Both the position numbers and the translations under genes were made by a program. From Edaphochlamys debaryana (Eukaryota; Chlorophyta; Chlorophyceae; Chlamydomonadales): a stretch of 64,000 nt of DNA. Positions 1-64,000 of the stretch are shown here, in pieces. How positions within the stretch are numbered: the stretch's first letter is position 1; the number at the start of each line of letters is the position of its first letter. The DNA is taken from assembly GCA_016858145.1 (NCBI GenBank), contig JAEHOE010000070.1, positions 248,001-312,000 on the forward strand, read 5' to 3'. The notes under the pieces were generated by a model. It ran no database searches. It saw nothing but the letters and a program-made list of their open reading frames with translations, and was not told the origin of the DNA.

Positions 1-866
1 CTCTATTAGATGCGGGTGGTCCGGAGGTGGGGAGGGGCATATGGTCTAAAGCTGCAGAAGCGCACCCCTCCTGCCTGCTGGGTACCATCGCTTCAATGTG
101 AGGACTAGGCACGAAGACCCTCATGCTGACTACTCCGTCCGTACCGTCATCTGGGGCTGGAGGGGCGGGGTGCGGTGGCGGTCGCCCTCAGCCCTGCCAG
201 CCACACTCAGCGCCGCGCGGTTGCGAATACATGCACCTGCGACATGTGCATACCGTACCGTGCATTCGGGCGTGATCTGGTGACGTGGGCAAGCAGCAGC
301 CTGGAGCTGGGGCCGTAGGGTTCTGGCACTGACTAAGTCCTGGCTCTGCTTAGGCAAGCCCATTACGTCTGTTGTGCACGCGCAGAGGCCGCCGCTCCCA
401 CCAGGCTACGTGCTCTCCACACAGGTGAAGCCAAAAGCGATGCTGCACGAGGCTGCACGGGCGTCCCGCAAGGTGCTCCGCGGGGGGGCACAAACGCCCG
501 AGCACTTTGCCGCGCCTACCGGCCGCAAAACTGAAGACGAACCCGCTAACCTCTGGAAGCGCTCACTTTCTCTGCGTCTTGTGCATGTCTGCGAACTTCG
601 GCCCTGTGCCTGCAGAAGGACGGGCGACGGAATGACCAACGCAGCGACCACGTGCCACCGGCAATTTGTGACGCCTGCTTACTGCTTTGCCGGCATCTTT
701 CTCTGAATCGCAACAGTGTTGAATCGCGCTACAAGGCCATCTTAGGGGTAGAAACAGGGCAGGGCACCACCCCGCTCCCAAACATTCTTACTGTCGCCTA
801 CCACCGCCACTACAGCGACGCACGTTTCTTGCGCCCCGATGTAGCAAGTGATACGAAACACTGGTC
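1..866. other. upstream region of cyclase 1, no gene recognised
   Basis: No exon with family similarity or convincing splice borders was found here. Short reading frames on both strands have the composition of random GC-rich DNA. The stretch directly precedes the first supportable ATG of the guanylate cyclase at 867 and probably holds its promoter and 5' UTR, but an upstream coding exon of that gene cannot be excluded. Confidence 0.4.
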
Positions 867-3800
867 ATGCCGTGGTCTGCGAGCCAGTCCGCCGAGAAGA
901 GGGGCCGGTGGCCGGTCGTCACCAGTGAGGCGCTGTCCCAGAGCTACGCCGCATCAAGCACCTCTGTGTTCGTCGTATCGCTTGTCGATGCGTCAGACGG
1001 CGACGGCAAAAGCTTGGCGCTTGCGCCGAACCGCGATTGCACGGACCACGGCGCAGAGCCCGAGCTGAGCTTTGGCCTGCAATGGCGCGTAGAGTGGAGC
1101 AACGCGGCCCCCTCCCCGTTGGGCTGTTCGCCCGACGTCGGGCGGTGCAGCCCCGAAAACCGTGCACCATCCCAACACGCGTTTACCGCCATCCCTATCG
1201 ACATACGACGTCAGCTAGCCTACCAGGTTCTAGGAGCGGTGCCGGGAGTCGGACTGGCGACCGCCTTCGGCGAAAAGGGGTGGACATTGTGCGGCATCCA
1301 CGTCCACTCAAGGCCCGTCCGCTTTGTCCCCGACGGGGCGCACAACACTCCCGAGAAGCAGAGAAGTGGCAGCGGGCGCCTCTCCTGGCGGTGCTGCTTC
1401 GGCGCGCATGCAGGGAACGAGGGGGGCGGCCTCGCCACTGGCCGTGTCCTGGGCACGCTGCTTCTAACGCTCTCGCCCGTGCCGGGCACCGGTCACGGCA
1501 CGCCCGCACACGAGCGGACCCAAGCATATCCAGGCCTGAGCCCAGAGAACGGTCTACACCCGCTACAGCACCGCTTGTCGGCAGCCGGGGCGGGCGGGCT
1601 CAACTGCCTGGCCTACGATGCCCTGCCGCTGGCCGTGACCATCTTCGCGGTTGACGGCAGCATCCGCCACCAGAACGCCGCCTCCTGCGCCTACTACGGC
1701 CGGCGCACGGGCAGCGCTGGAAAGCTGGCATCAGCCACGGCCGCAGCCTGGCCGCTGCGGGGCGAGGGCGAGGGCGGTGGCGAGCCCAGCCTGCTTCGGC
1801 AGCTGTTCGCTGTGGACCCTTGCAAGCTGGAGGACATGCTGGGGCGCACGCTGGGGGCCACAGCGGCACAGGGAGGCGTGTGGGAGGGTGAGCGGCAGGC
1901 CTGGGCTTCGGTTTCACTTGGGCTTCTGGGCCTCATGCCAGTGCCCCTCTTATCTGGTGTGCCGAAGATACCAGTACGCTTGACAGCTTTCGTGGCTCTC
2001 CGCTGCTGCAGGCATCGTGCGGGTGCCCGCTTCCCTGAACCCGGCGGGCCCCAGCTCTGTCGCTAGCGGCGCCTCTCGGGCTACTGCTGGGCCCCGAGGG
2101 CAGGCAGCGGCGGTGCAGGTCAGTGTCGAATCTGCAGCGGTAGCCACCAGATGGCCAACGCTTCACCGTTCCACCCCCCCCCCCCCGCCCGTGTTGCCCA
2201 CGCCACAGGGGCCGGAGTCGACTGCTCCACGCAATGCGCCCGCCGCCAGCTCCACCTCCGCTGCTACAGCTTTCGCAAACAGTCCGGTTCGCGCCGCCGC
2301 CGCCGACGGCCTGCTGTCCCGAGCGGACACGGCGGGCAGCGACACCGGCCGGCTGTGGGTGCAGCTCCCTGCCAGCGGCGCGCTTCCATGCGAACAGCCG
2401 CCCGTGACGACGCCCCTTCCCAGGGCCCCGCTGACACGCCACTGCAGCACGGCATCGAGCTTCAACGCAGGCAGCGAGGCGCCGGCCGCCCGCGAGCCTT
2501 CGACCCTGGGCCGGTCCTCGACGGCCCTGAGGCTGCTCCGGGCTGCGACGGGCCCCCTGCGACGCCGCATGAGCGCTGTGGCGAGCGCCAACGTGGCTAG
2601 CGTTGGCGATACATCCAGCGGTAAGGATGCGGCAGCAGGCAGTGAGGCAGAGGCGGGAGTGGTATCCCTGTCGTCGTCATGCCGTGTCGCAAGCAAGGCA
2701 TCGACGGGGAGCCGTGTGGCGGCGTTCGTCAATGCGGTGCTCGACGCAACGCCGACGCGTGAGGCCTGCGGCAGCCTGGGCACCACTCCCTCCGGCACCG
2801 CCACCACCAGCGGCGGCGGCGGGGGCAGCGGCGGCGGCGCATTTGATAAGAGGAGCGCCGCGGGCGCCAGTACCGGGGCCAGCGCCGGCACAACAAGGCG
2901 GCTGCGGCTGCAGATTCGGCGCAAGAGCCTGCTGGGCCTATTCGGTTCTGGTGCGAGCGGGACCAGCGGCGTTGTGCCCACAGGCCCAGGTGGGGGCGAC
3001 GGCTCGGCGAGCGGCACCGTCAACTTCGGCGCCAAGGCGGATGAAACGTCCGGCGCTGCCGCGGCCGCCGGCGGCGCCACTCCATCGTTTGCCGCCTGCA
3101 CACCAGCCCCTGAGGCCAGTGCGTCGCAGCCGGCCTCGACCTCAGTCACAGCGCCGACGGGTTCGGACGGCTCTGGCCACCGACAGCCTGCGCCCACCTC
3201 AGCCGCAACCGACGCAGCTGCAGCGCAGCAGCCGCCCACACCCGCCGGCACGGACGCTGGCCCGTCCGCGGGCTGCTCCGAGGCCGTGGGGGTGCTGCTG
3301 GGGACGGGGTCGGTGGAGAGCCGCAGCGGCGGCTCGCACAAGGACCAGCAGCAGCGGAAGGCGTTCGCGGGGGCGTCCTTCCGCAGCCGCTTCTCGTCAG
3401 TCAACCCCTTCGCCACCAGCAGCTGGGCGGTGAGTCGCAGGCCGCAGGGCGCAAAGAGTGCTTCAAGGTTTGGGGCTGGGTGCTGCCTCACTGCAGGCAC
3501 TGAGCAGGATTGTTTGCCATGCTCTACTGGCACCAGGATCGCCTTGCATCTCATTATCCCACCCACTGTTAGTCAAGTTGTACGACGCTGCACGCGTGCT
3601 CGGCCCCCAAACATGCAGGTCATGTACGACAACCTCAGCACCGCGCCGAGCGACGCGCTGGCCGCGGCCGGCGCCTCCAACGCGCCGCCCACCCTCCTCC
3701 TCGCGGAGGCCCTGGGCTCGAGCGCCGGCCGCCCGGACAGCTCCCTGCTGACAAGCCGCCCGTTCTCCGCCCGGGGGGCGCACCCCGCACCCGTGGTCCC

Positions 3801-6800
3801 AACGCCCAGTAACTCCGCGTCCCGGGGCGTGCACCGCCGCGCCTCGGCCCACGCAAACCTGGGCGCAGCGCCTGGGCCGAGGTGTACGGACGCCATGGAA
3901 TCCGCAACAGCAGCTGGGTCGGAAGATCCCGCTTCTGCTGCCGTCAGGGATAGAGCGCCGGCCAGGGCCCTGCTCGGGGCGCGCAGGACGTCGCTCGAGC
4001 TGCGGTGGGAGGAGCACGTCGAACCGAAACCTGGGCGGGGTGAGGCGGCGCCCGCCGCGCGGTGCGATGGCCATCCCGAACCGCGAACACGGGTTGACGT
4101 CGGTGGCGGCACGGCTTGGCCCGCCGACGCCTCCGCCGAGGCGGGCATGGCATCGTCCTCCACGGCGCCCGCTACTGCTACTGCTGACTCGGCACCTGCT
4201 GCTGGTACGGCAGATGCGCCAGCAGAGCATCAGCTCGCCGCTCGGAGTGTCAGCTCACCGCAGACGTCCGTCAACCCGGACTCGGAGGAGGGGGCCAACA
4301 CGGACAAGCTCAGGCCGCTACGGTCTGAGGTCATTGCCCTGCGCTTGGCGTCGCTCCGTGCGCCCTCGCAGCCGCGCGGTATCCCCGGCCAGGGCCCGCA
4401 CCCGTCCTGGGTGGGAGGTTACGGCGGCTTGGCATGTGCCCAGCCGAGCCCGCACACGGCTACGTTTGCGCACGGAGAGCACCAGAAGCAGCCACTACTT
4501 CCATCTCCGCTGGACGCTTCCGGCGACCGAGAACTCCCCTCGTCGGTGACCTCGCCCTACGGTTCGCCCCATTCGACCGCGTTCAGCCTCCCTCGCGGCG
4601 CACCCGGCCTGCGTTGCGCTTCGCTGCCCTCCGTGCTCGGCGTCCTACCTCGATCCACCCTCGCCGCCGCGGCCCAAGCCGGCGCCACGCCAGCCCATCC
4701 CGCCCCCGGCCACGTGGACCTCTACCGTGCGACGAGCGTCAACACACGACAGCGCAGCTTCCGTTGCTGCCCGCCGGCGGCAGGCACCTCTCCTCGGACC
4801 GCAGGATCGGGCACCAGCGGCGCCCAAACCGTGACCGGCACTGGCACTGTGACCCCAGACCTGAGCACCAGCATCAAGGCCGGTCTGTGCTCCAACGCCG
4901 GCGCTCGTAGCCAGCCGCAAGGCCCCGGCGGAGCAGCCTGCTCCTCACGCGTGCTCGCCTTCGCTAGCTCGCTCAAGGGCGCACCCCGGCGGCGCGCCAG
5001 CGGCTCCGTCGGTGACTCGACCAGGGCCCCCCGAGCGCTGCTCATGCGCGGAGGCGGCCCCGGCTCCGCGGCCCCAACCAACACCCGCACAGCCCCTACC
5101 AGCGTCGTCGGCAGCCCGGTGTCTGGTGTCGACGTATCTGTGCACGGCCCCGCCCGCCCCCTGCACGTGGGCGTGGCTGCGATCGCGGGCAGCAACGCCT
5201 TGCAGAGTGCAGCGGCAAACGTGGACGACGGCGACGGCAACGAGTCCGTCACAGTCATCAGCCTGCGCCGCTCAATCATGGGCTCTCCATCCTCCCAGAC
5301 CGACCTGGGCAGCTGCCCGCCGCCTGCCTTGGCGGCAGGCGAGGCCAGGGGCGATGCGGGGCTCATGGCTGTGGGGGCGGGAGTCTTCGCCGCCACGCTT
5401 CTCGACGCAAGTCACCACAGCGTGGCGAGTCTTGCGCCCAGCACCCTCACGTCGGTCGTAGCCGACAGCACCGTCCTGAACGTTACGGCCTCGCGCAAGG
5501 GCACGGGCGGAGAGGTGGGCAGCCAGGGCGTCAGCGGCATGCTGAGGAACCTGCGGCTCAACCTCACCCTCAGCGGCAGCGACAGCGCGGCGGCGCGCAC
5601 AGAGGATCGATATGCTACTGCGCGGCGCACCAGCGGGGCGCGCACACCCGGTAAGCAAGGCGAGAGAGCAGGGTACACGTGGCTGCTGCCGCTCAGCGTG
5701 CACCTAGGGTTCTGTGCTGCTTTCCTTAGCCGTTGCAGCGCGTTTTGACGACGCTCTGCCTCACTGACTACGCTCTGCCACCCAGGGCTGTCCTCCTTCA
5801 CGATTCCGCGGTTGTACGGCAGCGCTGCCGACGACGGCGGCACCAGCCACTCTGGCCTGCCCTCTGGCCTGATGTCCTCGTCAGCAACGCCGAATGCGGG
5901 CGGCACCACGTCCGTCATCGAGGAGGAGACCGAGGAGGCACACCGGAGCCAGGGGTCCCGGTCGGGGACGCAGGAGCAAGGACCGGAGTCAACAGCGGGA
6001 AGGCACCAGCAGAGCGCAGCGGAGGTGGAGCCTGTGGTTAGCACGGTCCAGGTCACTGGAGGGGGCGAGGACGGGGCGGCGCCCCAAGCGCCAGCTCCAG
6101 AGTTCGAGGCGTGTGCAGCGGGCCTGGCGTGGCACGAGGTGCGCGCGAGTGCGGTGGAGGACCCCGGCAGCGGCGCTCGGTACCTTGTGGTGGTGCAGAA
6201 GGACGTGACGGCCAAGGTGGAGGCGGAGAGGCACATCGCGCAGGTGGGGGCGTGTTGTGGGGCGAAGGGCGCAGGCGCGTGGCGGGCTCGGGTCTGTGCG
6301 CTGCTGCCGAGGTGCCCCTTACGTGAGGCATGGGCACTACACTGCAGGTGTCGGAGGCTGAGCACCGGCTGCTGGAGCAGATCTTCCCTCGCCACGTGCT
6401 CGCGTACATGACGGAGGAAGCCTTCAGCCCCGCGCAGCCCGAGCCGCCCGCCCCTCAGCCCACCTCAGCCGAGTTGGGTCCCATTGCTGCCGCTGCCTCT
6501 CCCGGGGCCTCTGCCACCGCAGCAGCGCACTCATTGCCCTCCCCGGCTACCGCCCACCTCACCTGGCGGCCCTACGTCCGGGACTGTACGGAGCTCGCCA
6601 CGTGGCACCCGGAGGTGGGCCTGGGGCTTGGAACGTGTGGCCACCCTCTTGTATAGCGGCTGTGATCTACCCGTACTCAGTAAGCCGAGTCCCACTGCCC
6701 GTTCGACTGCAGGTGACAGTGCTCTTCGCTGACATCCAAGGTGGGTGTTGGGACGGAGGCGGCAACGCAAAGCTCTGCTTTTTTTGCAATAGCTGGGGAT

Positions 6801-7727
6801 TCTTGTCCACACCCTAGTGCGTGACCTCGAGCCCCTGCTCCCTGCCCCCTCAGGCTTCACGCCCATGTGCAAGCAGCTGCCCCCGACTGTGGTGATGCAG
6901 TTCCTCAACGACCTCTTTGTGCGCTTCGACGCAATGCTCGATGCGTACGGCGTGTACAAGGTGGGCAGGTGCTGAGAACCCCAGGACTGACACCTCAAGG
7001 CCGGTTATCCGCATCTGACGTTCTGCGCCCTGGCTTTCAGGTGGAGACCATCGGCGACTGCTACGTGGTGGCTGGCGGGCTGATCACCGAGGACGCCGAC
7101 GGCATGGCAGCTGTCCAGGAGGCGGGGGCGGACCCACAGCAGGCGGACCGGGTGTTTGCCTTTGCGCGGGTGAGCTGGGGCAGCGCAGGGGGTCATCGGC
7201 AAGGCCTCGGGTTAGGCCCGTGACTAGACTGAACCCCAAAGCAATTCGAGCGAACCAGACTCCCCGACCCCTCTGCAGGCCATGCTCCGCTCTGCCAGCT
7301 GTGTGCGGATGCCCACCACGGGAGAGGCCGTCAAGATCCGCGTGGGCATCCACTCCGGCCCCGTGGTCAGCGGGGTTGTGGGCACCCGCATGCCCCGCTT
7401 CTGCCTTTTCGGCGACACCATCAACACCGCCAGCCGCATGGAGAGCACCTCCAAGCCCGGCTGCGTGCACGTCAGCAGCGACACGGTGAGTGGCTTTGCG
7501 TCCCTTGCAAACCCCAGGCCTTTCCGTTTGCGTCCCCCATATCCTGATCTTTCCCTCGATCCCCACCGCAGTACGCTCTGCTGTCTGCCAGGGATGCCGG
7601 CTGGGCGCCCACGGGGGGCCTCGAGGTCAAGGGCAAGGGACACATGGAAACGTACCTGTGGGGGCCTTCGGACGGCGCAACACTCGCAATCGCCGAGTCC
7701 GTGATCGCTCGGCGAGGAGGCCTGTGA
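867..7727 (+). CDS. PAS-domain guanylate cyclase 1 (class III nucleotide cyclase)
   Basis: Predicted to make cGMP from GTP. Exons: 867-1887, 2012-3429, 3619-5650, 5786-6243, 6348-6614, 6713-6740, 6854-6960, 7041-7169, 7279-7485, 7572-7727; all phases agree and give about 1940 aa. A PAS N-terminal half lies near residues 246-330 and its PAC-like half (WHEVRAS...[12 protein letters not shown]) near 1600-1643; about 1250 Ser/Ala/Gly/Pro-rich residues separate them. The linker [16 protein letters not shown] typical of this algal family follows. The catalytic domain (1733 on) has metal-binding Asp1739 (LFADIQGFT) and Asp1783 (VETIGD), guanine-selecting Glu1779 and Cys1862 (PRFCLFGD), and Asn1869/Arg1873 (NTASR). 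These residues favour guanylate over adenylate cyclase. No TM segment was seen. The start at 867 is the first ATG in frame with the N-terminal similarity to the second cyclase and remains uncertain. Confidence 0.85.
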
Positions 7728-10035
7728 GCTGTGAGCATGTGGGGTCATGCATGGGGGGATTGGCGGGACCATGAGTGGTGTGGGTGTGGGTCTGTGGGAA
7801 GACTGCTCAGGACTTGCACCACAGCCAAATGGGTCTGGTGATGCTCGCAACGCTCTGAGGTTGAGGTCTGCATACTTCCTGGGTGTTTCAGATTGGTGAT
7901 TCCCTAAGTTTGAGGTGCACTCTGCATTTAACTTGTCGTGATCAAGAACGAGAGAGAGTGAGAGGATAGAGTTGTATACCCCTCGCTGGGGGACCCAGGA
8001 ACTCTGGGGACATGATCGTGGGCTCTTTGTCGTGCTTATCACTCCGTTCGGGCCGTCAGACGCCGTTCCAAAAGCACATCGCTGGCTTTGTTTGCAGCAT
8101 TGCCAGCGAGTGCATGGGGGAGGTTAGGATTTGGGGAATGCGGGTCTCGGGTTGTATGTCTTCATACGGAGCACTGGCGCGCATGGGAGCATTTGCTGAA
8201 GTGCTAGCTGTCGAGTGTCGACCCTATCCTCAGCTGTGAAGGTGGGGAGCCTTGGCTGCTGTGGGCGCGGGGATATGTGGGGAGGTATTGGGCCTACAGA
8301 CTCGGGAGGGCTGATCGTTTGGCTCCATGGCCGATGACCTGACAGGACGCAGCGACGGAGCGGTGGGGTGTACGGCAGCGGGTGGCGCGTGGGCGGTGAG
8401 GGGCCCGCATCTGCCCTTCCTGTCTTTGTACGGCGTATGTGTTCTGCCCAACCCAACTGGCTAGGTCCGGGGTTGCAGGCTAGAGGGCGGGTGCTTCCAG
8501 TCCAGCGTAATTCGCGTCTTGGGGCTTTGCCCTTCTCCCTGTCCTGAGGAGTGCTTATGAACTAGATTAAGCGCCTTTCTGAGCGCAGTTCTTACCTTGT
8601 CAGGTGGGTGTGTAGTCCAGATAGTTGTCAGAGGGGCGGGCATGGGGCAGACAGGACTCCTGCGCAGAGCGAGCTAGTGCGTGAGTGAGCAAGGGTGAGG
8701 ATAAGGTCAAGGGGTGGGGTTAATACAACCAGGCTTGCAATGCAAGCGAGTGCGTGAGGGCACGGTCTGGGAGACCAGTGCTGGGTGTGCTGACAATAAT
8801 GATGAGGGAGAGTGAGGGAGCGGGCCCCCTGCAAGCCGTGCAGCGGTGCAGGTCTGGGCAGGTCCCAGAGCCAGTGGTCTTTGAGCCCCATTGAGCGCAA
8901 GTTTTGGGCCGTGTCTTGTTAGGTAGCAATGTAGATCTGATGCCCGTTGTCTGCTGAGAGAAGGATGAAGTAAGGTTATGACGGGTCCGACGGGAGGGCT
9001 GTCGAAGCAGGTTGAAGAGAGGCAAGACAATGGGCCTGCCCTGAAAGCTCAGATGAGCCGGGTACATCTGAGCTGAGCAGGCCTGATCCGGCCAGAGCTG
9101 CGTTGGATCTTGTGGTGCGGTGGGGTGTTCGGGATTTGAACCGCCCATGCGCTTATTATTCTGCCCTGGCATCTGTCGTGTCGTTCAGATGGTGTTATGG
9201 CACGAGGGGCTCCATGGATTGTGCCGGCCCTCTGTCGGCCAGACGTTGCGGCTACTCCTTGCTTGCGCCCCGCCCTTGGCATGGGATCACTTCTCCCAAA
9301 GACTGTCCATCCTCGCATCCAGGCTTGTGCTTCCTCATAGAATTTTGACTGTCGTTGCAGTGCCAGGGCAGCAGCTCGAGCAGCTCAGACAAGCGCTGGG
9401 CGCCCCCATGGGGGCGAAAAAGGGCTGAGCCCCTCACCCATCTGCTACGCGACCCATTCCCCGCGGTAACCGTGGGCGCACTATACTCCAACCGAGCTTT
9501 AACGCGTAATTAGCAGGTTGTCGGGGGACTCGCACCCCTCGGCACAGACTTAGCTGCCCGGTCTTATCTACAGTAAAGCTTGTGGCATCGCGGGCCAGGC
9601 GTGAATCGCATGTTTATGTGTGACACAGGCACGCACGCACGCACGCACGCCAACACGGGGTAATCCCGGAGGGCTTCGCCGCCCGAAGAGCCTAACGGCG
9701 GCGTCTCAGCTCAGAAAAGCCCATGCCGCGGCGGGCTGGGTGGGCTGGGCGTGCGGTTATGGCACGGGCGACCCCCGCTGCACCCACCACACGCAGGTTC
9801 GGCTTTCAGCGCAATAGCTTTAGCGTACATAGACAGCCGTTACAGGTTGGTATCCCGTGCAGGTCAAAGGCGCTCGGTGCGGGCACGCAACCACTTGTTC
9901 ATCGACCTTCGCCGCGACACCGGCTGCCAGTTGCACAACCATTTATGGTCTGAGACATTGCTTAGGATTGTCAAGCCCTCAGAACTGGGTCGGTAGCCTC
10001 TTCGCCGTCAAGGCCGACCGCATCGCGACAATCGT
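7728..10035. other. intergenic: cyclase 1 3' UTR and CobW-gene upstream region
   Basis: About 2.3 kb with no supportable exon. The first part is T/G-rich on the plus strand, as in algal 3' UTRs, although no TGTAA signal was seen. A short (CACG)n run lies at about 9628-9650. A 17-nt hairpin with a T-loop-like sequence lies at 9523-9539 but could not be extended into a tRNA or SINE. Confidence 0.5.
9628..9650. repeat. (CACG)n microsatellite
   Basis: Five to six tandem copies of the tetranucleotide in the intergenic region upstream of the CobW-type gene. No function is suggested. Confidence 0.8.
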
Positions 10036-13000
10036 TTGGCGCGCGCGCGCGCAACCTCGTTAGGAGCTTCCGAGCTGGCGGACGCTGGCACAGCGCCTGG
10101 CGGGGCGGCCGGGCAGCGCCCTGCCAAGCGCCTTCGCCCGCAGCTGGGCTGCCCGCCCAGCGCTGTCGACCCCAGCTCGGCCGAACCTCAGGCTCAGAGC
10201 CACCCGGCCGTAGCAACTGGTCACCATGCCCGGGCCAAGCACCTCCCCGTCACCCTCCTATGCGGCTTCCTGGGGGCCGGCAAGACAACACTCGTCTCCC
10301 ACATCCTAGCGCAGCTCGCCGCCACGCAGCCCACCCCCGACCACACCCGCAGCCATGGCAACGGCAACGGCAACGGCAGCAGCAGCACCGAAGCCGCTGA
10401 TCCCCATCCCCATCCCGACCCACGCACCACCGGCCCCGCCGGCCCCGCCCCGAGGGTGGGCCTCCTGGTCAACGACCTCGCCTCCCTAAACGTTGACTCC
10501 CAGCTCCTGGCGCTACCACCCGCGCTGACCCTCCCGGCACCCGCCGCGGCCCCGCCCGCGGCCGAGATGGTGGAGCTGTCCAATGGCTGCGTGTGCTGCA
10601 ACCTCCGCGGCGAGCTGCAGATGCAGCTCCGTAAGATGCTGACTCAGCCAGATCCGCCCCTGGACCACGTGCTGGTGGAGGCCACGGGCGTTGGCGAGCC
10701 GGCCAAGCTGGCGGCGGCGGTGGCGGCGCTGGAGGCCGAAGGCGGCGGCGGCGGGGGTGACAGCGGCGCCGGCAGCGGCGGCGGCGGACGCCTGGTTTTG
10801 GCGCGTGTGGTGACGGTGGTGGACGTAAGCAGCCTTCTCCGCCTCCTCATGAATCCATCTGCGCCCGCACCCGAGCCCGAGCCCGCTTCGTTTTCCGGGT
10901 GGGGCACCATCAACCCCCGCCCAAGCTCGGAGGCCGCCGGAGCAGCGGGAGCGGGGCCGGGGCCTGCCGGGCTGGCGGCCGGGGCCGCCAGCACGGGCGC
11001 GACGGCAGGGGCCGGCGGCGAGCCGGAGCCGGAGCGCTCCCTGGCGCGGCTGCTGGTGCAGCAGATCGAGGGCGCTGACGTGGTGCTGCTCAACAAGTGC
11101 GACCGCCTGCTGGCGTGCGTGCGGCAGGAGCTCGAGCAGGAGACGGACCAAGGGGTGGGGCAGGCGCCGCGGCCGGAGCCGGGGCGGGGGCAGGGGCAAG
11201 AGCAGGGACAGCCGGCGGAGGCGGAGGCCGGGGCGGAGGCGCAGCGGCGGGGGTCGGCGAGCGGGAGCGAGGGGCAGCCGGGGGACGCGGTGGCCCGGGA
11301 GGACTCCTTCCCGGGCTTCCAGCCCCACATCGTGCCGGCGGTGCAGGTGTGTGGGGGTCGCTGGGGCATGTACCGCACCGGCGATCGCGCTGGGCTGCTG
11401 GTTGACTTCGAAATAGAAATAGACTAACGCCGGGTTGCCCCTGGCGTGGGCTAAGGAAGGCGGGTACTAGTTGCCTCCCTGGCTGCTGGCGGCCCTTCCG
11501 TCCTCCCCGGCCTCCTGTCACCGTGCCGTGCTTGGCCCCTTCCGCGCAGCTGCAACCCCCGCACCCGCCGCCGTCATGGCCGCCGCTCAGCTCCGCCCCC
11601 GCCGACGACACCCCCACCCCCACCCCCGCCTCCACGTCCGCCGCCGCCGCTCCTCCTCCCACGGCCAACTGTGGCGGCGGGCAAGAGGCTCCGGACGCTG
11701 ACGGCGCTGAGGCGGCGGCGGCTCGGGAGCTGAAGCGAGTGGCGGCGGTGGTGCGGCGGCTCAACCCCGGCGCCCGTGTCGTCCCCTGCGAGCGGTGCCG
11801 GGTGCCGCTGGACCTAATCCTGGGGGGCACTGGGGGAGAGGAGGAGGAGGGGGGTGCGGCGGCGGGGCGACACGTGGCGGCGCCCTCGGCGGAGGAGGGG
11901 GCGGGGGCGGGGGCGGGGGCGATGGAGGAAGTCGAGGGGTCGGGGGCGGCGGGGAGGGCGCACGAGGAGGAGGAGTACGGCATCGGCACGCTGGTGTACC
12001 GCAGCCGCCGGCCCTTCCACCCGCAGCGGCTGTGGGTGCTGCTGCGGGTGCTGGCTGCGGGGCCCCGCGGCGGCCCAGTCGAGGCCGGTGCCGCTGCCCC
12101 TGCGGTCGGGGCGGCGGGCGCTGACGCCAGTGGCGCGGGGGGCGGCGGCGGCGGATCAGGGGCGGGTCTGCCGTACGAGCCCCCGCAGGCGCTGCTGAGG
12201 GCCAAGGGGCTGTTCTGGGTCGCGAGCCTTCCTCAGGTGCGCGCCCCAGCAGCTGAGACGGAGGGCTGGGGCCGTGTGGGGAAGCTGCCAAGGAGGATGC
12301 CAACATGCGCTGCACTGACTGCCGGTGCTCGGTGCCTTGAGTGCGCTCCACATCCGTCGCTGTGCTGACTCTGCGCTCGGAGCATGTCGTCGACACGCCC
12401 CGCAGGCCGCAGCACTGGTGGCACCTTGACCGCTTCCGCCACCGAGCCCCCTTCCGACCTGAACCCCCTCCCCCCTCTCCCTCGCTCCGGCAGGCCATCT
12501 GGGAGCTGTCTCTGTCGGGCGGGGAGCTGGAGCTGGCGGCGGCGGGCCGCTGGCTGTGCAGCATGGTGGACCGAGACAGCTGGCCGCTGGGGGACAGCCG
12601 CGGCCGCCGCCGGCGCCGGCGTCTGCACGCTGCGGCGGCCAGCGGCGCGGGGACTGGCGGCGCGGCGGCGGCAGCGGAGGCGCCGGACTGCGGGGATGAG
12701 GCTATGGAGGTGGAGGCGGAGGCGGGGGCGGCGGAAGGCGAGGGGTCTGACCCGGCGGACGACGGAAGCGACTGGAGCGAGGTGGGGAGCGAGGTCGAGG
12801 AGGGCGGCGGGGAGCGCAACGGCCACGGAGCCGCGGGCCGGGGCCCAGGCCCCACGGGCAGCACTGCCGCCGGCGGTGCTGACGTCAGCTCGGGGCTGGC
12901 GGAGGCGAGGAAGGCGAAGCGGCGGCGCCTCAGGTGGCACCGGCGCTGGGGCGACCGGCGCTGCGGCTTGGTGTTCATCGGAGTGGGGTTGGGGCTGGGG

Positions 13001-13273
13001 GGTAGCAGCGGCGGCGAGGCCGCGGGTGCGGAGCGGGCCGGGGCGGCGGACGGGCGGCGGGAGGCGACGATGGCGGAAGCGGGCATGAGCACGGCTGGTG
13101 CTGACGGGAGTGATGGAGGGGCGGAGGCGGGGGTAGCGCCCCTGACGGCGGCGCAGCGGCTGGAGGCGTGTCTGCGCTGGGCTCAGGTCACGGCGGCGGA
13201 GGAGGCGGAGGGGGAGGAGGCGTGGGCGGCGTGGGAGGACGCCGAGTGGCTGGGATTGCTGGAGAGGTACTAG
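10036..13273 (+). CDS. CobW/COG0523-family metal-chaperone GTPase
   Basis: Member of the G3E P-loop GTPases that deliver metal (zinc in ZNG1-type proteins, cobalt in CobW). Exons: 10036-11346, 11550-12236, 12494-13273, all phase 0, about 925 aa. Walker A GFLGAGKTT is at residues 77-85, then VNDLASLNVDSQLL (switch region), the family metal-binding motif C-V-C-C at 185-188 (NGCVCCNLRGEL), EATGVGEP (Walker B region), VVDVSSLL and the base-recognition NKCDRL. The C-terminal CobW_C domain starts in exon 2 (GIGTLVYRSRRPFHPQRL; LRAKGLFWVASLP) and ends in exon 3 (GDRRCGLVFIG). The family is usually 320-450 aa; the surplus is Ala/Gly/Glu-rich insertion between the GTPase and C-terminal domains and inside the latter. 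Which metal and client it serves cannot be read from the sequence. Confidence 0.88.
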
Positions 13274-13732
13274 CGGTTGGGGGAAGGGGTTCGCTTCACA
13301 AATCCAGGACCCGGGCATTGCGTGCCTGCGCATGATGCGTCGGCCATCAGAGTGAGGTCGAAGCGGTATGGTGCGAGGTCTTGTTCCTTGTCCTCGGGGG
13401 CGGGGATGGTGTCAGACATGTTATGGGCGGGAACCGGGGCGCAGGGGCAGACCTGCCAACCCTTTTCAAGGATGGATGGTCGCATGTCAAAAGTTACGAA
13501 CGGAATTGGGAAGCGCTCGTGAACGTGCGAAATCGCCGGAGTGCCTCTCCATGCATTTTGGAGGTCCACGCGGCGAACAGGCAGGCAGTCGACCGCATTC
13601 ATAGTGCAAGAGCACTGCACTCTCACTTGCTGGAAGTGGCTTCACGGTATGGCTTCACAGGCCGGCTCAGCCTAGAACCATCGCAGCGCATTCCCACCCG
13701 GCTGCGACCCAGTTCGCACCAGCATTGCTAGA
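13274..13732. other. intergenic: CobW-gene 3' UTR and Toc64-like gene promoter
   Basis: About 460 bp between two genes on the same strand. No exon, TGTAA signal or repeat recognised. Confidence 0.5.
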
Positions 13733-16700
13733 ATGACCACCACGCACTCATCAGCATCCCATTCGGGATCGCCTGCCCATAGCTCAGGCGCTGGGACGCA
13801 CCATGATCGCGAGGCGGCTCACGCCCTCGCCGCGAAAGCAGCCTCGGAGCAGAGTGAGGGTGCTGCAGAGGCACCTGACCGCAAGGATGGTCAGGAGGGA
13901 ACGGCCTCCGAGGAGCCAGAGGCCACACCAGAGGTGACGCCGGACCTGGCCCCTGTGGAGCCCACGCTGCATACCCCCGCCCCCGCCTCCTCGGCTTCTA
14001 GCTCCCGGGGATCTGCGCCGAGCAGCAGCGGCACCAGCGGCACCAGCAGCAGCAGCGGTGGTAGCATTCTCCCGCTGGCGCTGGCGGCAGTGGCAGTCAT
14101 CGGCGGGATTGCGTTCGCGCTCATGCGTCGCCGCGGCGGCGCCAGCGGCAGTGCCAGCGGCAGCGGCCCCGCCGCCGCCACCAAGCGCTCCGCCAAGGCG
14201 CCTCGCAAGGCTGGTGCTAACGCGGGTGCCGCCACCGGGGCCGCCGCTGCAGAGCCGGCGCCGCCACCCGAGCCGGAGCCGGAGCCCATTGAGCCCGACA
14301 CCCTAGACATCCTCGTCTGCGCGGTGCCCGACGGCGCCGCCAGCCCTGCCGCCGCCGCCGCCGGCTCCCTGCCGTTGCCCCTGGCAGGCGTCACCATTGT
14401 TGTCTCGGAAGACATTGATGTCGCCGGCACGCCGACGACGCTGGGCGTGCCGGGCGCACCGCCGCTGGCGGAGGCGGATGACGTCACAGCCAGCGCCGCT
14501 GCCGTAGTCAAGCTGGCGGCGGCGGGCGCGCTGGTGGTGGGCAAGTCGTCCATGCAGCCGCTGGGGATGGATACGGTGGGCGCCAACTACGGCAATCCGT
14601 ACAACAAGGCGCACGTGGCCGGCGGCGGGCACACGGGTGCGTGGGGATACGGTACGGGACGGTTAGTGGATGCGCACCCCAACCAACCGGATGTCGTAGC
14701 TGCTCTGGGATGCCAGACTGTTGAGCAGTGCACGTGCGCGAGTGGCAGCCCGTAGGAGGGCGCCCTCGGTAAACCGTTGTCGCACCGCTATCTACGCATG
14801 CCCCGCCACCCCGTCCCCCGCCACACCACCGCCGCCTCCGCCCCGCAGGCAGCGCCGCCGCCGTGGCGACGGGCCTGTCTCGCGCGGCGCTTTGCTCCGA
14901 CCTGCTCGGCTCCTCGCGCCTGCCCGCCGCCTGCTGCGGCCTCTACTGCTACACCTCCACGCCGGGAGCCCTGGGGCACGCCAACGCCGCCGCCGCCTCC
15001 GCGGCCGCCGCCGCGACGGCGGCCGCCGCCAGCGCCGCCGCTGCCTCGGCGGCGGCCACGGGCGCCGCCGCCGTGGGCCCCGCTGCGCCCGAGGCGCACC
15101 TGGGCTCCCTGGCCGTCATGGCCTCTGACCCGGGGGTCATGATGAAGGTCGCACAGGCGCTGGGGGCACCGGGTGAGGCCGTGGTGGGCTGTGGGGTGGG
15201 GTCGGGTGGAGTGGGGTCGGGTGGTGGGGATTGGAATGGCGTGGTCAGTGTGTGGCAAGTCAGTGCCGGGCTCAGCGCTGAACCCGGGTGGGGCTCTGTG
15301 ACTGCGGGGAAGCCTGAGGCGGGGCAGCTGGAATGGCTCGTCTCCGGTCCGTCTTCCACCTTTGCCCTCCGTTTCCTCTCTGCTCTCCCCCTCACCTGCC
15401 CCTCCCTCTTCCGTCTCTCCCCTCTTCCTACCCCCTCCCTGCCTGCCCTCAAGGCCCCCCACAGCGTTGACCACCACCAACCATCCTCCCCTCCCCACCC
15501 CACCCTGTGCTTTCCCCCAGGCTCCTACAACTTGCGCGGCGAGCTGGTCCGCTTCGTTGTGGCGGAGGACCTCTTTGCCGCCTGCGCCGTGGAGTACCAG
15601 CCCGCGGCGCTGGCCGTGAAGCGGGCCATCCTCAAGTGGGCGGGCAGCGAGCAGGCGGGCGCCGTACAGCTGTGCAGGTACGGCAGCACACGTGGGACGA
15701 GCGGGGGCTAGGGCGGGCGGGATGGGGGGAGAGGGAAGGGGAGGGGCTGTCGAGGCGCGGGGGTGCTGAGGGCTTGGGACACGTCAGGGGGCCGGGGGCG
15801 GCGACACGGGGCAGCGTGGAGGGCCTGGAGGCAAGCAGGGGGCGGCCTGTGGGCAACAGCAGGGTCCGGGGTGGGCTAGGGTCTGGGGACGGGGACGGGG
15901 GGGTCCGCAAAGAGGGCGCCCTGTGCCCAGCTTGCGGTCCAGCCCGCGGGTGCCAGTGCCGAACTCCACCCTTACAGCTGCGCCCGCCCGTATCTTCGCC
16001 GACGCGATCTTGCTCAACTTCAGCCACCCCTTCTTGCCCTGCAGGTTTCTGGCCGACAACTCGGGCGGCTGGAGCGGCATCGAGCCCGATCCCCTGCTCG
16101 CGGACATCGGGGGCCTCCCGCCCGGCCTCACCGCCTGGACCACCGCCGCCCGCGAGCTGGCGCTGGCGCACCTGCGCGCCCTGCTGCCGACCTCGGCAGC
16201 GGAGGCGGAGGCAGCGAAGGCGGTGGAGGAGAAGGAGGCTGGGGCAGAGGAGAGGGAGGAGGAGGCTGGGGCGGAGGACGACGGGGAGGAGGGGGCGAAG
16301 CCTGAGGCGGGGGCGGAGACAGGGGCGGGCAAGGAGGGGGCGGAAGCGGAGGGGCACGAGGGCAAGGAGGAGGGCACGAGCGCGGTCGCTGCCGCGGAGG
16401 AGCGCGCGGCCAACGGCGACGCTGCAAGTGCGGACGCGGCGCCCTCCGCCGCGGCTGCGGCTGCGGACGCCGACGCCTCCTCCGCTGCCGACGGCGCCTC
16501 CTTCTCCGCGCCCCGGCACCCTCGCCTCCCCGCCGCGCCGCCCGCCGCCCGCATCGAGGCCCTCCGCGAGGCCGCCCGCCAGCTGTACGACACGCTACGG
16601 CACACGGTCAAGCCGGACACAGTCATCGTGCTGCCTGTCGTACCGGCGGCGCCGCTCAAGCGCCGCAACGTCAGCGCCGCCGCCGGGGCGGCGTACGGGC

Positions 16701-19351
16701 CCGCGGGCCTCACGCCCGAGTCGGCGGCGTGGGAGGCCCTCAGCCACTGCTTCGCCGCCGTTCCGGCGCTGGCGCAGTGCCCTGTGGTGGTGGTGCCGCT
16801 GGGCACGGTGGCGGACGGGACGCCGCTGGCGGCGGCGCTCATGGGCTGCGCCAAGTTCGACGCGCGGCTGCTGGCGGTGGCGGCCAAGATGGGGCCGCTG
16901 ATGCAGGTGGGGGGTTGGGAGGGGGTTGGGGTTGGAGGGGAGGGGGAGGGGGCAGGGATAGGGTTGGGGGCCGGGGGAGCGGCGCGGGGCTTGGGGGTAG
17001 GGTCTGATGCAGGTGCGGGCGCACGGGATTTTAAGGGCTAGGGTTGAGGGTTTTGGCCCGTGAGGGTTGAGGATGGGGGGCTGAGACTGGCGGCGGGGGC
17101 GAAGACCGCCAAGAGAGGCTTGCCGGGTTGGGCGTGGGGCGCGGGCGGTGAGGGAAAGCTGAGCGTCAAGATGGTGTGGGAGGGAGCAGGACCGCGGGGC
17201 CGAGAGGGACCATCCGGGATCTCTAACCCGTGCCCCTGCCTTGTGACCCTGCCCTCGCAGGAGGCGTTCGAGGGCGTCAAGCAGGGCCTGGCGGACCATG
17301 TGCGCAAGCAGCAGGAGGCGGAGGCGGGGGGCGCAGCCGCGGGGGCCGCATCGGCCGCCGCCGCGGGCGCCGCGGCCGCGGCTGCGGGCGGGAAGGGCGC
17401 GGCTGCTGCCGCCGCCGCCGGTGGCAAGGGCGCCGCCGCGCTGGCGCCCGCCGCGCCGGCGGCTGCGGCGGCACCCGCGGCCCCGCCCGTGGACCCGCGC
17501 CGTGCCGAGCGGGCGGAGCGGTTCAAAGCCAAGGGCAACGAGTTCTTCAAGGTTCGTTCTTCCGTCGAACGCTGCACCTGACCTCCGTACCTCAACCGCC
17601 TCAACCGCTCGCTTACTAACCCACTGCACGTGACCGCAGGTGGGCCGCTTCGCCGAGGCGCTGACCGAGTACGGCCGCGCCATCAACGAGAACCCCGAGA
17701 ACCCCGTGTACTACAACAACAGGTGCGAGCAGCTGTCCCGCCGGGGCCTGGGTTTGTGCTTTCTACCCATCACAGTGAATGGCCTGTTTAATGTTCCCAG
17801 CTAGTAGCGCGAGCGGGTGCGGAGGCTGGGGCGCGTCGTTCCGCGGCGCCATCCGAGCCTCCTCGCGACCACTTGGCCGCAAGCCGATGCCTCTGCAGTC
17901 ACACGCTGTCCGCTCGCCTTCCACACACAGCGGCCGCACGCTGACGACCCACTTGGCCGCTCGTCTCCGCTCCGCCTCCGCCGCAGGGCCATGGCGTGCC
18001 TCAAGATCTTCCGCTTCGAGCAGGCCGAGGAGGACTGCAACCGGGCGCTGCGGTTCGACCTCAAGGAGGCGGACAAGGTGCGGTGGGGGGTGGGCGCGGC
18101 ATCAGGGGGCACTTGACGGCCAGGTCGGGCCCAGCTTGGACGGCTGGGAGAGGGGGGGGCCTGGGGGTGTGTGTGTGTGTGTTTGGGGGGGGGAGGATGT
18201 CAGGAGGGCGAGGGGTGGCGAGGTAGGAGCAGCAGCGGCCGCGACTCGGCTGCGAGGCTTGCTTGCCACAGCCAGCTGGGGCGGTCAGAGCAGAGGCCGC
18301 AATTGACCGGACGGGTGGATCACCTGACCGGTTTCACTGGCCAATCGCACGGCTCACCCGCCGCTTCCCACTGCCCTGTGCCCCCCCTGCGTCTTGTCTG
18401 TGTCCGCAGGCCAAGGCCCTGCTCCGGCGCGCCACCGCCCGCACTGCCCTCCAGAAGTACACAGAGGCGGAGAAGGACCTGCGCCAGGTGGGGGTGGGGG
18501 GGTGGGGGGGGGGGGGGGGGGGGGGTAGCCGTAGGGTAGAAGGGCCCGGGGGAAGAGGGGCCTGGGTGTCCGGGAAGAGGGGGCTGGGGGAGAGAGTAGG
18601 GTGGGGACGAGGTTGGGGTGCCGGGGACACAACAGCATGGAGCATGGGGCGTAAGCAGTGGGCAGTTGGGGGCGGAGGGAGGTGGCATACTGCAAACCTG
18701 CGGCACGCAAGGCGGGGTCTCCACGAAGCCACGGCTCCCGTTGGAAGCGATGAGGCGCCCTGCCCCTACCCCTCACCCTGTGCCCTCGCCCTGCACCCCT
18801 GCCCCCGCCTCCCCTCCAGGTCCTGGCGGTGGAGCCGAACAACCGCCAGGCGCGGGAGGACCTGCAGGTGTGTGTGGGGGGGGGGGGTGAGGGGGGCAGG
18901 GCTGGAAGGTGTGGGGCGCACACCCTCTGCCCGTACCTCCTTTCCCGTTAGTTGCACCTTTCGCGCTCATCCCCTCTGACACGTACCGCCTCCCCCTGTT
19001 GCCGTACTCGTGCTCGTGCTCGTACTGTTGCCGTACGTACAGCACCTGCAGCAGATGAAGACCGACATGGCGGCGGCGCAGCAGCGCATGGTGGCGGACT
19101 TCCAGCAGCAGCGGGCAATGGCGGCGGCGTCGGGCGCCGCCGGCGGCGCGTCGGCGGCGGCAGGCGGCGGCAGCGGGCGCGGCGCCGCCGGCGGGCTGCC
19201 CGGCATGGGCATGTTGCCGCCAGGGTTCGATCCCTCCCAGCTTCCGCCCGGTATGGACCCGCAGGCCCTGATGCAGATGCTGAGCCAGGGCGGTGGGGGC
19301 GACATGGCCGGGTTCGGGCCCATGTTTGGGGGCGGCGGCGGTGGGCGGTGA
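13733..19351 (+). CDS. TOC64: Toc64/OM64-like outer-membrane protein: TM anchor, amidase-homology domain, three TPRs
   Basis: Likely docking receptor for Hsp90/Hsp70-bound preproteins on the chloroplast (or mitochondrial) surface. Exons: 13733-14636, 14849-15172, 15521-15677, 16045-16906, 17261-17551, 17640-17722, 17987-18077, 18410-18487, 18820-18867, 19043-19351; about 1048 aa. One TM segment at residues 111-130 is followed by Arg-rich MRRR. The amidase-signature homology runs from about residue 190 (DILVCAVPDG) through exon 4. The catalytic Lys of amidases is replaced by Ser (VVSEDIDVAG) and the cis-Ser is lost (GGGHTGSAAAVA); the nucleophile position (LLGSSRLPA) still has Ser. Loss of the catalytic Lys and cis-Ser fits Toc64, a non-enzymatic relative. 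TPRs begin near residue 820 and keep carboxylate-clamp residues (KAKGNEFFK, YYNNRAMACLK, KALLRRATA). Oddities: Ala/Glu-rich inserts nearly double the plant length (about 590 aa), and a Gln/Met/Pro/Gly-rich tail of about 100 aa follows the TPRs. Plastid versus mitochondrial location is unresolved. Confidence 0.85.
18489..18527. repeat. poly(G) tract in intron
   Basis: Nearly uninterrupted run of G on the coding strand at the 5' end of the intron after exon 8 of the Toc64-like gene. It could form a G-quadruplex in the pre-mRNA; no more can be said. Confidence 0.7.
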
Positions 19352-21245
19352 GGGGCCGGGGCGCTGGCGTCGGGGGCGCAGCCGGGTGGGGAATTGGGGT
19401 CTTGATGAGGCGTGTGGGGGCAGGAGGGCGGTTACGGGCAGCGTCGGAAGCTCAGGAGCCTGGGGGCTAGGAAGTCGGATGGTATGAGGATTGCACGGAG
19501 CGGGCAGGGCAGGTAGCGTCAGCACGGTTCTTGCGAAATATTGGTGTGGAGTTGGGTTGAATGAATTGGGTTGGGCGGTGGCCACTGGAGGGAGCCCCTG
19601 GCGTGGTAGGATCCCAGGCTAGATGACGGGAGGGATGGGGAGCCGGGCCAGGTCCAGTCCAGGGGGGCGTGCTCGGCTCAGATTAGGGATGGACATTCCG
19701 CGCTCCGCTCTTGTGACGAAGTTGCAACCGTTGCATTGTCGGGGCAGACTTACACGTGCAAGAGAAGCGTGTACCGAGGTTCACCCCTGTCACCACCTGG
19801 CACATCATACCCCTGATGATACCGCACTTTTGGCCGCTGCTCAGTTTACCGGCACCCGACTGAAAGCCTCTCGGAAGGAAACCTGTGTGGGCGCTCAGAC
19901 TCAAGCCAGCCAGCCCCCGAACCTGGGCAATCCAGCTGTGCCGGGCTGGGCGTCACCTTCAATCGGAAGCCCCTCAAGGTTGCCCCCTCAGCCTGGCATA
20001 CAGGTCGTCTCTACAGATAACCGGGGCTCATGAAACGCCCTTTAGCCCTCGTCACTTGCATGCTGAAGCTCTACGCATCGAAAGCTCTACGCTCACGCCG
20101 GTCGCAAAGGGCAATCGAGCAGCCAACAGAAATGCTCAGAGGGGCTCGTCGTACGCCCCCTACACCACTTTGCTGGCCTTGCTTATCACGTACCGTAACC
20201 TCGTCCCCGTTTCCCATTTGTCCCACACCACCTGCAGGCACACGACACACCAGCCGTGACGTGAGTCTGCAGATTAGGAGCTCCTTCTCCGGGGGAACAA
20301 TGAAACCCAACATAAGCAGTGAAGTTGCCCTTTCCCGTGGTCCCCCTCCGCAGGCCCCACGTGCGCCGTGACTACCCGAGACTAAACCGCCGCAGCGTGC
20401 AGCGCGGCAATTGGGGCCCTGCCCAGTAGGACGGGAAGAGGTCAGATTAACCCCCAAGGCAAGATACATCTCCTGGCATCATGATCATTCGCACAGAATA
20501 TCATTGGCACAGAAGCCCTCCAGCTTTCGGGGACTTCAACCTCACTCTACTCAGCATCTCGTCCCGCAGAACACGCAGGGCGGAGAGGTGTATTGACCCC
20601 CTACCGTTCAACACGGCGCAGCGTAATGCCGAACTCCGCACACAGCCGGGTGCGGCCAACATGTGTTACGCCCATCATCATCGCCCGCCTCTTTGCCAGC
20701 ATGTGGGCAGTACCGATCAGGGGGGCACCAATGCCCTCAACCGGCGGGCACCCAAAACAGCGTAGACACAGCAAGCCGCAAAACCGCCGCCGAAAGACAC
20801 TTGGCGGGTGGATGGGAGAATAGTGCTCAATCTTGAACGCGCGCTTGGTTTATTGCTGGGCGCAGGCGACCCTGCGCAAGCGCACAACCCACTGGACCAA
20901 AACTGCATTCCTCAAAAGTGGCAGCGGGTCTCACACCCGCCCATGCCGCAATCCATCAACACAGGCGCACGATATGCATGAGGCCTTTCCATGCCGGATG
21001 CATGGTACGGCAGATATCGGTACGGCAGATGATAGCTGCCCTTGAGGAAACATAGTCACCAAAAACATGATTCGAGCAGAACCTCGCTTACTTGATCCCC
21101 ATCACTAGCTGTTCTTCTCCTCCCTGGTACACCCCGCCACACTGCCATTGCAAACGTACTTAGCGTACACGCACGCAAACGCGCCTAGACCTTCAACTAG
21201 CATCATTCGAGAGAATCACAGGCCTTTGCGTTGTGTGCGTGCGTT
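19352..21245. other. convergent intergenic region between Toc64-like gene and cyclase 2
   Basis: About 1.9 kb between the 3' ends of two convergent genes, so mainly 3' UTR. A TTACA at 19750-19754 is TGTAA on the minus strand and could end the cyclase 2 transcript, which would make a 1.5-kb 3' UTR. A 17-nt hairpin at 20924-20940 resembles a tRNA T-arm but is isolated. No exon recognised. Confidence 0.45.
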
Positions 21246-24200
21246 TCACGGCAACTTATTGGCCCCCATGGCGCCTGCAAGCGCTGGCGTTAACACGCGC
21301 GGGGAGGCCAGGGCCGCGGAGGCGGTAGGAGCCGTGGCATCCGGCAGCGCCCACAGGTACGTCTCCATGTGTCCCTTGCCCTTGACCTCGAGGCCCCCCG
21401 TGGGCGCCCAGCCGGCATCCCGAACGGACAGCAGAGCGTACTGCGGTGGGGATCGAGGGAAAGATCAATATATGGGGGATGCAAACGGAAAGGCCTGGGG
21501 TTTGCAAGGGACGCCAAGCCGCTCACCGTGTCGCTGCTGACGTGCACGCAGCCGGGCTTGGAGGTGCTCTCCATGCGGCTGGCGGTGTTGATGGTGTCGC
21601 CGAAGAGGCAGAAGCGGGGCATGCGGGTGCCCACAACCCCGCTGACCACGGGGCCGGAGTGGATGCCCACGCGGATCTTGACGGCCTCTCCCGTGGTGGG
21701 CATCCGCACACTGCTGGCAGAGCGGAGCATGGCCTGCAGAGGGGTCCGGGAGCCTAGTTAGGTCGGATTGCTGTGGGGATAGGTCATGCAGGGGCCTAGT
21801 CCGAGGCCTTGCAGAGGTGCCCCCTGCCCTACGCATGCTCACCCGCGCATAGGCAAACACCCGGTCCGCCTGCTGTGGGTCCGCCCCCGCCTCCTGAACG
21901 GCGGCCATGCCGTCGGCGTCCTCGGTGATCAGCCCGCCAGCCACCATGTAGCAGTCGCCGATGGTCTCCACCTGAAAGCCAGTGCGCAGAACGTCAGATG
22001 CGGATAGCCGGCCTTGCGGTGTCAGTCCTGCAGTTCTCATCACCCGCCCACCTTGTACACGCCGTACGCATCGAGCATTGCGTCGAAGCGCACAAAGAGG
22101 TCGTTGAGAAACTGCATCACCACCGTCGGGGGCAGCTGCTTGCACATGGGCGTGAAGCCTGAGGGGACATGCAGGGGCCAGGGGCTCAGGGCTAGGGCAA
22201 AAGGCAAGGGCTAGAATCCCCAGCGAGTGCAGTGACGAGAGAGCTTTGCGTTGCGGCCTCCGGTCCCACACCCACCCTGGATGTCAGCGAAGAGCACCGT
22301 CACCTGCAGTCGAAGGGGCATTGGGAGACGGATGCTTTAAGGACGGGAAGATCACAGCCGCTATACAAGAGGGTGGCCACACGTTCCAAGCCCCAGGCCC
22401 ACCTCCGGGTGCCACGTGGCGAGCTCCGTACAGTCCCGAACGTGGGGCCGCCAGGTGAGGTGGGCGGTGGCGGGGCACAGGTGATGGTACGCTGCACAGG
22501 GCGCGGTGGCAGAGGCCCCGGGAGAGGCAGCGGCAGCAATGGGACCCAACTCGGCTGAGGTGGGCTGAGGGGCCGGCGGCTCGGGCTGTGCGGGGCTGAA
22601 GGCTTCCTCCGTCATGTACGCGAGCACGTGGCGAGGGAAGATCTGCTCCAGCAGCCGGTGCTCAGCCTCCGACACCTGCAGTGTAGTGCCCATGCCTTAC
22701 GTAAGGGGCACCTCGGCAGCAGCGCACAAACCCGAGCCCGCCACGCGCCTGCACCCTTCGCCCCCCACCACGCCCCCACCTGCGCGATGTGCCTCTCCGC
22801 CTCCACCTTGGCCGTCACGTCCTTCTGCACCACCACAAGGTACCGAGCGCCGCTGCCGGGGTCCTCCACCGCACTCGCGCGCACCTCGTGCCACGCCAGG
22901 CCCGACGCTGTCCCTGCCCCCGCCGATGACCGCTCCTCATCTTCAGCCTGATCGACGTCTGCAGCGACTTCTGGTGTCACGCCCTCCGCCGCTCCTCGCT
23001 CAGCTGCCTTGCTCTGCGGTGGAGGCATCGACGCCCGCAGGGGACCGCCGCTACTGTCCTCGTCAAAGCCCTCCCCAAGCTCCTCGCGCTGTGAGGCGAG
23101 GCGCAGGAAGGTGGGCGGCCGCCGCAGTCCTGCCCCTGCCCCTGCCGTGGTGGCGGCCCCCGCATCTGCGACAGAAGCAGCGGCGGCGGTGGCCGTCGTG
23201 TTCATGTGGGCCGTTGAGCTCGGCTGTTGACCGTTGGCGGTTGAGGCCTCGTCAGCCCACGTGATGGAGTTCTGGCGGCGCGTGGGCGGTCGGTTGGCGG
23301 TTACGAAGTCCTTTCGCCGCATCACGCCCAGGTCAGCGTCAGAGTCACTGTCGCTTGCCGCGCCGGTTCGGTTGCTGCTCTTGCCGACACTGCCAGCCGC
23401 CATCGGCCACACGGCCCTGATTGCGGCGTTGCCGACTTGGGACATTCCCGTTATGCTGTCGCCGCCGGCCTGGCCGGCCGTCAGGAACGCCTTGGCATCG
23501 ACGCAGGACCGCGACTTGCGCATGAACGGCGTCGGGGCTTGGGATGGAGCCGAGGACGCGAGGAGGGCTCGCGCATTGGCCGAGGTGGGTCCGTCAGGCG
23601 CCGTGAGGTCTGATGCGGTCGAGGCGTGGGCCAACGCGGGGGTGCACGTGCCTTGTATGTACGCCGCGAGGAGGCCCGCACCCGGACCGATGCCGGAGCA
23701 GTTGGCGCTAATGCTACGGCCGCCCTCTGAGCCGGGCCTGAGGCCATCCGCGAAGGCCGAGCGTATCATCGACTCTTGGGTGTTGCGAGATGAACAGGCG
23801 CCGACTGAGACCACGCTCGCCACGTCCACGGATGCACGACTGCGCAGACCGGAAGGGGCTCGGCCGTAGGAAGTCGCGCTGGTGCCGGCGGCGGCGGAGC
23901 CACGTGGCCCGCGCGGCGCCGTACGCAGGGACGTCGCAAACGTCATTACCCGCGGCCCGGAGCTGACCGATCCCCCCGACGGCAGCTGCATGCCGGTACC
24001 GGTGGCGGTTGCTGGCCGCATGCCAGTCGCACTGTTCGGGGCAGTGCTGTACGGCAGCGAAGGCGCCAGGCTGGGAGCTGGTACGGCGGCGCCGCCGGCG
24101 GCTGCCGCAGCGATGGGCATGGGCGCGGTGACGAGGAGGCCGCCCGTGAATGACGCAGCGGCCACGTCAGACGGCAACGGCTTCAGTTGGTCGGTGTGTA

Positions 24201-27200
24201 CGGCATCGTCGGCGCCCGACACGCCGGCGGTGCTCGTCAGTGCCGCCGCCAGGCGCTCCGGCGTTGCGCCCCGCCAGCCCGGGCTCGCCGCCGCCGTGTC
24301 GCTGGCCGCCGCCGCCGCCGCAACGGCAGCGGGATCACCAGCGCCGCCATCCGCCTCGCCGCCTGCCGTCTGGCCGTACGCCCGTACCGTCTCAACCGCT
24401 CCGGATGGGGTCAGACTGGACGGCAGATCCGGTAGCGGCGGAAGCGACGATTGGTGCAGGATGTGGCGGGCGCCGGCGGCGCCACGGCCCCAGGAACCGG
24501 AGATCTGACGCACACCATCTCCGCCGCAGCCGCCGCTCGTGCCACCTCCACTAGCGCCGTGGGTTCCCGCCGAGGCGCCAAGTGCCAGGTCTGGGGCTTG
24601 GCTCGAGGTTGGGTGCATGGGGCTCAAGGGGCCTATGTCTCGGAGGGAGTTCGGGGACGGGGCTCGGTGGTTGCGGTTGAGGCCGCTGGCGAATCCGCTG
24701 GAGCCCTGAATTGCTGCGACGCCAGAGTCGGGGTGGTCCTCGGCGGCAAATAGGACCTGCGGGGTACCGGTTTGAGCCGAGTCAAGCAAGAGCGGAATTC
24801 GTCAGGGGCCTACGAACGAAACACACTTGTATAGCTTTCAGCCAACCGGAGCTGCGTCAACACCCGCCAAGGGCCCTAGAAGACAGAAGATAGCATACTC
24901 CTACATCCAAACCGGCAGAAAGCCAAATCCCGGCCATGTCCCCAGCTGTGCAGCCACTAGGCAGCCCGCATTGACGCCCCGACCTACCCAGGTGGAGGTG
25001 GCCCACGGGTTCATCGAAGTGAAGGCCTTGCGGCTTGAGCCAGGCCGTGCGGCAGAATTGTACCCGCTGGCCGTGGTTACACGGCTGCCCGGCGAGGCCT
25101 GCGCCTGCTGCTGTGCGCTGGCCTTGCTCCATGAGCCCGCCGACATAGGCGCGGACGCGTCCGCCGCTTGCTCCTGCACCGCCGGTGCCGTATGCTCTCG
25201 CAATTGCGCCAGGGACAGCGTGTACTGCTCCGTCGCGTTGTCGCCGACCGTGCTGACTGTGCACATGCCGGAAACCGCACACGTGGCACTGCCGTACAGG
25301 CTACCGCCGGCGACGGCGCTGCTGGCGCCGCCTGCGCTCGCGAAGCCCTCGGTGAGCGAGGCACGGTCGCGCTCGTGTGTGGTCTTGGGGCGTGCCGCAG
25401 ACGATGCGGCCGTGAAGGAATGGAAAAGGTTGAGGGATAGTCGCCCGCGGCCTGGCATCGTAGGCTGTCCTCCAGTCTCTGCTGGCAGCAACGACGGCTG
25501 CAGTGGCGAGACGGCGCTGTTGCGTCGGCCGCGGGGGCCGGGCGAAGCCAGCGACCGAGTGCTGCCGCTGGCTGTGATCTCCGCTGCCGTCGCGACCGCC
25601 TCGGCGTTGACGGCCGCGGCGGCGACGACTTGCATGGACCTGTCAGGCAGCGGCGACGCCATGGGAGAAGCGGCGCCGGACGCAGCGCTGCTGTACCCGG
25701 CAGGGGCGCCCGCCGGCGAAGCGGGCGCAGCGGCGTCGGACTGTCGCTTGGATCCGCTCATGCGCCGCTTGGATCCGAATCCAAACGCGCGCATGGACGA
25801 CCACGTGGGCGCCAGCTGGAGCGACAGGCGGCCCGTGGCCTTGCGAGGCTGGGCCGGCGCCGGTCCGCCGGCCTGGCCCCCGCCACCGTGCCGCGCCCAC
25901 AGACCCGCCAGCCCCATCCGCACCGAGTCCATCGACGGCCGGCTCGCGCCGAGGCCGATCCGCGCCATGGCCACGTGCGCACGTGTGTGTGGGGGGCCAT
26001 GCGGGTGTGCGGCCAGGCCGTTGCCGCCAGACGACATGGTGGACGTGGCGCCGGAGGCAATCGCGGCCGCCGGCAGGGTCACAACCGCGACGCTGGGGCC
26101 CTCCGGCACCGTCACGCACCCCGACGCGGTGTCCGTGAGGCCCGCGCCGCGCTGCGTTGAGGTGGGCGTGAGCGGGCCGGGCGGCGGAGAGGCGGCGGCG
26201 GCGGAGGGGCCGGTGGCGGCGGCCATGGGGCTGGTGGAGAAGATGTTGACGGGGTCGGTTCCGGCCTCCGCGGTGGCCATGTCCATGCCGTCGGCGGCGG
26301 CGGCAGCGGCGGCGGCGGAGCGGCTTTGGCTGTGTGCGGGCTTGGTGTGGTCTTGGTCGCCGTTCAGGATTTGCTCCAGGTTCATCCGCTGGGCCTGCGT
26401 GCCGGTGCAGGGGCGATAAAGAGTTGGGCGGTGTAAGCGGGGTCGTGTGAACGCTCGTCTGGTGGCGGGAAGGGAAGAGCGCAGGAGCAGCTCACGCACA
26501 CTTCTGAGCTGTGCAGGCTTAGACGACACAAAGCGAGACGGGGAGCGTGGGCAGGCAGCATGAATGCTTTCAGCTTTAATTGGTGAGGCCGGCCCCGCAA
26601 TTGACCGGCGAGAGTCAGGCTGCGCCTCAGCCCGAGCTGCCCTTGCAAGGGGCACCCAAAGGAAGGGCGAGCCAGAAAGGCGCTCCGAGCTGCCTAGTGC
26701 ACAGAACCACAGCTGTTGCAGCGCTCACGGGCTCCGGGTTTTTGGTTTTCTTCACGCCCTGCTGCGGTCCCAGCCCGCTCACCCCACGGCAGGCCTGTGC
26801 GCTCGTGCGCATCGCCCCAAGCTCCGGCAGCCGAGTGGATACGGCGTACGACGAGGCTGGCGCGGGGCCGCCCGGGTTGAGGCTGGCCGGAACGCGCACA
26901 ATGCCTACAGGAGGGATAACAGGAGTGAGCGCAGGGGCAAGCGGAGGAGGGTTTCAGGGCGCTGGCAGGAAGGCAGGGCGCTGGCGGGAAGTTAAGTAAT
27001 GTTGTCAACAAAGCGGCGCAATGGCTACCGGATCTGGTGCCACGTTGCTGGCCCGCCCCATGCAGGCCCCACTGAAACGCCAACACGGCTCTGCGGGGTG
27101 GTTATCTGTTGCCCTTCCGCTCACCCTCCCACACGCCTCCCTGTGCCGCTGCGGCCCCCAGCGTGCGCCCCAGCATGTCCTCCAGCTTGCAAGGGTCCAC

Positions 27201-28133
27201 AGCGAACAGCTGCCGAAGCAGGCTGGGCTCGCCACCGCCGTCGCCCTCGCCCTCGCCCCGCAGCGGCCAGGCTGCGGCCGTGGCTGACGCCAGCTTTCCA
27301 TTGCTGCCCGTGCGCCGGCCGTAGTAGGAGCAGGAGGCGGCGTTCTGGTGGCGGATGCCGCCGTCAACCGCGAAAGTGGTCACGGCCAGCGGCATGGCAT
27401 CGTAGGCCAGGCAGTTGAGACCGCCCGCCCCGGATGCTGAGCGCCTCTCAGATGAGCTGAGACCATTTGACAAGGACGGGTCCTTGGGCTGCTGTTTCAG
27501 CAGCCACGCGGGCGGGCCGGGGCTCGACGCCGGTAGGGTTAACAGAAGCAGCAGCGTGCCGAGGTTGAGGCCGACGTCGGCACTTTTCCCCTCCTCCTCC
27601 GGCTCCAGCTGGTTTAGCGAGTTGCCAAAGCAACAGCTCCACGCCGAGGACGCCCTGCCGAAACCCTTGGCGGGGCCGGCAAAACGGATGACTCGCGAAT
27701 TTATGCCGTTGAGCGAAATGTCCTCGACCGCTTCTACCCCGGAAGCAGCAGCCAAGGCCTGTCTAACCAGCCTGGCAGAGAGCTGAGGCGCAGCGGCGAG
27801 GAACGAGGCCAGGGTGCTGTCGTCAGCGTCACCCTGATTGTTCAGCGCCAGCGCTGCGCGCCCAGCACCGTTGGCCCATTCAAGCCGCCAGTGAAGTCCA
27901 CCCCCACTTCCTGCTGTCGCGCTCGTTGTCACGCCCGTCGCAGTGCAGCGCGCGCCATTCTTCTTCTGGCCTGCCCCCTCCTTCTGGCCCCCGTCAGCCG
28001 AGGCGACCAGCGACAAAACAACGCAGCCATAGTGCGACGCGTTGTAGAGCTTGTCGAGCTGATCGTGCGTGATAATTTGTGCGCCGAACGTACTCTGCCT
28101 CTCGTGGGAGTAGCGCGCAGTGCGCCACCGCAT
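21246..28133 (-). CDS. PAS-domain guanylate cyclase 2 (inverted paralogue of cyclase 1)
   Basis: Same predicted activity (GTP to cGMP) and layout as the gene at 867-7727. Exons in transcript order: 28133-27125, 26904-26783, 26394-24988, 24756-22780, 22675-22403, 22303-22276, 22158-22052, 21971-21843, 21733-21527, 21440-21246; about 1817 aa, phases consistent. The N-terminal region ([18 protein letters not shown]) and PAS half ([17 protein letters not shown]) match cyclase 1 at moderate identity. After about 950 low-complexity residues, the PAC-like segment and catalytic domain are almost identical to cyclase 1. Key residues are Asp1603, Glu1643, Asp1647 and Cys1726, again guanylate-type. The last exon diverges after TYLW. 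Compared with cyclase 1 it lacks the intron at 5651-5785 and has an extra intron at 26395-26782. The ATG at 28133 is the first in frame with the conserved N-terminus. Confidence 0.85.
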
Positions 28134-29369
28134 ACTGGAACAGCTATTTACACATGAGTACACTTGTAATGCTCAAGGTCAAGTCAAAAGAGCGTTTTGC
28201 GAAGACACTGCGTCGCGGACCTACCTCTTCAGTCGTTTCTGTCCTGCAAGTACTCGCGTACGTCTGGCCCGACGCGAGGGAGTCCCCGCTATCACCCTAA
28301 ACAGCTGTACTACATGTCCTTGCCGCCAACTACAGAAACAGGCCTTGTGGCGTTGAGCTAGGCGTTGGAGTCTTTGAGTGTCACGTGGGCACACTCGTGT
28401 GCCGGTTCTCTGCGAGCTATGACAAAGCAACCCCAGCGCTCTCAAGGGAGAGAGAGGCATGTCACGATGGCTGATGAGGGTGGGGGCGGCAAGGTAAGCA
28501 CATGCATGCGATGGTCCTACACGGTCCTACCTGGCCTGGCTCGCCCTCAACCAGCGCTCGCCCACATCACCCTCGCCCTTGGCTTCGCCTTCGTCGTCCC
28601 GACAGACCTGCGACAGACATCTGTGCTTTCAGCGGCGCGTGACGGCGTGAGCGCTTGCTGGGTTGAGTCTCTGTGCCCTCTCAACGCGCACCTGGGCCCC
28701 CAAAACTCCCTTGTGGCCCAAGACTACATGCCGCGCAGATCACGTTGACGGGAGCAAGGCCACGAACTGCTAGGTGAGCCAGTGAGCCCTGGCGGCGGGG
28801 CCGTGGCATGGGAGGTGGGAGGGGGGCCGGAGGACAGTGATCAGGACGACCACTGCTATGGGCGGACTGCGCCATGCTCCTTCACAGCAATGCTCAAGGG
28901 CGATAGGGAATCGGCAGCTTTTTACACCAGTGACCATCTGGCCATTGGCTGTGTGCACGCCACGCAGACCGAACTACCCGCGTCCTCCTCTATCAAGATT
29001 ACCGCCTCTTCCACGAGTCAATCGCCTCCGCTGCTCCACCTCTGCCTGCGTCCAGCTTTGCCCGCTGGACGCAAAGCACGCCAACGTCCAACCGAGCGCC
29101 CTCGCGGGCCTCCCCAGCCACCGACTCGCGTCGGCCAACGAGCGCAATCCGCGCCCATGAAGCAACCCCGCCATCCTGCTCCCTGCTCCAACGCGCTGGG
29201 CAGGCCCCAGTCAGGTGACCACCCACTGAACGCACTCCGCTTGCGCCCACGAGCCTCCTAAACTCTCTGCGCCCAACTGTCAACGAGCCGGACTCTCGCA
29301 ACCCGCCGCACGTCCCGGTATGGTACGACCGTGCCGTGAGTACGGCAGTGCGCACACGCGGCGAGCCGC
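28134..29369. other. upstream region of cyclase 2 and 3' UTR of peroxiredoxin gene
   Basis: About 1.2 kb. The left part must hold the cyclase 2 promoter and the right part the peroxiredoxin 3' UTR. No exon accepted. A short ATG-started stretch ending in a good donor occurs at 28468-28494 on the plus strand but nothing downstream continues it. Confidence 0.45.
28924..28928 (-). terminator. possible TGTAA poly(A) signal of the peroxiredoxin gene
   Basis: TTACA on the plus strand reads TGTAA on the gene strand, the volvocine polyadenylation signal, about 440 nt after the peroxiredoxin stop codon. It is the first such pentamer I noticed downstream. Confidence 0.4.
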
Positions 29370-30910
29370 TTAGGACAGGGTGGAGAAGTACTCGAGGGAC
29401 TTGGTGGGGTCGGCCTTCATGGTCTTGGCGCCGGGGTTCCAGTTGGCCGGGCACACCTCGCCGTGCTCGTCCACGAACTGAAGCCAAGGGCAGCAGCGCG
29501 GGTCAGCGGGTGCGGGCAAGCGTTAGGCGAAGGCTGGGCCGGACATGAACCATGGTGTAAGCTGTGGCGAGCGCGAGTGGATCTCCACAGCCCCTCCCAG
29601 CCCCCACCCCTGCCCATCCCCGCCCCCGCCCAGCCACCTCCCCACCTGGAAGGCCTTGACCAGGCGCAGGGTCTCGTCCACGCTGCGGCCCACGGGCAGG
29701 TCGTTGATGGTGATCTGGCGCAGCACGCCGGTGGGGCTAATGATGAACAGGCCGCTGCGGGGGAAGGTGGGGTGGGGCCAGGGGGTACAAGTCAGAAGAC
29801 CGGCGGTGGCAAGACAGGGACCGTGGAGGGTGGAGGCGCCTCGGGCGTGTCAGAGGTCCAACCCTCGAGGCTGTTTCCGGGCCTGCTGCCGGGCCCTGAG
29901 CCTCACCGCAGGGTGACGCCGGCGTCGGGGCCGTCCTCGATGAGCACGCCGTAGTCCTGGGGAGGGGCGAGGTTGATTGTGCAGGCGGGGGATCAGTAGG
30001 CTCTCGTATGCAGTTCACCCGAGAGCAGGAAGGCTGTAACCACAAGGGCTGGTAAACCCGGACAGCTAACTGAAGCACAGCAGGACAGCGCCTGCGGCTG
30101 TTGCGGGCCCCACCTTGGCGATCGTCTTGGTGAGGTCAGCCACCAGCGGGTACTTGCAGCCCCCGAGGCCGCCCTTGTTGCGGGGCGTGTTGGAGAAGGC
30201 CAGGTGGGTGAACTGGCTGTCAATGGAGGCGCCAATCACCTGCGCGGGAAGCGAAGGCCGGAGCCAACCGGGCAAGGGAGCGGCTTTGGGTCTGCAGTGA
30301 TGACGCCTACCAGGGCAGCAGTGAGGAGGGGCAACGAGTGGTGCCGGCGCGTGCTGCGGTCCCCGACACCCGCCCCACGTGACGGCGTCAACAACCGAAC
30401 CGGTCAGACATGACTGACGCCACCAAAGCCTTTGAACATATGAGCGCGTGCCCTGCTGCGTGGCTCACCTCGCAGTTGATGGCCTTGAACTCGTCAACGC
30501 GATCTGCGCGGCATGTAATCGTGGCCCGCAACCGTGTCAAGACCCAGAAGCTGCCTTCACCACCTCACTTGTCCCCGTCATGCTCCAAGGTGCAGGTGCG
30601 AGTTGGAGAGGGCACACACGGAGCTCGACCCAAAACGCGTGCACGCACCGCTGAAGGCGACGATTTCGGTCGGGCACACGAAGGTGAAGTCCAGGGGGTA
30701 GAAGAACAGCACCACGTACTTGCCCTGCAGTCAGGATGGGCGATGGTGCGTTTAGCAAGGTTCCGCCGAGAGAGATCGTCAATTGCCGATTGAAGCCCAC
30801 CGGAGTCGCCAGCCCACCTTGTAGTCGTCCAGGCTAATCTCCTTGATCTCCGAACCGATAACGGCCTGGGCCTTGAACTTGGGAGCGGGGGCGCCAATCT
30901 TAGCGACCAT
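29370..30910 (-). CDS. typical 2-Cys peroxiredoxin
   Basis: Thiol peroxidase that reduces H2O2 and alkyl hydroperoxides using thioredoxin-type donors. Exons in transcript order: 30910-30818, 30724-30649, 30503-30469, 30239-30114, 29956-29907, 29754-29646, 29477-29370; 198 aa, all phases consistent. The peroxidatic Cys48 lies in FTFVCPTE and the resolving Cys172 in [11 protein letters not shown], the spacing of typical dimeric 2-Cys enzymes. A GGLGG motif and a C-terminal YF (KSLEYFS) are the two features that make eukaryotic enzymes prone to overoxidation and redox signalling. The ATG at 30910 starts directly at the conserved [15 protein letters not shown], so no transit peptide is visible and a cytosolic location is inferred. 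Exon 3 is a 35-nt microexon. Confidence 0.95.
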
Positions 30911-31699
30911 CCTGAATTGGGGCGTGCGAGGAACCGGGGACTCCGGGACTGATTGATACGCTGGGTTGGTTTGAAACGCTAGGTGCGCAAGTGTGTGGCC
31001 GGCAACGAAAGTATGCCGCAGCAGCGACTCATTCTTCGAGAAGAAGGCCGGCATGATGCGCGGGTCGCCCCCCGAGCTCCAGCGCGCTCAAGCCCACCGC
31101 CTCGAGCTTCAGCGGAGTGGCAATGGGTGTTATTGCGTTTGTCAATGCGTCTGGTCGCTTGCCACTGTGCCCAACGTGGCCTGCCACCCACTGCGCTGCA
31201 CCCGCCTGACCCCGACTGCGAGCCCCGCCCTAACAGACCCCCACCCGGTCTTCGACCCCTGCGGATGCCCCCAAGCCCACGTACCGCGTTTGTGCCGGTT
31301 CGAGCGCCATGCGCTCGCCCAGCGCTCCTGCGTGGTGGGCGCGCGCCCCGTTTGCTGACTCCGCATGGCCGGTCACCAGCACCTCCTCTGCAGCTCCTCC
31401 AGCCGCTGCAGACCTGCGAACAGCCCCGACATGTCGTTTCACAGGCACCTTGCGTCGGCCAACAATGCGACGCCAACTGCAAACACAACCCGGCACTACG
31501 TCCGGTCGTCTATGAAAGCTCCTATGTGTCCCACGGCTAGGCTGCAAAGCCGCAGACACTTCGGGAGGGAACCGATCTGACTAGGGCATCAGTAGACCCC
31601 GCAGCACCATGCACAGAAGGGCCCAAGACCCTACACACTGGCCTTGGTTGGAGGCTAGGCCGGACCCAGTCAACTTGCACGGTATGGCTGCATCCCTGT
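30911..31699. other. peroxiredoxin promoter region and 3' part of the next gene
   Basis: About 790 bp upstream of the peroxiredoxin ATG. The left part must include its promoter and 5' UTR. The right part may still contain the last exon(s) and 3' UTR of the sulfotransferase-like gene, whose end I could not place. No other feature recognised. Confidence 0.4.
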
Positions 31700-33999
31700 G
31701 TCGTCATACCTGATGTACAGCGGGGGCAGGCGGTCCATACTGGCCAACAGCTTGCCGTACATCTTGTCGTACAGCTCCGAGGACACCTGTAGGATCGCGT
31801 GGGTGCGTTGGGGAGGCAACAGGTAGGAGCCCATCGATCCTCACATGTGGCACATGGCACAAGGATGACAAGGCGAGGCGGCAGAGGCGTGCTGTCCTGC
31901 CCTGTACTATGCATCATCCATGCCCCAGCCGACCCGCCCAAGGAGAAGCGCCGTGGGCCCATGCAGGCGCAGACAAAGACTACGTCATGTCAACCGTACC
32001 GAGTCGCTTCTTCCTTTCCCTACCAGTCCCCGTGCTTGCCTGGCTGCTGCGTTGCCTGTGCGACGCCACGAAGGCCGCCGCCATCTCCCCCAGCTGCTCG
32101 CCGCTCAGCTTGTGGCCCGCCAGCAGAGCGAAGAGGCGGGAGGCGACGTCGGGGTCAAACATGCGCTCGTACCTGGTGGGTGGGGCGGGGCCAGGCGTGC
32201 GGAGTCGCTTCGGACGCCCGAGCGGCACTGCCCGCAGCGGATTGTAACCAATACCCGGGCCGAACACCATGGCGTGGGCTGCCCTGCCATGAAGCCCCGC
32301 AGCTCGGCGCGGCAACCAGGATCGCGGCAGCTCTGCCGCTCCAGTCCTTAGGGACTTGACGCTCAACCCCAGTACCCCAGGGCCCTCCGTACGCACGGCT
32401 GCTCAACTGTCCAGACGGCCCCCGACCCCACCTGAGCATTACGATGGGCCCCTCCGCCTCCGCCGTGGCCCAGTTGCGAAAGTGCTCCTCCAGTTCGAAC
32501 AGGTCCTCGCCCCTGGGAGCATCCGGACAAGGGCTCCTCAGGATTCGTACCACCGAGTAAGACCGGTCTTCCAGGGCCCTCAGCCTCAACAGCAGCGGCG
32601 GCGCCTTGGGACCAAGACGAGCCCTGCATGCCCTCGATGAGGCAGGCCGTGTTTGACGCTTCGACCGCGGGGCAGCCCAGTCCGGGCCACGACAGCTGCG
32701 CACCTCTCCACATACTGCTCGAAGGTCACCGGAAAGGATGCCGGGGACAGGCGGGAGGGGTGCCCAGAGGTCTTTTGAGCCTGCATCACCGCACAGCAGC
32801 AGTGGGCCGCAAGGCTTGAGGTGCCAGCAGGTACAAGCAGGTACACAGAAACCGCGTGGGATGCTCCCGCAAAAGCAGCCTGTCAAAACAAGCCAATACT
32901 TAATGCACCTCCGACACGCTTCTTCCAACGTAGCCCGCCCGACCCTGCTGGGCCCCGTCTTGGCGGCTTCCAGACCTAGGACCCTACCCCACCTGGTGGC
33001 ACGCGTGCCCCCGCCGGTAGTGGCTCGCCACCGCCGCCAGCGGATCTCCGTACAGGTACACCACGTGACGCGGCCGCACGCGCCTTTGATGCTGCACGGC
33101 GTGTCCCGCTGGCACGGACCCTTTCCTCCCAGGCGCGCTTGTGCTAGCACCGGAAGTGCCCCTCGCGTCCTCCTCAGCGCCAGGAAGCGAACCCGGGGGC
33201 CTGCGGGCTGTGGCGCGGGCCAAGGTTGGTGTTGCTCTTGCAACGGAACCTCTGCCAAGGTTGGCTGGCAAGCGGGAAGGCGCCTAGCGCCTGGTCCTCG
33301 TCCCAGGGGATCAGGCGGTTGAGAATAGGACTTCCGCGCCCATGGTAAGCCCCACGGGTTATGGTTAAGGGACGAAGCCCATGCCTGGCGGCGCCCCGAC
33401 TGCCTTCATCCCCTACAGGGCTCAAGCCAGAAACCGCCAATTCCCCCAGATGCTCAAGGGACTCTGCTTGATATCGACCCTGAGCCTGGCTCAGGCGCGC
33501 GGCCATGATCCCACAGATGGGGCAATGTGCCTCCTCCTGGCAACCTGGCAAAGCCCGCACGGTTTGCCAGCGGCCTTTGCCTGCTCTGCATGGCGTGCTG
33601 CTCCGAAGGTCTCCCCAGCCGCACCGTGGGCAATGCCGCAGGTTGTCGTTGTCGGTGAGGAGGTTGGTGGTTATGCCGTAGGCGTTGAGATGGTTTGACA
33701 GCTGGGTGCTGCCGACGCCGCCTGCACCCGGACGGGGAGCGGGAGTGTGCCCTTACTCAGTCCCCACCAGTCCCCCCTGCGGTGTCTTCATGTACCGCCA
33801 GGCCCCCCCTCCCCAGAACGTTTGTTACCCCCAGTCCTGTGAGGAGGCTGCTACCATGGCTGAAGGACGCACCGAAGGACGAGATTTGCACGTCCATGGC
33901 CACTGCTGGGCCCGCGCCTTGCAACAGGCCCAGCAACTCCGCAACCGCCTGCGACGGCGCATCCTGCCGCGCCGCTAATGCCGCCGCAAGAGCGTGCAT
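31700..33999 (-). CDS. P-loop, sulfotransferase-like protein (model incomplete)
   Basis: Several exons on the minus strand read like one protein. A first exon at 33999-33829 (MHALAAALAARQDAPSQ... to LLTGLG) precedes an exon from about 33722 with GVGSTQLSNHLNAYGI. Together they would give a nucleotide-binding loop, but the splice phases I can place (0 then 1) do not join. Further exons follow: RHVVYLYGDPLAAVASHYRRG near 33080-32997; SPASFPVTFEQYVER near 32789-32705; DLFELEEHFRNWATAEAEGP near 32505-32430; RYERMFDPDVASRLFALLAG near 32170-32050; SELYDKMYGKLLASMDRLPPLY near 31770-31706. The central exon junctions agree in phase. The pattern of an N-terminal P-loop and mid-protein basic/Asp-Pro segment resembles sulfotransferase-type proteins, a weak assignment. 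Stop codon and last exon are not located. A recent frame disruption (pseudogene) is possible. Confidence 0.45.
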
Positions 34000-34345
34000 C
34001 GCGCATGCGTTTCGCGCTGGACGGGGTGGCCGGGTCTGGGCGAATGGCAGAAGTGGACGTCGCCCGTACTGTGTCCTACGTGCGTGCGTCCACTACCTAA
34101 TCGTTGTGTGCGAGGGCGCGGTGTTTGGTGAAGTGCGGGGTGCTGGCCGAGCCCGCGACAGACGGCAGCCCATGCCAAATTAACCGATCCAGGCCCTGCG
34201 CCGCGTCCCAAGCGACAAGCGGCATCCACACTCATACCACTATCACGTCAGCGACACAACTCCACCTCGAAATAGCTCGTTCTAAGCTCGTTTCGCCGGT
34301 CCCCGCAACCCTTAGGACCGCCTGTCCGCTTTCCTTGTCATTACA
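34000..34345. promoter_or_regulatory. divergent promoter region, sulfotransferase-like gene / cyclophilin
   Basis: About 350 bp between two start codons pointing away from each other (33999 minus, 34346 plus), so both promoters and 5' UTRs must lie here or overlap the first exons. No specific motif recognised. Confidence 0.5.
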
Positions 34346-35934
34346 ATGGAGTTCGAGAACAATGAAGAGATGATGAAGTGGGTGGTTCCTTGCCTTCGGC
34401 ATGGGGGCATCGCATGCCGCTGGAAAGAGCGCTGCTCGCGGCGGGGGGCTGCACGAGCCAGTGCGCTCTCAGGTTCTGCTCTGAGTCATGAGCAACGGTC
34501 TGGGAGGGGGCTTGGGTTGGGCGCGGGGGGGCTGCCACGTGAAGGCCATCGTCCCCGCTGCTGATGCCCCCAGGTACTGTCGAGGTACAGGGAGAACGTA
34601 TGTGGCCATGGCGCTCGAGCAGGCTGAGAAGCCGCTCGGGACAGTGGTTCTGGAACTCTACACGGGTGCGTGGCGGGCGGGGTGGAAGCAGGCAGGGGAG
34701 CGCCACAGAACCGCTACGTTCACCACTCGGGCGGGTAACACGGTCAAGCACAGGCGTCCCGACCTTGGGGAGCACTTCGGGGGCTGGGCGGGTGGGTTGG
34801 AAGCGGTTGGGGAGTGGGGGAGGCCACGCCACCGTACTGCTGGCCGGACCGCACTATAACCCGCGTCTGACCAAACTCAGCCGCTACCCTTCGCTGGCCA
34901 AACACCCTGCCGATGGGGTCCAAAGCCAGGAAGTCGTGATGCGGGGGGCGGGGCTAAAAGGGCTGGCCGGCATTCGCCTAAAGCTTCAGCCTGCCTGCTG
35001 CGTGCTGCCCACAGACATTGCGCCAGCGACCTGCAAGAACTTCCTGGAGTTCGTCAAGGGTTGCCCAAAGGGGCAATACAAGGTGAGGGATTGGTTGAGG
35101 TTGGGCGGAGCATGGCTCTCACGCCGGCCGGGCATGGAAGCAAGCCGGAATAGGTTTTGTTGCTGAGTGCTCAACATGTGGACAGTAGCAGCGGAGACAA
35201 GGCCAGTCTTGTCCTCCGTCTCTAACCCCTCATTTCTCTCCCCTGCACTCCAGAACTCCCCAATCCACCGGGTGGTCAAGAACGGCTGGATTCAGGGCGG
35301 AGACGTGGTGGACGGAAGCGGCAAGGGGGACCCGGGGTTCGTGCTCCCAGATGAGACGTTTGCAGTCAAACACGACGCGCCGGGCATCCTGGGAATGGCC
35401 AACAAGGGGGAGAGCCACACGGCCAACACGCAGGTAAGCAACGCAGAGACAGCGGCACTGCGGCAGTCCAGCATGCCTGGCTGCCCTGCCGCTGGGACGT
35501 GGCAACAACCGATGGAAGCCAGGGAACATACCTGGGAAACGCGAATGGTCAGGGCCTCACTGTGCTGACTCGCAAGAGCCTGCGCAGGCGATGTGCAGTA
35601 ACCTGTGCCTGCCCGAACCTGCCCTCGCAGTTCTACATCACCCTCTCGCCGCTGCCCTTCCTGGACGGCAAACGGGTAGCCTTCGGGAAAGTACTCACAA
35701 AGACAGGTGCGCGTGGTTTCCTACGGGGCCCTCAAGTGGGCAGCGCGGGTCGGCCAGCGCAGGACGCCAGAGCCAGGTACCGGTACAGCAATGCTGGGCC
35801 CTCACGTGATGCTGCCCACGTGTTGCGCAGGCATGGAGTACGTCGAGTCGCTCCAGAACCTGCCGCTCTACCAGAACGAGCGGCCCGTGCCGGACGTGCA
35901 CGTCATGTCCGTGTCGGTGCTGCACGAGCCGTGA
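34346..35934 (+). CDS. cyclophilin-type peptidyl-prolyl isomerase, PPIL6-like
   Basis: Cyclophilin fold protein. Exons: 34346-34377, 34574-34665, 35015-35082, 35254-35433, 35631-35706, 35831-35934; 183 aa, phases consistent. The first exon codes only MEFENNEEMMK. The catalytic Arg (IHRVVKNGWIQGGD, equal to CypA Arg55) and the Gln of the same strand remain. Other active-site positions differ: CypA Trp121 is Phe (PFLDGK), His126 is Arg (GKRVAFG) and Phe113 is Tyr. The segments QFYITL, VAFG and QNERP fit the PPIL6 group, whose animal members are expressed with motile cilia genes; this assignment is from family knowledge. Isomerase activity may be low. The start is supported by the short context CATTACAATGG and the good donor at 34378. 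Confidence 0.8.
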
Positions 35935-36989
35935 GACGGAGCAGGGCCCAGCGGGGGCAGCGGCGAGGAGCGGCGAGGCGCAGCAGGGCGGTGGCGAGGC
36001 AGGCGGGGCAGCAGTCACTGTGCGGGAGGCGACAGTGGTGGATGGCGCAGGCTGTGATGAGGTCTGTGCGTATCGGAGGCCTGCAGGCGTGCAGGGTGCT
36101 GGCAGAGTGAGGCCGTAGGCCTGTGGCAAGGGAAGGACCGAGCGTGGTAGGGCTGAAGCGTTGCCCACCTTGGTGCTGCGGCGCGCAGAGGAGTAGCTGG
36201 CGAGCATGGGGTGGACGAAGCGCTGGGCCCGACAGCGTCATGAAGGCGGGTAGGAGCTTGCAAGAGCAAGGGATGGGAGCCTTGGGGCTGCGGCGGAGGA
36301 GGTGGGAAGCCTGGCACGGCACCAGCAGCGTGCACCCGGTGTGGGAGTGCTTGGGCCTGGGCGGACGCCTGAAGAGAGTATTGGGTAAGCCAGGGGGTAA
36401 GCCCGGATTTGAGTGCATCTGTGGATGGCAAGTGTGCGCCCTCCAGCCTCGCTGTGGCGATGAGCCCGTCGATTGTCACACAGTCTGGCCGGCCCCAGAT
36501 AGTTACTAATCACCGTTGGTAGGGAGATCGGGGGGACGGGGTCTCAGGGCAGAGCTCGGACGAGGCGGAGGGAGGGCGCGGTCGAGCAGAAGGGACGCAG
36601 GGGCTCCTGTGCTCGCAGGGTCCGTGCAGTGTAGTCCGACGGGGGCTGCTGCTGAGCGTGTTGCTGTAGCCGCTGCCGCAACGCGCGAGGAGGAAGGCAG
36701 GGTGCCAGCAATGTGCATCGCAGATTCGCAGGGGCTAGCCTCAGGGCATCCGTGCGCGCGAAGGGGACGCAGGAGGGGGCAACGGCATGGACAGTGGGGC
36801 CGGGGTCCCCGGCCTCGGGAGACCTGGCTTTCGCGGACATGTCTCGTACCAAGGCCTTGTACCTGGGCGTACCATGGCGGCGGCGGCGCGATACGCTGCA
36901 GGGGGACGCACGTGCAAATGCTCTTCAGTATCCTGGCCCGCATCACGAGCAGCACTCACCTGGGAGGGGGCGCGGGCTGGGCGCGGGGC

Positions 36990-36994
36990 TGTAA
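36990..36994 (+). terminator. possible TGTAA poly(A) signal of the cyclophilin gene
   Basis: Volvocine polyadenylation pentamer about 1050 nt after the stop codon, in a T-richer context (CTGTAAGTTTTGA). Confidence 0.4.
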
Positions 36995-37090
36995 GTTTTG
37001 ACACGTGGGTGTTTCGTTCGTGTCTGATGCTCCAGCTTGATTCCAGCGGGCAGGATGCCGGACCAAGTTGTCGCGCCGCCCATCGGCTCC

Positions 37091-37098
37091 GCATATCC
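37091..37098. promoter_or_regulatory. distal GNATATNC (P1BS-type) site
   Basis: GCATATCC matches the P1BS consensus bound by PHR1/PSR1-type MYB regulators of phosphate starvation. It lies 580 bp upstream of the SPX gene ATG. Binding is inferred from the match and gene context only. Confidence 0.35.
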
Positions 37099-37583
37099 AA
37101 GAGCACTTAGGGTAGCGGCTCCCACAGCACTCACAATGCTCAGCCCCCCTTACTGAACGCTCTGGACCTGTCGACTTTGGCCTGCGTCGCCATCCGCTCA
37201 ACCGAACCTCGCAAGAGCTAGCGCCAAACACACCCGCCCATAGACGACGCAACGCCTTGTGTGGCTTGTGTGGACGCACAGGAGGCGAGGAGTCGCTTTG
37301 ACCAATCGGTAAGTCGAGGCCGCCTCTCCCGCGGCGACCCTTTCTCGCGGGGCCTGCCTGGGCATAGAACTGGCGTCGAGTTGTGACACGGCGTAGCATT
37401 CGGGCTGGCTGGGTTACGGCCCGGAGGCCCGCATGGAACCCTGACCAAATAGCCCTATTCGACAGCGGCCCAGCGATCTCCCCGCAGTGGCCCTCACGGC
37501 TAGTGCTTGAGGCGTCAGAGCCAGGCCAGGCAGGCTGCGTTGAGACCGCCGGCGTCTGCGGAAGTCGGTGGCGAGCTGCCCTC

Positions 37584-37591
37584 GCATATGC
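37584..37591. promoter_or_regulatory. proximal GNATATNC (P1BS-type) site
   Basis: GCATATGC, a perfect palindrome fitting the PHR1/PSR1 consensus, 87 bp before the ATG of the SPX-domain gene. SPX genes of plants and algae are typical PSR1/PHR1 targets, which makes a functional site plausible. It may sit in the promoter or in the 5' UTR. Confidence 0.5.
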
Positions 37592-37677
37592 CGAAATTCC
37601 GCCTGCCGCCGCTGTTGTGGCCCTCTTACAGAGCCTTCCCTCGCCTACACGACGCGGCTTGAGGCCGGGCAATCCTC

Positions 37678-40600
37678 ATGAAGTTCGCCAAGAGGCTTGT
37701 CGCGGAGGCAGGGCGGAAGGGGTCATGGGCAGAGGCTTACTTCGACTACCGCGCGGCAAAGCGAGCCATTAAAGAGGACTTGCTCGCAGGAGGTGCGTGG
37801 TGGGCCGGAAGGGACCTTGCGGGGATCAGTCGGTCGCGCAATTCCTGCGCGGGGGGCCTGTACAGGGCGGCGAGGTTCTCGGCGGCATATTATGCTTCAG
37901 CCATGAGGACCATGGGCACGGCAAGCAGAGAGAGCTCTCTGCGCGGGTGTGGCCTGGCACGCTCCCCGCGCCCCAGCCCGGGGGACCCGGGTGCCAGGGT
38001 CAGCCTGCGCTACTTGCCTGACGGCTTGACTGGCTTTGCGCGTTTGGGGTGCTTTCCGCGCAGACACGAATGGCTCCAGCTTTCAGAACCTCCTGGAGGC
38101 GGAGCTCCGCAAGGTGTCCCAGTTCTACTCCCAGCGGGCCGACGCGGCAGAGGTGCGCTCTCCCGCCCTTCACCCCAAACCCCCCACCGGCACCTGCATC
38201 CGCTCCTGGCTGTGGCTACGCGGCTGCGCACGGGGTGTGCGCTCCCCACGCCCACGCCCATGTCCCTCCCATCCCATCCGCTCCTGACGCTTTCCCTCCC
38301 CCCCCCCACCGTCGCGTCCCAGACCACGCTCCGCACGCTCCACGCCAGCACGCGGGCGAGCACGGTCGCGGAGCTCACGGCGTTGCGGGCGGAGATCCAG
38401 GAGCTGATTAAATTTGTGGCCCTCAACTACCTGGCGGTTAGTCATGGCGGTTGGTTCCAGCCAGGGGCGGTTTCCTGCGAATATCGGATCCTCGGGGCAT
38501 GATGCCACCCATGATCCCCCCACATTGGAAGCGCGCGAACGGCTCACGGGTCTCCTCTCACACACACACTCTCCCTTCCAACTGCCCTCCTCCCCCCTGC
38601 TGCAGGTGGTTAAAGCCATTAAGAAGCGCAACCGGCACCTGCGCGAGCGCTTCGGCCCCTCGGCCAGCATGGGCCTGCAGGCGCTGGACATGCTGGGCGG
38701 GGAGGTGTTCTTCACCTCGCCCCGCCTGGCCACCCTGGCCACTCAGGTGGGGGCTGGGCCGTGCTGGGCTGGTGGGCATCTGCCGGGCCTTACCGTGTGT
38801 GATGGCAGTCCATGCCTGTGGGCGTGGTGGGGGTCCCATTTACTAGCAGCTGCTTAGGTGAGGAATTCCACTCGTGCCAACACGCGCTGCCCCTTCCTCC
38901 TTTGGCGCCCCGCAGGCGGACGTGCTCGTGTCGGGCCTGGCCTCCACCTCGCAGCCCGACAACGTGCTCGAGGAGTACCAGGTGCGTTGAGGGCGATGGC
39001 TCACTGAGCACGGAGGCACATGTGCTGCCAACAGGCTGTGTGCAGGGGAGAAATACACACTCACCTGTCCGATGTGGTGCTAGCGTGTCGCTGACGTCCG
39101 CCCTGTGCCCCCTCCCTTCATCCCTTGCTTTCTTTCTCTTTCCCGGCAGTGCCCCATCTGCCTGGACACGCTCCATAACCCCGTGGTCCTCACCTGCGCG
39201 CATCGCTTCTGCTGGGGCTGCCTGGTGGCCCACGTGACGGCGACCAAGCAGCCCTCGCCCTCGCCAGGACAGGGCGGCGCCGAGAAGGGTGAGCGCGCCG
39301 GGGGTTTAACCCTGCCGCAGCCCGCGTTCCTCACTCTCCAGGCACCGCTTCCCCGCCAGCCCTCTTTCCAACCCTTGTTCATGCATGGGCCCTGCTGTGC
39401 TCCTGACCGCTCCGAACCTCTACTTTCCAACTTCCCAATTTTCCCAATTTCCTTGCAGGCGAGTCGTCGGTATGTCCGTCCTCGGCCAGCTCCCTGCAGC
39501 TCCTAGAGCGCATCGCGGCGGCGGAGGACCCCTCCGAGGCGCTGCAGCGGTTCTACAACTGCCCCGTGTGCCGCAAGCCGCAGCTGCTGGACGTCGACTC
39601 CCTGTCCGTGGACCCCTTCCTCTCGTCCTTCATCGAGTCGCTCAAGGTCCTATCCGTCTCCACCTCGGCCACCACAACCACCACCGTCCCGCCCTCGGTC
39701 AGCACCATCGCGGCCGCCGCCGCCGCGAGCCTCTCGGCCGTCGCTGCCGCCGCCGCCGCCGCCGGGACGTGCGCGCACGCCCACGCCCACACGTGCCAGG
39801 CCCACGGGTCCGCACGCGTGGAGCTCGTCCCCGCCGTTGCAGAAAAGCCGCACCCGAGCCCATGCGCCGGCTGTGCGGCCGACCCGCTCTCGTCCTTCAA
39901 GGCGGCCACACAGGCGGTTCCGCCGGCGCAGCCCGCGTCCCGACCCACATGGGGCATCATCCCGCCCCAGAGCCCCGAGCACGCCGGGCGGCTGTGCGTA
40001 CTGCTCGACCTGGACGGTACACTCGTGTCTTCGTACACGCCCCGGCGGGCGCCTCGCCTGCCGCCGTACGTTCGTACGCACATGGTGGGCGTGGGCTCCA
40101 AGCTCAACCCCGCCGGCGTGTTCGTGGTGGAGCGGCCCGGGCTGCGCGAGTTTCTGGAGGAGCTGGCCAGCTTCGCAGAGGTCATCGTCTTCACCGCCGG
40201 TAAGACGCAACTCCGCACCGCCTCCGATACCTTGCTGCGCCGGCCCTGCCAACCCCTCAGCTCGCTCGCCCTGCCTCAATTCCTTCCGCTCCACCCCCTT
40301 CCGCCCCCCGCTAATCAGCTTCAAACACCCCCTTCCGCGCCCCTTTCTTAGGCCTGGAGGACTACGCAAAGCCCATCGTGGAGGCCATCGACCCGCAGGG
40401 CCGCTTCTTCGCGCACGCCATCTACCGCGAGGGCACGCTGCGCACCGACTTCTACCAGTGCGTCAAAGACCTGTCGCGCCTCAACCGATCGCTGCCCCGC
40501 GCCGTGCTGGTGGACGACACGCCGCTCGCCTTCCTGCACCAGCCCGACAACGGCGTGCCCGTGCTGGGCTTCCGCGGCGACCCCGACGACCGCCTGCTCA

Positions 40601-42565
40601 ATGAGGCCGTGCTGCCGCTGCTGCAGGTGCGGACCGAGCGTTGTAGGCTCTAGGCAATAACGGACTCTTTGGCAGAATTATTTGCTAGGCCTGGAATGAG
40701 CGAGTGAACTGCTAGAATTTGGGGTTTGGGGGATTTTTGCGGTTTTCCTGTCGCTTCACCGCTCTCCGTGCGTGACCGTGTGCCGCTCCTCCACCGCCTG
40801 CGCAGGTGCTGTCCAAGGAGGCGGACGTGCGGCCGGTGCTGCAGCGGCGCTTCGACATGGCCACCTGGTTCCGCCGCAACTCGCTGCCCATCGACGCCAT
40901 CGTGCGCGCCGCCGCCGAGGCCTGCCGCCGCGAGCAGGAGCACCACCTGGGCCCCCTGCTGGCGGGCTTCGGCTCCCACAGCGCAAGCGCCTCGCCGCGC
41001 GAGCCGGGCTCGGGGGCGTGCTCGTCCGGGCCGTCGTCGTCGGATTCGGGCGCGGTGATGGGCGATGCGGCCTCGGCGGCGCCCGTGGAGGCGGCCGTCA
41101 GGTACAGCTTCAACACGCCCCGCGCGGCCTCGCCCAGCAAGCGCTTCCTGCTGCTAAGCGACTTCGACCGCACGCTCACAGGTGTGCAATCCTGCCATTT
41201 TTCCTGCTTTGCCTCGGTTTTTCCTTCATTTGAGGCGTGCGTGTGCGCCCCAGCATGCCGCCAGCGCCTGTCTCAAAGATAGAATCAATGGGCTGACGCT
41301 GCTTTCTGTCCATCGCGTGCTCCCTGTTGTGCAGATATCGATGTGGGCGAGGCGGTGGCGGAGCAGTTGGCGCCCGAGCTGCTGCCCATGCTGGTGGGCC
41401 TGGACCCCAAGTCCTCCTTCATCCCCATCACCAACACCATCCTGTCCGAGATGCAGCGCCGCGGCGTGTCGCGCGACGCGCTGCTAACCACGCTCCAGCA
41501 GCTGGGCGCCGAGATGCCGCTCGCGTCGACGGAGCTGCTGCGCATGATGCACGGCGCCGGCATCGACGTCAAGATCCTGTCGGACGCCAACTCCGTTTTC
41601 ATCTCGCACATGCTCGCCGGCGCCAAGGTGCAGGGCTACGTGACCAGCCTCCTCACCAACCCAGGTTGGTGCGGAGACACTATGGCTCGTCGGGCTGCAA
41701 CTTCAATACCTAAGTCGCTTCTCCTCGTTACTGTGTGGCTTGAAGCCATTGTGACTTGACAGACACGTTCTTGGTTTGGCGCCCCACCGCAGGCATTTTC
41801 GAGCGTGTTTCGGACGACGCCGCGCCAGCGGCCGGTGGCGCCTCGGCGCTCCAGCGCCTGGCGGGGCACCGGCTGGTGGTCAAGCCCCTGTTCAACCCCG
41901 CCGACCCCACCGTTGTGCTTCCATCCGCCGCCGCCGCTGCCACGGGCTGCGCGCAGGCCGGCCCCGCGTCTGCGTGCGGGCACGGCTGCGGGCGCTGCCC
42001 GGGCAACCTGTGCAAGGGCCTCGAGGTGCAGCGCATCAAGCACGCCAACACGTACGCCCACGTGGTGTACTGCGGCGACGGCCACAACGACATCTGCGCC
42101 GCGCTCTCGCTCGGCCCCACGGACGTGAGTGGCTCCCCGCATCCGCTACCCCTGCCCCTGCCCTACTCCCGCCGCTGTTCACCGCCTCCGACGTAACTGT
42201 GTCCTCACGCGTCGTTACGCTCCTCATGTTGTCGACTGGATACCCCGCGGCGGCGGTGCCTGACGCTGTTGCGCCCCGGCCCGTGTGCCCCTCCTCAGGC
42301 GCTGCTGGCGCGCGCGGGCCACCCCCTGGCGGCCTACATCGCTGAGGCGCAGGCACGGCCCGAGATGCCCCAGGTGCGTGCGTCTCTATGCGCGTACGGG
42401 TCAGGTGCATGCGGCTTTGGGCGTCAGGGTTGGTGGATTGCAGCAGTGGACACCACTGACTTGTGGTCCCTGGTTCGTCTTCGCTCGCAGGTCGCTGCTC
42501 AGGTCTACGTGTGGTCCACGCACGAGGAGCTGCTGGCCGCTGTACGGCAGATTGTGGACGTGTAG
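37678..42565 (+). CDS. SPX-RING-FCP1/SCP phosphatase-PHOSPHO1-like phosphatase fusion protein
   Basis: Exons: 37678-37792, 38064-38152, 38323-38436, 38606-38746, 38916-38981, 39150-39288, 39459-40199, 40352-40626, 40806-41181, 41335-41664, 41793-42124, 42299-42373, 42491-42565; every junction keeps phase; 955 aa. SPX domain at 1-165: starts MKFAKRLVAEAG, with the basic helix Lys109, Lys112, Lys113 (VKAIKKRNRHL) expected to bind inositol pyrophosphates. C3HC4 RING: C176, C179, C191, H193, C196, C199, then C256, C259 after a long insert. FCP1/SCP-type HAD domain from about 400: Asp405-x-Asp407 (LDLDGTLV), Thr in FTAG, KDLSRL, VDDTP. PHOSPHO1-type HAD domain from about 675: Asp679-x-Asp681 (SDFDRTLT), SDANSVFI, the Cys-rich CGRCPGNLCKG, and GDGHNDICAA. 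SPX-RING is the NLA ubiquitin-ligase arrangement; the two added phosphatases would act on phosphoprotein and on phosphocholine/phosphoethanolamine, respectively, by family analogy. Exon 7 holds RING end plus FCP1 start and exon 9 holds FCP1 end plus PHOSPHO1 start. Confidence 0.9.
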
Positions 42566-44333
42566 GGCGGATCCCAAGGGCCCAAGCGGCGTGTTGTAAG
42601 TTCAGGAATTTGCGATGTCATTTGTCATTTGCGGGATAACAGTCGCAGGTAGCCTGTTGCCAATTGGGACAGCTCCTCTCGGGCGGGGCTCTTGGAGAGT
42701 AGCAGCGGGACGCGTTGTGGCTCCTAAAGGTCCGCAAATCTTTGCGGAGCGTTGCGAGGATGTGACTTGCTCGTTTGGTGACCCGTGTGGGTATCATGGA
42801 AACGGTCGGTGGGCCCGCGCGGGTGCGGGCTGGGGGGACGGGCGCAATCGCGTCTTGTGCTGAGGGGTGAGGGGTATTCTCGCTGGAAAGGAGCGGACTT
42901 CCGGAGCCGAGTGACAAGCATGAGAGCGAGGAGCGCTGTACGCACTATGTGAGCGGCGCTTGCGAGGAGAGCTTGTCGCGGGGGCGGCTCAGAACGGACC
43001 GCGTGTACGGTACGTGTACTTATAACTCTCTTTCTCAAATAATGTATGCGTGTGTTCGTGGTTCGGGAGTGAGAGCGTGGAGCAACCGAAGCAACGGACC
43101 TGTACTGTCTGTGTGGGGGCGCCTCAGGCGTCGTCGTTGGGGAGCTATTCCGTAGTCGGGAACGAGGGCTTCGGTCTTTGCTGCGCAGACAAAGAGTGCC
43201 GGCTTTGTGCTTGCGGGGGATCCCCAAGCAGTGTGTGTGTCTCGTGCGAGGCAGCGGCTGTTTGGGTTCCGAGCATGTGCATACCGTACAGATTCCTGTT
43301 CGCCGTCTATCGATTTTGTGGCGCCTTGCCGGCGCGCGCGTCATCTTGCTCGATTTGCCCCCTGTCCAGGGGTTGTCCTGTGTCCACTTGGCAGGGTAGC
43401 TGTGTGCACCAAGCAGCGTCATGTGCTAGCGCGAGCACGGGAGCAATTACTCCTGGTGTGGCATCCTTCTTGATGTCGGCGGATGTGCGACTGGGTCGTG
43501 CGTCCTGCTTATCTGTAATCTAGTTCAGGGACGACGGCCTGACGGGTGTCACAGTCCCCATGCAGCCTTAGGCTCAACCCTGCTCAACGCATCTGCTCTG
43601 CAGGACACAAGCAGCCCTTCACAGTAAGGCTGTCTGGTTCTGCACGGAGCGGTACAGGTGGCCGTACAGCGGTCTGCGCGGCGGATGGAGCGCGTACTGC
43701 AGCTACTGCTACGGACTGGCGTGGGCAGCCACGGGCCGCCGTATATACATACCCCACGTGCACCAAGCTTTTAGGCCACCAGAGCGACGGCCCACACGCT
43801 CTGCTTCAGTATGGGCTAAGGCCCAATTCCTCGAACACCTCCGGCAGTCAAAGCCCTTCCGGCGGCGTTCAGCGCCCACGACCCGTCTGTCTGTGGGTCT
43901 GTTGCCCGTGTTCCAGCAGCTTACCACCCAGAATACCGTCCCCGCCCATGTGCAGTCTTGCACCTAGGTTTGCGCGGTGAGGCCCCTGCCCCTTGCATCC
44001 GATCACTGATCACGCCCATCCAGTCATTGCCGATTGCTGCGTCACCTCACAGCCCCCGAAGCCCTCGAGGACGGGGCCCATGACGTCCAAGGGTCCGGGT
44101 CCTCTACCGACTGAGTTGCAGCGTCCTTGAGTACCGGTATCTATGAATGTACCTTGCGTGCAACGTCATGTCAGACCTTGCCCCACACCAGCGTCAGGCG
44201 TCATGTTGCGCAGGGTGTCCCTTGAAGTCAACACATAGGGCGGGGATGACTGCATCTCCACCGTTCCATCCGGCTCCGCGAGGGCCCCCATCACTGCACA
44301 GCCCAGGCCAGGCCCTTGCCCTCGCGCGCTCGC
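42566..44333. other. convergent intergenic region, SPX gene / POC1
   Basis: About 1.8 kb between two convergent stop codons, so mostly 3' UTRs. It is T/G-rich on the plus strand. A TGTAA at 42595-42599 fits the SPX gene. No exon, RNA gene or repeat was recognised. Confidence 0.5.
42595..42599 (+). terminator. TGTAA poly(A) signal of the SPX fusion gene
   Basis: Volvocine polyadenylation pentamer 30 nt after the stop codon (GTGTTGTAAGTTC). The distance is short, so a later unseen signal could also be used. Confidence 0.4.
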
Positions 44334-47300
44334 TCACGCCAGCGGCCCGCCGCTGGCGCCCATCTGGTCATTGTACGGCGCACTGTCGTACATGCCCCCC
44401 GCGCCGCCGCCGTACGCCGCCTCGTAGCCGCCGCCCCCGGCCGCGCCGCCGCCGTAGTCGTGCCACATGCCCGCCTGCATTGCCATCTGGGCCTGCTGCT
44501 GCATCGGCTGCCCCGCGGCCCCACCCCCAGACACCAGCACTGAAAGCTTCTCGTCCAGCCGCTGCGCGTAGTCCTCGTTCCGCGTCAGCCGCTCGTCCAA
44601 GAGCGCGATCGTCTGAGTCAGCACGTCCAGCTGGCCGACCATGTGCTGCAGCGTGGCGGCCAGGGATTCGGGCAGATCCGCCAGATTCAGCGGCGGCGGC
44701 ACCTCGACCTCGTACTCATCCGCCAGGCGGCCCTGCCGAGCCGCCTCCGCCGCTGCCGCGGCGGCCGCCACCACTGAGCTAGAGCCCGCTGCAACCGGCT
44801 CGGGCGCGGCGCGTTGCGGCGGCACGCCGCGCACGGTGCGGCCGCCGGCCGCGCCGGCTCCGCCGCCGCTGGCGGCGGCCGCAGCGGCGCGGGCTGCCGG
44901 CGCGGCTGCCCCAGCTCCCGCTGCCCCGCTCGTGGGCTCAGCGCCTGCGCCCGGGCGCACGTGCGCGGACGGCGGGAAGGGCGGCACGCGGGAGGGGACC
45001 ATGGCGCCGGGCGCGCCCGCCCCTGCGGCCAGCTGGATGGCCGAGTGGCCCGGCCCCGTGGGCTCGCCGATGAGCGGCTCCGCCCTGGCCTGCTTGGAGA
45101 TGCCCACGCCCGTGTAGTCCTCCAGGAAGCGGTCGAAGTTGGTCTTCCACACCATGACCTGGCGGACCGGGCGGGGGGGGGGGGGGGGTACGGATGGGGT
45201 TGGGGCGGGGACACGAGGATGGGCGGTTGAGGGGGTTGAGGCGAGCAGTGGTGAAGAGAGAGCTGCGGTGCTTAGCATGCGAGCGTTCACTGCAGTGTGG
45301 CGGCCAGGTGGGCAGGCGCTAGGCAGGGAAAGGAGCGCGCCGGATCAGGGCGTACAAGCGGCGCAGGGGAGCCGGGACGGGTCGGTGGCGGCCTGCGGGC
45401 TGATATGTCCCCCCTTGGCCGCTGCCCGGCGGGACTCGCCTGCTCGTCGGCGCCGCAGGACGCAAAGTAGTCCCCTGCCGGGCTGAAGGCGGTGCCGTTG
45501 GTGGCGCCCTCGTGGCCGTGCAGCGTGTAGAGCAGCTGGCCCTCGCGCAGGTCCCACACCTGGGGGGAGGGAGGGCGTGGGAAGGGGGTAGGGGTTGGCG
45601 AGCATGCCTCCAGGCAGAGGTGCCGACCCCTGTACCTACACCTCCCCACCAGCCACCACGCACGGTTACGCTTACTGCGTTAGGCAAAGCGCAAGCCCAT
45701 CTCGTGCTTCTGAGCGTTGCCTGGATCATGAGGCTTGGCGCCAGGCTTTCACAAGCTCAAGCCTTGAGACGCCCCGTGTTCCCCGCTCCACACTCAGCCC
45801 CGCTCCCGGCCCTGCACCCAGAGCTACCCGTAGGGCCGTCTAGGCGGAAGCCCCCCTCCCCCGCCCGCACCTTGAGCGTGGTGTCGAGCGACGATGAGAG
45901 CATGAAGTTGCCGGTGGGGTGGAAGGAGAGGTGCGTGACGGGGCCGGTGTGGGCTCGGTAGTGCTGCAGCAGCACGTTGGAGCGCAGGTCCCACAGCTTG
46001 AGCGACATGTCGGTGGAGCCGGAGGCGATGCAGGTGCCGTCGGGGTGGAAGGCCACGGTGTTCACCAGGCCTGGGGGAGGAGAGGGGGGTTAGCCGGGGG
46101 GGTTAGCGGTTGGGTATGGGGCAGGGCAGGGCAGGAAGAATGCGGTGGCGCTGGGTGGTAGTGCGTGTCGGCGGCTGGAAGGATGTTTGGTGGGGTTGGT
46201 GAGCGCCGGCCACGTCAGGGCCAGAGAGGTGCAAGCCCACTGGCAGGGGCGCTGCTTGGAGCGAGGAAGCGGGAGCTCAGCTCAGCCGTGCTGCCAAGCG
46301 AGGCTAGCCCTCGCTCTCCTCCCCGGCCCCTCCCTGCCCCCCTCCTCACCAGCTGCGTCCTCAAAGGTGCGCACGGGCTTCTTCGAGTTGAGGTCCCAGA
46401 TGCGCACCGTGCGGTCGTCGCCGCCCGAGATGGCCAGGCGGCCGTCGGGCGAGATGGCGCAGGTGCGCACCCAGTTCTGGTGGCCGGCAAGCGTGAAGGC
46501 GAACTTCTGGGTCGCGACGCTCCAGATCTGGGGGCGGGGCAGGGTTTGAGGGGCGCGGAGGAGGGGAGCGGGGAATGAGGGGAGGGGTGCTGGGGGCGTG
46601 GGAGCGTGGCGGCGGCGCGTCAAGTTTGCAGCCGAACGAGGTACCGTACCGGTATGGTCCCTGCCGTGTGCACGGGCAGCATCAGCGCACCCTCGCCCAG
46701 CGCCTCTCACGCCTCTGCTCCACGCGCTGCTGATCACTGGCCAAGCAGCCCCTCAGCAACCCCCGCAGCCCAGCAAAGGCGCTGGTGCGTGCAGCCCGGC
46801 GGCCGCCCCCCCGCGCCCCACCCACCTTGACGGTCTTGTCGTCGGAGCAGGTAGCCAGCATGCGGCCGTCGGAGGAGAAGTTGACGCAGCGCACGGTGCC
46901 CGTGTGCGCCTTGAGGACCGTGGACTTGCCCTCGCTGGAAGGAAGTGGGCAGGGGTTGGAAGCGGGTGACCCACGGCTCCCACGGATGGCGGTGTACTGG
47001 GGCCCTTAATGCTTGCTACACTTGCTTCAAGGGTCGGGCAGGCTCCGACAGGGGGCAGCCTCCTGTAACTGAGGTGCGCCTTGGGCCACTCTACCCCGGT
47101 TCGTGGCGGTTGCGGGAGAGGCTGAGGCCTAGGGGCTGCTTATGCTGGTTTGCGCTGCTCGGGGTCAGGCGTCTGTAAGGCAGAGCAGCATTGCAGTCCC
47201 CCACTGAGCCCATGCGTTCCCCATAGAGCCGTTGCCTTGACCGCCAGTCCCCAGTCCCAGCGTTCCCAGGCACCCACACAGTGGGCTGCCACAGGCGGAC

Positions 47301-47808
47301 GGTCCGGTCCTTCGACCCCGAAGCGATGAGCGAGTGGGCTGGCGAGAACGCCACGGAGTATACGCCGGCCTGAGGGGCAGAGGCCATGTTGCATATTTTG
47401 TCCCCAGGTCCAGCGTTGGTGCGCTGGGGCTGGGCGGGCCTCCCCGCCAAGGCTTCCTCAGGAGCAAACCCCACGGCGAGCTCTGCCACCCCGCTCCAAA
47501 CCCCCTACCTTGTGGCCTGCGAAGCGAAAGGCTCGCAGCTGCGGCTTGAAGTTCCAGACCATCACGCAGTTGTCCAGCGAGCCGGAAATCAGCTGCTTCA
47601 TGTTGCTATTTAAGCACACACTGGTGACCGCATCTTTGTGGCCTCTAAAAGACCGTTCTAGCGTGGGGTCCTCCACCTGTGCGGGGAAAGCCGCGACGCT
47701 GTAAGGCCGCTCCCCTCTGGCGACATGCCCAAGTGCCAGGTGCGAGTGCCCGCAGGCTCCCACCTGCGACTCCGTGGGCAGGGGCGCTAACCCTGCTTTA
47801 GCTGCCAT
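44334..47808 (-). CDS. POC1: POC1, WD40 centriole/basal body protein
   Basis: Conserved centriole protein needed for basal body stability and ciliogenesis. Exons in transcript order: 47808-47764, 47676-47509, 47369-47278, 46934-46826, 46527-46350, 46070-45871, 45559-45440, 45158-44334; 578 aa, all phases consistent. Seven WD40 repeats fill residues 16-304 (for example [52 protein letters not shown]). An Ala/Gly/Pro-rich linker is followed by the C-terminal POC1-type coiled coil near 470-511 ([20 protein letters not shown]), then a Gly/Tyr/Met/Gln-rich tail. The propeller plus this C-terminal helix identifies POC1 rather than a general WD40 protein. The intron after exon 7 has a GC donor (CAG/GCGAGT). 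The ATG at 47808 begins [15 protein letters not shown]. Its promoter is shared with the divergent transporter gene. Confidence 0.93.
45438..45439 (-). other. GC splice donor (GC-AG intron) in POC1
   Basis: The exon coding GADEQ ends CAG/GCGAGT on the gene strand; no GT lies at this junction that keeps phase with the next exon ([11 protein letters not shown]). GC-AG introns are a known minority class. Confidence 0.7.
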
Positions 47809-48292
47809 CCTTGAGCCGAGCGGAAGGGCTGGCCCCGCTTCTGAGCAGTCCTCCCGCGTCCTTGACTGCAAAGGCTAGAGGCCCAGCGCGTGCGCTAGAG
47901 GAGCATCTGTAAGGCTGCTCATCTATGAGTTTCGGAATAAGCAACTGCAGTAATCGTGCAAGCCGAGCTGAGCACGGGCCGCTCCCAAAATTCCATCGAC
48001 AGCCCCACACAACTGTCTCATGCGTTTTTGGAACCTGCATTTCTCTCGCTGCTCCTCTTCCGCGGCGCTTACCCGTGTCCTGTTGGAAACATATGTGCAA
48101 ACGCTGGACATTGCACCAAACGCGTAACGCTGCGACGATGCGCTCGCCGAGCTTGGAGCGCCGGGCCTTGGCCCCACCCTAGCGTTTTTCTACCATTTAC
48201 TTAACCGAAATTCTCTACAGCAGGAGGGCCGGAGGGGACGTCAATATGCGAGGCCTCTAGGCAAAGCTGGCCATTCGTCCCGTTCTCGGCGG
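47809..48292. promoter_or_regulatory. divergent promoter region, POC1 / amino acid transporter
   Basis: 484 bp between two ATGs in opposite orientation. It is AT-richer than its surroundings, as expected of promoters. No clear X-box or other named motif was recognised. Confidence 0.5.
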
Positions 48293-51200
48293 ATGAGGCG
48301 TGGTATGGCAGCGTCAGCGGGCCATGACGACGGGCCGCAGCGAAATTTCGACGATAAAGGTGCGGTGGAGGGCTCGGTGTGCGCGTATGCGGACATCGGG
48401 ACCGGCACGATGATGTTGCGCTTCACCGGCGCAGAGGACGACTCCAGCACCAGCGGCGTGATCATGGGCCGCAAGACGCAGGTGGGGGATGGCTGTTGCG
48501 CGCTACACGACCGACCTATCTGCACCACGTGCCCTGCGACTTCCCGGCGCACCCGCAGCTGCGCTCCTCAACCCCCGGCGCGCCCGGACTCCCGTTTCTC
48601 GGCACCCTCCCCCTGCATCAGCACACTGCAGTGCTTTGAGCTGCCTCCCTCCCTCTCAGATGCGGAAGGTGGAGGATGGGCGGACCTCCACCAGTCAGTC
48701 CACGCTCAACCTTGTCAATTGCATCCTTGGCGCTGGGGTGCTGGGCTACCCCTTCTGCTTCAAGTCATGCGGTGAGCCCCCCCCGCTCTTCCCTGAGGAC
48801 CTTGGAGGGAAAGGTCTCCCCACCCAGCAGCCCCGACAGCCTAACGGACGTCGGTACCTCAAGGGTTCACTCGCTTTGCCTGCGCTTGGTGACGGACTGT
48901 GCTGCATGGTGCTGACGTCAAGCAGCAACGATATCCCAACTGCCAACGAACTCCCCCCCTCCCCCGCCGCGCCCCCGCCCACCCCACTCAAAATCCTCAT
49001 GCAACCCCTACTCCGGTTCCAATCCCCCGCCCGTGCACCCACCGCACCCGCCTCCCCTTCTTCCCACAATTCCCCCCCCCCCCCCAAAGGCCTGCTTCTG
49101 GGCACGGTGCTGATGCTCGTGTCGGTTCTGGCCTCGCGGTTCAGCTACGATCTGCTGCTGTACTGCAGCCAGATCTCCAACAAAAGGACGTACGAGGAGG
49201 TGGCAGAGCAGGCTCTGGGCAAGGCGGGGCGGCAGGTGCGGACTGCGGAGGGGGCCTGCTGCCCAGTGCGGCCACCGAGTGCCCCCTCCCTTGGGCGTGG
49301 GCGTGGCTGGGGTGAGGAGCAGCAACCTGCCCGCGCCTTCTTGAACAGGGGAACAGGAGCGCAGCGGGGCCCGCATAAGGCGACAGGCTATCTGAGGGCC
49401 GCTCGTCGTCAGCGGGCCTGCTGGGTACCGGCGCTCGCTGTCCCCACGCAATTCATATTGCCCCCCCGCAAACCCCGCCCTCCTTCTCCTCTCCCCCTCC
49501 CGACCCAGATCGTGGAGCTGTGCACCGCCGCGCTCAACATGGGCTGCATCGTGGCCTACCTCAACATCCTGGCGGACGTGCTGTCCAGCGTGGCGGGGAC
49601 CATCATCCCGCCGGGGGCCGAGCCCAGCCGCAACGCCTACATCCTGGGTGGGTACCGGGGGAGGGGAGGGGGTGGGGCGTGGGGGGAGGGAGGAGGGTGG
49701 GGAGGGAAAGGGGTGTGGGGGGGGTTGGAGGGCGTGGCAGCGGCTGCATGGACATCCTTAGTGGGCGGGCGAGGGGACGGGTGGCGTCGAGCGGGCGCGC
49801 AGGCAGCAGCAGCCAGAGCTGTGGGCTTGGAGTCTCCGGCAGCTTGCAAACGAATGGGACGTCGTGGGGGGGGGCCGCGGGGCTTGCACGTGGTCAGCAC
49901 CGGGCCCCTGAAAGCGCTTCCTTCAGCACCCACCCACCCACCCACCTCCACCCCGCAGGCGTGAGCCTGTTCGGCGCCTTCCCGGTCGCTCTGTGGGTCC
50001 GCGACCACGCCACCATCGCCACCTTCTCCATGGCCTCGGTGGGCTTCGTCATCCTGTTCGCGGTGGTGATCATGGTGTTCGCGTGCACGCCCGCGGCGGG
50101 TGGGTGAGGGAGCGGCGGTGAGGGAGGGAGGGGGAGGGCAGAGAGGAGGGGGGGGAGGCGTGTGAAAGGGGTGTGGGAGGGGTGAAAGGGAGGGGAGGGG
50201 GGAAGGGGTGTTGGTTGGGGAGGCGCAGGCAAGGCTGGGGAGGGGAGGGGAGGGGAGGGGGGCTGCTGGCGCGGACGGGGAGCGGGCAGCTGGGCGGATC
50301 GGCCGTGTGAGTCCCTGCGCTCAAAACCGCAGCCTCCGACATCCACTTCAGCACCAGCCAGCTCCACCCTCCCCCCCTCCGCCTCACCCTCGCCGCCCCC
50401 CTCCGCCCCTCTCTCCCCCCACTCCACGCCCAGCAGCAACCACCCCCGTCCACCCTCCCTTCTCCCACCCCCGCCCCCACCCCCCACCCCAGCCGGCGTT
50501 GCCCTGAGCTCCGTGTCGCTGTGGGACCCCGAGGGCCTGCTGGTGGCCTTCCCCGTCATCGTCTACTCCTTCACCGCGCACCCCTACTACCTGGGCATAT
50601 TCCAGAACCTGCACACGGCCACGCACGCGCGCATGCTGCGGGTCACCAACCTGGTAGGAAGGGGGTGTGGTTGGGGTTTTTGGGGTGGGGATGTGGATTG
50701 GGGAATGAGGGAGGGCAGCTGGCGATGGGCGGCAGAAGGGTCTGCACCGTACCTGCGGGCTGTGCACACGCGCGCGACCTCTCCTCGCCCGACCCCCCCT
50801 CCCCTCCCCGCCTCTTCCGCCCCGCCATCCTCTCGCCAGGCCATGACCGTCTCCTCGTCCCTGTACTGGGTGGTGGGCGTGTGCGGCTACCTGACCTTCC
50901 GCAACCGCACCGCCGGAGACATCCTGCGCAACTTTGGAGCCGCCAACGTGGACGGCCTCAGGGGCGCCTACGAGCGAGCCATCAAGCTGTGCTACGGCCT
51001 CAGCATCCTGGGATCCATCCCGCTCGTGATCCTGCCGTTCTACTCGATCATGGCGCCGTACGTGGTGGGCAGCGGGCCGACGTACGACAGCGGATCTGGA
51101 TCTGCCGGCGGCGATAAGGGGCTGGAGATTGAGCCCAAGATCAAGCGGTGGGTATGGGGTTGGAAGGCGGGTTTCAATGGCTGGCGTGTGCGGATGGTGC

Positions 51201-54200
51201 CCACCCCCTTCACGTCCCCCGAGCCCACGTCCCGGCTCCCTTAACTCACACACGGCGTCCCCACCAACACCCAAGACGGTCACCCCTGACCCCCGCCCTG
51301 ATCCCCACCCCTGCTCCCCACCCCCTACCCCTCCTGCCCTCAGGACCAGCTCCTGTGACTCGGACAGCCTGCTGGAGGCGGGGCGCGCCTCCCTGGACTG
51401 CCACTCGCACGCCTCGGCCAGCGGCACGGGCCTAGGGGGGGACCTGAGGGACCGGGGCACCGGGCACGGGGGCCAGGGGGGCGGCGGAGGGGGCACGCAC
51501 GGTCGGCGCCACAACGCGAGGCCCTCCAGCCGGCGGGAGACGGCGCACGAGGTAGGGGCCGGGGCGGGGCCGGGGGCGGGGGCGGGCCGGCTTGAGCCGT
51601 GGAGGGGCGGCGGTGTGAAGGGTTGGAGCCGGGCGGGGAGGGGGCCTGGAGGGCTGGTGAGGGCTGTGGGCTGGGCTGGGTGGTGGGGCCTCCCTGACTG
51701 CTCGCCACCGCTCCTCGGGCGGCGGCCCGCTGCTGCTGTCGCCGACTTCGCAAGCGGGGGGTGTCATCCTTGACACTCGACACCCCTTGGGGCTCCATAC
51801 CGAGCACCCTCTCCCCCTCCCTCCCTCCTCCCCCCCCCCCATCCCCCCCCTGCAGGTGGACGTCGTGGACCTGCGCCTGCTGACGCCCGCGGACCGCGGC
51901 GCGCCGGTGGGGGAGGAGGAGCTGCCCTTCTCCAAGCACGCACTCATCGTGACCCTGGTGCTGGGTGAGGGGGGGGGAGAGGAGGGGGTTGTGGAGGGCG
52001 GGGGAGGGGGAGGGGGGAGAGCGCTTGTGGAGGGGGGGGGGGGGTGAAAGTGAGGCTGGGGCTGTGCGGGCATGAGAGGGTCGCGCAGGCCGCCAGCGCA
52101 CGGGTGCACATGAAGGACCCTGGCGGCGGCAGGTGAGGCGCGCGGTGGACTGACCGCACCTTACCGCCTCCGTGCCCCGCCTCCTGCGATCCTGCCCTTC
52201 ATTTGGCCCCCCCCCCAGGCACCTCCCTGGCCTCCGCCATCTGGCTGCCCAACATCGAGTTCATCTTCGGGCTCACGGTGCGTGGGGGCCCAGGCGTGCG
52301 GTTCCAGTGGCTCTTGCAGTGACCGGGAGGCCGCGTGTGACGATCCTGCTCAGTGGTGTGGCCCCCCTGACGGGAGGGAGCCATGGCACGTCCGCATCGC
52401 CTGCCCCCACCGCCCACCCAACCCACCCAACCCCTTACTTCCACCCACCCACGTCCATCCCCCCCAGGGCGCCACCGCGTCCGTGCTCCTCTCCTACATC
52501 CTGCCCGCCACCGCCTTCATCCGCCTGCTGGACGCCAACCCCGAGCTGCTGGGGGGCGGCAAGTTCAAGGTCATGCCAGAGTCCGTAAAGTGAGCCTCCT
52601 GTTGCTGCCGCAGCAGGAGCCGTTTGGACGTGTTCCGGTCCGGTCATGTCCGGTCCGGCTCAGTGTCCGGTCATGTCCGGTCCGGTCCGGTCTGGCCTTG
52701 CTGGCATGCTGCCTGGCGCAAAGCGTCGCGTCAGCGTCGCAGCCGACCTGTGCCCTTCCGCCCCTCCCTCCCCTCCCCCCCTCCCTCCCCTTCCCCCCGT
52801 CCCTCCCCTCCCCCCAGGCTGGAGTGGCTGTGGCGCAAGCGCAAGGCCATAGCGCTGCTGTGCTTCGGAGTGGTGGCCGGAATCGCCTGCACAGACGCGG
52901 TGGGTGGCGTCGGGGGCTGGGGGACGCGCCGGGCGGGCCCCGTCTGCCCCGTCCGTCTTGCGGGCCGGGCTACGGGCACCCCATCCTCGCTTGTACCGAT
53001 CCTCTCTGCCCCGTGAGGGTTCAGCTTGAACGCGCCCAGGCCTTCTTATACCTCCGCTCATACCGATCCCCGCTGTCCTGGCCACCTCAACCACGCGCGT
53101 GCCCTTCCCGGCCCCCCTTCCAAACGCGTAGTATGAAACCCACCCCCCTTCCCCCCTGACAGACCCTGGGCTCCATCAAGCAGGAGGCGGCGGTGGTGCA
53201 CCTGGCGCAACAGCTGGTGGCACACGAGGTAGGGGGGGAGGGAGGGGGAGGAGTTTGTGACGAGTTACAGGCCGGAGAGCCCAAGAGGTGTAAGGGGTTC
53301 GCGCGGGAGGAGGCTGCAAGGAATCGGCAGGGGAACAGGGACCAGCCCGCTGTCGCCTGAAGCCGGGGGTGGGGCATTGGAGGCCAGGCCGAGGGGCAGG
53401 AGCAGCACGCCCGCAGCGGCTGTGACCCTCATAGCGGCCCTCGCCCTCTGCCGTGTTCACTGCCGCTACCCGCCGCCCCTCAACCCTCCCCCCACCGCCC
53501 CCCACCACCACCCCAACCCACGCCAGGTGGTGGTGGCAGAGACCGCCAAGGTGCAGCAGAAGGCCCGCGCCGCCGTAACCGCCGTAACCGCCGTCGAGCA
53601 GGCCGCCAAGGAGCTGGGCGCCGCCCACGTGAACGCCAACGGCACCTTTACGAAGCTGGCGGCGGCGGCGGCGCAGCTGGACGCCATCGCTGCCGGCAGT
53701 ACGGCAGCGGCGGCGGGCGGCGGCGGCGGCAAGGGCGGCAAGGGGGGCAAGGGCAAGGGCGGGGACAAGGGCGGCGAGTGGGGGATCAATACGCTGGTCA
53801 AGGTGAGGGGGAGCTCGATGAGGGGGGTCCAAGGGGTTGGGGCGGGGGTGGGTGGGAGTTGGGAGGAGGGGGCTGTCGCTCGCCAGGCCACATGTCGAGG
53901 TGCCAAACTCCCCCCGCAATCCCCTCTACACCTCCCGAACGCCCCTCTCCCTTGCCACCGTCGAGCCTCCCACCCCGCCCCGGCCTTCTCCCCAGCCCCA
54001 CCTTCCCTCCCTAAACCGATTCCCCCCCCCCCAACCCCTCCCACAACGGGCTCGCTGGCTGCCGCTTCTTCTCTCCCCACTTCGTACGTACGAAACTCAC
54101 CCCCTCCCACCCCCCAAACAGGAGCACAAGCAGCACGCGGCCGAGACCAAGGCCCTGCGCGAGGTGGAGGCGGTGCTTGCTGACATCAAGGCCGAGGTTC

Positions 54201-57200
54201 GGGCCACCGCCCAGGGCGTGGCGGGGGTCGTCGCGCAGCTGGACGCCGCCATGGCACAGCTCGCCGCACAGCAGCAGGCGCAGGCGCAGACCACGACGGC
54301 GGCGACGGGGGCAGTGCAGACGGCGCAGGCGCAGGGCGGCGGAGGCGGGGCTGGCGGAGGGGCAGCGAACGCGACCGTCGCGGCGGGCTCAGGCTCGGCG
54401 GAGGCTGGCGGCAAGGCCGGGGCTGCGGCTACGGAGGTGGGAGCAGCGGGCGCGAGCCCGAGCCCCGCCAAGGCGGCTGCTGGTGGCGGAGGCGGCGGAG
54501 GCGGAGGCGGCACGACCGCTCGGGACCGCGCTGCTGATCTGGCCATGGAGCTGGGCAAGGCGCTGGGGGCATACAGTGACGTGGCAGCACCCAACGCGAC
54601 CGTGGCAGGTAGGCGTGGGGAGGGGTGGGGTGAAAGGGGCATGGGCGGGGCAAGGTGAGCCGGCATGCCCGGGAGCGAGTGTGCGCAAGATGCAGTGTGG
54701 ATGTAGGGAGCTGCTCCCCACTGGCGCTTGGCACCGTTTTGGTGCTCTCACTTGCACACCAGCGCACGTCTGGGCCTTCCCCTCGCACCCAAGGCCATTG
54801 CCTCCGCACCCCTCCACCCCGCCCCGGCCTCCTCCCCCCACCCCCTCCCCTGCACCCCCAGGCAAGTCCCTGGCCCAGGTCCGCGCCACGGCGCTCTCCA
54901 CGCAGGCCGCCCTCAACCAGACCGCCACGGTGCTGGAGCGGGTCAGCACGGCGGTGGCGGCGGCCAAGAAGGGCGGCAAGCAGGCGGACGAGGTCAAGCG
55001 GGCGGCGGTGGCGGTGGGTGGGGGGGCGGGGAGGGGGAGGGGGGGCGGGGACGGGGAGGGGGGGCAGGGGAGGGGGACGGGGGGCAGGGGAGGGGGAGGG
55101 GGACGGGGGGCAGGGGAGGGGGAGGGGGGCCAGGGGCAAGGAGGGCGTGAGGGCGGGTCAGAGGTGGGCGAGACTGCACGGGGTGGTGTCGAAGGGAAGG
55201 GCAGGAGGACGAGGTGCGGTAACCTGTGCCACCGCCTCCGCCGCGTCCGCTTCCACAAACCAACCCCCTTCCCCTTCTCCCCCCCCCTGCCCCCTACCTC
55301 CCCCCCCAGGCCATGCAGCTGGCGCTCAACGCAACCTCCGCCTCCTCCCTGGCCATGCAGCTCACGGGGGAGGCGCTGCAGCGCTCGGCGGCCGAGGAGG
55401 CGTCCGAGCTGCTCAGCATGCTGGTACAGGTGGGGGAAAACGGGGTCGACACGCGGGGAGGGCACGTGGAAACCGCCCCCCAACCGCGATTACCGTACTA
55501 ACCGCCAGGTAGTTGAGCGCCACGATCTTGATCAGCTCCTGGATCTCCGCCCGCAACGCCGTGAGCTCCGCGACCGTGCTCGCCCGCGTGCTGGCGTGGA
55601 GCGTGCGGAGCGTGGTCTGGGACGCGACGTGGGGGGGAGGGAAAGCGTCAGGAGCGGATGGGGTGGGATGGACATGGGCGTGGGCGTGGGGAGCGCACAC
55701 CCCGTGCGCAGCCACGTCGCAAAAGCCAGGAGCGGAAGCAGGTGCCGGTGGGGGGTTGGGGTGAAGCCCAGGAGAGCGCACCTCTGCCGCGTCCGCCCGC
55801 TGGGAATAGAACTGGGACACCTTGCGGAGCTCCGCCTCCCTGGTTGCCCGGGGCCGGGGCCCTCCTCCGTTGCTGCTGTCGGCCCGCTGTGATCCCTCCC
55901 GCCCTCCACCCCGCTCCCCAGGTCTCCCACGAGCTGGAGAAGACCACCTCCAAGGTACCCAAGGTCAAGCGGGACACAGGCAACACCACAGCCACCGCCG
56001 CCACGTCAGCATCCACCGCCTCTTTGTCCACGTCAGCGGCATCGGGTACGGCATCCGGTACGGCAGCTGCTGGCGGCGATGCGGGCGCCGCCGCAGCTGC
56101 CGGCGCCGGCAAGGATAAGGCCGAGGGCGCCAAGGCAACTGGCGGGGCCGGCGGCGACGGCAAGTCGACGTCGACGACCGCGGCGGCGGCGGCCGGTGAC
56201 GGCAGGGACAAGGGCAAGGATGGCTCCGCCGCTGCCGCCGGCAGCGGCGCAGGCGACACGGCGGCGGCGGCGGCAGGCGAGATCAAGGCCGAGAAGCCGC
56301 CGCTGTCGGTAGCGGACAACGAGGAGCGTGCGGCGGCGGCGGCGGGCCAGCTTGAGGCAGTGATCAAGGATTTGAACACCAAGATCGCCGCCGCTGGCGG
56401 CGGCGCCGTCGCCACGGCCGCCGCCGACACCGCCACCGTCGCGGCCAAGGCGGCGGCGGTGGCTGCCGCCGCCGCTGCGGCCACCGCCGCCGCCGCCACC
56501 GGCGCCAGCGGCACCGTCACCCAGGGGGGCCTCGTGGTCGCCGGCGGCTCAACTGCCGCAACCACCTCGACGGGCAAGGACCCAACCACCTCAACCGTCA
56601 AGACCGGCGGCGCAACCGCCTCAACCGACGGCCACCACCACGCCACCGCCATCACGCTGCCCGCCAAGACCTCGACGGACGCAACCGTTGGCGCAACCAC
56701 CTCCTTAACCGTCAACGCAACCGCCGCCGCCGACGCGTCTGACACGCAGTTGGTCGGCGGCTCGCACAGCCTCAATGTGTCGGGCATTGCGGCGGCGCTG
56801 CAGGACGCCGTCGAGCTGACCAAGGTCAGTTGTCACTGCCTGCTGCGGATGGCTGCCCCCTGCTCTGCTGTCTCGCACTACTCTGATCTGATCTGACCCT
56901 GCCTGGCCCGACCGGACTGAGCGTGGAGCCGGCGTCTCCATGGGAGGCGCAGCACAGCAGCTGTCCTCACGCTCCTGAGCGCTCCTCCCCGCCCGTCGGC
57001 CCACAGGTGCAACAGACGCAGGCGCTCCACGAGATCGAGGAGTCCCTCACCAAGACCGACACCAAGGTGTGTGTGGGAGCACGTGACCCCGCCCTTGTGC
57101 GCCCTCAACCTGTCCGGGGCTCGTGGCGCTGCTCAGCTCCTGCACAGCTCCTTCCTCACCCTCCTTACCTTCCTCGCCGTCTCGATGCACTTGCACTCAA

Positions 57201-58616
57201 GCCACTGTCATGCTGAGGAACGGAACCCCAACCGCCTTCCCCCTTGATTTGCAAAGCGAGGGGTCGACATTCTCCACATGACACGGACACTCCCTTGGCA
57301 CCCCCGGCAACCCCCTCGCCCCCTCCTCTTCCCCCTCCCCACAGGTGGCGGAGCGAATGGTGAACATCCTCCAGCCCGTCCTCTGACACGAACACACCCT
57401 TGGCACCCCCCGCAACCCCTTCCCCCTTCCCCTTCCCCTTCCCCCGCAGGTGGCGGAGCGGGTGGTGGACATCCTCAAGGACTTTGGGGAGAGCAAGAAG
57501 GACACCCAGGCCAAGGGTAAGGGGGTGGTGTGGAGGGGAGGGGAGGGCAGGCAGGGATCGGCAGCTAGCGGCCAACGTGCCCGGGTGAGCGCGCTGCACC
57601 CGGTGCAGAGCTCGTGAGTGCGTTGACGCACACCCCGTGTTTCGCCCCAGCCCGTCCGCTGCCTTGGTTTCCGGTTGCCTGCATGCTGTCAGCCAGTCAG
57701 CCGCCGTAACCTAAACGCCTCCCTATGTTCGTCTTGTTCGATCCGCTCCCAGAGGCCAAGGCGCAAGAGGCGGCGGCCGCGGGCGGCGTCGCGGGCACCG
57801 GCACGACCCTGGCTGTGCTTGCGGCGGGCGGGGGCGAGGCGGCGGTGGTGGTGGCGGCGGCGGCGGCCAAGGGCGCGGAGGATGCGGCCAAGAGCGCCGC
57901 GGCGGAGGGGGCGGCGGACGCCGCAGCCGGGGCTGCGTTGACGGAGGCTGCAGAGGAGGGCGAGGCGGTGGGGCCGGTCGTGAAGGTTACGGAGGAAGGC
58001 AAGCTGGTGCAGGTGAGGAGGGGAGGGGCGAGGTCGCACCTGGGCTGAGGTGCGTGGGGTGTCGGCGGCTTTGTTGGGATGGCTTGCAGGAATGCGCCGC
58101 TGTCAATGAACGGGAGGGCGAAGCAGGGAAAGGGCGTGCAAGCAGTGCAGCCCCTGGGCCATGTCCCGCATGCCTCGGCGCGGTCTGACCCCCAGCCTAT
58201 CCTTTGTTGGGTGCACTGCGCTGCCCTGCCCTGCCCCCGTCTTGACACGCCCTCGTCAACCACCAACCACCAACCGCCAACCGCAGGAGGACGACGGAGG
58301 CGACGGCATAGTGGGCCCCGTTGTGAAGGCCCAGGGCTCAGGGGAGGGCGAGGGCGAGGGCAAGAAAGCCGCCGACGGCTCCTCGCTCTCAGCTGCCGAG
58401 GCTGCGGCCGCGGCCGCCTTCCAAGAAGGCAAGGGCACGTCCCTCGCGGACTCTCGCGACAGCGGCGAGGGGGAGCGCAGCGGCAGCTCGGGCAAGGCGG
58501 ACGCTGCGGAGCTAGTTGGAGGCGAGGGCGGGGGGGCTGGCGAGGAGGGGCGATTGCATCGGAAGCTGGGGGGTCGGAAGGGGGCGCAGGGCAAGGTTGC
58601 GGCCAGCGCCGCATGA
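48293..58616 (+). CDS. AAAP/SLC38-like amino acid transporter with very long Ala-rich C-terminal extension
   Basis: Exons: 48293-48481, 48660-48771, 49090-49235, 49509-49647, 49959-50099, 50493-50653, 50840-51147, 51344-51551, 51856-51964, 52219-52277, 52468-52589, 52818-52899, 53163-53228, 53527-53802, 54122-54608, 54862-55013, 55310-55429, 55922-56824, 57007-57066, 57450-57516, 57753-58012, 58287-58616; phases agree; about 1498 aa. Residues 64-592 form the transporter with 11 likely TM segments. TM1 carries NLVNCILGAGVLGYPF, the unwound-helix signature of AAAP carriers, and TM6 FPVIVYSFTAHPY. A Gly/Ser/Arg-rich loop lies between TM8 and TM9. Residues 593-1498 are Ala/Lys/Glu/Thr-rich with heptad-like helices (VVVAETAKVQQKARAAV; EVEAVLADIKAEVRATAQGV) and low-complexity stretches; no known domain was seen. 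The substrate is probably a neutral amino acid, by family. The extension could instead be a separate gene, but no stop or new promoter-like break separates them. Confidence 0.8.
52634..52694. repeat. TCCGG-type minisatellite in transporter intron
   Basis: Eight to ten imperfect copies of TCCGG, some spaced by TCATG, in the intron between exons 11 and 12 of the transporter gene. Confidence 0.8.
55017..55135. repeat. G-rich minisatellite in transporter intron
   Basis: Imperfect tandem repeat of [24 protein letters not shown] units just after the donor at 55014. It has strong G-quadruplex potential on the coding strand. Confidence 0.75.
55470..55838 (-). pseudogene. antisense SPX-domain gene fragment inside a transporter intron
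   Basis: On the minus strand this segment closely matches the SPX fusion gene from late exon 2 to early intron 3. The exon 2-like part is 55838-55782 (VSQFYSQRADAAE). The intron-like part is 55781-55617, with long stretches identical to SPX intron 2. The exon 3-like part is 55616-55503, exactly 114 nt as in the SPX gene (TTLRTLHASTRASTVAEL to ALNYLA). Splice borders GAG/GTGCGC, CAG/ACC and GCG/GTTAGT are all kept, and the reading frame is open, with only a few coding changes. The intron copy shows a DNA-level duplication, not retroposition. It lies wholly in the transporter intron 55430-55921, opposite to transcription. No upstream or downstream SPX exons accompany it. Confidence 0.85.
57345..57386 (+). 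pseudogene. duplicated copy of transporter exon 20 with in-frame stop
   Basis: A 105-bp unit at 57279-57383 is tandemly repeated at 57384-57489. Both contain a pyrimidine tract, an acceptor CAG and the start of exon 20 (GTGGCGGAGCG). The second copy continues VAERVVDILKDFG. The first reads VAERMVNILQPVL then TGA in the phase set by exon 19, so splicing to its acceptor would truncate the protein. Confidence 0.7.
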
Positions 58617-59535
58617 CGGGCATGAGTGGAGGCCGTGCGGGGCGTGCCGCCAGCTCTTCACCCTACTGAGTGCTGCGTGAGCAGTCTTGGGAGGTAGGGG
58701 CTGCGGGCGAGCGCGTGTGCGGGTATGAGGGTATTGGGGGTTGGCAAGTGAAGAAGATGACATCGAAGTGGGGGTGCATCATGAGAGCATGACGTGACAC
58801 GCGCCGCTCGGCCCAGGCCGGGCCCAGTGCCTGCCGGCCCTGCAAAGAGAGGGAGAGACGACGCGTCAAGGTGATCCGCGGGGCGGTTATCAAGACCACT
58901 GGCTGTGGCTGCGGGGAGTTGATGTGAGCCGCAAGGGGCCGGGGAAGCACGGGCCTGGGTGCTGGGGTAGGGGTATGCGTGAGGTACTGCTCAAGCAAGG
59001 CGAGAGGGGGACTGACTAGGTAGCGACCGATTTGTTATAGTGTCTGGACTCGTGATGCGTCATGTTACCGAGCTGGGCCCTGTTCCGCTGAGCTGGTTAA
59101 CACCAGCAACAGCCAATATCGACTGCGGACACTTTCTCTGTGCGCCGCCCCCACACTGACAACACATGTCCTCCTGACGCACTACCTGACCCAGGCGCCA
59201 GGTCCCGAGCAACAAATCACCCTCACAAACCTGCCCGCTGCTCTGCAGTGCTCATGCGTGCGTCTCAGCTCTCAGACACTTACCAGTCACTGCTCTTGAC
59301 TCACGCCCGCCTACCGCTATCCTGGATACGGCCCTCGTGCTCAGCACCCGTTGCCCCCCTCGTTCGCCGCCCTTCTATCCACGCATCCTGCTCTCCGCCC
59401 GCCCACGCTCTCTTTCCAGCCGGCTTCCCCCTGCCAACGCAGCACCACAACAGCCAACTTCCAGCCACCCATGCTCCCCCGCTCGGACCCCCGCACACAC
59501 TCCTCCCATTTCCACTCCCGATCCCCGCTGCCCGC
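58617..59535. other. convergent intergenic region, transporter / lipoyl synthase
   Basis: About 920 bp between two convergent stop codons, presumably 3' UTRs. No TGTAA pentamer, exon or repeat was noticed. Confidence 0.5.
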
Positions 59536-61917
59536 TCAGGCCTGCGCCGCCTGCCGCCGCCTCATCTCGTCCTGCTCCTCCCGCGCCCGCCGCAGCGCCG
59601 CCCGGTCCGACTCAATCATCGAGTGCAGGAAGAACTCGCCCGCCTTGTACGACGAGCGAACCATGGGTCCGCTGGCCACGTAGCGGAAGCCGATCTGCGC
59701 GCGGGCCGCGGAGGGGGGGGAGCGTGTTAGGGTTTGGCTGTATACAAGCGGCCGCGTCACTCGCGGGGCCTTTGACTTGGTGAATGGCCCCGAGCTTTTG
59801 GTGGGGGCAGCCCGCGCGGCCGCCAACCCATACACGAGGCATCCTCAACGCACCCACGCCACCCCAGGCCGGCCCGGTCCCTGCCACGGGCGCGCACCTC
59901 CTCCTGCCCGAACTTGCGCCAGTACTCGAACTTCTCGGGCGTCACGAACTCGGTCACCTGCGCATACCGGTACGGCAGCGTTGGGGCGTGGGGGGCGTAA
60001 GGAGCAGCGGCCTGAAACCCTGAGCCTGTTGGCAGCGCTCGCGGGGGGAGGCGTGGCCGCACGGTTTCGGGCTTCGTGTGTGCGAGGCCAGGCCCTCTGG
60101 GCATGCCCAGCCGGCCGGGGCCGGGCCATGACTCATGACTCCCACCTCAGGTAGGACCCCCACAACACTCAAAGGCCCTCACCGGCAGGTGGTTGGGCGT
60201 GGGCTGCAGATACTGGCCCAGAGTGAAGATGTCCACCCCCACTGCCTTGAGGTCCAGCATGGTGTCAATCACCTGCGGGGGAAGGTGGGGGGAGGAGGAG
60301 GGAGGGGTAGCGGGGGGGAGGCAGGTCTAGGCGATGGGGAGGCGTCGGGGCGGCTGTCGCAGGTACCGGGTGTGGTCCCCAGCTGCTAGGCTTGAGCCCC
60401 GGCTGTAACCCCCGAGGGACCATGAGATAGGCCGCAGGTCCACAGGAAAAAGTGCCCTGGTCCCAGCCCACAGCTTCAGGATCCCAACAGAGCGCAGCCG
60501 CCGCTCACGGCAAGCACCAGGCCCCCTGGGCCCGCCTGGGCCTGGGCCCGCCCCGGGCCCCACCTCATCGTCCGTCTCCCCCAGGCCCAGCATGATGGAC
60601 GACTTGGTGTACACGCCCACGGACTTGGCGGCGCGGAGCACGTCCAGGGTCTGACATGGGGGAGGAGGGCGGCGGCAGGGGGCGCAGGCAGGGGTCAGCG
60701 CCGGGGGGCACATTTGCTGGGTGAGGTTGGGTCAAGGAACTCCCCTTTCTCGTCCCCCCCCCGCGGCTCCCTCAAGCGCTCCAGGTACTCTGCGTCTGGG
60801 ACTTTCGCCCACCCCCTCCTTCCCCCCTCGGCCCACTTCACCTCCTCTCTGGCTACGCCCGGCACCCCGCTCCCTCCAACACCCCCACCCCCTCTCCCAC
60901 CTGCATGTAGCCCGCCCGCGGGTCGCGCACTCGCTTCTGCAGCCGCTCCACGGTCTCCACGTTGTGAGCAAACACGTCCAGGCCCGAGCCCGCGAGCATC
61001 TTGACCGCCTCAAGATCGCCGCGGAAGTCGGGCGTCAGGCACTCAACCAAGATGCCCGGCCGCAGGTGCTTGAGCGTCCGCACCGTCTTTGTGAAATGCT
61101 CGGCGCCACCGTCTGGCATGTCGTCGCGGTCAACGGAAGTCAACACGACGTAGCCCACGCCCCAAGATGCGACCGCGGTCGCGGTGTTGACCGGCTCGTC
61201 GGGGTCGGCTGGCGGGGGCGTGCGGGCCGTGTTGACTGCGCAGAAGCGGCAGCCGCGAGTGCAGGTGTCGCCAAGGAGCATGATGGTGGCGGTGGCGAGC
61301 TCGCCATTCCAGCACTCGCCGATGTTGGGGCATTGCGCCTCTTCGCACACCGTCGCCAGCTTCAGCCCCCGCAGCTGCGACTTGAGCCCTGCGTATACCT
61401 CGCCCTGAGGCGCCCGCTGCCGCAGCCAGGCCGGCTTGGACTGGTGCGGCAGCGTGGTCAGCGCAGGGCCCAGGATCGTGGCAGCGCCGGGCGCCCCCGC
61501 CGGCTCCGCCGGCGCAAACGGGGACACGGGCGCCGCGCCGCTGGCGACGGCAACTGAGGGCGTCACCTTCTTGCGCAGGTGCTGCTCCGCCAGGGTGGCG
61601 AGCGAGGGGTCCTTCTGCACGGCCAAGCGGACCAGCTCCTCGAACGCGTCGATTTGGGGCGTGATGTTGACGTCCTCCTCGCCCAAAACAGCCGAAGCGC
61701 TGGTCGTCTCCACCATCGGAGCCCCGCTCGAGCGCGCCGCCAGGCTGCCTCGTGGAGCTACGCGGCCGGACGGCCGGGCCATGGGGGCAAGAGCATGCCG
61801 CGGCGGCACTGGCCCGCACGGCCGCGAAGAGCTGGCCTGGGCCTGCTGAAGCGTGCCCAGGCACCTCATCGTGGTAATTGGCGCGGTCAGGGGCGCTAAC
61901 CTAGACCCTAGCGGCAA
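59536..61917 (-). CDS. lipoyl synthase (LipA/LIAS family), probably plastid-targeted
   Basis: Radical SAM enzyme that inserts two sulfurs into octanoyl groups on lipoyl-dependent proteins such as pyruvate dehydrogenase E2. Exons in transcript order: 61917-60901, 60650-60564, 60272-60183, 59957-59898, 59694-59536; 470 aa, phases consistent. The auxiliary cluster cysteines are C191, C196, C202 ([12 protein letters not shown]) and the radical SAM cysteines C219, C223, C226 (CTRGCRFC). The C-terminal Ser motif RSSY, a ligand of the auxiliary cluster, is at 431-434. All key residues are present. About 75 N-terminal residues are Arg/Ser/Ala/Pro-rich with few acids, a transit peptide; the following region to about 165 is weakly conserved. 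Plastid rather than mitochondrial targeting is inferred from the cyanobacterial-like core and the divergent neighbour coding a lumen protein, so it is uncertain. Confidence 0.95.
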
Positions 61918-62259
61918 ATGCGGGCCTGCGGGCGTTGGCCACGAGCTCCGCGCGGTGGTGCGTTCACCCAGCTAAGTGGGTGTTCGAGTTGACAGCAGCT
62001 CTACCTCGACAATTGACCAGGTTGACGTCCTCTGCTCGAGCCTTGATTGCAGCCCGAGTGCCATGCGCAAGCCGGGGGCGCCAAAACCTCCATGCTCGCC
62101 CACAGCTGAGGTGCATTTACAGTAGACGCTCAACTCGTCACGCTAGCCATACCAGGCCTTCCGGTTCGCGCTACACCGGCACCTCGCGCAAGCCACCGAC
62201 CATCTTTGCCATCCGACCTCGCGCTACCCCTCGCCCTCCCCACACGCGCATCGACAAAG
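61918..62259. promoter_or_regulatory. divergent promoter region, lipoyl synthase / lumen protein
   Basis: 342 bp between two opposite ATGs; contains both promoters and 5' UTRs. No named motif was recognised. Confidence 0.5.
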
Positions 62260-63853
62260 ATGCCTGCCACCCTTCGCTGTGCGCGGCCGGGCGCTAGCGC
62301 GTCCCTCCCCTCGCGCTCTCGCCGGACCACTGTCACGGTGACCGCATCCCACCCATCCCCCGTCGCGGTCCGCCTCGCCTCGGCCGCTGCCTCTGCCGCG
62401 CTGACCGCGTCGCTGCTGCTGGGCGCATCGCCAGCGGCGCTGGCTGTGGGGCTGGAGAGTGTCGACCTGGTGCCCAGCAGGTGCGTGGGCGCGCCGGCCA
62501 CGCCGCGGGCCCCGGCACAGCGCCGATGTCCAACATTGCGACGTGCTGCCGGCCCTTGCTCTTCGCCATGATCTACCAGTTTCTACGTGGCAAGGGAATG
62601 CGGAATGTGCCCCCCAAAAGATCTCCCCCCTCTCCCCTCCCGATCAGCCTGGAGGCCAGTCCCGAGGTGGCGGAGGGCAAGGACGTCATCCGCAAGAAGC
62701 TGGCGGCGGAGGACGAGGTGGGGGCGAGGGGGGGGTTGGGGGAGAGGGAGGGGCGGGAGAATGACTTTTGCATGGATGGGAGAGCGAAGGGAGAGCGAAG
62801 GTAGGGAGCGAGCGGCAGCCAGCGAGCCCGAGGGGGTTTTGGGGGAGGGGAGAAGAGGGAGAGGGGAGAGGGGCGTGGACCTGTGTCCGCTGCCGGGAAG
62901 AGGTGTGGGCAGGGGGAAGGGCATCGGCGGCTGGGTTGCCTGGGTTGCCGGCGAGGCATGCGGGGGGGGGGGGGCTTGTGTCCGCTGCGGGACGGAAGCT
63001 GTGTGGGTCGATGGGATGATGAGAGGGAAGAGGATCGGGCGTGGGTCGGTGGTTGTGATGGCTGTGGCGAGCGGCGAAGGGCGTCGCGGTCGGTCGCCAG
63101 AACAGTGGGCAGGAGCCGGGCAGGGGAGGAGGGGGATGCCCTCGCTTCCGGGCATTGCGCTGCAGTGCGACCCGAGACGCCCCCCGCCCTCCCTCGTACG
63201 TACGCCCCCTCAGGCCTTTCTGCAGTCCAACACCCTCAAGGTGGGGCGAGGGGGGCTGCGGGATAGAGGGGGCGAGGGGGTGAAGGGCCACATTAGAAGA
63301 ACGACAAAAGGCCGCTGGAGGTCCCAAAATTTCAACGGCAACGACTCGCGACTCGCCAGCTCTCCGCCAACAAGTCGGTCTCCTTGCGTGCATCTTCCGA
63401 ACCACCCTCCCTTTTTCTAATCCCCTCAACACCCGCAGGAGCTGCTGAAGAAGAGTGAGGCCAACAAGGAGAAGAACAAGCGCGACATCCAGAACAAGTA
63501 CTGGTGAGGCCGTTCCCTTTGGGGCTCTGCGCTGCTCTTGGCGGCCAGACTTGAAAACCGGCCGGCTCTTCACCGCGCCTACGAACTCACCGGCTCACAC
63601 GTTCCCGCTGTTCCCGGCCGGCAACCCTCACATTACACCCCCTGGGGGCCTGGAGCCGAGCGTGCCCCCTCGTGCACTGTGCTGCCTTGTGCGTTGCTTT
63701 GAACCCGGGGCCCCCTCCCCGCCCTGCCCGTTCAGCTTCCGGCAGGCTGAGCTGGGCGTGGGCGACTGCGGCGGCCTCCGCTTCATCCCCGGCCTCACGG
63801 AGAACGGCAAGCAGAAGACGCCCGACGTGCGTGGGGGTTTGGAGCGCCGCTAG
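62260..63853 (+). CDS. probable thylakoid lumen protein of unknown function (3' end uncertain)
   Basis: Exons: 62260-62480, 62648-62717, 63214-63240 (27-nt microexon, AFLQSNTLK), 63439-63503, 63736 onward; phases consistent. The N-terminus is a bipartite targeting sequence: an Arg/Ser/Thr-rich transit part, then a hydrophobic stretch (SAALTASLLLGASPAALA) with an A-x-A cleavage site before VGLESVDLVPS. The mature protein is short and charged: SPEVAEGKDVIRKKLAAEDE, ELLKKSEANKEKNKRDIQNK, then CFRQAELGVGDCGGLRFIPG with two Cys. It resembles small conserved lumen proteins of plants and algae; I cannot name it. Exon 5 either runs to the stop at 63851-63853 or is spliced at the good donor after 63826 (CCCGAC/GTGCGT), in which case the gene continues beyond the window. 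Confidence 0.7.
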
Positions 63854-64000
63854 GACGGAGCGGCGGGGAGCGGAGGGGCAGGGGGGACGCTCGTTGGGGG
63901 CTTCGGGGAATCGGACAGAGGTTCAAGCTCACGAGCAGCTGCACCGCACCCTTCGCATGAAGTCGTTGCTTGCCTTGCCGCCAACCTAGCGTCCTTGTGG

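What the first reader, a model, noticed from the sequence alone, without database searches (positions are those of the whole stretch)
37678..42565. Four-domain fusion: SPX sensor + RING E3 + FCP1/SCP phosphatase + PHOSPHO1-like phosphatase
SPX-RING (NLA type) is known in plants, but I know of no described protein that adds two unrelated HAD phosphatases. Sequence shows intact key residues in all four modules and consistent phases over 13 exons. Exon 39459-40199 encodes both the RING end and FCP1 start, and exon 40806-41181 both the FCP1 end and PHOSPHO1 start, so these fusions do not depend on a guessed intron. By family knowledge SPX reads inositol pyrophosphate/phosphate status and PHOSPHO1 frees phosphate from phosphocholine/phosphoethanolamine. 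Inference: a single-chain phosphate-status regulator linking ubiquitination, dephosphorylation and lipid-headgroup phosphate scavenging.
Basis: partly seen in the sequence, partly recalled or inferred. Interest (0 to 1): 0.92.

Follow-up and report, generated by a model that had tools for sequence, protein, structure and literature searches.

The report
Algal phosphate-sensor ubiquitin-ligase double-phosphatase fusion protein
Green algae carry a gene for one long protein that joins a phosphate-status sensor, a ubiquitin-ligase ring and two different phosphatase domains; the arrangement is real and shared by many green algae, and it may tie phosphate sensing directly to the marking and dephosphorylation of other molecules.

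Summary
Confirmed. The 13-exon model (37678-42565) gives a 955-aa frame identical to NCBI's HYH03_011810 of Edaphochlamys debaryana, filed as 'hypothetical protein'. SPX (1-165), RING (172-264), SCP-type FCP/NIF phosphatase (386-575) and PHOSPHO1-family HAD domain (671-955) are supported by sequence, all but RING also by predicted structure. The order is old: of 99 rows compared, 51 have letters at all 28 key sites and 46 keep every one, including 15 named green-algal genera. A transcriptome-sourced Tetraselmis protein has all four modules, so a gene-model error is very unlikely. Two corrections: the C-terminal domain lacks Asp43, which PHOSPHO1 needs for phosphocholine (0 of 76 rows), while the genome has a separate canonical PHOSPHO1-type gene; and its catalytic residues are lost in some species whose other modules stay intact. 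Headgroup scavenging is therefore not supported. Best reading: an inositol-pyrophosphate-gated SPX-RING ligase carrying its own SCP protein phosphatase plus an accessory HAD enzyme, probably in the phosphate-starvation regulon (two P1BS sites upstream). Clients and substrates are inferred.

The parts
37678..42565 (+). whole coding span, 13 exons: 37678-37792, 38064-38152, 38323-38436, 38606-38746, 38916-38981, 39150-39288, 39459-40199, 40352-40626, 40806-41181, 41335-41664, 41793-42124, 42299-42373, 42491-42565; 955 aa
   Evidence: splice borders, phases, open frame; identical to NCBI HYH03_011810
37678..38951 (+). SPX domain, residues 1-165 (exons 1-5); predicted inositol-pyrophosphate-binding K2, Y24, K28 and K109, K112, K113
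   Evidence: site conservation; coordinates
38970..39586 (+). RING finger C3HC4, residues 172-264 (end of exon 5, exon 6, start of exon 7): C176 C179 C191 H193 C196 C199 C256 C259, followed by R260
   Evidence: R260 in 84 of 84 rows with a complete RING
39950..40850 (+). SCP-type FCP/NIF phosphatase, residues 386-575 (exons 7-9): D405, D407, T409, K507, D523, D524
41136..42562 (+). PHOSPHO1-family HAD domain, residues 671-955 (exons 9-13): D679, D681, T683, S768, D769, Cys motif with C861/C864/C869/K870, G890-D891, D895; Gly690 (41346-41348) in place of PHOSPHO1 Asp43
   Evidence: coordinates
37091..37098 (+). P1BS-type site GCATATCC (GNATATNC), 587 bases before the ATG
   Evidence: genome background 6043 sites in 141.9 Mb
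37584..37591 (+). P1BS-type site GCATATGC, 94 bases before the ATG

Best explanation
It is a real single-chain protein, old in green algae: an SPX-RING ubiquitin ligase that has gained a C-terminal SCP-type protein phosphatase and a PHOSPHO1-family small-molecule HAD phosphatase. Proposed working: the SPX domain binds inositol pyrophosphate (abundant when phosphate is plentiful) and this state gates the catalytic modules, so that one adaptor can ubiquitylate a client and dephosphorylate the same client or a partner, adjusting the phosphate-starvation response. The likeliest client classes are those of the known two-domain SPX-RING proteins: phosphate transporters, or the RNA polymerase II/3'-processing machinery. 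The C-terminal HAD enzyme is accessory and hydrolyses a phosphomonoester other than phosphocholine. Shown: the fusion, its conservation, intact catalytic and ligand sites, loss of Asp43, loosening of the HAD domain only in some lineages. Inferred from families: InsP binding, E3 activity, phosphatase activity. Guessed: clients, gating direction, HAD substrate.
Confidence: 0.5

Rival explanations
1. One reading: a phosphate-status regulator whose C-terminus scavenges phosphate from phosphocholine/phosphoethanolamine.
For: PF06888 membership, HAD motifs intact, Asp123 equivalent D769 kept; Arabidopsis PECP1/PS2 of this family are phosphate-starvation induced and act on these substrates (PMC6549246 abstract); this species has phosphatidylcholine (PMC8047662 passages).
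Against: Asp43 absent in 0-of-76 fashion (no row has it) and present in 11 of 12 stand-alone relatives; its mutation abolishes phosphocholine activity in PHOSPHO1 (PMC9360546 passages). A separate canonical PHOSPHO1-type gene is in the genome. Catalytic residues are lost in Chlamydomonas eustigma P0014, Chlamydomonas sp. UWO 241 P0017 and others.
Confidence: 0.12
2. NLA/Pqr1-like transporter control: the RING ubiquitylates phosphate transporters, and the SCP domain removes a phosphorylation on the transporter or on the ligase itself that blocks this. Output is uptake, not transcription.
For: SPX-RING module intact; both NLA and Pqr1 act this way (PMC8294586 abstract and section 9).
Against: No transmembrane or membrane-anchoring segment was looked for; SCP-fold enzymes best known from PDB titles act on Pol II CTD. 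Not excluded; it is a sub-case of the best explanation.
Confidence: 0.3
3. CTDNEP1-like lipid control: the FCP/NIF domain dephosphorylates a lipin-type enzyme, so the protein tunes phospholipid synthesis to phosphate status.
Confidence: 0.1
4. Gene-model artefact: two or three neighbouring genes joined by prediction.
For: Chlorella variabilis has consecutive models 137319 (SPX-RING-NIF) and 137320 (HAD) on a contig of the same length; some other models stop after NIF.
Against: Module borders lie inside exons 7 and 9; same order in 46 complete rows from independent assemblies; transcriptome-sourced P0040 (mmetsp, Tetraselmis chuii) with all 28 sites and P0061 (TRINITY) with the same order.
Confidence: 0.02

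Closest known systems
SPX-RING ubiquitin ligases: plant NLA/BAH1 and S. pombe Pqr1/Spx1
   Same: N-terminal SPX with the YxxxK motif and Lys cluster, then a C3HC4 RING (Vtc4/Spx1 motif YxxxKxxxK from PMC8749416; here Y24xxxK28xxxK32, with K32 in 41 of 69 rows)
   Different: The known ones end after the RING (Pqr1 is 470 aa, PMC8749416 passages); here about 690 further residues with two phosphatase domains, and a longer, variable RING loop (17% mean identity)
SCP1-3 small CTD phosphatases (FCP/SCP, NIF family)
   Different: DLDGT where SCP1 has DLDET (alignment); inserted loop 416-440; fused behind SPX-RING; a conserved extension (RRFxMxxWFxR consensus) follows
PHOSPHO1 / Arabidopsis PECP1-PS2
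   Same: PF06888; DxDxT, SDxN, CxxCxxNLCKG and GDGxND motifs
   Different: All 21 fused domains form one clade (100/98) apart from 12 stand-alone rows, and all 21 lack the Asp43 equivalent
Gde1 (SPX-ankyrin-glycerophosphodiesterase) and VTC4 (SPX-polyP polymerase)
   Same: SPX sensor fused to a phosphorus-metabolising enzyme (PMC8749416 abstract)
   Different: No RING, and a different enzyme fold

Membership tests
SPX-RING (NLA/Pqr1 class) | N-terminal SPX with InsP-binding Tyr/Lys residues | tested here: met
   (PF03105 on the whole window protein is below cut-off; above it on the N-terminus alone)
SPX-RING (NLA/Pqr1 class) | C3HC4 RING following SPX | tested here: met
SPX-RING (NLA/Pqr1 class) | protein ends with the RING, no further catalytic module | tested here: not met
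   NIF and PF06888 follow
SPX-RING (NLA/Pqr1 class) | E3 activity and inositol-pyrophosphate binding | not testable with these tools
   sites intact only; bench assay needed
FCP/SCP (NIF) phosphatases | DxDx(T/V) nucleophile motif and family fold | tested here: met
FCP/SCP (NIF) phosphatases | activity on phosphorylated Pol II CTD | not testable with these tools
   four of five positions that align with the SCP1 Pro pocket (SCP1 residues recalled) are mostly hydrophobic in the family: 414 F/Y, 430 V/I/L, 442 V/I, 470 L; 428 is T/S
PHOSPHO1/PECP1 | PF06888 profile, HAD motifs, Cys motif | tested here: met
PHOSPHO1/PECP1 | Asp43, needed for phosphocholine (PMC9360546) | tested here: not met
   Gly690 here; 0 of 76 rows have Asp
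PHOSPHO1/PECP1 | phosphocholine/phosphoethanolamine phosphatase activity | not testable with these tools
   assay needed

The most novel reading that the evidence does not exclude
A one-chain 'Rosetta stone': inositol pyrophosphate read by SPX directly steers, in the same polypeptide, ubiquitylation and dephosphorylation of the RNA polymerase II CTD or its 3'-processing partners, joining physically what fission-yeast genetics links through separate proteins (IP8, the SPX-RING protein Spx1, Pol II CTD). The HAD domain may make it also an enzyme on a still unknown phosphate signal.
Probability: 0.22. Interest if true: 0.92.

Novelty: new variant of a known kind. Interest (0 to 1): 0.7.

Why it matters
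SPX proteins are the phosphate gauges of eukaryotes, and how the SPX-RING branch passes the signal on is open: in fission yeast it reaches both transporters and transcription termination. A fusion kept across green algae that adds an SCP-type protein phosphatase names a candidate activity partner and makes the question testable in one protein, by binding, E3 and phosphatase assays with and without InsP8. It also gives the chlorophyte SPX-RING protein, which a 2026 review names in Volvox carteri without mention of further domains in the section read (PMC13153306 section 7; a term search for phosphatase, NIF, haloacid and fused in that paper found nothing on this), a different make-up from land-plant NLA. 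A 2021 survey of algal SPX fusions lists none of this kind in the passages seen (PMC8717665).

Full report
OBSERVATION. The protein search returned the same 955 aa at 100% over full length as NCBI HYH03_011810, hypothetical protein, Edaphochlamys debaryana, so the window is from that volvocalean alga and the model is already in public annotation without a function. Pfam finds NIF (2.7e-39), Put_Phosphatase (1.2e-30) and RING families (about 1e-7), and SPX only below its cut-off (E 0.0031) on the whole protein.

HOW OLD AND HOW REAL. together gave 99 distinct proteins (72 and 84 hits; both candidate lists were capped). Aligned together, 51 have letters at all 28 diagnostic sites; 46 keep all 28 (Lys/Arg allowed at 2, Thr/Ser at 409 and 683). 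Named among the 46: Edaphochlamys, Chlamydomonas (incerta, schloesseri), Gonium, Volvox (africanus, reticuliferus), Astrephomene, Sanguina, Haematococcus, Raphidocelis, Dunaliella salina, Trebouxia, Elliptochloris, Apatococcus, Myrmecia, Micractinium and Tetraselmis chuii: 15 genera by the source's own names. The five that fail are P0014, P0016, P0017 and P0061 (HAD site lost) and P0136 (SPX N-terminus). P0040 of Tetraselmis is listed from mmetsp (a transcriptome project, recalled) and P0061 is a TRINITY transcript; both have the four modules in this order, so the order is not an artefact of genome annotation. Against universality, several models lack a module (P0045, P0052, P0056, P0060, P0064, P0066, P0137-P0139); Chlorella has the HAD part in the next model (P0137/P0085), which looks like a split gene but was not resolved. 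In a tree of the HAD domain the 21 fused rows chosen form one clade (100/98) apart from 12 stand-alone rows, with the volvocine rows together and Tetraselmis and Pedinophyceae deep (the trees carry long-branch warnings). I infer one fusion before the core chlorophyte lineages split, then vertical descent.

THE PHOSPHO1 CLAIM. Human PHOSPHO1 needs Asp43 (phosphocholine activity abolished when mutated) and Asp123 (PMC9360546, passages). The equivalents here are Gly690 and Asp769. Position 690 is Asp in 0 of 76 rows and Gly in 61 (P0072 is among the 76 but has no such domain), and Asp in 11 of 12 stand-alone relatives, P0115 being the exception. The genome's only other PF06888 gene found (contig C107) reads ENSDTW at this place. 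So this is a PHOSPHO1-family fold with a changed substrate site. In four complete rows with a dead HAD site, identity to canonical rows is unchanged in SPX, the first RING part and NIF, but falls in the HAD domain (55 to 46% and 50 to 35%; the second RING part falls from 52 to 44%). The HAD module is thus accessory; SPX, RING and SCP are the core.

MECHANISM. SPX domains are inositol-pyrophosphate receptors. In S. pombe the two-domain SPX-RING protein Spx1/Pqr1 needs both its InsP site and its RING; it ubiquitylates phosphate transporters (PMC8294586, abstract and section 9) and is implicated as a transducer of IP8 signals to 3' processing/termination, with deletion reversing effects of Pol II CTD mutations (PMC8749416, abstract, passages and section 15). 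[quoted passage not shown] A green-algal SPX-RING protein carrying a CTD-phosphatase-like domain fits that axis, but a transporter or lipin-type client fits as well. I put the general gated dual-writer/eraser reading at 0.5 and the direct CTD reading at 0.22.

REGULATION. Two P1BS-type sites (GNATATNC, bound by PHR1; PMC5795055 passages; PSR1 is the Chlamydomonas homologue) lie 587 and 94 bases before the ATG. The genome holds 6043 in 141.9 Mb, so 0.025 are expected in 588 bases and the Poisson chance of two or more is 3e-4. The motif was chosen because of the phosphate context, after the gene was seen; orthologous promoters were not available.

KNOWN OR NEW. Searches listed no paper describing this architecture. 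PMC8717665 (passages) lists algal SPX fusions without it and says RING and MFS classes appeared gradually in later plants; PMC13153306 (section 7) places an SPX-RING protein in Volvox carteri and mentions no phosphatase domain there. The kind (SPX-RING ligase) is known; the four-module form, its conservation and its altered HAD site are, as far as these searches show, undescribed.

Noticed in passing
window 55497-55839 (minus) against 38095-38442 (plus): A 93.4% identical inverted copy of part of exon 2, intron 2 and exon 3 of this gene (SPX coding) lies 13 kb downstream; a 181-base probe found only these two copies in the genome.
   Followed up: partly
P0151 (558 aa, jgi metagenome): SPX-RING fused to a complete protein kinase domain (Pkinase 1.2e-63, SPX 9e-8, RING 4e-8): another SPX-RING-enzyme fusion.
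   Followed up: partly
P0072 (1121 aa, jgi metagenome): RING plus glycerophosphodiester phosphodiesterase domain (GDPD 8e-32), preceded by what looks by eye like the second half of an SPX domain; Pfam gave no SPX hit at 0.01.
   Followed up: partly
P0014, P0016, P0017, P0021, P0055, P0056, P0058, P0061, P0063: One or more HAD catalytic residues are lost in the C-terminal domain, among them Chlamydomonas eustigma and the Antarctic Chlamydomonas sp. UWO 241: a possible pseudo-phosphatase.
   Followed up: partly
G000 contig C107:264399-265610: The only other PF06888 gene found in the genome: stand-alone, with the canonical Asp43-type motif.
   Followed up: partly
window 6119-7665 against 22904-21347, and 1578-1899 against 27440-27113: Inverted repeats, 92% and 94% identical, that read by eye as nucleotide-cyclase-like and PAS-like coding sequence.
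   Followed up: no
window about 45437-46545, minus strand: WD40-repeat exons just downstream and opposite, POC1-like by eye.
   Followed up: no
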